Source: Desulfovibrio sp. (lineage in GTDB: Bacteria; Bacillota; Dethiobacteria; DTU022; UBA8154). From it: 39,310 nucleotides of DNA. Positions within the stretch are counted from its first letter, which is position 1, and each line of letters opens with the position of its first letter. A program made the translations under genes and the position numbers. Location: NCBI GenBank assembly GCA_020060185.1, contig JAGVAS010000121.1:1-39310 (forward strand), written 5' to 3'. The notes under the pieces are model-generated. The model saw only the letters and a program-made list of their open reading frames with translations, was not told the DNA's origin and made no database searches. Positions 1-39,310 of this stretch are shown piece after piece.

Positions 1-87
1 ATCTTATCCGGTACAATTTGATTATTTGGCACATTAAAGCCGAAATTGTGCCCCGTATAGCGCGAAAAAAAGAGTATGGTTTATTTT

Positions 88-289
88 GAAAGATGACAAC
101 TTGTGCAGCGAAGCTAAAAGCTCACGTTGAAGCGAAGGTTGGAGATGGCCCTGCCGGCATGGAAGCCGGCAGCCGGGAGGTGAGTAGGATTCGAACTCTC
201 CCGGGAAGGTCATCGTAGACTCAAGCTGAAACGTAGAGCTTTCAGAGCGGAACTCGATAGCGAACCAACCTTCGCCACCCCATTTTCAT
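88..289 (-). repeat. Structured repeat family A, copy A1 (HEARO/omega-RNA-like)
   Basis: Minus-strand element that starts directly after ATGA (286-289), itself next to the TAA stop of the MCP gene. It reads AAATGGGGTGGCGAAGG at its 5' end, like copies A3, A4 and A5. Helices seen on the minus strand: AAAGCTC-(U)-ACGTT with AACGTGAGCTTT (12 pairs, one bulge); GATGACC with GGCCATC (one G-U pair); and the terminal hairpin CTGCCGGC/GCCGGCAG. The closing outer helix is weak at the 3' side, so this copy may be decayed there. Bases 1-87 beyond it hold no gene I can support, only a 6-bp hairpin GGCACA/TGTGCC without a clear T-tract. The repeat family is certain; its identity as a guide-RNA scaffold is inferred. 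Confidence 0.8.
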
Positions 290-290
290 A

Positions 291-2261
291 TTACATCCTG
301 AACTTCTTTACCATTTCCTGGAGTTCTTCGGCCATATTATTAAGCCGTGCCACGTGACCGTTAATCTCTTCCAGAACCGCTGTCTGTTCCTGGCTTGATG
401 CCGCTATTTCCTGGGCTGCTGCAGATTGTTCCTGTGCTCCTGCGGCAATACTAGCAACATAATTGCTTAGCACCGAAACTGATTTTAATATTTCATCAAG
501 GCCTCTTTCTACAAACCGTGCTTTTTTATCCCCTGTTGAAACTGCCACCGCTACAGCCTCCATTTTTTCCACGGCTTCCTGAATTCGCTGCTGAATTCCG
601 GAAATTAACCCTGATATTTCACCTGCAGCCCTACCGCTCTGTTCGGCCAGCTTGCGTACTTCGTCCGCGACTACGGCAAAACCCCGGCCCTGTTCCCCGG
701 CACGGGCAGCCTCTATGGCGGCATTAAAAGCCAAAAGGTTCGTCTGGCCGGTAATCTCCATAATAGTTTTAATGATGACATTTATTTTCCGGGAATAATT
801 GTCCAGATCGGCAACAGAATTACTGACATCCTTTACGACCAGGTCGATCTCTTCCATACTTTTAACCGCTTCCCGCACCGCTGCCACACCTTCACTGGCA
901 ATTTTTTCGCTGTCCTTTCCTTTTTGTGCGGCCTGCTCTGAAGCAGTGGCAATTTCCTGTGCTTTATGAGCCACGCTTTCACCGGCCGTTAAGGCGATCT
1001 CCTCCATAGCAGCATTGCTCTGCTGTACTGCTGAGGAAAGATCCTCTGCCGAAGCGGCTACTTTCCCGGATATCCCCTGAAGGGTCTCAACCATTTCTTT
1101 TAACCCGGCCAGCATGGCATTAAAACTTTCGCCGATCTGTCCGATCTCATCCTGCCGGGCAATATTGACCTGCTGGTTTAAAACACCGTTCTCGGCGTCT
1201 TTCATGCCTTTCACGATCCGGTTGATGGGTTCGGTAATTCCCTGGCTAAATTTGAAGGCCACTCCCAGGGCCACAATTAAGCTTAAACATCCAATTAACA
1301 GGAAACGGTTGCGGCTGGCATTCTTCATCGCGACAAATGGCGCCTCGGGAATCCCGACATAGAGCATTCCCACAACCTCATTGTCATAATCCCTCAGGGG
1401 CATATAGGAGGTTATGTAATAACTATCAACAACCAGAGCGCGTCCGGAAAAAGCCTCACCTTCATCCAGCACCTTTCTGGCTACGTTTTCGGCTGCCCGG
1501 GTACCTATAGCTCTTTCTCCCTGCTCTGTTAAAATAGTAGTGGCAATACGCAGATCTTCCAGGAAAATAGTAGAAGTAACATCGAGGGTTTTAGAAATAT
1601 GATCCACCAGGGTGTTATTATGATTTAAAATTTCCCCGCCAATAAGGACTCCCATGATGCGCTGCATATGGTCATAAACAGGCGCAGCTGCAATTAAGGC
1701 CAGTGCCCTACTCTCCCTTTCGGTGGAAGGAGCCCCCTCCCCGGACGTTCCTTCTATAACAGCATTTCCATCTAAACCTTCTTCTTTTAAGAAGCCCTCC
1801 TGCAAAACTACCACTCCGGAAGCAACCTGACCATGCAAGGCCTTTTTTAGGAGGGGTAGAAAGACACGGTTACCTGTTTGCATTTCACCGCTGGTAGCCC
1901 TGGCCATGACAAAAGAACCGGGGTCCAGTAAAGTTAAAAAATCCAGCTTAAATGCAGCCCTGTCAGTATAGATAGAGGCCAGGGCGGTCCTGAGATTATC
2001 TTCGTTCAAGGCATTTACAAGGGTATATTTATTTGCCGCCAGGTTAACCTGAGAAGCCCGCTGTTCCAGCCTTTTCATAAAAATATCCTCTGCAGCATTG
2101 ATATTCTTTTCCATGGTAATATGGGCCTGTCCTTCAATATTCTCTTCAAGGGAAACAAGAACCAGATACCCCGCTACTATTAAAGGTAACAAAGTTAAAA
2201 GAATTAAAATAGCAAGAAGCTTAAACCGTAATCCTGTTTTTATCTTTTCTTTTCCGGACAT
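291..2261 (-). CDS. Methyl-accepting chemotaxis protein (Cache-HAMP-MA)
   Basis: Transmembrane chemoreceptor that controls CheA through CheW. Transmembrane helix 1 spans about residues 14-38. An extracytoplasmic Cache-like ligand-binding region covers about 40-315, helix 2 about 320-342, a HAMP domain follows (about 343-395), then the long coiled-coil signalling domain. The near-invariant hairpin tip ([18 protein letters not shown]) is at about residues 505-522. There is no C-terminal NWETF-like CheR docking peptide; the protein ends MVKKFRM. The ATG has a good ribosome site (AAAGGAG, 6 nt upstream). It is the last gene of the chemotaxis block, after cheR. The ligand cannot be told from sequence. 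The stop codon abuts repeat A1. Confidence 0.96.
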
Positions 2262-2280
2262 AAGAAACTCCTTTCCATGC

Positions 2281-2336
2281 TATAAAAATGAGGTGGCAAA
2301 GGTTGGTGCTTACTTAAGGGTTCAAAGAGAGCCGGT
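2281..2336 (+). repeat. Family A fragment A6, opposite orientation, overlapping the cheR 3' end
   Basis: About 55 nt on the plus strand match the 5' end of family A, especially copy A3: AATGAGGTGGCAAAGGTTGG, then CTTAAGGGTTC and a GGTT end. It is decayed (ATAA in place of ATGA, several substitutions) and lacks the inner helices. It overlaps the last codons and TGA stop of cheR and ends close to the ribosome site of the MCP gene. It is the only copy on the plus strand. Confidence 0.7.
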
Positions 2337-3125
2337 TTTTTTCTGATAAATGGTATTGTAGCGTTTAAAAAACCCGAATTTACCCGGGTTACTGATATAT
2401 TCCGCCGAGCCGATTACGAGAATACCCCCCGGCTTTAAGACACGGGAAAAGCGCTCTAAGAGAAAATCCTGGGTCTCTGCTTTAAAATAAATAAATACAT
2501 TGCGGCAGAGAATCATAAGGCACCCGGAAACAGGAGCATCAACCAGGAGGTTATGTCTTTTAAAAATTACCTTCTTTTTTATTTCTGTTTTTAAACAATA
2601 TTTCTCCCCTTCCCTGTCAAAATAACGGTGAATATGCTCTTCCGGTGTTTTTTGCACATACTTGAGATCGTAACAGCCTTTTTGGGCTGTTAAAAGCGCC
2701 TTGTCATCCATATCTGTGGCGATGATTTGCGCCCGGTCCAGCACCTTAAGGGAATCAAGAATAATGGCTACAGTATAGGGCTCAGCTCCGATGGAACAAC
2801 CGGCACTCCACACGGTCAGGCTTTCAGGATAGTTTTTCAGCAGTTCCGGAAAAATTTCCTCTTTTAACCTGGCATAAACTTTTTCATCTCGGAAAAATTC
2901 CGAAGTGTTGATGGTAAGGTAATTAAAAAAATACTCCATGGCCGGAGGGGAATCAGCCAGGTACTGGTAAAAAAGATGGAAATCAGGCTTTCTTTCCCTT
3001 TGCATCAACTGCCTGATACGCCGCTCCATCTGCCTGTCCTTGTAACAATCCAGATCAAGTCCGGTTTTTTGATAAAATGCCGCTTTAAATTGAGCATAAT
3101 CCCAGGATCCAGAAAGCATTTCCAT
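2322..3125 (-). CDS. cheR: Chemotaxis protein methyltransferase CheR
   Basis: S-adenosylmethionine-dependent methyltransferase that methylates glutamates on chemoreceptors; partner of CheB in adaptation. An N-terminal helical CheR domain contains the basic stretch RQMERRIRQLMQR and the NTSEFFRD motif. It is followed by a Rossmann methyltransferase domain with the SAM loop SAGCSIGAEPYT and the later CRNVFIYF motif. I place the start at the ATG of MEMLSGSW (267 aa), because AAGGAGAG lies 7 nt upstream. The ORF-track start lies inside cheB and has no comparable site. The last codons (TGSL) and the stop fall inside repeat fragment A6, so the extreme C-terminus may have been replaced by the insertion. 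Confidence 0.95.
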   Translation of the reverse strand: MEMLSGSWDYAQFKAAFYQKTGLDLDCYKDRQMERRIRQLMQRERKPDFHLFYQYLADSPPAMEYFFNYLTINTSEFFRDEKVYARLKEEIFPELLKNYPESLTVWSAGCSIGAEPYTVAIILDSLKVLDRAQIIATDMDDKALLTAQKGCYDLKYVQKTPEEHIHRYFDREGEKYCLKTEIKKKVIFKRHNLLVDAPVSGCLMILCRNVFIYFKAETQDFLLERFSRVLKPGGILVIGSAEYISNPGKFGFFKRYNTIYQKKTGSL

Positions 3126-3144
3126 TATATCTCTCCTTGATTGC

Positions 3145-4197
3145 TTACCAGGTCTTGTTATTAGCAAGTAAACGGGTAATAGCCGGTGCTACCTGTTCCA
3201 GGGGCACAACCATATCTGCCGAACCTTTTTTAATTACAGCCTGGGGCATTCCGGAAATTACGGCGGTACACGGGTCCTGGACAATGGTTTTACCACCTTT
3301 TTCTTTTATCCTGGCCATTCCTTCGGCACCATCCCGTCCCATACCGGTTAAAACAACTCCTATAACAGAAGAGCCAAACGCCTCTGCCACGGATTCCATC
3401 ATCATATCGGCCGAAGGACGGACGTGGTTTACCGGGGCAGCGCGGCTCAAAAAGGTGGTACCATCCTTCACGGCGAGGAGGTGGTAGCCTCCGGGAGCCA
3501 CATAGGCCTCACCCTCCAGAATACTTTCCCCATTGCCGGCTTCTTTTACTTTTATAGGAGAAATTTTATCGAGCCTTTTGGACAGCGAACTGGTAAAACC
3601 TGCAGGCATATGCTGGGTAATAAATACAGCCGCCGGCAGACCTGCAGGCAGGCCCCGCAGCACCTCCTCCAGAGCCCGGGGGCCGCCGGTAGAGGATCCT
3701 ATAGCTACAATCCTACGGGCCAGCCGGCCGATAAGATCCGGCTGTCTCTTCCTGTCTTCAGGAAAGCTCAAGCTCTGGTAATTGCAAATACGGGCACTCG
3801 CGGCCGCCTTTATTTTAAGCGGCAGCAGCCGCTTGATTTCTTCGGCACTTTCTCCTTTAAAAAGAGAAGGTTTGGTTATAAAGTCTACCGCTCCGGAAGA
3901 GAGAGCTTCTATCGTAACTTCACTATCCCTTCTGGTGTGGCTGCTGACCATAATGACCGGCAGGGGGTTGTCCTGCATGATTTTCTTTAGAGTGTCCAGC
4001 CCGTTAAGCCTGGGCATCTCGATATCAAGTGTAATTACATCAGGCTTAAAATTTACTATTTTATGTAAAGCATCTTCACCGTCACAGGCCGTATTAACCA
4101 GTTCCAGCTCACTATCGTTCTGTATTATGTCGCTAAGAAATTTGCGCATAAAAGCGGAGTCATCAACAACCAAAACCTTCAAGCTTTTTTTTCCCAT
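3145..4197 (-). CDS. cheB: Protein-glutamate methylesterase/deamidase CheB
   Basis: Response-regulator methylesterase that removes methyl groups from chemoreceptors when phosphorylated by CheA. The N-terminal receiver domain (about 1-125) has the acidic pocket VVDDSAFMR, the phospho-acceptor Asp in VITLDIEMP, and the conserved Lys in FITKPS. After a linker, the C-terminal esterase domain has the Ser of IGSSTGGP, the His of TQHMP and the Asp of GMGRDGAEG, the expected catalytic triad. At 350 aa it has the family length. ATG start with GAGGAAG upstream. It lies between cheD and cheR in one run of closely spaced genes. Confidence 0.97.
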   Translation of the reverse strand: MGKKSLKVLVVDDSAFMRKFLSDIIQNDSELELVNTACDGEDALHKIVNFKPDVITLDIEMPRLNGLDTLKKIMQDNPLPVIMVSSHTRRDSEVTIEALSSGAVDFITKPSLFKGESAEEIKRLLPLKIKAAASARICNYQSLSFPEDRKRQPDLIGRLARRIVAIGSSTGGPRALEEVLRGLPAGLPAAVFITQHMPAGFTSSLSKRLDKISPIKVKEAGNGESILEGEAYVAPGGYHLLAVKDGTTFLSRAAPVNHVRPSADMMMESVAEAFGSSVIGVVLTGMGRDGAEGMARIKEKGGKTIVQDPCTAVISGMPQAVIKKGSADMVVPLEQVAPAITRLLANNKTW

Positions 4198-4232
4198 ACT
4201 TCTTCCTCATTTCCAACTATCCCGGTACATTT

Positions 4233-4718
4233 TTAAAGCTCTTTTTCACCTCTACCTACCGTGGTAATTACAACTTTGCCCGAATCAATAAAAAAACGCA
4301 TTGTACGGCCGAAATTACCCCCCACATCCTCCCCCCGGAGAGGGATCTCCAGTTCTTTCAAAGTCTGCCTGACTGCCTCTATATTTTTTTCTCCGACGCT
4401 GATGCCAGTCTTTTGGAAAGTAAACAGCTGGCTGCCACCGGCAATTTTGGCAGTAAACCTGATCCTTCTCCCGCCAGCTTTTTCCATTTTCTCGACCAGC
4501 AGGGGTATGGCCGTATCGGCAAACTTTGCCGGGTTAAAAGAATTTGACCTGTTTCCAAACTGGCAACTGCTGGAGAGGAGTATGTGAGCCAGCCCCCCTA
4601 CCTTATTTTCCGCATCATGTAAAGCTACTCCGACACAGGAACCAAGCCCCACTGTAATTAAAATTCCCTGGTCCCTGAGAACAGCCAGGTCGGCAATTTT
4701 TACTTTAAATGTATCCAT
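4233..4718 (-). CDS. cheD: Chemoreceptor glutamine deamidase CheD
   Basis: Deamidates receptor glutamines and, in Bacillus-type systems, binds and stimulates the CheY-P phosphatase CheC. The catalytic Cys lies in GLGSCVGVALHD and the His in GGLAHILLS, both as in the family; the length (161 aa) is normal. ATG start with AGGTGA upstream. It follows cheC by 4 nt, so the two partners are very likely co-translated. Membership of a CheC/CheD adaptation branch marks this as a Gram-positive/Thermotoga-style chemotaxis system. Confidence 0.97.
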   Translation of the reverse strand: MDTFKVKIADLAVLRDQGILITVGLGSCVGVALHDAENKVGGLAHILLSSSCQFGNRSNSFNPAKFADTAIPLLVEKMEKAGGRRIRFTAKIAGGSQLFTFQKTGISVGEKNIEAVRQTLKELEIPLRGEDVGGNFGRTMRFFIDSGKVVITTVGRGEKEL

Positions 4719-4722
4719 ATTT

Positions 4723-5328
4723 TCACCTGATGCCTAAAAGAGTAAATATTTTGTCCAAAGCCCCCCGGTCGGGAATGATGAGGATGTGGCCGGCAATATG
4801 GCTCTCCCGGGAGTTCAAGAAAGTTCTTAAAAGGACTACTTCATCATCTACAATGTAGGCTTCGGCCATGACAGTGGAAATAATTGCTCCGGACATATCC
4901 ACAGCTATTTCCGGGGGAGAAGGCAGCAACTGCAAATTAGTCATAAATGAAAGGGCATTCAGGTATGAAGAGGTCAGAATATTGCCTACTTCGATTAATG
5001 CTGATAGTCCCATTTCATCAAATTCCCCCCGTGACCCCGGCAGAAGAGTCGATACTAAATTGGAGGCGCTCTCCAGGGAGAGGACGAAGATAATTGTCAG
5101 GCTAATGTCTCCGTGTGACTCGATATATATGCCCGCCACGGGAAGTTCCGCCCCTCCCAGCAGGTCCGGAATATCCTGTAAAAGAGCCAGAGTGGCCACA
5201 GGAACGTCCATTTCCACTTTTTCCTCATTCAACATCTTGGACAGCGAGGTAATGGCATTACCCACACCGATGTTGGCCAGTTCTTTCAGGACATCAAGCT
5301 TGTTTTCGCTAAGTTTCCTTTTCTTCAA
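4723..5328 (-). CDS. cheC: CheY-P phosphatase CheC
   Basis: Dephosphorylates CheY-P and is regulated by CheD. It shows two copies of the CheC active-site pattern (D/S)-x3-E-x2-N: DVLKELAN near the N-terminus and SALIEVGN in the middle, so both half-sites look intact. The ORF-track GTG start (5337) overlaps the ribosome site itself (GAGGTG). The better start is the TTG three codons later (MKKRKLSENK, 201 aa), 6 nt after AGGTG. It sits between cheY and cheD, overlapping neither. Confidence 0.95.
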   Translation of the reverse strand: MKKRKLSENKLDVLKELANIGVGNAITSLSKMLNEEKVEMDVPVATLALLQDIPDLLGGAELPVAGIYIESHGDISLTIIFVLSLESASNLVSTLLPGSRGEFDEMGLSALIEVGNILTSSYLNALSFMTNLQLLPSPPEIAVDMSGAIISTVMAEAYIVDDEVVLLRTFLNSRESHIAGHILIIPDRGALDKIFTLLGIR

Positions 5329-5374
5329 GGGGTTCACCTCGTTCCCAGTATCTGCCCTGAACCGGTGGACTTAC

Positions 5375-5737
5375 CTACCCTCCCACCTTTTGCAAGGCTT
5401 CTACAATACGATCGGGTTGAAAAGGCTTTACAATAAAATCCTTAGCCCCGGAATTCAAAGCTTCAATAACCAGGGCTTTTTGACCCATGGCACTTACCAC
5501 GACTATCCTGGCCTCGGGATCCTTTTCCATAATCTTTTTTATCGCCGTAATCCCGTCCATATTGGGCATGGTAATATCCATAGTAACCAGATCGGGTTTA
5601 ACAAGTAAATATTTTTCTACAGCCTGAGATCCATCTTCTGCTTCGGCAACAACTTCGTACCCGTTTTTCTCCAATACATTGCGCAGCGTCATACGCATAA
5701 AAGCCGTATCATCAGTGATTAATACTTTTTTTCCCAA
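5375..5737 (-). CDS. cheY: Chemotaxis response regulator CheY
   Basis: Single-domain receiver that carries the signal from CheA to the FliM/FliN/FliY switch. It has the acidic pair ITDDTAFMR, the phospho-acceptor Asp in LVTMDITMP, and Lys in FIVKPFQPD. I choose the TTG start (MGKKVLITDD, 120 aa), which follows GGGAGGG by 6 nt and gives the exact CheY length. The longer ORF-track version begins inside cheA without support. The gene overlaps the 3' end of cheA by 26 nt, suggesting coupled translation of kinase and regulator. Confidence 0.96.
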   Translation of the reverse strand: MGKKVLITDDTAFMRMTLRNVLEKNGYEVVAEAEDGSQAVEKYLLVKPDLVTMDITMPNMDGITAIKKIMEKDPEARIVVVSAMGQKALVIEALNSGAKDFIVKPFQPDRIVEALQKVGG

Positions 5738-7844
5738 GATTAACCCTCCCATCGTCAAGCAAACTGGCAACATCCAGGATGAGAGTTACCCTACCGTCTC
5801 CAAGCACCGTGGCACCAGCAATTCCTTTAATATCATTGATAAAGTTGCCAAGGGATTTAATGACAACTTCCTGCTGGCCCAGGAGCTCGTCGACGATAAG
5901 CCCGGCCTTTTTATCGCCGGTCTGAACAACTACCACAGGATAAACTTCCTGTTCCCGAAATTGCCCCATACCCAGGCTTTCTTGTAAAGAATAAAGGGGT
6001 AAGACCTCTTCCCTCAGGGTAATAACTTTGCCCTGACGGATCGTTTTAATTTCCTGCGGATCCACAAAAAGGTTTTCCCGGATGGCTTCAATGGGAATGG
6101 CATAGACTTCTTTCCCGGACTGGACCATAAGGGTCCTGATAATGGCCAGCGTCAGGGGAAATCTGAGGATAAACCTGGAACCTTTTCCGGAATTACTTTT
6201 TACTTCTACCGTCCCGTTAAGAGTTTCAATAGCTGTCCTGACAACATCCATACCCACGCCCCGTCCCGAAATATCGGTAACCTCCTCAGAAGTGCTGAAA
6301 CCACTGCGAAAGATAAGACGTAGGGCTTCTTCAGAACTCATTTTCTCAGCCTCTTCCCCGGTGATAATCTTTTTCTCCAGGGCCCTGGTTTTAATAACCT
6401 GCGGATCCATTCCCCTGCCATCATCCTCCACGCTAACCACTACATGACTTCCTTCATGATGCGCCTCCAGGAAAATTTTCCCCGCAGGGTTTTTTCCGTT
6501 TTTAATTCTCTCTTCTGCTTCTTCTATTCCATGATCAACGGCATTGCGTAAAAGGTGAACAAGCGGATCACCAACCTGGTTGACAATAGTACGATCCAGC
6601 TCCGTATCTTCTCCGGAAATGAGCAATTCCACTTCTTTATTTCTTTCGAGGCAAAGATCACGGACCATGCGTGGAAAACGGTCAAAGACCTGCTTTATGG
6701 GCACCATTCGTAAAGTCATAACAGCGTTCTGAAGTTCCGTGGTAATCCTTTCCAGTTGTTCCAGGGAACTTTCCAGCATTTCGTCACTTACTTTTTTCCC
6801 CAGATCAACCACGCGGGTACGGTTGATGATTAATTCGCCTACAAGGTTAACCAGGCTGTCCAGTTTCGCTGTTTCTACACGTACTGTTTTTTCCACGTTA
6901 CGCGCAGATAAAGAAGGCGCCTTGACCTTTGGTAAAGCTCGAGGAGTTTCTTCCGGTGTTTCTTCTTCATTTTCCATCAACAAGGATACTTTCCCGGGAA
7001 AAAGGGGCGCCGCAGCGCTATCACCATTGAGGGGTGCTGTAACCGGTGTCTCCGGCTTATCTTCAATATTGACCGGTAAAATGTCTGCACTTTCTATTTC
7101 AGCAATACTTTCAATGGATTTTTTTAAAGCTTCCATATCGGGCCTTCCAACAAGTAATAGGGAAAACTCCCAGTCAAAATTTTCTTCCTCCAGGGCTTGG
7201 AGAGGAGGCATTGTTTTAATTACCTCTCCCTGCTTCTCAACAGCTTTAAGGACCATATAGGCGCGTACCGATTTCAATAGGCAACCATGGAGGAGACAAA
7301 CATGAACATGGTAGATATTATCACCCCTGGAAAGAGCATCCTTAAGCATCTCTTTCTCAAATTCATTCATAATTTCTTTCCAGCTAATCCAGCTCTCCCG
7401 TACCGGTGGTTTCCCCTCTTGTAGTTGCTCACCCTGTTCCAAGGTATCACTTTTAAAAGCAACCTCTTTCCCGGGGTTCTCCTGCCAGCCTTGCAACTTT
7501 TCCTGCATTATTGCTACTTCCCTGTTAAAATCCTCCTGCTTGTCCAGGTTGTCGACAAGAAGCTGTACCAGGTCCACTGCTTCGAAAAGCATATTAACAA
7601 AACCCGTCTCTATTGCGGCCTTTCCACTACGCAACTGGTCCAGCAGGCTTTCCATTTCGTGAGTCAGCCCCGTAATAAGTTCGTACCCCATGGTGCCGGC
7701 CATACCTTTTAAGCTATGCGCGGCACGAAACATTTCCGTAAGCTGTTCGCTGTTGGAGTTTTTTTCCATATCCAGCAGGCAGCGCGTCATATCCTGCAGG
7801 TATTCCTGGGCTTCAGCAAGAAAAAGATCCCTGTACTCTTCCAT
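5712..7844 (-). CDS. cheA: Chemotaxis histidine kinase CheA
   Basis: Central kinase of the receptor array; it passes phosphate to CheY and CheB. Domains in order: P1 Hpt with the phosphorylated His in AAHSLKGMAG (about residue 43); a P2 docking region with long linkers; P3 dimerisation helices (DSLVNLVGELIINR); P4 ATPase with the N box HLLRNAVDHGIE and G boxes DDGRGMD and GRGVGMDVV; and a P5 CheW-like domain to the C-terminus. The start is taken at MEEYRDLF (710 aa), with a GGGGGAG site just upstream; the first 12 ORF-track residues are probably untranslated. It overlaps cheY at its 3' end. Confidence 0.97.
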   Translation of the reverse strand: MEEYRDLFLAEAQEYLQDMTRCLLDMEKNSNSEQLTEMFRAAHSLKGMAGTMGYELITGLTHEMESLLDQLRSGKAAIETGFVNMLFEAVDLVQLLVDNLDKQEDFNREVAIMQEKLQGWQENPGKEVAFKSDTLEQGEQLQEGKPPVRESWISWKEIMNEFEKEMLKDALSRGDNIYHVHVCLLHGCLLKSVRAYMVLKAVEKQGEVIKTMPPLQALEEENFDWEFSLLLVGRPDMEALKKSIESIAEIESADILPVNIEDKPETPVTAPLNGDSAAAPLFPGKVSLLMENEEETPEETPRALPKVKAPSLSARNVEKTVRVETAKLDSLVNLVGELIINRTRVVDLGKKVSDEMLESSLEQLERITTELQNAVMTLRMVPIKQVFDRFPRMVRDLCLERNKEVELLISGEDTELDRTIVNQVGDPLVHLLRNAVDHGIEEAEERIKNGKNPAGKIFLEAHHEGSHVVVSVEDDGRGMDPQVIKTRALEKKIITGEEAEKMSSEEALRLIFRSGFSTSEEVTDISGRGVGMDVVRTAIETLNGTVEVKSNSGKGSRFILRFPLTLAIIRTLMVQSGKEVYAIPIEAIRENLFVDPQEIKTIRQGKVITLREEVLPLYSLQESLGMGQFREQEVYPVVVVQTGDKKAGLIVDELLGQQEVVIKSLGNFINDIKGIAGATVLGDGRVTLILDVASLLDDGRVNLGKKSINH

Positions 7845-7883
7845 TACCTCTCCCCCTCTCTCCAACGGGCACCGGTTCACATG

Positions 7884-8390
7884 CTAGGCCCGTGCCTCAA
7901 TTTTTTCCTGTTCTCCCAGGGTAATCTCGTTCATGGCAATTTTTTCCTCGGTTGTCAATATCTTGTCCAGGTTAAGTATAATCAGCAGGCGATCATTAAC
8001 TTTACCGACACCCTTTATAAAGTCCGTACGGGTTCCCGCTATCCTTGATGGGGGAAGCTGTATCGCTGCAGAAGAAAGACGGAGTACCTCTGTAACCGAA
8101 TCCACTATTAATCCTACCTTGCTATCCTGGATTTCTACAATTATGATCCTGGTCTGCTCTCCTCTTTCCTCTAAATCCAGCTCAAAACGCTTGCGAAGAT
8201 CAACTACGGGTATGACTTCCCCCCTTAAGTTTATGACCCCTTCAATAAAATAGGCGGACTGGGGTAGGGGAGTTACCTGCGTCATTTTTAAAACCTCGCG
8301 TACCTGCTGGATATTTACGGCAAACTCTTCCTTTTCAAGCTTAAAAGCTACCATCTGGACTTCAGAAGCAGCTTCATTCTTGTCTTTCAT
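7884..8390 (-). CDS. cheW: Chemotaxis coupling protein CheW
   Basis: Scaffold protein that links chemoreceptors to the CheA P5 domain. The whole 168-aa protein is one CheW domain. It shows the typical VQMVAFKLEKEEFAVNI opening, NLRGEVIPVVDLRKRF in the middle and GLIVDSVTEVLRL towards the end. ATG start with AGGGGTGA upstream. It begins 6 nt after the fliY stop, so switch and array genes are transcribed together. No second coupling protein such as CheV is seen in the window. Confidence 0.97.
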   Translation of the reverse strand: MKDKNEAASEVQMVAFKLEKEEFAVNIQQVREVLKMTQVTPLPQSAYFIEGVINLRGEVIPVVDLRKRFELDLEERGEQTRIIIVEIQDSKVGLIVDSVTEVLRLSSAAIQLPPSRIAGTRTDFIKGVGKVNDRLLIILNLDKILTTEEKIAMNEITLGEQEKIEARA

Positions 8391-8396
8391 ATCATA

Positions 8397-9458
8397 TCAC
8401 CCCTTTATTGAATTAACTCTGGAACGGATCATAGCCGTAATCTTAACGCCAAATTGCCTGTTTACCAGGACCACCTCCCCCCTGGCTACCAGTTGCTCAT
8501 TGGCATAAAGCTCTACTGGTTCCCCCAGATAGTTCTCCAAGGCAATTATTTCACCCGGAGATAGAGATAAAACCTTCTTTAGAGGAAGCCTGGCCCTGCC
8601 CAGGATGACATTAATCTCGATGGGGATATCCATAATTAAATTTATTTTTTCATAATCCTCCCGCCGCAACCCGCAGGCGGTTTCTTTAACGCTAAAGCCA
8701 GGAACCGCCTTTACTTCTTTTTCAGGATAAAAAACATTGTCCTTTTCGATAACCGGAGTAAAAACATCCGCCGTGGCAACGATCCCCTGCTCATGGGAAG
8801 ATTTCTCCTCACCTGGAAATAGGGGGATTTCCGACTCTACCATCTCCGAGACGAGGCTGGAAAGAAGACAGGAAGCAGTCTTCCGGCCATATTCAAGGGG
8901 TATTAACTGCAAAAGTTCACTGTCTAAAAGGTCTTCTACAACCATACGGAAGGCTATCTGGATAATAATGCTGTCATCATGGATGGAATCCAAATCGACA
9001 CTTTCCGTTTTTAAATCCTTGTAGCTTACCCGGGGGGGAGAAATATTGATGGGACGGTTGAAAAGATCCGACATCGCCGTAGCCGCAGAGCCCATCATCT
9101 GGTTCATAGCTTCACTTATGGCCGAAAGTTCCAGGTCGCCGAGTTCTTCAGGGTTTTCCGGAGGCTCCATATCCATCATCAGTCCCACGATCTTCAGAAC
9201 ATCATCTTTCTTTACAATAAGGACATTATCACCTTCCAAGCCCTTGAGGTAATCTACCGTTACGATCAGACACGGTATGGGATAGCTGGCACGGACGTCA
9301 TTCATGGTAACGAGGGCAACTTTGGGTGTAGTAATCTGCACTTTCCTGTTAACAAGCTGGGAAAGAGCCGTTGCCGCGGCACCAAGGGATATATTGCCTG
9401 CTTCTGCCAGGGCGTCTTGATACTGCTCGTCCAGAATATTTTCCAGCCGTTTCTCCAT
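8397..9458 (-). CDS. fliY: Flagellar switch phosphatase FliY (CheC-like domain plus C-terminal FliN domain)
   Basis: Switch-complex protein that also dephosphorylates CheY-P in Gram-positive bacteria. The N-terminal ~200 residues are a CheC-like domain with two (D/S)-x3-E-x2-N sites, DALAEAGN and SAISEAMN. The C-terminal ~75 residues are a FliN/SpoA domain (IPIEINVILGRARLPL ... NRQFGVKITAMI). The protein (353 aa) starts directly with the CheC domain and lacks the N-terminal EIDALL-type CheY-docking peptide of Bacillus subtilis FliY. That peptide is found instead on the neighbouring FliN. ATG start; 6 nt after the fliN stop. Confidence 0.92.
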   Translation of the reverse strand: MEKRLENILDEQYQDALAEAGNISLGAAATALSQLVNRKVQITTPKVALVTMNDVRASYPIPCLIVTVDYLKGLEGDNVLIVKKDDVLKIVGLMMDMEPPENPEELGDLELSAISEAMNQMMGSAATAMSDLFNRPINISPPRVSYKDLKTESVDLDSIHDDSIIIQIAFRMVVEDLLDSELLQLIPLEYGRKTASCLLSSLVSEMVESEIPLFPGEEKSSHEQGIVATADVFTPVIEKDNVFYPEKEVKAVPGFSVKETACGLRREDYEKINLIMDIPIEINVILGRARLPLKKVLSLSPGEIIALENYLGEPVELYANEQLVARGEVVLVNRQFGVKITAMIRSRVNSIKG

Positions 9459-9464
9459 ATTATA

Positions 9465-9842
9465 TCACCTTAATTTTTTAATTCTTTCCAGAGGATCGAT
9501 AATGTGGGTAATTTTAATGCCGAAGTTTTCATCAATAATAACTACTTCTCCCCGGGCGATAAGCTTTTCGCCAACAAGAATATCTACAGGGTCATTAATT
9601 AAACGATTCAGTTCCACAACCTTTCCGGGGCTGAGCTGGCGGATTTCCTGCATAGTTTTTTTTACTTCACCCAGGCGCACGGATATTTTAAGGGGAAAAT
9701 CCAGGATCAGTTCCAGGTTAGGAGGGGTTTCTTCTTCCACTTCAGGTTGCCCCTTAGTCTTTCCTGTAGAAGGGGTATCTGTTTGATCCTTTTTTCCCAG
9801 GAGGGCATCAATCTCTTCCTGTGTTAAAAACCCCTCAGGCAT
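9465..9842 (-). CDS. fliN: Flagellar motor switch protein FliN with N-terminal CheY-docking-type peptide
   Basis: C-ring component. The C-terminal SpoA/FliN domain (about residues 50-125) contains DFPLKISVRLGEVKKT and GEVVIIDENFGIKIT. The N-terminus carries LTQEEIDALLGKK, the pattern used in FliM and FliY to bind phosphorylated CheY, joined by a charged linker. The start at MPEGFLTQEE (125 aa) follows GAGGAGG by 9 nt and overlaps the fliM stop by 8 nt; the longer ORF-track start is less likely. It is the first of two FliN-like genes in the window (see 23413-23859). Confidence 0.93.
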   Translation of the reverse strand: MPEGFLTQEEIDALLGKKDQTDTPSTGKTKGQPEVEEETPPNLELILDFPLKISVRLGEVKKTMQEIRQLSPGKVVELNRLINDPVDILVGEKLIARGEVVIIDENFGIKITHIIDPLERIKKLR

Positions 9843-10830
9843 ATTTTTCTTCCTCCTCACCGGCCCACCGGGTGATTTGCAGCGCCAGGTTTTGTCCCTG
9901 TCCCCCCGGCTGCCCTTTTAACAAAAGCTCACCTTCAATGTAAATATCCAGATCGTCACCTTCCTGCCGGGAAAGCTGGATAATATCACCTTCCTGGAAT
10001 TGCAGGAATTCAGCCAGGGTAATGGTTGTACGCCCCAGTACAACGCTGAGATTCACATCTACTTTTTCCAGTTGTTTAAGAAGGATCCTTTCATGAAACT
10101 GGGAAGTTTCCTGGTAGGGCTGTTTAAACCAGAATTGGGCCGTAAGTTTGGGCATGATCTTTTCCAGGGTAATATAAGGGAAACAAAGATTTATTAGCCC
10201 CTGGCTATCTTTAATCTGGACGGAAAAGGTAAGCAGGGCCACTGTTTCTGTAGAGGCGAACATCTGGTTGAACTGGGGATTGGTATCCATATTCTCCACC
10301 CGGGGTGTTAAGCTTACGATATCTTCCCATACGTAGCGAAGATTGCTCAAAAGCTTGCCATTAATCTGTCGCATTACGGTAATCTCAATGTCTGTCAGCT
10401 CCCTGGTATGCCTGGGAATACGTCCCTCGCCGCCAAAGACAATATCTATCAGGGGAAAAACAAAAGAAGGGCTGGTTTCCAGCATGGCATTTCCCATTTC
10501 CGGGCTCATATTAAAAACAGTAACCAGGGTGGGTATCGGCAGGGAAAAAACGAATTCTTCATAGGTTACCTGGCTTACAGAGGCCAGCTGTATCTGTACG
10601 GGAATCCTTAAATAAGCAGATAAAAAGTTTCCCAGTATCCGGGCATAGTTATCATGCAAGACCTGAAGAGTGCGCATCTGCTCTTTGGAAAATTTACTTG
10701 GCCGGAGGAAATCATACCGGCGGTAGTCTGAAGTGTCCGCAGATTTGTCTTCCTCTTCCAACCTCCCGCTGCTTAAGGCAGAAATAAGGGAATCGATTTC
10801 TGACTGGGATAAAATATCTTTACTCAGAAT
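9835..10830 (-). CDS. fliM: Flagellar motor switch protein FliM (probable non-standard start codon)
   Basis: Middle layer of the switch; binds CheY-P and FliG. The body is typical: YDFLRPSKFSKEQMRTLQ, the central CheC-like domain with VFGGEGR, and a C-terminal FliN domain. The ORF track starts at a TTG at 10761, cutting off the essential CheY-binding peptide. Reading upstream in frame gives DILSQSEIDSLISALSSG, a clear FliM N-terminus, until a TAA at 10831-10833. The only starts left are ATT (10828-10830, 7 nt after AAGGGGAG) or CTG (10825-10827). I annotate from ATT (331 aa). A sequencing error is the alternative explanation. Confidence 0.88.
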   Translation of the reverse strand: MLSKDILSQSEIDSLISALSSGRLEEEDKSADTSDYRRYDFLRPSKFSKEQMRTLQVLHDNYARILGNFLSAYLRIPVQIQLASVSQVTYEEFVFSLPIPTLVTVFNMSPEMGNAMLETSPSFVFPLIDIVFGGEGRIPRHTRELTDIEITVMRQINGKLLSNLRYVWEDIVSLTPRVENMDTNPQFNQMFASTETVALLTFSVQIKDSQGLINLCFPYITLEKIMPKLTAQFWFKQPYQETSQFHERILLKQLEKVDVNLSVVLGRTTITLAEFLQFQEGDIIQLSRQEGDDLDIYIEGELLLKGQPGGQGQNLALQITRWAGEEEEKYA

Positions 10831-10911
10831 TTACCAGCTCCCCTTTTTTCTTTATATACTAACATAAAACAACAATTTTCGAAAGAAAGATAGGGTAAAA
10901 TGTTAAGAAAA

Positions 10912-11070
10912 TCCTGGGCGGGCATGGAAGCCCGCCACAGGACAGCGAACATGGAAGTGAGCTCTGCCGGGTAGACCAATCAAAAGCCGGAGCTTAAGCT
11001 GTAAAACCTGTCTCAAGCGAACCCGTTAGCGAATCAGCCGCCACCAGCAAAACGCTGCGTCTATTCTCAT
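10912..11070 (-). repeat. Structured repeat family A, copy A2 (3'-truncated, variant 5' end)
   Basis: Minus-strand copy starting after ATGA (11067-11070), right behind the TAG stop of flgG (TAGTATGA). Its 5' end differs from A1/A4/A5: it opens with the small hairpin GCAGCGTTTTGCTG, also seen in motif B, before joining the common body (GGGTTCGCTTGAGACAGG). The terminal hairpin GCGGGC/GCCCGC is extended by TCCTG/CAGGA. The return strands of the long helices are missing, so the copy ends early, near 10912. The rest of the gap to the fliM start is AT-rich and holds the fliM ribosome site. Confidence 0.75.
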
Positions 11071-11071
11071 A

Positions 11072-11926
11072 CTAGGCCTGCACGTTTAAAGTCAGGGCCC
11101 AAAATTCATCGGCAGAAGTAGCCGCCCTGGCGGAAGCCTGCAGAGCCCTTTGCCCGCGGATGAGCATGATCATTTGCCGGCCAACGTCCACATTGGCTTT
11201 TTCCAGGGAACCCTGCCTGATCTCTCCAAAGCCCGCTTTTCCAGCTTTTCCTTCCAGGGGCGGCCCGCTGGCCGCTGAAGGCAATAGAAGGTTTTCCCCG
11301 ATATAAGAAAGGCCCTGGGGGTTGGCAAAGCGGTAAAGAGACAGCTCTCCCAGCTTAATCAAACCGGCAGGGGAATGGCTTTTTTCGCCCGGAAGTTCCT
11401 GGAAGAACTTCCGGCCTTCCCCCGTTTCTTGGAAAGGACGGGCATAAATTTCTCCTCCTGGAGTAATTTCCAGTGTGGAGAAGTCCAGATCTTCATGCAA
11501 ATCCTGCCCGTTAAGAGGAGGGTCAAGACGTAATCCCCTACTGGTAACCATGTTTCCCTCCGAATCCAGTGTAAAATTACCGCCACGGGTAAAAGCATAA
11601 CTGCCATCCGGCCTGATAACCCGCAAATAACCTTCACCGGCAATAGCCAGGTCCAGGTTATTTCCCGTAAAAGCAAGAGGGCCTTCTTCGCAAGATGAGG
11701 TAACACTTAAAAGTTCGACTCCCCTTCCGCAGCGTCGGGGTGCTGAAGGCTCACCTGCTTCCGGCAGGCGGCGCTCTGCCAGGTTCCTGCTGGGCAAATC
11801 CGCGAAGGAAACTTGTTTCTCCTTGTAGGTAACGGTATTAACATTGGCCAGGTTATGAGCGACTATATCCAGCATCTGCTGGTACGCCCGCAAACCAGTA
11901 TAGCTGTTCGCCAGGGATTTAAGCAA
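11072..11926 (-). CDS. flgG: Flagellar basal-body rod protein, FlgG/FlhP type
   Basis: Distal rod protein exported by the flagellar type III machine. The N-terminal rod motif (LDIVAHNLANVNTVTYK), a central FlgG-like region (LAIAGEGYLRV, FTRGGNFTLDSEGNM) and the C-terminal EKANVDVGRQMIMLIRGQRA are as expected. Its length (284 aa) is close to the family size. TTG start with AGGGGAG 8 nt upstream. It is second in a two-gene unit with flgF, transcribed from a sigma-28 promoter. FlgF, FlgG and the Bacillus FlhO/FlhP are close homologues, so the letter is assigned by order and could be exchanged. Confidence 0.85.
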   Translation of the reverse strand: MLKSLANSYTGLRAYQQMLDIVAHNLANVNTVTYKEKQVSFADLPSRNLAERRLPEAGEPSAPRRCGRGVELLSVTSSCEEGPLAFTGNNLDLAIAGEGYLRVIRPDGSYAFTRGGNFTLDSEGNMVTSRGLRLDPPLNGQDLHEDLDFSTLEITPGGEIYARPFQETGEGRKFFQELPGEKSHSPAGLIKLGELSLYRFANPQGLSYIGENLLLPSAASGPPLEGKAGKAGFGEIRQGSLEKANVDVGRQMIMLIRGQRALQASARAATSADEFWALTLNVQA

Positions 11927-11960
11927 TTTTAATCTCCCCTCACTTTCTACTACAAGTTAT

Positions 11961-12722
11961 TTAGCCCAGGGATCCAAGTTCGTTAGCCGCCCTGGAAAGA
12001 AGACGATCGTAGGTCTGGAAAATTTTCTGGGCCGCTTCGTAACTGCGGCGGGCTTTCACCAGGTCGGTCATTTGCCGGGTTAAATCCGCGTTGGATTCTT
12101 CCAGGTAGCCCTGTAAGACTTCCGCTTCCCCGGCCCTCTGGGGTATGGCACCTTCTACTACCTGGAAAAGGTTATATTCATCTTTCCAGAGAGAATTTTC
12201 GGGGACAAAGGCAAGAAGCTGAAGCCTGTCAACCAGTTCGCTTTCCTCGTAAATGTTTCCGGCGCTGTCCACCACCGGCTGCCCGGTTTTTAAAGTTATC
12301 GGGCCGGATTCACCCAACACGGGATAACCCAGGGAATTGACCAGGATTCCTTCTGCGCTGATCTGAAAATGCCCGTCCCTGGTATAACTTAACCCCTGGG
12401 GAGTTTCTACCACAAAAAACCCCGGCCCCTGTAAAGCCAGGTCCAGGTGCCTTCCGGTTGAAAAAAGGGCACCGGAAATATTTACAACAAAAGTTTCCTC
12501 TACAGCAATATTTTCCGCTGCCAGGCCAACAGGAGAGGCCAATGTTCTTCCCCTTCCGTTTACCCTTTCTGTTCTATAGAGCAAAATCTCGGGAAAGGCC
12601 CTGGCTACAACTTCGCTCCTCTTATAGCCGGGAGTATTAATATTGGCCAGGTTATTGCTGATATTTTCCAGACGAACCTGATTTACCAGCATGGAACCCG
12701 CTGCATTGTAAATACCTCGCAC
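11961..12722 (-). CDS. flgF: Flagellar basal-body rod protein, FlgF/FlhO type
   Basis: Proximal-type rod protein. It has the N-terminal rod motif RLENISNNLANINTPGYKR, a FlgG/FlgF core (LALQGPGFFVVETPQG, YTRDGHFQISAEG) and the C-terminal SNADLTRQMTDLVKARRSYEA helix. GTG start with AAGGAGGG 5 nt upstream (253 aa). The gene is preceded by 383 nt of repeat-rich leader (A3 plus motif B1) and a sigma-28 promoter, which sets it apart from the upstream fliA block. The FlgF/FlhO letter is assigned by similarity pattern and position. Confidence 0.85.
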   Translation of the reverse strand: MRGIYNAAGSMLVNQVRLENISNNLANINTPGYKRSEVVARAFPEILLYRTERVNGRGRTLASPVGLAAENIAVEETFVVNISGALFSTGRHLDLALQGPGFFVVETPQGLSYTRDGHFQISAEGILVNSLGYPVLGESGPITLKTGQPVVDSAGNIYEESELVDRLQLLAFVPENSLWKDEYNLFQVVEGAIPQRAGEAEVLQGYLEESNADLTRQMTDLVKARRSYEAAQKIFQTYDRLLSRAANELGSLG

Positions 12723-12756
12723 AAAAACCCTCCTTACTTACTTATAATTTATTTCC

Positions 12757-12832
12757 GGGTTACAACAATGGATGATCACGACCTGGTTTAGATCCCGCTG
12801 TGTTTCACAGACGCAGCGTTTTGCTGGTGGTG
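12757..12832 (-). repeat. Associated repeat motif B, copy B1
   Basis: Short repeat in the flgF leader, directly after copy A3 on the minus strand. It shares with B2 the core GCGGGATCTAAACC, then GGTC and CATCCATTGTTGT. It begins with the small hairpin CAGC-AAAA-CGCTG, and the 22 nt at 12809-12830 are the exact reverse complement of 11041-11062 in copy A2. No reading frame is conserved between the two B copies. Its role is unknown; it could be the other end of the element that carries family A. Confidence 0.7.
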
Positions 12833-13077
12833 GAGTGACTTGTGCAGCGAGGAAACAAGTTCACTGCGAAACGAGAGCTGAAGACGACCCAGCTGACAGG
12901 ATGTCAGCTGCCGGTGATGACCATGGACGGGAATTCCGCCGGGGAGGTCGTCGGAAGCTCGAGATGAGTAGTAGAACTTGGGCGAGAACCCGGAACTCCG
13001 CTAACAGCAAACGCTGCTCATATAACCTGTCTGTGCGAACCCTTAAGCGAGCACCAACCTTCGCCACCCATTTTCAT
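12833..13077 (-). repeat. Structured repeat family A, copy A3 (composite)
   Basis: Minus-strand copy after ATGA (13074-13077), placed just downstream of a sigma-28 promoter. The first ~50 nt are a normal family 5' end (GGTGGCGAAGGTTGGTGCTCGC). They are followed by a second TATGA (13018-13022) and the hairpin GCAGC-GTTT-GCTG, after which the element body begins again. Helices: CAAGTTC-(U)-ACT with AGTGAACTTG; GAGCT/AGCTC beside GACGACC/GGTCGTC; terminal hairpin CAGCTGAC/GTCAGCTG. It looks like one element inserted into the 5' piece of an older one. Together with B1 it fills the 383-nt gap before flgF. Confidence 0.78.
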
Positions 13078-13082
13078 ACTTA

Positions 13083-13108
13083 TTATCGGCAGTTATTTGT
13101 TACTTTTA
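13083..13108 (-). promoter_or_regulatory. Sigma-28 (FliA/SigD) promoter for flgF-flgG
   Basis: Minus strand TAAA-N14-GCCGATAA, a full match to the -10 box of the Firmicute sigma-D consensus, with spacing inside the reported 13-16 range. The -35 element overlaps the stop codon of the swrB-like gene. The predicted start point, about 7 nt downstream of the -10, coincides with the TATGA junction of repeat A3, so the transcript would begin with the repeat. Confidence 0.75.
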
Positions 13109-13636
13109 ATTCTTTTTGGCGCTAATTACCCAGAAGGGTTTTTTATCGAGGGAAAGAACCAGTTCTACCTCTCCCCGGCCCATTCTCAATTGCCTGGCAA
13201 TATCCCCGGGAGTAAGCCCTTCCTGAAAGAGGCGGTAAATCTCCCTGCAGCGGTCCAAACCCTCTAAAGGTTCGCTTCCTGCCGGCAAGCCGGTTTCCCG
13301 AACCGTTAATCCCGGCAATGTCACTTCTTTTACCGGGGCTAAAGAGCCTTTTTTAAAGCAGTAATTCCCTTCTTCACCCGCTGCTTTCTTCTGTAAATCC
13401 TGCATTTCCAGGTTAACCCTCTGGACCTGGCCGGAAAGGTCCTCAACTTTGCGATGCAGTTCATGAAGCATCAGGCGTGTGTCCAGGCGGGCTGATTTAT
13501 TTTCTATTCTAAGGAAACGCAAAAAAAAGGGTTCCGGGGGTGGACCTTTGCCGGCCAACCACCAGGTCAGGCAAAAACCGGCCATTGATCCGATAATAAT
13601 ACCCAGGAAAAACATGGCGTTTAAATTTGCCAACAA
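13106..13636 (-). CDS. SwrB-like membrane protein (DUF6115-like)
   Basis: Protein of 176 aa with one N-terminal membrane helix (about residues 8-28), a heptad-like coiled coil (LHELHRKVEDLSGQVQRVNLEMQDLQ, about 57-83) and a C-terminal helix-turn-helix-like segment (IYRLFQEGLTPGDIARQLRMGRGEVELVL). This layout and the position directly after the flagellar sigma factor match SwrB of Bacillus subtilis, which promotes assembly of the export gate. Sequence identity to SwrB is not evident by eye, so the call rests on architecture and synteny. TTG start with GGGGTGA upstream; a second TTG follows at once. The stop lies in the flgF promoter. Confidence 0.7.
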   Translation of the reverse strand: MLANLNAMFFLGIIIGSMAGFCLTWWLAGKGPPPEPFFLRFLRIENKSARLDTRLMLHELHRKVEDLSGQVQRVNLEMQDLQKKAAGEEGNYCFKKGSLAPVKEVTLPGLTVRETGLPAGSEPLEGLDRCREIYRLFQEGLTPGDIARQLRMGRGEVELVLSLDKKPFWVISAKKN

Positions 13637-13648
13637 TAATCACCCCAT

Positions 13649-14413
13649 TTACTTTTCCAAATATCCTGCCTTTTGCAGTTCCTCCCTAAGGCTGAAAATA
13701 CACCTGGCGTGTATCTGGGAAACTCTGGCAGTCGAAATATTCAACACCTGCCCGATTTCCCTGAGGGTAAGCTCTTCCTTGTAGTAAAGGGACAGTACCA
13801 TTTTTTCCCTCTCGGGCAGTTCCTCGATGGCCCTGGCCAGTATTTCCTGCCGTTCCTCCTTTTCCAGGCTTTCCTCCGGTGTTGCAAAAGACCCTTCAGA
13901 AAGAAAAAGTTCCTCCCCTGATTCGGAATTTACAGCCAGAGGAGCAAAAAGCAGGGACTCCAGCGATACCAGGGAATAACAATTCATCTGGGCATAGACC
14001 TGTTCCACCGCTTCCGGTGACCAGTGGAGCTCCACAGCCAGTTCCTGCACGGTAGGTTCCCGGCCCAGCCTGTGACTTATTTTTTGCTCGGCATCCTGAA
14101 GCTGGCGTAAACGCTGGTACATAGAACGGGGCATCCACGTAATTCTTCTCAACTCATCAAGCATTGCCCCGCGAATACGCCAGGTAGCAAAGGTTTTAAA
14201 ACTTGCTTCAGAGGAAGGATTGTAACGTTCCAGGGCTTCCAGCAGGCCGATAATTCCGCAGGCCATCAGTTCCTCCTCTTCAACATGTGAAGGCAAACCC
14301 ATGGCCAGGCGCCCGGCTACCTGTTTTACCAGCGGAAGGTACTCCTGGATTAATGTGTCCCTTAAACCCGGATCCCTGGTATGAAAATACTTTTGCCAGA
14401 TTTCCTCGGCCAA
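13649..14413 (-). CDS. fliA: Flagellar sigma factor, sigma-28/SigD family
   Basis: RNA polymerase sigma factor for late flagellar and chemotaxis genes. Region 2 (LVKQVAGRLAMGLPSHVEEEELMACGIIGLLEAL), region 3 (RLRQLQDAEQKISHRLGREPTVQELA) and region 4 with the DNA-binding helix (LTLREIGQVLNISTARVSQIHARC) are all present in 254 aa, the family size. TTG start behind AAGGGGGG. It follows the PilZ gene by 12 nt. Two promoters of its class are visible in this window (before flgF and before flaG). No flgM anti-sigma gene is seen here. Confidence 0.96.
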   Translation of the reverse strand: MAEEIWQKYFHTRDPGLRDTLIQEYLPLVKQVAGRLAMGLPSHVEEEELMACGIIGLLEALERYNPSSEASFKTFATWRIRGAMLDELRRITWMPRSMYQRLRQLQDAEQKISHRLGREPTVQELAVELHWSPEAVEQVYAQMNCYSLVSLESLLFAPLAVNSESGEELFLSEGSFATPEESLEKEERQEILARAIEELPEREKMVLSLYYKEELTLREIGQVLNISTARVSQIHARCIFSLREELQKAGYLEK

Positions 14414-14425
14414 GATTTCCCCCCC

Positions 14426-15175
14426 TTATCGTAGCCTCTCCCGCGATATGGTGAAGATATAACGGATAATTTCATCTCTTACTCTTTCGTTAAGATCCAA
14501 AAATTCTATCCCGTACCTGTAACGTACAACCTTGCCTATTTTAAAGGGGTAAGCCCGTACAACTTTTCCCTTTACCAGCACCTCTTTCTGCTTTTTCCCG
14601 TGCAAGAAAAACCGCAGGGCGAGAACACTTCCCTCGGGCAAGTAACGGCCGGAAGCCAACAGCAGCCCTCCACCGCTGATATTGACAATTAATGCTTTTT
14701 CAGGCTCCTGTGATTCTGCCATTATGTTCAGGGGCATCTTTCCCCTGGGGTATTCACCTTTTGGGGCACCTTTTTCCTCCTTCCCGGGTGGCGGCGAGGC
14801 ATCGTTTTCAGAAAGCCCCCCTTCCCCGGAGAGGATCCAGTAATGAGCATCAAGCGCGCAGGGAAAACGGAAAAAATGCCTTCGCTGGCGTCTTTCCACT
14901 TTTTGTGGCCAGGAAATAAGATAAAGGATAACATGCCCGCTGATCTTTGTTCCCAGAACCCTGCTCCTGAAGTAATACAGGGCATCATCCAGGACCACCC
15001 TGAAGGTATAGGCAGCCCCCTCCTGTAAAACAACCTGTTCCTGCATTTTCATGGGGATTCCAATGGCAATATTATCCTTGTTAACTTCCTGGATTATACT
15101 TTTACAATAGGCCCGGCCATTGTGATCATATACCTCCAGGAGCATATTTTCATGAAAAAGGTTTTTTAGATCCAT
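14426..15175 (-). CDS. PilZ-domain c-di-GMP receptor, YcgR/MotI (YpfA)-like flagellar brake
   Basis: The N-terminal YcgR-like domain (about 1-90) is followed by a PilZ domain with the c-di-GMP motif RxxxR (R95-R99 in RRQRRHFFR) and NISGGG (about 165-170). Such proteins slow or stop the motor when c-di-GMP is high. Between the two motifs lies a Gly/Pro/Glu/Lys-rich stretch (about 117-160), which makes the gap about 65 residues instead of the usual ~30. ATG start with AGGGGAA upstream. Position between flhG and fliA is common in Clostridia and supports a motility role. Confidence 0.9.
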   Translation of the reverse strand: MDLKNLFHENMLLEVYDHNGRAYCKSIIQEVNKDNIAIGIPMKMQEQVVLQEGAAYTFRVVLDDALYYFRSRVLGTKISGHVILYLISWPQKVERRQRRHFFRFPCALDAHYWILSGEGGLSENDASPPPGKEEKGAPKGEYPRGKMPLNIMAESQEPEKALIVNISGGGLLLASGRYLPEGSVLALRFFLHGKKQKEVLVKGKVVRAYPFKIGKVVRYRYGIEFLDLNERVRDEIIRYIFTISRERLR

Positions 15176-15205
15176 TTTTTGTTCCCCTGTTTGCTTAACC
15201 GTAAT

Positions 15206-16090
15206 TTATGAGCCCCACAACTGGATAAGCCGGTTTAAAAAGCCTCCTTCTTTCTTATTTACACCGGAGGCCGCTTCTTCCTCAAAAAGAAGGCGCCGGG
15301 CTATATGCCGTGTACATTGTGCCGCCCGGGAACGGGGGAACTGGAGAACATAGGGAGAACAGCTTAAAACCGCCTTGTGGACGTGCTGGTCGTATTCGAT
15401 ACCTCCCAGGAAATTGATAGTAATATCAAGGAAATTTTGGCATACCTTATCTATTCGTTTAAAAACGTTTTCCCCCTCCTTGGCACTGCGCATCATGTTG
15501 ACTACAAGGTTGACAGTAGAATGCAACCTGTAATTGTTTACTACCTTTATAATGCTGTAAACATCCGTAATAGCCGTGGGTTCAGGGATAGTTACCATGA
15601 TAAGTTCATCGGCAGCGGCAATAAAGCTGAGAACGGTGCGTGAAAGGCCGGCAGAACAATCTATCAGGAGGATATCACCCTTTTCCTCAAGGTAGGAAAG
15701 CCGGGAAATAAGCTGCTCCCGCTGGTGGTTATCCAGGCTGACGATCTCGGATAGTCCGGAACCTCCAGGGACAACCTCCACGTTAAAAGGCCCTCTTAAT
15801 ACTACTTCACTTAAGTCTTTGTAACCCCGGATGACGTCCACCAGGGAGAAACTGGGCTTGAGGTCCATAAGGATATCTACGTTGGCCAGCCCCAGGTCTG
15901 TATCCAGGATAATAGTTTTTTGTCCCCACTGGCCCATTACAACAGCCAGGTTGACCACCAGGTTTGTCTTTCCCACGCCTCCCTTGCCGCTGGCTACGAC
16001 AATAATACGGGAAAGCCCTCTTCTCCGCGGTGCTTTGTGAAACTGGCTTTCCTGGAATATTTCCCGCAAGCGCTCCGCCTGGTCAACCAT
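15206..16090 (-). CDS. flhG: MinD-like ATPase FlhG (YlxH), flagellar number regulator
   Basis: ParA/MinD-family ATPase that limits flagellar number and stimulates the FlhF GTPase. It has the deviant Walker A KGGVGKTNLVVNLA, switch I DTDLGLANVD, and Walker B ILLIDCSAGLS. The N-terminal DQAERLREIFQ peptide resembles the FlhF-activating segment. A C-terminal stretch after about 265 may be the membrane-targeting part. Length 294 aa is typical. Its ATG overlaps the flhF TAA by one base (TAATG), showing translational coupling. Confidence 0.95.
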   Translation of the reverse strand: MVDQAERLREIFQESQFHKAPRRRGLSRIIVVASGKGGVGKTNLVVNLAVVMGQWGQKTIILDTDLGLANVDILMDLKPSFSLVDVIRGYKDLSEVVLRGPFNVEVVPGGSGLSEIVSLDNHQREQLISRLSYLEEKGDILLIDCSAGLSRTVLSFIAAADELIMVTIPEPTAITDVYSIIKVVNNYRLHSTVNLVVNMMRSAKEGENVFKRIDKVCQNFLDITINFLGGIEYDQHVHKAVLSCSPYVLQFPRSRAAQCTRHIARRLLFEEEAASGVNKKEGGFLNRLIQLWGS

Positions 16091-17172
16091 TATTCTTCCT
16101 CCCCCAGAATCAAAGAACTCATCTTATCGAGATCGGCCAGACAAATATCGTCAGGAACATTTTGCCCGGTAGTGATATATATCGCCGGCAGCCCGGTAAG
16201 ATAGATACCATTGAGCAGTACCCCGTAGGTATTTGTTTCATCCAACTTGGTGAAAATAAGGCGGTTATAATTCATGCAGCGAAAATTTTGGCTGATCAGT
16301 TTTAAGTCCTGTGATTTGGTGGTAGCACTCATGACCATAAAAATCTCCGCTGGGGGCAGGTTATGCAGGTAATTGGACAACTCCTGGATGTGAGCGAGGT
16401 TCAAAGTGCTCCTTCCGGCAGTGTCGATAAGGATACGCTGGCAACCGCTGAGCTTCTTCAGGGCATGTTGCAGTTCCCGGGGTGTCATAACCACCTCCAG
16501 GGGAAGCCCGGTAATATCGGCGTAAGTACGAAGCTGTTCTACTGCCCCGATACGATAATGGTCAATAGTAATAATCCCCACCCTTTCACCCTGGTACAGG
16601 GCATAACGGGCCGCCAGTTTTGCCAGGGTGGTAGTCTTTCCCACCCCTGTAGGCCCCACAAATACCTGGACCTGGGCGCCTTTCTCGGGTGCCGTTTTTA
16701 GCCGTTTACGCATTTTTTTACGCAAAATGAGGCCGGTAATCTCCTCTGTTAGCTGAATTTCTCCAAAAAGGCTTTCCTGGATTTCCTCCATAAATTCCTC
16801 GATAAGCTCTTCCAGGACTTCCTGTTGCTGCAGCCTAAGGCGCCATTTCTTCAGCTCTCCCCGTTCCCTGTCCCTTATTTCTGCAGGGATAAAATCCCTG
16901 GTCGCCAGGCGGTTAACCATCATCTTGAGTTCGCCAAGCTCTTCCTGGATTTGTTTCTGGAAATTAAGATCGTGCGGGTGTTCAGGCTCCCTTGCCCGTA
17001 AAGGATTCTCCACGGCCGCTGTAATCTCCATTTTGCGAGGTGCAAATAGTCCTTTTAAACCCTTTAAACGCACCTTGCGGCTCTGAATAATTACCGCTTC
17101 AGGGCCAAGTTCTTCCCTGATGCGCAGCATTCCTTCCTTCATATCCTGGACATAGTACCTTCTAATTTTCAT
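16090..17172 (-). CDS. flhF: SRP-like GTPase FlhF
   Basis: Signal-recognition-particle-type GTPase that marks the site of flagellar assembly. The N-terminal basic/linker region (1-150) precedes an NG domain with the P loop VGPTGVGKTTTLAKLA, DTAGRSTLN (G3) and FTKLDETNTYG (G4/G5 area). At 360 aa it is close to the Bacillus protein. The ATG lies inside the 3' end of flhA (11-nt overlap), and the stop overlaps flhG. Confidence 0.97.
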   Translation of the reverse strand: MKIRRYYVQDMKEGMLRIREELGPEAVIIQSRKVRLKGLKGLFAPRKMEITAAVENPLRAREPEHPHDLNFQKQIQEELGELKMMVNRLATRDFIPAEIRDRERGELKKWRLRLQQQEVLEELIEEFMEEIQESLFGEIQLTEEITGLILRKKMRKRLKTAPEKGAQVQVFVGPTGVGKTTTLAKLAARYALYQGERVGIITIDHYRIGAVEQLRTYADITGLPLEVVMTPRELQHALKKLSGCQRILIDTAGRSTLNLAHIQELSNYLHNLPPAEIFMVMSATTKSQDLKLISQNFRCMNYNRLIFTKLDETNTYGVLLNGIYLTGLPAIYITTGQNVPDDICLADLDKMSSLILGEEE

Positions 17173-19255
17173 ACTCTTTTAACACCCCCACTGATTCGAC
17201 TTCAAGCTGGGGTAAAATCTCATTGAAAGAAAGAACGGCAAGATCACGTATGTAACGTTCTACCATGCGCCGAAAGGGCAACCTGATACGAGGGGAAGTC
17301 AGGACTACCGGGGAAAACCCCTTATGCCTCAGCCTTTCTATAAGGTTGGAAATCCCCTGCAGGATATGCTGGGCGGTCTCCGGCTCCAGCACGGGATAGG
17401 TGCCGTGTATGGTCTGCTGCAATGAATCCGCAATACGTTTTTCCAGGGCCGGATCCAGGGTGATGACCTGGAGCTTTTTCCCCCCTTCGGCGTAACAGGC
17501 GCTGATCGTCCGGCTTAGAGACTGGCGGACATATTCGGTCAGCACGTCGGGGTCTTTGGTCGTTACGGCGAAATCGGCCAGGGTCTCCAGGATGGTAGGC
17601 AGGTCCTGAAGGGGGATACTTTCCCTTAACAGGTTCTGCAGGATTTTCTGGATCTCGCCGATGCTCATTAAATTCGGGATAAGCTCTTCTACTACGGCCG
17701 GACGGGTTTCTTTAACCATTCCCATCATTTCTTTAACTTCCTGGCGTCCCAGCAGCTCAAAGGCATGAGACCTGATAATCTCTGTCAGGTGGGTAATTAG
17801 TACCGTAGTCACATCTACCACCGTACACCCCTTTAACTCCGCATCTTCCCTGCTTGCGGGAGAAATCCACACCGCCGGCAAATTAAAGGTAGGCTCCCTG
17901 GTAGGGATCCCACCCAGCTCCTCCGCCGAAACCTCTTCAGGATTTAACGCCATCATATATCCGGGGCGAAGCTCTCCCCGGGCCACTTCATTTCCTTTTA
18001 ATTTCAACACATATGTATTGGGAGACAGCTGAAGGTTGTCCCTGATCCGGATAGGACGGATAATCATACCCAGTTCTGCTGACAGTCGCCTCCTGGCGGC
18101 AGTAATGCGCTGCAGGAGATCTCCGTTTTCTCCCTTTTCCGTGAGAGAAACGAGGTTATAGCCTATTTCAATTTCCAGTAAGTCTACCTTCATCAGGGAA
18201 CGTAAATCTTCTTCCGGTGAAGGCAACTCCTCCCGGCTATCTTTGGGTTCTTCTTTTTTCTTCAACCTGGAGGCATGCTCTTCCTTAAGAAGGGTAAAAG
18301 CTCCGAAGCCGCACGCAGCCGACAGGATAAAAAAGGGGAAAAAAGGCAGCGCCGGGACAAGAGCCAGAGATAAAAGAATAAAAGAGACAATGGCCAGAAC
18401 TTTAGGGAAATTAAAAAATTGTGAACTGAAATCAGTTCCAAAGCCTTTCTCGGCCGTGGAACGGGTAACCAGCATCGCAGCCGCAGTAGAAACAAGCAGG
18501 GCGGGTATTTGTGCCACCAGGCCATCTCCTACGGTTAAAATGGTATAAGTCCGGGCCGCAGCTTCAAAGCTCATCCCGCGCTGTACCATACCGATAGAAA
18601 GCCCGCCCAGGATATTGATCAAAACGATAACAACACCGGCAACAGCGTCTCCACGGACAAACTTACTGGCGCCGTCCATAGCACCGAAAAAATCGGCTTC
18701 CTTCTGCAGGTTACGCCTCCTTTTACGGGCCTCCTCCTCGTCAATAAGACCGGCATTAAAGTCGGCATCTATACTCATCTGCTTGCCCGGCATGGCATCA
18801 AGGGTAAAACGGGCCGCTACCTCGGCAATGCGCCCTGCACCGCTGGTGATAACCACAAACTGCACCAGGGTAATAATGACAAAGATAACCAGACCAACTA
18901 CATAATTGCCTCCTACCACGAATTCCCCGAAGGCATTAATAACCCCTCCTGCCCGGGCCTCGGTAAGGATTAAACGGGTAGATGAAATATTAAGAGCCAG
19001 GCGGAAAAGGGTTGCTATTAAAAGCACGGAGGGGAAAGTGGCCAGCTGCAGGATTTCTGTAACAAAAAGAGAAACCAGGATGATAATCAAGGCAAAAGTT
19101 ATATTAATTACCAGCAGCATGTCCAACAATAAGGGACGAATGGGAATGATAATAATGACTACAATAAAGATAAAAGCTACGGCAATAACGATATCCATGC
19201 TTTTAAAAATAGTTGCCAGGGTTGCACGCCAGGTGGTATGGATAGGAGTAGACAC
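17162..19255 (-). CDS. flhA: Flagellar export apparatus protein FlhA
   Basis: Integral membrane part of the export gate and docking platform. The N-terminal half has about eight membrane segments and the conserved FHIPEP region (ATLFRLALNISSTRLIL, GDAVAGVVIVLINILGG). The C-terminal half is the cytosolic domain that binds substrate-chaperone complexes. At 697 aa it has the family length. The GTG start is preceded only by a weak AGAAGAG site. A start at MDIVIAV (codon 20) has no ribosome site at all. Repeat A4 ends 18 nt upstream, so the natural translation signal may have been altered by insertion. Confidence 0.96.
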   Translation of the reverse strand: MSTPIHTTWRATLATIFKSMDIVIAVAFIFIVVIIIIPIRPLLLDMLLVINITFALIIILVSLFVTEILQLATFPSVLLIATLFRLALNISSTRLILTEARAGGVINAFGEFVVGGNYVVGLVIFVIITLVQFVVITSGAGRIAEVAARFTLDAMPGKQMSIDADFNAGLIDEEEARKRRRNLQKEADFFGAMDGASKFVRGDAVAGVVIVLINILGGLSIGMVQRGMSFEAAARTYTILTVGDGLVAQIPALLVSTAAAMLVTRSTAEKGFGTDFSSQFFNFPKVLAIVSFILLSLALVPALPFFPFFILSAACGFGAFTLLKEEHASRLKKKEEPKDSREELPSPEEDLRSLMKVDLLEIEIGYNLVSLTEKGENGDLLQRITAARRRLSAELGMIIRPIRIRDNLQLSPNTYVLKLKGNEVARGELRPGYMMALNPEEVSAEELGGIPTREPTFNLPAVWISPASREDAELKGCTVVDVTTVLITHLTEIIRSHAFELLGRQEVKEMMGMVKETRPAVVEELIPNLMSIGEIQKILQNLLRESIPLQDLPTILETLADFAVTTKDPDVLTEYVRQSLSRTISACYAEGGKKLQVITLDPALEKRIADSLQQTIHGTYPVLEPETAQHILQGISNLIERLRHKGFSPVVLTSPRIRLPFRRMVERYIRDLAVLSFNEILPQLEVESVGVLKEYEN

Positions 19256-19273
19256 CCCCGTTCTCTTCTGCTT

Positions 19274-19491
19274 AAAAAGGTTGTGGCGAGCGAAATGTGC
19301 AGCACAGCAAACAGGTTCAGCGAAGCGACGGCCTTAAGATGGCCCGGCGGACATGGAGGTCCGCCGCCGGACAGCGCGAACATGGAGGTGAGCTCTGCCG
19401 GGTAGGCCAATCGAAGGCCTGAGCTTAAGCTGTAAAACCTGTCTCAAGCGAACCTTGGAGCGAGCACCAACCTTCGCCACCTCATTTTCAT
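19274..19491 (-). repeat. Structured repeat family A, copy A4
   Basis: Minus-strand copy after ATGA (19488-19491, within TAATATGA). Helices: AAGGTTGGTG with CACAACCTT at the base; ACAGGTT-(3-nt bulge)-CAGC with GCTGAACCTGT; GGCCT/AGGCC beside GATTGGCC/GGCCATC; terminal hairpin CGGCGGAC/GTCCGCCG. The base pairs differ from A1, A3 and A5 at almost every helix yet stay complementary. It lies in the 440-nt gap between flhB and flhA, 18 nt before the flhA start, within the presumed leader RNA. Confidence 0.8.
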
Positions 19492-19512
19492 ATTAACCGC
19501 CACGACCCTACT

Positions 19513-19596
19513 GGTCACAACAATGGATGAAAATGACCGGGTTTAGATCCCGCGATTTTTCTATAGACGAAGCAGCAAACGCTGCGCTATTTTCAT
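19513..19596 (-). repeat. Associated repeat motif B, copy B2
   Basis: Starts after ATGA (19593-19596, within TAATATGA), like family A. It opens with the hairpin GCAGC-GTTT-GCTGC and continues to the shared core GCGGGATCTAAACC and CATCCATTGTTGT found in B1. A short spacer separates it from copy A4. Two different elements using the same junction in tandem suggests a common integration mechanism. Confidence 0.7.
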
Positions 19597-19651
19597 ATTA
19601 TTAATCTTTTTCCACAAATTACTACAACAGGTAACACCCGGATCTGTTATT

Positions 19652-19694
19652 ATTATATTGTTCTCCTCCAAAATTTGCAAGTACCTGTCGAAAA
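19652..19694 (-). promoter_or_regulatory. SigA-type promoter with adjacent Spo0A-box-like site, upstream of flhA
   Basis: Minus strand TTGCAA-N17-TATAAT (19652-19680): perfect -10, 4/6 -35, ideal spacing. Directly upstream (19686-19694, plus orientation) is TGTCGAAAA, a full match to the 0A-box core. It sits just after the flhB stop, so flhA-flhF-flhG-PilZ-fliA could be transcribed separately from flhB under Spo0A influence. The leader to flhA would be about 390 nt and contain B2 and A4. Confidence 0.6.
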
Positions 19695-19695
19695 T

Positions 19696-20793
19696 TTATG
19701 TGCCGGCAGAGCGCTGCCACCGCTCTTTTTCCTGCAGGCGATAAACCAGGGCGAGAATCTCGGCCACTGCCTGGTATAAATCTTCAGAGATTTCCTCTCC
19801 CACTTCCACCTGGTAAAAGAGCAGGCGCGCCACCGGAGGATCCTGGATAACAGGGATATTATTTTCCCCGGCAAGTTCCCGGATACGCTGGGCCAGCTTC
19901 GCAGCCCCCTTGGCTACCACTACCGGAGCCTGGTCGACCTTTTCCCTGTAGCGCAGGGCTATGGCCAGTTCCGTGGGGTTTGTAATTACCACGGTTGCTT
20001 CAGGAACCCTGGCCAAGCTGCGCTGCCGGGTAATAGCCCGCTGCCTTTCCCTCAGGCGGGCACGTACATGAGGATCCCCTTCCAGGTGCTTGTATTCCTC
20101 TTTGACTTCCCTGCGGGTCATCCGCAGGCTTTTTTGAAATTCGTAGCGCTGGTAAAGAAAATCCAGCAGGGCCAGGAATAGAAAAACAGCCGCCACCCTG
20201 AGGGCCAGGCCCTGCAAAACTTTCTTTAGAAGCAAAGTAAAAACGCCGCTTTCCTGTCCCAGCAGGAGCAGCAATACCGGGAGCTGGGATCTCAGGTAAA
20301 GATAGCTTACTGTCCCTACAATGGAAATTTTGAGCAGGGACTTGATTAACTCAAAAAGAGCGCGCATGGAGAAAATACGTTTAAACCCTTCCAGGGGGTT
20401 AATGCGGTTCAGCTGCGGTTTGATCGCTTCGCTGGAAACAAGGAAACCAATTTGCAGCACATTGGAAACCATGCCAAGAAACAACGCTGCTAAAAGAAAA
20501 GGTGCTGCCAGGGAAAGGTAACGCTCCATAGTAAAACGGGTCAGGTAGTCAAGGGAAAGCATATCCACCTCTATCCCCGGCAGCTCCCGCAGGCAATGGT
20601 ACAGTGTAGAAGTAAAACCGTTTAAAAAATAACGCCGGAAAACAGTAAATAACAAAACCATTCCGAGCATGTTTACCGCCGCATTTACTTCCATACTCTT
20701 CATAACCTGGCCCCGTCTACGGGCTTCCCTTTGGCGATGAAGCGTTGGCTCTTCCGTTTTGTCCTCACCGTCGGCAAAGAGCTGCAGGTTCAA
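19696..20793 (-). CDS. flhB: Flagellar export apparatus protein FlhB
   Basis: Membrane protein that switches export specificity from rod/hook to filament type. From LNLQLFADGEDKTEEPT onward it is a normal FlhB: a basic N-terminus, four membrane helices, and a cytosolic domain with the autocleavage loop, here NPTE where NPTH is commonest. I place the start at the TTG of MNLQLF (365 aa, family size). The ORF-track start at 20997 adds 68 residues unlike other FlhB proteins, encoded by a stretch with a REP-like palindrome. The upstream ATG cannot be excluded; the TTG has only a weak GGGGACC site. Confidence 0.9.
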   Translation of the reverse strand: MNLQLFADGEDKTEEPTLHRQREARRRGQVMKSMEVNAAVNMLGMVLLFTVFRRYFLNGFTSTLYHCLRELPGIEVDMLSLDYLTRFTMERYLSLAAPFLLAALFLGMVSNVLQIGFLVSSEAIKPQLNRINPLEGFKRIFSMRALFELIKSLLKISIVGTVSYLYLRSQLPVLLLLLGQESGVFTLLLKKVLQGLALRVAAVFLFLALLDFLYQRYEFQKSLRMTRREVKEEYKHLEGDPHVRARLRERQRAITRQRSLARVPEATVVITNPTELAIALRYREKVDQAPVVVAKGAAKLAQRIRELAGENNIPVIQDPPVARLLFYQVEVGEEISEDLYQAVAEILALVYRLQEKERWQRSAGT

Positions 20794-20871
20794 AAGACGG
20801 TCCCCGGCCTGAAAAGAAGCTGTTAAGCCATACCGCTCCCTTAGCCCTAAAAAAGAGACTCCAGTTTTTAC

Positions 20872-20930
20872 CAAAAGGGGACTGTCCCCCCTGTAAAATT
20901 TACCAGGTATAATATGGTAAATATCCCCGG
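20872..20930. repeat. REP-like palindromic insert in the fliR-flhB gap
   Basis: Contains the 13-bp palindrome GGGGACTGTCCCC (20877-20889) with TTTTACC / GGTAAA arms, followed by a second inverted repeat TTTACCA/TGGTAAA. GGGGACAGTCCCC-type palindromes are a known class of REP sequences moved by RAYT-type transposases; a related pattern occurs near the window end. It lies in an open frame that joins the flhB N-terminus. Confidence 0.55.
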
Positions 20931-21015
20931 GTGCCCGCCTCGTAAAGCTTGTCCTTGACACCATCTTCTTAAGGTCAACGAGCAGGAATTTCACCATTTT
21001 TGTCTCCTTTTTACC

Positions 21016-21786
21016 CTACCAGTTCTGCATAATTAACAGAAAATCGCGTGACATTCTATCAAAAACTTCTCTCATCACACTGCCCAGGAGAGGGAGTAAA
21101 AATAAGAAGATCAGGAGCACGAAAGCTACTTTAAGGGGCAGGCCTACAATAAAAACATGGATCTGCGGAACCGCCCTGGAAAGAAACCCCAGGGCAATAT
21201 CCGTTAGCCAGAGAACAATTATTACCGGTGCGGCAATCTGGAAGGCTAGCAAGAAAACACCAGTAAAGGTTTTCAGGTACTGCCAGGCTACCGGGGAAGA
21301 AACAAAAGGCCCCGCAAGCGGCAGCACCTTGAAGCTCTCCTTTAAAGAAAGGAAAAGAATATGGTGCCCGTTAATTGTAAGGTAAAAAACTACCGCCAGA
21401 AAATAAAAAAATTGCCCGATGATTGTTACCTGTCCCCCGAAGAGGGGATCAAAAGCACCGGCCATCATCAGCCCAGCCTTATGGTCCATGAACTGTCCCG
21501 CCATCAGAAAGGCGGAGAAAAAAAGGTAAACCAGAAAACCCAGTATTATCCCTGTTAAAAGTTCCTTCCCCAGAAGGATTACCAATCCCAGGTCGCTGGC
21601 AGGCAGCGAGATCTCTCCCTCCCAGTTAAGGGCCAGGATAACCGATAAAACTAAAGAGAAAAAAATACGCAGCATTACAGGAATCCCCCGCCACGCAAAA
21701 AAAGGTACCACGGCAAGAAAAGCGGCAATACGGGTAAAAATGAGCAGGCAAGGAAACCAGAAATTTAAAAAAAAGGCCTCTGTCAC
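21016..21786 (-). CDS. fliR: Flagellar export gate protein FliR
   Basis: Membrane component of the FliP5Q4R1 export gate. It is hydrophobic throughout with about six membrane segments, and has the family pattern FTRIAAFLAVVPFFAWRGIPVMLRI near the N-terminus and a C-terminal FLLPLLGSVMREVFDRM. Length 256 aa is typical. GTG start with AGGAGAG 6 nt upstream. It follows fliQ by 11 nt. Confidence 0.97.
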   Translation of the reverse strand: MTEAFFLNFWFPCLLIFTRIAAFLAVVPFFAWRGIPVMLRIFFSLVLSVILALNWEGEISLPASDLGLVILLGKELLTGIILGFLVYLFFSAFLMAGQFMDHKAGLMMAGAFDPLFGGQVTIIGQFFYFLAVVFYLTINGHHILFLSLKESFKVLPLAGPFVSSPVAWQYLKTFTGVFLLAFQIAAPVIIVLWLTDIALGFLSRAVPQIHVFIVGLPLKVAFVLLIFLFLLPLLGSVMREVFDRMSRDFLLIMQNW

Positions 21787-21797
21787 TTTATTCTCTC

Positions 21798-22064
21798 CTA
21801 AAAAAGAGTACCCAGATTTCCCCAGAGGTCAAAAGTAAAGGCCATTACCAGGCGCATTATCCAGCCCCCAAAAATAAGCAGCGCTATAAAAACGGCGGCT
21901 ATTTTGGGAACAAAAGCAAGCGTTGGTTCCTGGATCTGGGTCGTAGCTTGAAAAATACTGACCAGCAGACCTACTGCCAGGCCCACCCCGAGCACAGGTG
22001 CAGAGACAATTAAAATAGTGGTTATCGCTTCCCGGGCAATGCTAAGAACCAATTCAGGAGTCAA
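21798..22064 (-). CDS. fliQ: Flagellar export gate protein FliQ
   Basis: Small gate protein of 88 aa with two membrane helices (about 15-38 and 52-75). It has the conserved SIFQATTQIQEPTLAFVPKI between them, the diagnostic FliQ sequence. TTG start behind GGGAGGGAG. Immediate neighbour of fliP and fliR, the two proteins it assembles with. Confidence 0.97.
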   Translation of the reverse strand: MTPELVLSIAREAITTILIVSAPVLGVGLAVGLLVSIFQATTQIQEPTLAFVPKIAAVFIALLIFGGWIMRLVMAFTFDLWGNLGTLF

Positions 22065-22110
22065 AAGTCTCCCTCCCCTGCTGAAAAAATACTTCTGTCT
22101 TCACGATAAA

Positions 22111-22884
22111 TCAGCTATAACTCTCTAGCAGGGACTGCACCACCAGGTACCAGCCATCTACCAGGATAAAAAGTAAAATTTTAAAGGGCAGCGAAACAAT
22201 CACCGGCGGCAGCATAAACATCCCCATGGACATGAGGATACTGGCCACAACCATGTCAATAATCAAAAAGGGAATAAAAAGAATAAACCCCATTTGGAAG
22301 GCTGTTTTTAATTCACTAAGGACAAAGGCCGGGATAAGGGCCCGGAAGGGCACCTCGCTGCGGTTCTCCGGGTTCTGGAGGGAGGCAACCTCCAGGAAAA
22401 GGGCCAGGTCTTTCTCCCTGGTATTGTCAAGCATAAATTCCCTTAAGGGATGTCCCCCGGCCTCAACAGCCTCTTCAAAAGTAATCTCTTCCGCCAAATA
22501 GGGAGAAAGTGCTTCCTGGTTGATACGGGTAAGAACCGGCGACATGACGAAAAAAGTTAAAAAGAGAGCCAGGCCGAGAATGATCTGGTTCGGGGGAATC
22601 TGCTGTGTGGCCAGAGCGTTGCGCACAAAGGCCAGCACGATAACAATACGTGTAAAAGAAGTCATCAGCACGACAAATGCCGGGGCAAGACTAACCACGG
22701 CAAGAAGTAATAAAAGCTGCAGCGTTCCCACTATTTGTGACGGTTCTTCACCGGTTCCAACCTGCAAGTTTATATCCGGAATGGGGATAGCCGGCTGGGC
22801 CAGGGCAGCTTCACGAGTGCCATGGCAAACAATGACGGCAATTATTATGCTTCCAAGGAAAGCCAGCCACAATTTTTTTTTCAT
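22111..22884 (-). CDS. fliP: Flagellar export gate protein FliP
   Basis: Core gate protein, made with a cleavable signal peptide (MKKKLWLAFLGSIIIAVIVC..., likely cut near AALAQPA). The mature part shows the family motifs LTSFTRIVIVLAFVRNAL, QIPPNQIILGLALFLTFFVMSPV and the C-terminal GMFMLPPVIVSLPFKILLFI. Length 257 aa is normal. ATG start, 14 nt after the fliO stop. Confidence 0.97.
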   Translation of the reverse strand: MKKKLWLAFLGSIIIAVIVCHGTREAALAQPAIPIPDINLQVGTGEEPSQIVGTLQLLLLLAVVSLAPAFVVLMTSFTRIVIVLAFVRNALATQQIPPNQIILGLALFLTFFVMSPVLTRINQEALSPYLAEEITFEEAVEAGGHPLREFMLDNTREKDLALFLEVASLQNPENRSEVPFRALIPAFVLSELKTAFQMGFILFIPFLIIDMVVASILMSMGMFMLPPVIVSLPFKILLFILVDGWYLVVQSLLESYS

Positions 22885-22898
22885 ATTTTCCTGAACCT

Positions 22899-23408
22899 CT
22901 ACCCCTCTGGCCCGTTTATTTTTTTACGTCCTGCTTTTAAATTTCTTGATAATTTTCCCAAATCCTCCTTTAATTTCTCTTTTCTTTGCGCTTTTTTGTC
23001 ATTTTGAGGCATGACTTTCTGTATGATTTGCCGGCCCGGAGAATCTTTAAAAATATCCCTGCTTTTTTCCCTGACCTGGCGCAGTATACCGGCAAAGGAA
23101 AGAAATTCCCGCGGTGTTTTTGTCGTTTCCGGAACTTCCTGTAAAGAATCCTCCCAATCTTTCCCCAGATCTTTAAGCAGTGTAACAGCGTTTGACGTTG
23201 TGGCCAGGAGAAGGTATTCCCTATCCACCTTCACCACATAAAGAAAGGTCCGGTTGTTTAAAGCCAGCCTCTCCACAACTTTCATACGCCTTCCCATACC
23301 CAGGGCAGGGGCGAAATACGGCAGTAAAAAGCGCAAGCCGAAATAGATCAGGACAATTACGAGAGGAAAAGCCACTAAAAGGCGCAAGTAAGCATAATAT
23401 AATTCCAT
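22899..23408 (-). CDS. fliO: Flagellar biosynthesis protein FliO (FliZ)
   Basis: Single-pass membrane protein that helps assemble the FliP ring. One N-terminal membrane helix (about 9-31) is followed by the FliO core RMKVVERLALNNRTFLYVVKVDREYLLLATT, then a variable, strongly basic tail rich in Lys and Arg. ATG start with AGAGGAT upstream. It begins 4 nt after the second fliN-like gene and precedes fliP in the conserved O-P-Q-R order. Confidence 0.92.
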   Translation of the reverse strand: MELYYAYLRLLVAFPLVIVLIYFGLRFLLPYFAPALGMGRRMKVVERLALNNRTFLYVVKVDREYLLLATTSNAVTLLKDLGKDWEDSLQEVPETTKTPREFLSFAGILRQVREKSRDIFKDSPGRQIIQKVMPQNDKKAQRKEKLKEDLGKLSRNLKAGRKKINGPEG

Positions 23409-23412
23409 TTAT

Positions 23413-23859
23413 TTAATCCTCTTTTAGCGTTTCAGTCTCCCCGGTTCCGATAGCTGTTATCCTCAACCCGAAACGATCATTTATTACCACGACTTCCGCG
23501 TGTCCCAGGAACTGCCCGTTTAGCAATATAGCAGCGCTCTCGCCGGCTATTTTATCCAGCTTGATTACCGAACCTTCCTCCAGCTTAAGGAGATCGCGAA
23601 CCGTTATTTCTGCACTGCCCAGTTCACCACTGACTACAAGGCAAATATTGCCGAAAAAATCCAGTCCCGGTTTTTTAGCGACAGAGTCGACGCAGCGGGA
23701 CTTAAAAGGAGCAAACTCTACCTTTTCAACTACCGGGCTTTTTTCTTTTTCCCCTTCATGGAAAGGGAGGCTTTCCCCGGGAGGGTTAACCTTGTTAACC
23801 TTTTTTTTCATATCCTTCAGGATGGCATCTATTTCCCCCTGGTTCAAATAACCGGCCAA
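23413..23859 (-). CDS. Second FliN-like switch/SpoA protein
   Basis: 148 aa with an N-terminal NQGEIDAILKDMKKK, close to the CheY-docking peptide of FliM/FliN. A ~45-residue charged linker leads to a C-terminal SpoA/FliN domain (LGSAEITVRDLLKLEEGSVIKL ... NDRFGLRITAI). It is distinct from the FliN at 9465-9842 and is more diverged. Its place between fliL and fliO is where fliN or fliY-like genes often sit. It could be an extra C-ring subunit or a FliH-docking FliN for export; sequence does not decide. TTG start behind GGGGGGAG. The 90 nt between it and fliL hold no feature I recognise. Confidence 0.82.
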   Translation of the reverse strand: MAGYLNQGEIDAILKDMKKKVNKVNPPGESLPFHEGEKEKSPVVEKVEFAPFKSRCVDSVAKKPGLDFFGNICLVVSGELGSAEITVRDLLKLEEGSVIKLDKIAGESAAILLNGQFLGHAEVVVINDRFGLRITAIGTGETETLKED

Positions 23860-23949
23860 CGCTTACTCCCCCCCGTACTTTAAGTCTTATTGCGGCCGCA
23901 TTGCGTGTAGGCGGCGTCGAGGAACTGGAACTATTATTTCTTTACATCT

Positions 23950-24480
23950 TTACTGGATCATCAGGTGCCAGAAATATACTCCCCGCAGTTTACCGCTGTT
24001 CAGCATACCGTTAATAGTCTCAAAAATTTCTTCCCTTAAGGTCTCCTTGCCTTCAGGGGTATTGATTTCATCAGCAGTTTTTACCCAGAGAATTTTGTTT
24101 ACCCCATCCCTGATTTCCGGCATACGCTTTTCCAATTCCTGTTCCAGTTTCGGTTCGTCAAAACCCAGGTAGAACTTTACGCTTAAAAAACGGCGCCGGT
24201 CAATACCGTTAAGATTAACCACTATCTCCGGGACTTCGTACATAAACTCGGGTTCTTTGATTACGTTTTCCTGGTTTTGTTCTCCCTGCAAATTACCCAG
24301 CAAGTTCGATGCCAGGCCCAGTTTGAGGGTAAGCGCTCCCCCCAGCAGGATTAAAATTACAATTGCTCCCAGAACAATAAACAAGTATTTTTTTGCCTTC
24401 CGGGGTTGGGAAGCGGCATTTTCTTTTTCTTTCTCTTCACCATTCTTGCCCCTTTTGTCCCTGTATTTATCCTGCACCAA
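23950..24480 (-). CDS. fliL: Flagellar basal-body-associated protein FliL
   Basis: Inner-membrane protein that surrounds and supports stators. A charged cytosolic N-terminus (1-30), one membrane helix (about 31-55) and a periplasmic-side FliL domain (YEVPEIVVNLNGIDRRRFLSVKFYLGF) are seen, with the usual C-terminal RGVYFWHLMIQ end. TTG start, or the GTG directly after it, behind GAGGGGG. It follows motB by 10 nt, in keeping with its stator role. Confidence 0.94.
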   Translation of the reverse strand: MVQDKYRDKRGKNGEEKEKENAASQPRKAKKYLFIVLGAIVILILLGGALTLKLGLASNLLGNLQGEQNQENVIKEPEFMYEVPEIVVNLNGIDRRRFLSVKFYLGFDEPKLEQELEKRMPEIRDGVNKILWVKTADEINTPEGKETLREEIFETINGMLNSGKLRGVYFWHLMIQ

Positions 24481-24490
24481 GACTGCCCCC

Positions 24491-25270
24491 TCAATCTTTT
24501 ATTTGTTTGATCGAAATAACCACAGTTACCCGCCGGTTGCGCGCCCGGCCTTCCGGTGTTTCATTGCTGGCAATGGGGCGGTATTCCCCGTAACCCGTAG
24601 CCAGAAACCGCTCCGGTTTCAGATTATGCCTTTCCACCAGGTAGCGGGCTACGCTAACAGCCCGTGATACCGAGAGTTCCCAGTTGCTGGGGTAAAGAAA
24701 AGTCCTGATGGGAACGTTGTCAGTATGTCCTTCCACGATGATCTCGTTGGGCAGGCCGGACAAGAGCTCGGCCAGCAGGTCCAGCGTGGGAAAAAACCCT
24801 GATTTAATCTCTGCCCGTCCCGTATCGAAAAGGATTTTTTCCGGCAGTTCCATGACAATGCCCCGTTCTTCCATGTGCAGCTGGATATCCTCCTCCAGCC
24901 CCGAACTTTGCAGAAAAGCTCTTACTTTCTCGTAGGTTACTTCCAGCTGCGCCATCATTTCCAGGAGAGCCGCCTCCTGCTCAGTTAAACCCTGCTCGAC
25001 ATCCCGGGCCATTAGATCCGCCACGTCAATCCTCTGGCCTTCCTCGGCACCTATTTCCGTGGTGCCCATAAGAATACCGGTACGCCCCATGAATGAATGC
25101 TGGATGGCAGACATAACCTCGTAAAAGCGCTGCACATTTACAGAGGAAAACGAGTACAAAAGAACAAAAAAGGTAAGCAAAAGGGTAACCATATCCCCGT
25201 ATGTAGTCATCCAGGCAGGCGCCCCGAAATTGCTGTCATCAGTTTTTGGATTCCTGTTATTTTTACGCAA
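24491..25270 (-). CDS. motB: Stator protein MotB
   Basis: Ion-channel and peptidoglycan-anchoring half of the stator. The single membrane helix follows APAWMTTYGDMVTLLLTFFVLLYSF; the Asp in TYGDM is the ion-binding residue. A plug/linker region precedes the OmpA-like domain with EGHTDNVPIRTFLYPSNWELSVSRA. Length 259 aa. TTG start with AAGGGAA about 9 nt upstream. Proton or sodium preference cannot be read safely. Confidence 0.96.
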   Translation of the reverse strand: MRKNNRNPKTDDSNFGAPAWMTTYGDMVTLLLTFFVLLYSFSSVNVQRFYEVMSAIQHSFMGRTGILMGTTEIGAEEGQRIDVADLMARDVEQGLTEQEAALLEMMAQLEVTYEKVRAFLQSSGLEEDIQLHMEERGIVMELPEKILFDTGRAEIKSGFFPTLDLLAELLSGLPNEIIVEGHTDNVPIRTFLYPSNWELSVSRAVSVARYLVERHNLKPERFLATGYGEYRPIASNETPEGRARNRRVTVVISIKQIKD

Positions 25271-25298
25271 TTACCACACTTCCCTTAAACCATGACCT

Positions 25299-26123
25299 CT
25301 AAACCATAACTTTTTCAGAAGTTCCCCTCTCCCCTTCGGGCAGGGCTTTTTGGCCCTCCACCAGCTCCCGGGCCTGGGGAGGCAGGTAAGCTTTTAATTT
25401 TTCCTGCAGGATGCGGGGATTGACCCCGGCCTGCAGGGCCAGCACGGCATCAATAATGGCTTCCTTGCGGGAAACCTCCGCCTCACTGCGGATGGCCAGT
25501 TTCCCGGCAATAGGGTTAAAAATCAGGTTTGCCGCCAGCACCCCGTAAAAGGTAGTCAACAGCGCCACAGCCATACCGGGACCGATAGCTTCGGGATCAT
25601 CGAGGGAAGACAGCATCTGCACCAGTCCGATAAGGGTGCCGATCATGCCGAAAGCCGGAGTCAGGGAACCCCAGGTTCGGTAGAGGTTTTGCCCCATCTG
25701 GTGGCGCTGGATGAGGGTATGTATCTCCGTTTCCATGATATCCCGGATAGATTCCGGCTCAAAGCCGTCGATAACCATCTGGAGACCGTTGCGGAGAAAG
25801 GGTTCATCAATTTCTTCCAGTTCGTCTTCCAGGGCCAGGAGTCCTTCCCGCCGGGCCTTTTGTGCCAGCTTGACAAAAAGCTGGCCCAGGGAACTTACAT
25901 CCTGTTTTTTATCAAAAAGAACCTGCATGGTAATCTTCATTACCTGCCGGACCTGATCCATCTGGAAGTTTATTAGCATGGCGCCAAAAGATCCTCCCAT
26001 GGTAATCATCAGTCCGGGATAATTAACAAAGGCGCTGAGCTTGCTGCCCATTAAAATTCCCCAGAGGACCAGGCCCAGGCCAAAAACCACACCGGCTATA
26101 GTTAAAACGTCAAATTTTTTCAT
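25299..26123 (-). CDS. motA: Stator protein MotA
   Basis: Torque-generating membrane half of the stator: four membrane segments, with the cytosolic loop between segments 2 and 3 and the TLIGLVQMLSSLDDPEAIGPGMAVALLTTFYG signature region. I use the ATG of MKKFDVLTIAG (274 aa), 6 nt after AGCGGGG, instead of the upstream TTG. It follows a 450-nt gap after flgE holding a 0A-like box, direct repeats and repeat A5, so it probably has its own promoter. The small flbD/swrD gene often found between flgE and motA is absent. Confidence 0.96.
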   Translation of the reverse strand: MKKFDVLTIAGVVFGLGLVLWGILMGSKLSAFVNYPGLMITMGGSFGAMLINFQMDQVRQVMKITMQVLFDKKQDVSSLGQLFVKLAQKARREGLLALEDELEEIDEPFLRNGLQMVIDGFEPESIRDIMETEIHTLIQRHQMGQNLYRTWGSLTPAFGMIGTLIGLVQMLSSLDDPEAIGPGMAVALLTTFYGVLAANLIFNPIAGKLAIRSEAEVSRKEAIIDAVLALQAGVNPRILQEKLKAYLPPQARELVEGQKALPEGERGTSEKVMV

Positions 26124-26203
26124 TGAAAACCCCGCTTTAAACAATTAATTAAAGTAACAGCTACCCGCATCTATCGCCTGCTCCTGCTTCCAGAAAAAAA
26201 TCC

Positions 26204-26235
26204 CAGTATATATTAAACCCCAAGCAGTATATATT
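26204..26235 (-). promoter_or_regulatory. Pair of 11-bp direct repeats upstream of motA
   Basis: AATATATACTG occurs twice on the minus strand (26204-26214 and 26225-26235), exactly 21 bp apart, two turns of the helix. The spacing suits a dimeric regulator or two -10-like TATACT boxes. No matching -35 box is convincing. The sites lie between the 0A-like box and the motA start. Confidence 0.4.
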
Positions 26236-26251
26236 CCTTGTATTTATGAGC

Positions 26252-26281
26252 TTTTTCGACAACAAGGCTGGAAATTCCTGC
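26252..26281 (-). promoter_or_regulatory. Spo0A-box-like site with GCAGGAATTTC motif, upstream of motA
   Basis: Minus strand TTGTCGAAAAA (26252-26262) matches the Spo0A box consensus TTTGTCGAAAA closely. GCAGGAATTTC lies 9 nt further upstream (26271-26281). The same two-part arrangement occurs before flgB. About 130 nt separate it from the motA start. The rest of 26124-26358 is AT-rich and contains no gene. Confidence 0.5.
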
Positions 26282-26358
26282 CTACAGGTCACAAAAAATG
26301 GATAGAAATGGACTACAAATAACTTAAATAGAGCTTTCCCCCCGCCTTACCCCCTGGA

Positions 26359-26573
26359 GGTGGCGAAAGGTGGCGAGCGACTTGTGCAGCGAAGCAAAAA
26401 GTTCACGGTGAAGCGAGGGCTGAAGACGACCCTGCCGGCTGGATGCCGGCAGCCTGCCTTTGACTATGGACGAGAATTTGGCCGGGTAGGTCGTCGGAGG
26501 CCTGAGCTGAACCGTAGAACGATCTCAAGCGGAACTCGGAGCGAGCACCAACCTTTCGCCACCCCATTTTCAT
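26359..26573 (-). repeat. Structured repeat family A, copy A5 (best preserved)
   Basis: Minus-strand copy after ATGA (26570-26573), right behind the TAA stop of flgE (TAATATGA). The outer helix is a perfect 13-bp pairing, GGTGGCGAAAGGT with ACCTTTCGCCACC, closing the whole element. Inside are GTTC-(U)-ACGGT/ACCGTGAAC, GACGACC/GGTCGTC and the hairpin CTGCCGGC/GCCGGCAG. This gives a clear ~205-nt unit and is the best template for a family model. No protein frame is shared by the copies. Confidence 0.85.
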
Positions 26574-26574
26574 A

Positions 26575-27792
26575 TTAACGCTTGATATTAATAAGCTCCA
26601 GGAGCACCTCGTCGGAAGTGCTTATTACCCGCGTGTTCGCCTGGAATGCCCGGCTGGTGGTAATCATCTCCGTAAACTCATTAGCCAAGTCCACGTTGGA
26701 CATTTCCAGGGCCCTGGACTTGATCATACCGCGCCCTTCAACGCCTGGTAATCCTATCCTGGGTTCACCGGAATTGGAGGAAACATCGTAAAGGTTGGAA
26801 CCTATTTTTAACAGCCCCTCGGGATTGGCGAAAGAGGCTAAGGCTACCTGGGCGATCTGCCGCACCATACCGTTGCTATAGGTGCCGGTAATTACACCTG
26901 TGGACTCGATATTGAAGGTTGCCAGCTCCCCCGGGGCAAAACCGTCCTGCTCCCTGACAATCACATTGCTGTTAAAAGCAAGTTGGGTAAGGGCTGTGAA
27001 ATCGGGAGTAACTTCAAGATCCTCAGCCCCCGTTCCCGGGTTAAAAGTGAAAGGATTAATAGTAGTTTGGCCTGGATCATAACGTCCGTCTTTCGTAAAA
27101 TAAATAGTGCCAGAGCCTAGAGAGTTAGGGGGATCGGCACTATCGAAGATTTCATACTCCCACTCATTATCACCGGTTTTAGTGAAGGTAAAGGTCAGGG
27201 CATGCCTGTTTCCGAGGGAATCATAAATATAAGTATCGTATATATAAGTATCATTAACTTCAGCGGCCGCATTAAGATTCCCCGTAAATCCGATATTACC
27301 CGTGGCCCGGGCGATCGACTCCTCACCCAGGGGAATACGGATCTCGCCCAGAATCTTGGAAATATCTGTTTCTTCCCCCATCCAGCCCATAAGCTTATAG
27401 CCGTTGGCGTTGACCAGCACCCCGGAAGAATCCCGGGTGAAAGAGCCGTCCCTGGTATAGAAGTACTGGTAGCCGTCACTGACTACAAAGAAACCGCGGC
27501 CCTCAATAGCGAGATCGGTTTCCCGGCCGGTGCTGGTAATGGGTCCCTGCGTATGCACCGTATCGATAGAGGAAATCCCCATGCCCAGGCCGATCTGCAT
27601 GGGATTGATACCGCCTCTTCCGGCCAGAGGAGCCGTGGCTCCTCTCAGGGTCTGGCTGAAAATATCCTGAAAACGTACCACACCGCATTTATAAGACACC
27701 GTGTTTACATTGGCAATATTGTTACCGACCACATCCAGCTTGGTCTGGTGGTTGCGCAGACCAGAAACTGCCGTGGATAATGAACGCAACAT
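26575..27792 (-). CDS. flgE: Flagellar hook protein FlgE
   Basis: Hook subunit. It shows the N-terminal rod/hook motif LDVVGNNIANVNTVSYK, a FlgE D2 domain (YIYDSLGNRHALTFTFTKTGDNEWEYEIFD) and the C-terminal MSNVDLANEFTEMITTSRAFQANTRV. The start is the ATG of MLRSLSTAVSG (405 aa), behind AAGGAGG. The 27 extra ORF-track residues come from the leader. A 15-nt tandem duplication gives TYIYDTYIYDS in the D2 domain. Last gene of the flgB block, ending at repeat A5. Confidence 0.96.
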   Translation of the reverse strand: MLRSLSTAVSGLRNHQTKLDVVGNNIANVNTVSYKCGVVRFQDIFSQTLRGATAPLAGRGGINPMQIGLGMGISSIDTVHTQGPITSTGRETDLAIEGRGFFVVSDGYQYFYTRDGSFTRDSSGVLVNANGYKLMGWMGEETDISKILGEIRIPLGEESIARATGNIGFTGNLNAAAEVNDTYIYDTYIYDSLGNRHALTFTFTKTGDNEWEYEIFDSADPPNSLGSGTIYFTKDGRYDPGQTTINPFTFNPGTGAEDLEVTPDFTALTQLAFNSNVIVREQDGFAPGELATFNIESTGVITGTYSNGMVRQIAQVALASFANPEGLLKIGSNLYDVSSNSGEPRIGLPGVEGRGMIKSRALEMSNVDLANEFTEMITTSRAFQANTRVISTSDEVLLELINIKR

Positions 27793-27912
27793 TTCAATTA
27801 AGACCTCCTTAGTATGAAAATAGGCTGGTTCGTGGGCTGTTGGCAGAGACTCAGGGCGGGCTGTTTCGGTCATTCCACAGCCCGGGGCTTCCCCCTTAGA
27901 AGGTCCGGCCCC

Positions 27913-28302
27913 TTATTCTACTACCACCGCGCTGTCGATGTTGGTAAAAATATGCTCCCTGATGTTTTCACCATCAAGGGCGGTAATTATAGTCCGGCTT
28001 GGCACCCCGACAATAAAGGCCATCTCCCTGTACAGCAACAGGGAGGAACGGCAACCTTTTGCTGCCGCTCTTTCTACAGCCTGCTCCAGTTTACCCAGTT
28101 CCTCGGGCCCCAGATCTATGCGGCGCGCCTGCAGGCGCTGGCGGGCATGGCTGGAGAAATTAAGGCCCTGTGACCTGGTTTTTTCCAAGATACCGGCGAA
28201 GCTCTCCTGTTCCCCTTTGTTTTTCCCTGCGGGTTTTCGCGCCGTACCGACCTCTTTCAAAGTGGTGGGAAAATAAGGGATATGCACCCGGTTATTTGTC
28301 AT
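27913..28302 (-). CDS. TIGR02530-type flagellar operon protein
   Basis: About 129 aa from the ATG of MTNNRVHIPYFP. The pattern LNFSSHARQRLQARRIDLG ... ALDGENIREHIFTNIDSAVVV matches the small protein found between flgD and flgE in many Firmicutes (TIGR02530, flg_new). Its function is not established; position suggests hook assembly or hook-length work. The ORF-track GTG start six codons upstream has no better ribosome site; both are weak. Confidence 0.82.
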   Translation of the reverse strand: MTNNRVHIPYFPTTLKEVGTARKPAGKNKGEQESFAGILEKTRSQGLNFSSHARQRLQARRIDLGPEELGKLEQAVERAAAKGCRSSLLLYREMAFIVGVPSRTIITALDGENIREHIFTNIDSAVVVE

Positions 28303-28374
28303 ATCGGCACCAGCTTCCACATCTACAGTTAACTAACATGACTGTTCTCCTACCATAAGCTCTTTAGCATGCTG

Positions 28375-28809
28375 TTATTCTCCTGCAGCCTGAGACCCTT
28401 GCACCCAGGTAATAGCTCCTAAGGGGTACTCCCTGTCGTTTACCTTGATCAGCGGCATCCCTTCCTGGAAACGCACTCCGGTAACTTCCCCCTGCAGGGT
28501 TATCCCGTTTTCATCTTTAACCTCAACGAACTTGTTTAAAAGGGTCAAGGCCTGGATGGGAGCCTGCGAAGCTGCAAAATCTTCCAAAGTCTTCTGTAAT
28601 TTGATTACCCTCTCCAGCAGGGTAAACTGGGCCACCTGGTTCATAAAATCTCCCATATCCTGCCCCCCGCTGAAAGGATCCTGGTAGCGCATCTGGGTCA
28701 CCAGCAGTTTCAGGAAAGTATCGGTGCCAAGCTCCGTGTTTTTGTTGGGAACAGCGCTGTTCTGTCCGCTGAAAACCCCGGAAGAACCGGCAGAGCCTAC
28801 TTTTTCCAT
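28375..28809 (-). CDS. flgD: Flagellar hook-capping protein FlgD
   Basis: Scaffold cap for hook growth. The conserved N-terminal part TDTFLKLLVTQMRYQDPFSGGQDMGDFMNQVAQFTLLERV is clear. The protein is short (144 aa) and ends soon after a FlgD Tudor-like strand region (VTGVRFQEGMPLIKVNDREYPLGAI), as in other Gram-positive FlgD. ATG start with AGGGGG 7 nt upstream. Located between fliK and the TIGR02530-type gene. Confidence 0.95.
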   Translation of the reverse strand: MEKVGSAGSSGVFSGQNSAVPNKNTELGTDTFLKLLVTQMRYQDPFSGGQDMGDFMNQVAQFTLLERVIKLQKTLEDFAASQAPIQALTLLNKFVEVKDENGITLQGEVTGVRFQEGMPLIKVNDREYPLGAITWVQGSQAAGE

Positions 28810-28836
28810 ATAAAAACCCCCTGTTTTGCTTCATGT

Positions 28837-30369
28837 TTATACGAGATAATCCACTCTTCTTTTCTCTCCCCACAGTTCAAGGGATAAACCCTGCGTTTCC
28901 CCCGTCACAGCATCTCCTGAACGTGCATCTGCAAAAGAAGACAGATCGCCTGCCCGGTAACCTTTGGCAAAAGCGAAGCCCTGCCGTCCCTCATCCCTTA
29001 CGAAGACCTGGAAACGTTCGACGTCGAGATTCACCTGTTGGAAGCGCTGCCGTAGCGTTTCCATCTGGCTCTCCAGCAGTTCCTTTATGGCTGCATGCTG
29101 GGTGATGATCTCCCCGGACAGAATACCCTTCATGCGGCGTACGCGAATGAGCACCTCTCCCAGGAACTCAGGCTGCAGCTTGAGGCGCAATTCCTGTTCA
29201 CCGGGCCTTGCCAGGTAGTTAACCCGTTCCACAATCTGCTCCATAATCTCCCGGGAGTACAGCTGTGGATCTCTCAGAACCTGCAGGCCGGAATAAAAAG
29301 GAGTGTTTCCTTCCAGCGCTGCTTTAAAGTTCCCGCTTGAGGACAAAAGAGCTTCTCCGTCCTCACTGGGTAAAAAAGGGTAACGGTTTCCCTGCCCCAT
29401 AGCAATATCCTTATCCTGTTTCCCTATGGAGCTTTCCGCTGCAGGGACTGCCTCCTCTCCCTCTTTTACGTCCAGGTAGGATCTTAAAAAATTTTCAACC
29501 CGGGACAGGAAGGAAGCCGGGGGTATGTGACGAGTCTCATTTTCGGGCAAAACCAGCATGCCGGCAGGATGGTCCTGCAGTTCCCCGAGTATGTCAGGAT
29601 GAAGCTCTTGCAGCGGTTTTCCCTGCTGCAGGTAGGAAAAAGCAAGTGCCCTGGCCTGCGGGGTCAAGCTACCCTGATCGTCCACCAGTGGAATCCGCCC
29701 GTAGAGCAGCTGTTTTTCCAATCCATGGATTTCCTGCTGCGCCTGTTTCCCCGCCTCTTGCGCCTGTTTCCCCGCCTCTAAAAAAGAAAGGCGGCTTTTT
29801 CCGGGCAAACGTGGAGACAGCTCTGCAGGAATATTATCCTGATCGCTGGCAGGAATATCTTGCCGATCGCTGGCAGGAATATCACCCAGATCGCTGGCAG
29901 GAATATCACCCAGTTCATTAAAATGAAATTTCCCGCCTTCCCCGGGAAGTTGTTCCTCCGGGATATTTGTTTCTACTGCTGTTTTTTCCGGTACAAACTG
30001 CAACTCTTCCCCCCCGCCTGCAGGCTCTTCCGCGGGCTGTATGGCCTCGTAGGGCTCAGTCTCCGGCAGGCACTGCTGCAAAGAGTCCCCGGGCTCCTGT
30101 TCCGGAAGCTTAACCCCTTCCCCTGGTGGCTCCACATTAGGCGGGCTGAAGAAACCGGGCATCCCCGGGTTAGAGGTAAATTTTTCCCGGAAAAAGTTTT
30201 CAGGTTTTTTTTCCTCAATATCCCGGGGTAAAGAAGCGGAAGAAGACTTCTCAGAAAATATTCCTTTCAACATGCCGGAAAAATCCTCCCCGGTTTTTAT
30301 GGAAAATCGACCGGTGACGGTTGGGCCGTCTTGCCCGGAGACTGCAGAGGGGAATATTTCTACTCTCAA
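28837..30369 (-). CDS. fliK: Flagellar hook-length control protein FliK
   Basis: Secreted ruler that sets hook length and triggers the FlhB switch. The C-terminal ~100 residues hold the conserved domain (ELRLKLQPEFLGEVLIRVRRMKG ... LRQRFQQVNLDVERFQVFV). The N-terminal ~300 residues are low-complexity, rich in Glu/Pro/Gly. They contain two short tandem repeats: 24-nt units coding for DIPASD-type octapeptides, and a 21-nt unit coding for GKQAQEA. Such regions vary in length and could alter the ruler. TTG start behind AAGGAGGTGA. 510 aa. Confidence 0.93.
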   Translation of the reverse strand: MRVEIFPSAVSGQDGPTVTGRFSIKTGEDFSGMLKGIFSEKSSSASLPRDIEEKKPENFFREKFTSNPGMPGFFSPPNVEPPGEGVKLPEQEPGDSLQQCLPETEPYEAIQPAEEPAGGGEELQFVPEKTAVETNIPEEQLPGEGGKFHFNELGDIPASDLGDIPASDRQDIPASDQDNIPAELSPRLPGKSRLSFLEAGKQAQEAGKQAQQEIHGLEKQLLYGRIPLVDDQGSLTPQARALAFSYLQQGKPLQELHPDILGELQDHPAGMLVLPENETRHIPPASFLSRVENFLRSYLDVKEGEEAVPAAESSIGKQDKDIAMGQGNRYPFLPSEDGEALLSSSGNFKAALEGNTPFYSGLQVLRDPQLYSREIMEQIVERVNYLARPGEQELRLKLQPEFLGEVLIRVRRMKGILSGEIITQHAAIKELLESQMETLRQRFQQVNLDVERFQVFVRDEGRQGFAFAKGYRAGDLSSFADARSGDAVTGETQGLSLELWGEKRRVDYLV

Positions 30370-30439
30370 ATTGTTTCACCTCCTTTCCTGAAAATCCCTG
30401 TTTTTACTAAACCAGGTATCGACCACCTCTCTTCCCGTG

Positions 30440-30886
30440 TCACTCTCCTTCTTTTCTCAGGTAGCCATAAAGGGAAACCTCGTCGTTAAGTCGTTGCTCC
30501 CGGCTCTTTTCTTCCCGGAGATAAGTATTTAAGCTTTTCTCCTTTAACTTTTCCAGCACCTGGCAACTTTTCCAGGATTCCACGACCAGCTTCCGCTGTT
30601 CCTCCACCTGCTCCTGGCTCTGGTAGAGTTCTTGCTGCTTGCTGCGGAAGCGTTCCTGGAGAAAAAGGCGGTAACTTTCAATGGCCGTCAAAGTAAAAAC
30701 ATCCAGCTTTTTCAGCTGCCGTCCCCGGTGAAATTCCAGAAGCCTTTGTTCCTCCTTTTGCAGCTTCTCCAGTTCTTCCTGGATTTCCAGAAGTTCCCTC
30801 TGCCGGCGCGCCAGTTCCTCCTGGGCCAACTTTTTCTCGTCTTCCCTGTAGTCCAAAAGCTTTTGCAGCCTGAATTGGAAAGCCAC
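30440..30886 (-). CDS. fliJ: Flagellar export chaperone FliJ
   Basis: Coiled-coil stalk that links the FliI ATPase ring to FlhA. Nearly all of the 148 aa are charged heptads, beginning with the family opening FQFRLQKLLDYREDEKKLAQEELA. GTG start behind GGGGGTGA. It follows fliI by about 80 nt and precedes fliK, the standard order. Confidence 0.93.
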   Translation of the reverse strand: MAFQFRLQKLLDYREDEKKLAQEELARRQRELLEIQEELEKLQKEEQRLLEFHRGRQLKKLDVFTLTAIESYRLFLQERFRSKQQELYQSQEQVEEQRKLVVESWKSCQVLEKLKEKSLNTYLREEKSREQRLNDEVSLYGYLRKEGE

Positions 30887-30967
30887 GGTTTTTTATCACC
30901 CCCCATATATATTTTCGCATCTATTTGCACTTTTTTAAGGAGCAGCCCATAATTTTTTAAAAATAGA

Positions 30968-32338
30968 TCATACTCCCCCCGGGAATTGAGGAAAAAGGGC
31001 TTCCAGCGCTTCTTTGCTTTGCTGCCACGAAACCGATTCGGACATATCCTGGCACAGAAACATCCTTAGACTGTCCCGGTAAGCAATGGCCCTGTCTACC
31101 CGGGGGTTGGAACCCCTCACATAGGCGCCGATATTGATCAGATCTTCCGATTCCTTGTAAGCAGAAAGGAGATCCCTTACGAGGGAAGCCTGTTCTTTGT
31201 GCTCTTCTTCGATAAGGTAAGGCATGAGCCTGCTGATGCTGCCCAGCACATCTATGGCCGGAAAATGGTTCCGGGCAGCCAGGTCCCTGCTGAGGATAAT
31301 ATGGCCGTCCAGAATTCCCCTGACGGCATCAGCGATGGGTTCATTAAAGTCATCCCCGTCTACCAGTACCGTGTAAAAGCCGGTAATGGAGCCGCTGCGG
31401 GAGGTGCCGGAGCGTTCCAGCAAGCGCGGCAGGGTAGCAAAAACAGAAGGGGTATAACCTTTTGTTGCCGGGGGTTCCCCGATAGCCAGGCCTATTTCCC
31501 GGAGGGCCATGGCAAAACGGGTTACCGAATCCATCATCAGAATTACCTTAAGACCCTGATCCCGGAAATACTCCGCCACCGTAGTAGCCACCAGGGCCGC
31601 TTTCACTCTTTCCAGGGCAGGGCGGTCGGAAGTGGAAACTACCACTACGGAACGCTTCAATCCTTCAGGGCCCAGATCGTTGTTGAGAAAATCCCCCACC
31701 TCCCGGCCCCGTTCACCCACAAGGGCGATTACACTGACGTCAGCCTCGCTGTAACGGGCGATCATCCCCATAAGGGTGCTCTTACCCACACCGCTGCCGG
31801 AAAAGATACCGATACGCTGGCCCTGCCCGCAGGTTAAAAGGGTATCGATGGCCCTGATACCCGTAACCATTACCTGGTTGATCGGTTTTCTCTCCAGGGG
31901 GTTGGGGGGGGAGTTGTCCACAAGGAGACCCTGCACTTCTCCCCCGATATCCTCCAGGATCGGTTTTCCCAGCCCGTCAATAACCTTGCCTAAAATCCCC
32001 GGGCCTACTTTCACAAAAAAAGGGTGGCCCGTAGCCTTCACGCGGCATCCGGGACCAACCCCCCTAAGGTTGCCCAGGGGCATCAAGAGGGCCCTCCCCT
32101 GGCGGAAACCCACCACTTCTGCCAGGACCGGTTCCCTGCTTGCCGCGACCTCAACCAGGCATACCTCACCCACATAGGGTTTTATTCCGCTTACCTCCAT
32201 TACCAGTCCGATAACCTGTGTAACCCTTCCCTTAACACTTAAAGCCGGGTAGGTCCAAATTTCCTGGTAATATTTAGTATATTCAACAGGCCTGGTCTCC
32301 AGGGTGATTACCCCTCCACCGGTTTTTTCTTTTTCCAT
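30968..32338 (-). CDS. fliI: Flagellum-specific ATPase FliI
   Basis: F1-beta-like ATPase that powers and orders export. Walker A is GIFSGSGVGKSTLMG; the Walker B area is KVILMMDSVTRFAMALREIGLAIGEPPATKGY, a FliI/type III hallmark. The start is placed at MEKEKTGGG (456 aa), 10 nt after GAGGAG. The ORF-track ATG 6 codons earlier overlaps the fliH stop and has its ribosome site too close. Partners FliH and FliJ flank it. Confidence 0.97.
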   Translation of the reverse strand: MEKEKTGGGVITLETRPVEYTKYYQEIWTYPALSVKGRVTQVIGLVMEVSGIKPYVGEVCLVEVAASREPVLAEVVGFRQGRALLMPLGNLRGVGPGCRVKATGHPFFVKVGPGILGKVIDGLGKPILEDIGGEVQGLLVDNSPPNPLERKPINQVMVTGIRAIDTLLTCGQGQRIGIFSGSGVGKSTLMGMIARYSEADVSVIALVGERGREVGDFLNNDLGPEGLKRSVVVVSTSDRPALERVKAALVATTVAEYFRDQGLKVILMMDSVTRFAMALREIGLAIGEPPATKGYTPSVFATLPRLLERSGTSRSGSITGFYTVLVDGDDFNEPIADAVRGILDGHIILSRDLAARNHFPAIDVLGSISRLMPYLIEEEHKEQASLVRDLLSAYKESEDLINIGAYVRGSNPRVDRAIAYRDSLRMFLCQDMSESVSWQQSKEALEALFPQFPGGV

Positions 32339-32345
32339 CCGGTAT

Positions 32346-33104
32346 TTACTCCTCATCCTCCAGCAGGTACCTCCTTCCGGAAGTAGTTGCCAACTCTAAC
32401 AGCTTCTTCCCCAGGATGTGCAGTTCCTTCTGTAAAAGGAGCTCTACTTCCGCCTCTTCCGACTCCACTTTACAGCTCCCCATTGGAATCCCGTCATCCC
32501 CCAGCAGTTCCAGGACAATATCCTGCTTCAACAACCCCTGGAGCGTATGGAAGCTTTCCCGGCAAATTTTTTCGTCCAGGGGGTTAACCCTCAGGAGTAC
32601 ATTCCTTCCTACGGGAAGAGCATTCAAGGCTCTGGCCATCAGTGCCAGAATACAGCTTGAATCCGTTTCTACTTTGTAGTTAAGAAGCTTTTCGGCTATA
32701 CTTACAGCAATTTGTATAATCTCCGGCTCTGCCCCTGCCAGGATTTCCCAGCGTTCCTTCCAGGCCTTTTCCAGGATCCCGCGTGCCTTTTCCTCTAACC
32801 TGCTGGCCTCCAGCTCTCCCTTTTTAAACCCTTCGTCAAAGCCATCCTTCCAGGCTTGTTCCTTCAGAAGGCGGGCCTCCTCAGCAGCCTGCGCCAGAAG
32901 CTGCCGGCGTTGTTCCTCGCCCTCTTCCCGGATCTGCTTAAGCACCTCTTCCATCTGCTTTGCTATTTCCTCTGAATTGAGGGAAAGCTGCTGGTCAGCA
33001 TCTGCAGTCGCTAAAGAATCCTGAAGTTTTTCCTCCAGCCGGGGGTGATAAACTTTCCAGCCCTTTATTTCAAAACCGCGCAGAATCTTAGACGACGATG
33101 GCAT
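32346..33104 (-). CDS. fliH: Flagellar assembly protein FliH
   Basis: Peripheral stalk that restrains FliI and docks it to the C-ring. A long charged coiled coil (about 50-125; EEVLKQIREEGEEQRRQLLAQAAEEA), with a run of short GxxxG-like spacing around FDEGFKKGELEA, leads to a C-terminal V-ATPase-E-like domain (IIQIAVSIAEKLLNYKVE). The start at MPSSSKILRG (252 aa), behind AAGGGG, overlaps fliG by 17 nt. The 21 extra ORF-track residues are fliG sequence in another frame. Confidence 0.92.
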   Translation of the reverse strand: MPSSSKILRGFEIKGWKVYHPRLEEKLQDSLATADADQQLSLNSEEIAKQMEEVLKQIREEGEEQRRQLLAQAAEEARLLKEQAWKDGFDEGFKKGELEASRLEEKARGILEKAWKERWEILAGAEPEIIQIAVSIAEKLLNYKVETDSSCILALMARALNALPVGRNVLLRVNPLDEKICRESFHTLQGLLKQDIVLELLGDDGIPMGSCKVESEEAEVELLLQKELHILGKKLLELATTSGRRYLLEDEE

Positions 33105-34098
33105 CTTCACCGCCCCTTGAAATAATAATTTCACCGGCTTCATCCAGGCGCCTGATAATACCGACAATGCGCTGCTGGGCTTCTTCTACTTCACGTAGCC
33201 TTACAGGGCCCATAAACTCAAGATCCTCTCTCAGCATCTCTGCAGCACGCTTGGAAATGTTGCGGAAAACGCGCTCCTTGACCTCCTCACTGGAACCTTT
33301 AAGAGCCTTGGCCAGGTCCTTGCTGTCCACCTCGCGGATAACGCGCTGGATAGAAGCATCATCCAGGGTAATGACATCCTCAAAGATAAACATGCGCTGC
33401 CTGATCTCATCTGCCAAATCGGCATTCTCTTTTTCCAGCTCTTCCAGGATGAGTTTTTCTGTGCCGCGATCCACGCGGTTAAGAATATTGACCAGCGTAT
33501 CCACCCCGCCCGCCTGGGTAAAATCCTGTTGGACAACGGTGGATAGTTTTTCCCGCAGCACTTTTTCCACTTCCTTTAAAATTTCCGGGGAAGTGCGATC
33601 CATCAAGGCTATGCGCCGGGCTATATCAGAACGCATTTCCCCTGGCAATTCCGAAAGAACAACAGCTGCCTGCTGGGAATCAAGGTAAGAAAGGATCAGG
33701 GCTATGGTCTGGGGATGCTCCCGGCTGATCATATTAACAAGTTGTTTAGGGTCGGTATGCCGCACAAAGGTAAAAGGCTTGACTTTTACCTGTTCCTTGA
33801 GGCGTTTGATAATCTCCACAGCCTTGTGATGTCCCAGGGTCTTTTCCAGAATTTCACGGGCATAATCAACACCGCCTTCAAGCATAAACTGCTGCGCCTG
33901 GCCTATAAGCAGGAATTCATCCAGAACCTCGTCGCGTATCTCTTTATCAACACGGCTCAAATTGGCGATTTCCATGGTGATGGCTTCAATTTCCTGTTCA
34001 GAGAAGTGCTTAAGGAGGCGGGAGGAAATCTCCGGCCCCATAGCCAGAAGTAAAATTGCCGCTTTTTTCTTACCGCTAAGTTTTTCCTCCCTGGGCAA
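33088..34098 (-). CDS. fliG: Flagellar motor switch protein FliG
   Basis: Rotor protein that meets the stator. It has an N-terminal domain (KKAAILLLAMGPEISSRLLKHFSEQEIE), a middle domain with the EHPQT motif (ISREHPQTIALILSYL) and a C-terminal domain with the charged torque helix (DDASIQRVIREVDSKDLAKALK). Length 336 aa. TTG start behind AAGGAGGG. It follows fliF by 17 nt. Confidence 0.97.
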   Translation of the reverse strand: MPREEKLSGKKKAAILLLAMGPEISSRLLKHFSEQEIEAITMEIANLSRVDKEIRDEVLDEFLLIGQAQQFMLEGGVDYAREILEKTLGHHKAVEIIKRLKEQVKVKPFTFVRHTDPKQLVNMISREHPQTIALILSYLDSQQAAVVLSELPGEMRSDIARRIALMDRTSPEILKEVEKVLREKLSTVVQQDFTQAGGVDTLVNILNRVDRGTEKLILEELEKENADLADEIRQRMFIFEDVITLDDASIQRVIREVDSKDLAKALKGSSEEVKERVFRNISKRAAEMLREDLEFMGPVRLREVEEAQQRIVGIIRRLDEAGEIIISRGGEDAIVV

Positions 34099-34115
34099 AG
34101 AAAGCCCTCCTTATG

Positions 34116-35684
34116 TCAGTCTTCTACCATCCAGGAACGCAGGACCGATAAAGCAACATCGGGATTGGTATCCACCATTTTCCTGGCACGACCCTGGGGT
34201 GTATTCTCCAGGGAGACTTCCGGGAAATACTCCTCTTTTTCCTCCAGGGCCAGGAGCTGCTCCAGGGATGGTCCTTCGGCCACAGGAATCAGTTCTTTCC
34301 CTTTTCGCATACGGCGCCGGCGTCTCAAAGCCAGCAGCAGCAAAACAAGTGTTACAAGGACAGCACCTCCCAGAACCGCCTGGCGGATCATCTCCTCCTG
34401 GCGATGCTGCTGCTCCATTTCGGCCAGGGCCGTGTCCATTTTCTCCGCAAAAGACCGGTCAAAACTCATCCCCTGCACGCTGATGAGATCTCCCCGCTCC
34501 GTGTCAAAACCGATAGCTGCGGCAATGAGGTTATTTACCTGTTCAATCTTTTCCGGGCTTAAAGAGCTTTCCCCGTTATCTATCACCACGGAAGTATGCA
34601 TACGCAGCACCTTTCCGGGAGCGGCTATAGTTTTCTGCGTGCTTCCTCCTACTTCGTAGTTAACAATTTCCTCCCGGCGCTCAAAACGGCTTTCCCCTCC
34701 GGGCGCCGCCCCCACATAGCCGGGGTAATTGGCCTCACCCGCTTCGCCCATGACCGGGCCTTCTCCTTCAAAGCTTTCCTCTATGAGCTGGGAGCTGCGG
34801 GGAACCCCGCTCTCGTCGTAAGTTATAACGGTGGTTTCCCGGGAATCAAAATCCATCTCCACTGTAACCAGGGCCAGCGCTTTACCGGGGCCAAAGACTC
34901 TCTCCAGCATACCCTGCACCCTGCGCTCCAGCTCCATTTCAAAACTGCGTTTTACCCCCAGTTGTTTGAGGGCGGAATCAGCTACAGCAATTAAAGGGTC
35001 CGAGGAAGTAACGGCATCATAAAGGATATTGCCCTGGGAATCTATAATGATAATGTTTTCCGGTTTCAAACTCTCCACGCTGGAAGCAACCAGGAACACA
35101 ATACCCCTTACCTGCTCCTGCCTGAGGGCTACAAAGGGGTTCAACTTCAGGTAAACGGCAGCGGAAGGTTCGGCCCTCTCCCTCAGGAAAACACGGGGTT
35201 CGGGGAGGACCAGGTGCACCCTGGCCTGCATGACAGCATCCAGGGAGGTGATAGTTCGCCGCAGTTCCTCCTGGAGAGCCCGCTGCATCTTCACCTGGCG
35301 CTCGAAATCAGTCATTCCCAGGCGCTCTTCGTCAAAGATCTCAAAACCCAGCCCCTGGGCAAAAGGCATCCCTTTCCCGGCCATCTCGATACGCAGCTCA
35401 TCGGCCTTATCTTTAGGCACCTTGATAGTGCCGCCAAAGTCATCCACGCGGTAAGGGATCCCCTGCTCCCGCAAATGCTGTACCAGAGGGGACGCCTGGG
35501 CCGGATCCAGGTTGCTGTAAAGAGTTACATACTGGGGTTTGGATATATACTGGACAATAAGCAGCAAAAAAGCCAGAACCGCTGCAGCAGCGATGACAGT
35601 AACCACCTGGCGGGAACGGGTCATCTCCTGCCATCGATCCAGCAAACTATTATTCATGTTTCCGACTTTTCCTTTATCAGCCAT
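34116..35684 (-). CDS. fliF: Flagellar MS-ring protein FliF
   Basis: Membrane ring on which the basal body is built. Two membrane helices bracket the extracytoplasmic ring-building domains: VVTVIAAAAVLAFLLLIVQYI near the N-terminus and AVLGGAVLVTLVLLLLAL near residue 440. The YscJ-like core has QRALQEELRRTITSLDAVMQARVHLVLPEP. The C-terminal tail (VALSVLRSWMVED) is the FliG-binding segment. 522 aa; ATG start with AGAGGTG upstream. The 166 nt between fliE and fliF show no further feature. Confidence 0.97.
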   Translation of the reverse strand: MADKGKVGNMNNSLLDRWQEMTRSRQVVTVIAAAAVLAFLLLIVQYISKPQYVTLYSNLDPAQASPLVQHLREQGIPYRVDDFGGTIKVPKDKADELRIEMAGKGMPFAQGLGFEIFDEERLGMTDFERQVKMQRALQEELRRTITSLDAVMQARVHLVLPEPRVFLRERAEPSAAVYLKLNPFVALRQEQVRGIVFLVASSVESLKPENIIIIDSQGNILYDAVTSSDPLIAVADSALKQLGVKRSFEMELERRVQGMLERVFGPGKALALVTVEMDFDSRETTVITYDESGVPRSSQLIEESFEGEGPVMGEAGEANYPGYVGAAPGGESRFERREEIVNYEVGGSTQKTIAAPGKVLRMHTSVVIDNGESSLSPEKIEQVNNLIAAAIGFDTERGDLISVQGMSFDRSFAEKMDTALAEMEQQHRQEEMIRQAVLGGAVLVTLVLLLLALRRRRRMRKGKELIPVAEGPSLEQLLALEEKEEYFPEVSLENTPQGRARKMVDTNPDVALSVLRSWMVED

Positions 35685-35850
35685 AACTACACCTCTTTGA
35701 CATGATTGACAGGAAAAATAAAAATAGCAGGACTCTCATACAAGCGTAAAATTCTTCTTTACCAGGCTTCCATAGAGCTGCCACTTAAACGGGATAAAAG
35801 GCTGACAAGTGCCACCTGATACTCCGGCATTCTTTTTAAACTGCTCGTGC

Positions 35851-36138
35851 TTAAATCTGCATGCGGGTAATTTCCCTGTAAGCTTCAATAACCTTGTTGG
35901 TCAACTGCACGGTAAGCTGCAGGGAAAGCCGGGCCTTTTCCGCCGCAATCATTAGCTGGTGCAGATCTTCTGCTTCTCCGGAAATAAGCCCCTGCAAGGA
36001 TTTTCCCGCCTCAAGCTGCTCCCGGTTAACTTTCTGCAGGGCCTCCTGGAGAAGCTCTCCGAAGGTGGCAGGGCTGGAGGCCTTCTTTTCCTCTTTTTCC
36101 GCTAAGGGCAAAGGAACGACATAAGGATTAATGCGCAT
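35851..36138 (-). CDS. fliE: Flagellar hook-basal body protein FliE
   Basis: Adaptor between the MS ring/export gate and the rod. Small (95 aa), with the family end KARLSLQLTVQLTNKVIEAYREITRMQI and the central FGELLQEALQKVNREQLEA. ATG start with AAGGGGA 8 nt upstream. Fixed position between flgC and fliF. Confidence 0.96.
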   Translation of the reverse strand: MRINPYVVPLPLAEKEEKKASSPATFGELLQEALQKVNREQLEAGKSLQGLISGEAEDLHQLMIAAEKARLSLQLTVQLTNKVIEAYREITRMQI

Positions 36139-36162
36139 AAATACATCCCCTTTTAAATAAAA

Positions 36163-36588
36163 TTAGCCGCGCCCGATTTCCAGAGCTTTGAGGTAGAGGC
36201 TTTTGGCCGTATTTATTGCCGTGGTATTAGCCTCATAGGAGCGGGAAGCCGTGATCAGGTCTGTCATTTCCTTGGCCAGGTCAATATTCGGGTAGGCCAC
36301 CAAACCATCTTCATTGGCGTCGGGATGCTCAGGGTCATATTCCATCCGGGGAGGATTGGGGTCCTCCACCAGGGCTGCCACCCGTACGCCCAGGCCGCGA
36401 AAAGACGGCGGCACCTGCCTGACCTGACTAAGCCTCTCTTCAAAAACAACCGTCTTGCGCCGGTAAGGCCCCCCGGCAGCGGTCCTGGTAGTCTGCATAT
36501 TGGCCAGATTGCTGGCCACGGTATCCACCCGCAGCTTTTCTGCCGTCAGAGCAGACCCGCTGATCTGAAAAGAACGGAAAAGTTCCAT
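36163..36588 (-). CDS. flgC: Flagellar basal-body rod protein FlgC
   Basis: Proximal rod subunit. N-terminal VDTVASNLANMQTTRTAAGGPYRRK and C-terminal YPNIDLAKEMTDLITASRSYEANTTAINTAK are diagnostic; 141 aa is the usual length. ATG start 2 nt after the flgB stop; the ribosome site (GGGAGG) lies within the last flgB codons, so translation is coupled. Confidence 0.97.
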   Translation of the reverse strand: MELFRSFQISGSALTAEKLRVDTVASNLANMQTTRTAAGGPYRRKTVVFEERLSQVRQVPPSFRGLGVRVAALVEDPNPPRMEYDPEHPDANEDGLVAYPNIDLAKEMTDLITASRSYEANTTAINTAKSLYLKALEIGRG

Positions 36589-36590
36589 TT

Positions 36591-36983
36591 TTAACGCCTT
36601 CCCTCGTTAATTATATAACGCCACCCGGCATAACGATCGCTGATTCTTTGCACCAGAACGTTATAACGTAACTGGTTGCTGACCATGTCCAGCATTTCCT
36701 GGTCCAGATCCACGTTGTTCCCGTCAGACCGCCGGGAGGTCTGGCTTTCCACCTTAACCCGGGGTTCCCCGTTTATGTCCCTGCCGGGTAAATGCCGGGG
36801 ATTGGTTGCCTGCAGAGAAAGTTTCTCCCTGGCCTTGCTGAGCTCTTCGCTGAAAGCCACATAAGATCTCTTGTAACCGGGAGTATTGAGATTGGCAATG
36901 TTCTGCGCTGTTACCTTTTGCCGCAAAGCCGCCACATCCAGGCTTTTCACGAGCCCCTTTGTCACCGGATCGTTCCAGAGCAT
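36591..36983 (-). CDS. flgB: Flagellar basal-body rod protein FlgB
   Basis: Proximal rod subunit and first gene of the main basal-body block. N-terminal RQKVTAQNIANLNTPGYKR and C-terminal NNVDLDQEMLDMVSNQLRYNVLVQ are typical; 130 aa. ATG start with CGAGGTGA upstream. The 250-nt region before it contains a terminator of the preceding unit and a Spo0A-box-like site, so a promoter is expected there, though no clear -35/-10 pair was found. Confidence 0.96.
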   Translation of the reverse strand: MLWNDPVTKGLVKSLDVAALRQKVTAQNIANLNTPGYKRSYVAFSEELSKAREKLSLQATNPRHLPGRDINGEPRVKVESQTSRRSDGNNVDLDQEMLDMVSNQLRYNVLVQRISDRYAGWRYIINEGRR

Positions 36984-37083
36984 TTTATATCACCTCGAAT
37001 TCTTAATCCTTACCCGGGATAAACTGGATTTAACATCAGAAAAAAGTAAAAATATGCTAAATTATTGATCGCTTTTTCCAAAA

Positions 37084-37111
37084 TATTCGTCAAAAGGTTA
37101 GAAATTCCTGC
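37084..37111 (-). promoter_or_regulatory. Spo0A-box-like site with GCAGGAATTTC motif, upstream of flgB
   Basis: Minus strand TTTTGACGAATA (37084-37095) contains TGACGAA, a match to the degenerate 0A core TGNCGAA. GCAGGAATTTC (37101-37111) lies 8 nt further upstream, as in the site before motA. It stands about 100 nt before the flgB start and downstream of the terminator, so it is well placed to control the whole basal-body block. Confidence 0.5.
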
Positions 37112-37169
37112 TTCATACGGCATAGATTTAAAAATTATGGCGATTTATTTTTAATTTTTTCCTGTAAAC

Positions 37170-37198
37170 AAAAAAGCCGGTTTGGACAAGCATCCGGC
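37170..37198 (-). terminator. Intrinsic terminator after fliS
   Basis: Minus strand GCCGG, a 13-nt loop region with a further TTG/CAA pairing, CCGGC, then six T residues. It lies about 35 nt after the fliS stop and before the 0A-like site of flgB, separating the late flaG-fliS unit from the basal-body block. Confidence 0.7.
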
Positions 37199-37233
37199 GT
37201 TGAAATTTCCTCATCCCTGAGTTAATCACAAGT

Positions 37234-37785
37234 TTATCTTGTAATGTTCAATTTATTAAAAACTCCCTGTAAGATTTTTTCCTCCTGTATTTTCCCTTCA
37301 TAACCGTTGTAATATTTAACCTTTTTATCTTCAAACAGGTTCTCTTCTTCTAGTAGAACTTCCCGGCCACCTCCAGGAAAATCTTGCACTTGCTTTTCCG
37401 CACCACCCGAACCTTTGGTTTCTCCCAGCGCCACTTTCCAGGCAGCCCTGAGCTCTAGTAGCATCTTCTCCACGTCGTCCAGGGGTTCTGGATCCTTTTT
37501 TATGTTGGCCTCCAGTAAAAGATGGTATATATAATCATAGAGCCGGAAAAGTGCTGTCGCAATCTCTCCTCCTTTTTCAAGATCCAGAGAGACTATTAGT
37601 TCGGATACAATATCCCCTACCCGCAGCAGGTTGTTATTGGCACCCTCCAGATCCCTGTCGTGAAGAGATTTCCGGGCCCGTCCCAAAAAACGCAGGGCTC
37701 CTTCGTAGAGCATCAGCAAAAGCCTTCCCTGATCCGCCGTCTCCACCCGTACTCTCTGGTAATGCAGATAAGGATTGGGGGCCAT
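37234..37785 (-). CDS. fliS: Flagellin export chaperone FliS, with C-terminal extension
   Basis: Cytosolic helical-bundle chaperone that keeps flagellin unfolded and delivers it to FlhA. The first ~125 residues are a normal FliS (NPYLHYQRVRVETADQGRLLLMLYEGALRFL ... YIYHLLLEANIKKD). About 55 further residues, rich in Gly and charged amino acids, have no equivalent in common FliS proteins. ATG start with AAAGGAG upstream. Preceded by flaG, not by fliD as is usual; flagellin itself is outside the window. Confidence 0.93.
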   Translation of the reverse strand: MAPNPYLHYQRVRVETADQGRLLLMLYEGALRFLGRARKSLHDRDLEGANNNLLRVGDIVSELIVSLDLEKGGEIATALFRLYDYIYHLLLEANIKKDPEPLDDVEKMLLELRAAWKVALGETKGSGGAEKQVQDFPGGGREVLLEEENLFEDKKVKYYNGYEGKIQEEKILQGVFNKLNITR

Positions 37786-37874
37786 AAAAAAATCACTCCT
37801 TTTTCTTTACAAGCACTTCTTTTGCAGCCAGGTCTGGTAAAAATTTTACTTCGATTTTTAACTTTAAAAATCCT

Positions 37875-38255
37875 TTAGCGGCGGGTATCGATAAAAAGGC
37901 CGATAATGTTCTGGATCTGAGCGACTACGTTAAGAAGCTTCTCAGGAGGAATCTCCTTGACTATCTCGTTGTCTTTTAGGTTAACAACCTGCACCATAAC
38001 TCTTTCCGATTCCTCATGGATACGAAAGCGCAGGCTCACATTAAAAGTCTCAGCTGTAATGTTAACCTTTTCCACCGCTTCCTGCAAATCTTCCATATGG
38101 GTACGTTCCCACTCCAGGACCTTTTGCTCTCTGCCCATCACTTTGTCCTGCTGCTTTTGTTTTGGATCCTGCCTGTGGCTCTCCTGGACAACTGCCTTCT
38201 GGGTCTGATCGTGGATTTTGTTAAGCTGTATAGGATCAATTCCGTCGATCTTCAT
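37875..38255 (-). CDS. flaG: FlaG-family flagellar protein
   Basis: Small late flagellar protein that in other bacteria affects filament length. The C-terminal half is the FlaG domain (SLRFRIHEESERVMVQVVNLKDNEIVKEIPPEKLL). The N-terminal half is Gln/Lys-rich and probably disordered. The ATG of MKIDGIDP (126 aa) sits behind AAGGAGGTGA; the ORF-track GTG start is part of that ribosome site. First gene after a sigma-28 promoter. Confidence 0.93.
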   Translation of the reverse strand: MKIDGIDPIQLNKIHDQTQKAVVQESHRQDPKQKQQDKVMGREQKVLEWERTHMEDLQEAVEKVNITAETFNVSLRFRIHEESERVMVQVVNLKDNEIVKEIPPEKLLNVVAQIQNIIGLFIDTRR

Positions 38256-38283
38256 CTCTGTCACCTCCTTTTTCCTAATATAA

Positions 38284-38310
38284 TTATCGGAAAAAATAAC
38301 TAGAATTTTA
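38284..38310 (-). promoter_or_regulatory. Sigma-28 (FliA/SigD) promoter for flaG-fliS
   Basis: Minus strand TAAA-N15-TCCGATAA: a -35 match, ideal spacing, and seven of eight positions of GCCGATAA. It ends about 28 nt before the flaG ATG, giving a short leader with the ribosome site. Fits late control by the fliA product encoded in this window. Confidence 0.82.
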
Positions 38311-38342
38311 ATATCCCTGTATAAAATTAGGGAAAGTTATTC

Positions 38343-38371
38343 TTGACAACGGGTATTCTAATTCTTATCAT
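38343..38371 (+). promoter_or_regulatory. SigA-type promoter for the vapBC pair
   Basis: TTGACA-N17-TATCAT: a perfect -35, ideal spacing and 5/6 -10. It reads away from the flaG promoter, with only 32 nt between the two promoters. Confidence 0.8.
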
Positions 38372-38375
38372 AAAA

Positions 38376-38398
38376 AGTAAGGAATTTATTTTCTTACT
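38376..38398 (+). promoter_or_regulatory. Inverted repeat, possible VapB operator
   Basis: AGTAAG and CTTACT form a 6-bp inverted repeat with an 11-bp spacer around the expected transcription start, directly before the vapB ribosome site (GGAGG, 38401). Antitoxins of the AbrB/MazE type usually bind such sites to repress their own operon. Confidence 0.45.
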
Positions 38399-38414
38399 TC
38401 GGAGGTAAGGCAGC

Positions 38415-38639
38415 ATGAAAGCCAAAATTACATCTAAAGGACAGGTTACCATACCCAAAAAGGTAAGGATATCGCTGGGTTTAAAAACAGGTGACGAAAT
38501 CGAATTTGAACCTGCAAGCAAAGGATTTATAATCAAAAAAAAGCCTGGAGCATCCCCTTTCGACAGGTATGTTGGTCATCTCAGCTCTAGAAGAGGTGAA
38601 GACATTGACTCCATAATTGAGGAGCTCCGTGGTAAATGA
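38415..38639 (+). CDS. vapB: AbrB/MazE-type antitoxin (VapB-like)
   Basis: 74 aa. Residues 1-46 are an AbrB/SpoVT swapped-hairpin DNA-binding domain (MKAKITSKGQVTIPKKVRISLGLKTGDEIEFE). The remainder (FDRYVGHLSSRRGEDIDSIIEELRGK) is the likely toxin-binding tail. ATG start with GGAGG 8 nt upstream. The TGA stop overlaps the toxin ATG by 4 nt (ATGA), typical coupling for a toxin-antitoxin pair. Expected to neutralise the PIN toxin and repress the operon. Confidence 0.9.
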   Translation: MKAKITSKGQVTIPKKVRISLGLKTGDEIEFEPASKGFIIKKKPGASPFDRYVGHLSSRRGEDIDSIIEELRGK

Positions 38640-39115
38640 TTACAGCAGTAGACACCAATATACTCCTTGATATTCTTATACCCGATTCTCCATACCTGCG
38701 GTCTTCCAAACAGCTGCTTGATGAAGCATACCGGGAGGGGTTAATTATTATCAGTGAAATAGTGTATGCTGAACTGGCTGTGCAATTTCCTGATCCTGAA
38801 GATATAGATGTCTTTCTTAAAGATACAGGTATAGAAGTACTCTCCAGCAGCAAAGAGGTGCTTATAGCTGCGGCAAGAGCATGGTCATCGTTCACCAAGC
38901 AGCGGAAAAAAAATCTAAAACTGCAGTGCTCTATCTGTGGCCATGAAGCGGTTATTACCTGCTCGGAATGCGGGGAGCAAATTATAGCCAGACAACATAT
39001 TCTCAGCGATTTTTTGATCGGCGCCCATGCCTTTCACAATGCAGACTTATTGCTGACCAGAGACCGGAGGTATTACCAGACATACTTCCCTTCACTTAAG
39101 ATAAAGTCACCTTAA
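38636..39115 (+). CDS. vapC: PIN-domain toxin (VapC-like) with inserted zinc-ribbon motif
   Basis: 159-aa PIN-fold ribonuclease, longer than the usual ~130. Acidic residues expected at the metal site are present: D6 (VDTNILLD), E46 (EIVYAELA), D125 (SDFLIGAHA) and D143 (LTRDRRYY). Between the third helix region and D125 lies a CSICG-x7-CSECG segment (C98, C101, C109, C112), a four-cysteine zinc-ribbon pattern. Its role could be structural or RNA-binding; unknown. Overlaps the antitoxin stop. Confidence 0.9.
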   Translation: MITAVDTNILLDILIPDSPYLRSSKQLLDEAYREGLIIISEIVYAELAVQFPDPEDIDVFLKDTGIEVLSSSKEVLIAAARAWSSFTKQRKKNLKLQCSICGHEAVITCSECGEQIIARQHILSDFLIGAHAFHNADLLLTRDRRYYQTYFPSLKIKSP

Positions 39116-39139
39116 CTGGAAATTTTCACAGGAGGAGTA

Positions 39140-39225
39140 ACAGTCCACTTCTGGGAATATTTTCCTGGCAAGCAGGAACCGTCCCCACTTGCCGTCCTCA
39201 CTTGCTATCCGTCGGGTGTGGAAAA
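39140..39225. repeat. REP-like sequence after vapC
   Basis: Contains ACAGTCCACTTCTG and GGAACCGTCCCCACTTG, resembling GGGGAC(A/G)GT-type REP halves, with ACTTG repeated nearby. Imperfect, with no full palindrome. The rest of 39116-39310 shows no gene; the last bases (AGGATTTTCGCAGGA) may begin another GCAGGA-type regulatory motif cut by the window edge. Confidence 0.35.
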
Positions 39226-39310
39226 TAATTATAGGCACTAAAATATGGAAGCAGCCATTAAATAGTGAATATAAGGGTTCTTCAAGGCAAATTTAAGGAT
39301 TTTCGCAGGA

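Follow-up and report, generated by a model that had tools for sequence, protein, structure and literature searches.

A TwoAYGGAY-like RNA fold carried by MITE-like elements in Bacillota is a putative CsrA-binding module

The window, by which we mean the whole 39,310-nt stretch of DNA analysed, carries flagellar genes, and five copies of a structured RNA element (A1 to A5) are spread among them (Table 1). All five had been marked in a first-pass annotation; they are present where it placed them and belong to one family. Its description was amended for A2, which is real but holds just the 3′ two thirds of a copy, and for A3, which is likewise real but is a type II element apparently sitting in a type I remnant. 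The strings quoted there as common to the copies do not occur in all of them, as GCGAGCACCAACC is found in A3, A4 and A5, and ACTTGTGCAGCGAA in A1 and A5, with one mismatch in A3. Three copies, A1, A2 and A5, have a 3′ end that touches or overlaps the stop codon of a neighboring gene. The end of A1 overlaps the stop codon of an ORF at 291-2261(-), and the final TTA of the A5 terminus is also the stop codon of a flagellar hook-type gene on the - strand (26575-27873). Such placement may be a way for an element that targets YTAR to insert harmlessly. Elsewhere in the window, a MazE/AbrB-type antitoxin gene followed by a probable PIN-domain toxin gene lies on the + strand beside flaG (38415-39115, where the Pfam run covered the antitoxin only), and a 24-bp direct repeat occurs three times (GCAGGAATATC..GATCGCTG) at 29825-29907, inside a long - strand ORF (28837-30369).

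Table 1. Positions of the element copies, their parts and related features. Positions are those of the window unless a locus is named.
Feature	Position	Strand	Remarks
A1 element	97..293	+	core 116-244; P5 loop AUGGAA, P6 loop AGGAU
Isolated remnant of type I element, 3′ end	2280..2323	-	
A2, 5′-truncated copy with type II 3′ end	10906..11074	+	
A3 leader remnant and type II element	12754..13019	+	leader remnant 12754-12785; core 12855-12982
Type I element, 3′ remnant	13025..13082	+	A3 apparently nested in it
A4 type I element	19273..19495	+	core 19311-19443; both apical loops AUGGAG
Core-deleted mini-element	19496..19601	+	immediately 3′ of A4; leader and type II 3′ end only
A5 5′ leader remnant GGTCACAAAAAATGGATAGAAATGGA	26287..26312	+	homologue of the leader in other copies, GGTCACAACAATGGATGAAAATGA
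A5 type I element, outer stem and structured RNA core	26359..26573	+	coordinates of the first-pass annotation
A5 130-nt conserved RNA core (model R1)	26397..26525	+	three-way junction, two GGA-loop hairpins
A5 3′ terminus CCCATTTTCATATTAA	26563..26578	+	
fliW, csrA, fliD, then element copy	L274 (G279:C4:418000-424500), 2955-5841	one strand	
REP-like hairpin copies	L021:1277-1528, L010:1331-1584, L001:1460-1696, L151:1661-1833, L142:1526-1700		

A search of the host genome (G000) gave 47 matching places at E ≤ 0.001 and 62 with a longer query; about 50-60 copies were detected, A5 among them. The density across 355 kb of large contigs elsewhere in this genome was 0.051 elements/kb, which corresponds to ~125 copies per genome. 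The copies had initially been tied to the flagellar operon, but they proved to be genome-wide; the flagellar window holds 5 copies against 2.0 expected (P = 0.05), and a special link to flagellar operons is not claimed. Because many copies lie at contig ends, the assembly breaks on the elements. The intact unit in this genome is ~290 bp long. It begins with a 5′ leader (CCGCCACGACCCTGCGGGTCACAACAATGGATGAAAATGACC), after which come one half of an outer stem, for which there are two types, the RNA core and the second stem half, and it ends in a 3′ terminus (CATTTTCATA) followed by YTAA. The size of ~200 nt given earlier therefore covers the RNA core and outer stem only, and leaves out the leader and the YTAA-ended terminus.

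Copies were also found in tandem and nested in each other, as in L063, where the order is 5′ half, 5′ half, full copy, 3′ half and 3′ half. The nesting in L062, L063, L193 and L184 is of a Russian-doll kind between types I and II, with inner copies replacing part of the outer apical region. Core-deleted mini-elements that keep both ends are present in the window and in L188, L189 and L202. In one copy (L130:2743-2871) the core is inverted relative to the two different ends of the element, and several copies, from several genomes, carry a REP-like hairpin (GGGGACACACCUC..GAGGAAUGUCCCC) as an insertion in a similar region of the element. The orientation of elements to genes is random (35/30/22/19). 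Cis-regulation of neighboring genes was considered and rejected, since orientation and neighbors both appear random. No promoter or terminator belonging to the element was identified.

The core fold was examined with RNAalifold in 51 distinct cores from the genus, giving 37 pairs, 27 of which showed two-sided compensatory changes. In an alignment of 80 cores from 21 genomes, which was fitted to the model and so leans towards it, unlike the genus alignment, two-sided changes were present at 36 of the 37 pairs, and 93.7% of cells were paired, whereas shuffling gave 68.1% and sliding the partners gave 45.5% or less. The proposal that the helices are kept by compensatory changes thus holds both genus-wide and across the 21 genomes, and selection on RNA folding rather than on protein is supported. 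A tally of pair types in the genus alignment gave 97 G-U pairs and 27 A-C mismatches for the + strand; as the wobbles exceed the mismatches, the + strand is the RNA strand, and the strings quoted in the first-pass annotation belong to the opposite one. Folding of A5 by itself was better than in 200 of 200 shuffles on the + strand (z -4.8) and less good on the - strand (z -3.8). In the fold, a stem that contains symmetric loops of purines (GA/GA, GGA/GGA) opens into a three-way junction bearing hairpins P5 and P6, and the internal-loop purines are conserved as well as the GGA loops. Within genomes, the core varies less than the ends. Among seven copies in genome G417, 0 of 126 core sites were variable compared to 22 of 160 flanking sites, the flank including some bases outside the element, and in genome G057 the diversity was 0.077 for the core and 0.18-0.35 for the ends.

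All five genomes of the genus carry the element, the named relatives being uncultivated Bacillota and Dethiobacter sp. SURF_39. A covariance model of the core detected the family in 16 genera of the class (28 genomes out of 98) and, in a sample of 399 genomes of the phylum, in 33 genera (41 genomes). Several carriers, among them G219, G350 and G417, have genomes of high quality or in a single contig. No matches to the core were found in the viral contigs, plasmids and phages searched.

The view of the copies as a repeated mobile element is supported by the ends of the element in related genomes. Copies in G057 have inverted repeats (CACTACAGCGAAAAAT) with the TIR CACTACAGCG and 4-bp YTAR duplications, and 6 of 13 pairs of target duplications are identical compared to 0.86 in shuffles. 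E. coli IS5 likewise uses YTAR (PMC10359306). Three nearly identical copies in G279 show the TIR CTGAGTTATCCCCAG, with CTGAGTTATCCCCAG and GGGGATACGCCAG as termini; their duplications measure 9 bp, of which ATTATTCAT and TACTGCCAC are exact and CCTGGGCTG/CCTGGGCGG has one mismatch (8/9). Near-identical sets of copies were found in both G279 and G417, and the seven copies of the latter have GAGACCACTGAAAAAG ends in common. The elements in G057 and G279 are short and non-coding, with terminal inverted repeats and target duplication, and they behave as MITEs; the duplications are of the type made by DDE transposons. The ends of elements in G000 and G417 differ from those in G057 and G279, and termini of unrelated types in different hosts indicate that one RNA core rides on several types of terminal repeat. 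In G000 itself the ends are asymmetric and YTAA lies on both sides. Of 35 flank pairs, 9 match, no better than in shuffled pairs (7.6); the duplication is not significant, so the mechanism in this genome is inferred from the relatives.

A candidate source of the mobilizing enzyme for G057-type elements is an IS701-family locus of a different genome, G062, as the inverted-repeat tip CACTACAGCG is common to both. This transposase locus (L228:603-2646, G062:C194) has inverted repeats CACTACAGCGCAAC. An autonomous parent with both core and transposase was not found via leader or inverted-repeat sites, which gave shorter derivatives only. IS200/IS605 elements make no target-site duplications, and an IS200/IS605 reading of the YTAA flanks was dropped in view of the real duplications in G057 and G279.

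The apical loops of the two hairpins are mostly A(N)GGAN, the CsrA/CsrB motif. A GGA is present in both apical loops of all five window copies; in A5 the loops are UGGAU (P5) and AUGGAC (P6), and in A3 AGGAU (P5, within ACAGGAUGU) and AUGGAC (P6). Across the 80 sequences, GGA is found in the P5 loop of 73 and the P6 loop of 76, while the stems below change freely. The CsrB-type CA(N)GGANG is present in 62 and 51 of the 80, respectively, and exact ANGGAN loops in 27 and 37. The two GGA sites start 27 nt apart. In comparison, the SELEX consensus of CsrA is RUACARGGAUGU with the GGA in a hairpin loop, the repeats of CsrB are CAGGA(U/A/C)G, and CsrA bridges two sites best at a spacing of >18 nt (PMC7652899). 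Some P5 stems exceed the CsrA optimum in length and stability, and a loop of five bases, not six, is common in P5. The GGA excess of the whole element over dinucleotide shuffles is modest (6.2 compared to 5.1 per 210 nt). In G279, fliW, csrA and fliD lie in a row with an element directly downstream on the same strand. Another G279 copy (L272:7888-8011) adjoins a flagellar FlgE/F/G-type gene. In the host genome, no csrA was seen in the small readable part (19 large stretches alone cover ~14%).

When the element copies were compared to all Rfam families, TwoAYGGAY (RF01731) was the only one recurring at elements. Its scores at elements of five genomes were 35.6, 35.4, 29.1, 26.5 and 19.4 bits, and the model aligns full-length to copies in G319 and G417 with scores below the cut-off. 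At A5 itself TwoAYGGAY gave no match, and HEARO and every other Rfam family were likewise rejected there. As the Rfam gathering threshold of 43 bits was not reached, the element was not assigned to TwoAYGGAY. This RNA, which has tandem GAs in its stem, was put forward in 2014 as a candidate CsrA-binding RNA of Clostridia (PMC4333381). On the basis of the match of the GGA loops to CsrA sites, the recurrence of TwoAYGGAY and the fliW-csrA-fliD neighbor, CsrA binding is the most likely function of the core RNA, one that we consider probable. The conserved internal-loop purines could, however, point to a protein other than CsrA.

The explanation we favor, with moderate confidence, is that the copies are MITE-borne, TwoAYGGAY-like RNAs that bind and titrate CsrA. 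They would be non-autonomous MITE-like elements, about 260-330 bp in length, with a single conserved RNA fold at the heart of each that has a long stem, purine-rich GA-type internal loops, a three-way junction and two adjacent hairpins with A(N)GGAN loops. Transposases encoded elsewhere would move them; in at least one host, with its YTAR duplications, the mover is probably IS701-like, and in a second, where the duplications are 9 bp long, it is probably of another DDE type. The RNA would most likely be transcribed through read-through from adjoining genes, and its paired GGA loops, at their 27-nt spacing, could then bind CsrA dimers as proposed for TwoAYGGAY. If the loops do bind CsrA, the copies would jointly form a dispersed CsrA sponge, a copy inside an mRNA would be a local CsrA site, and the element RNA might in this way have an effect on flagella.

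A different reading of the same fold, which we consider unlikely, is that it serves the MITE itself, for instance through binding to a transposase, a k-turn protein or some host factor, and that CsrA plays no part. In favor of this, the core is retained in different hosts although the terminal repeats are unrelated, it is better conserved than the element ends, and the conservation extends beyond the GGA loops to the internal-loop purines. However, the core-deleted mini-elements retain both ends at several sites, as if movement needs no core, and the loops correspond to a known protein site in their sequence and spacing as well as in loop position. It is less probable still, and in our view improbable, that the element is a purely selfish fold-back MITE that pairs at the DNA level, as a cruciform or single-stranded intermediate, and has no RNA function. 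The long terminal stem, the insertion in any orientation to genes and the nested and tandem copies would suit this, but the wobble bias lies on one strand, and the branched fold and its loops are conserved over 33 genera, whereas the interior of an ordinary fold-back element is free to drift.

Finally, the first-pass annotation had suggested kinship with the HEARO/omega-RNA scaffolds of IscB, IsrB or TnpB elements, here without a nuclease, on account of similar size, multi-helix fold and multiple copies; TnpB-like fragments are indeed present in three genomes of the genus, but the HEARO model (RF02033) matched no element and nothing in the host genome, and we regard this reading as exceedingly improbable. 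HEARO is excluded because the model works elsewhere in the class, matching four other genomes at or above the cut-off (up to 164 bits), none of which carries the element core, and never matches at elements, and because the target duplications and terminal inverted repeats of the relatives do not fit IS200/IS605. The RRXRR domain of IscB-type proteins (PF14239) had no match in the host genome or in any control genome. Y1/TnpB partners were also rejected, as the host genome has fragments only and the loci fetched around them contain no element core.

The favored explanation of MITE-borne, CsrA-binding RNAs suggests that mobile elements are the form in which putative CsrA-binding RNAs spread among these bacteria. 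CsrA-sequestering sRNAs are recognized in Gammaproteobacteria, and for Bacillus the reviews consulted name the FliW protein as the only CsrA antagonist (PMC7652899, PMC4894983). More tentatively, and with rather less confidence than we place in CsrA binding, we propose that a CsrA-sponge RNA has turned into a transposable element, its GGA-hairpin module residing in several unrelated MITE families at up to ~125 copies per genome, and that copy number and insertion sites may set the level of free CsrA in Bacillota, and with it flagellin and carbon control, alongside FliW. If true, a transposable module with ends that differ between hosts would give a regulatory RNA a new route by which to spread and to change its dosage. 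A search of the literature on IS701 MITEs and mobile CsrA sponges found nothing relevant. A phylum-wide covarying RNA with paired CsrA-type loops, one copy of which adjoins fliW-csrA-fliD, makes the 2014 proposal for Clostridia (PMC4333381) directly testable, and the element family extends that proposal well beyond the Rfam model.

Among known systems, the MITEs of IS701-like and other DDE transposons resemble the element in being short and non-coding with terminal inverted repeats, target duplications and nested insertions; unlike the element, ordinary MITEs lack one covarying RNA fold common to families with unrelated ends. HEARO is also mobile, about 200 nt and multi-helix, but differs in fold and insertion mode in addition to the failure of its model to match. 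CsrB/CsrC and RsmX/Y/Z share with the element several GGA motifs, two of them here in hairpin loops with CAGGANG/ANGGAN at suitable spacing. However, they are regulated sRNA genes of Gammaproteobacteria that occur in one copy and have many sites in each molecule, whereas the element core has two loop sites, many genomic copies and no promoter identified as its own. With TwoAYGGAY, which is found in Clostridia, the element shares two neighboring hairpins with AYGGAY-type loops, a stem below them with tandem GA mismatches (GA/GA and GGA/GGA, read by eye) and a poorly conserved outer stem. A difference, besides the scores below the cut-off, is that here the RNA belongs to a transposable element present in many copies, which has inverted repeats and shows target duplications. 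The element is thus best read as a TwoAYGGAY-like RNA that putatively binds CsrA and takes the form of a high-copy transposable element.
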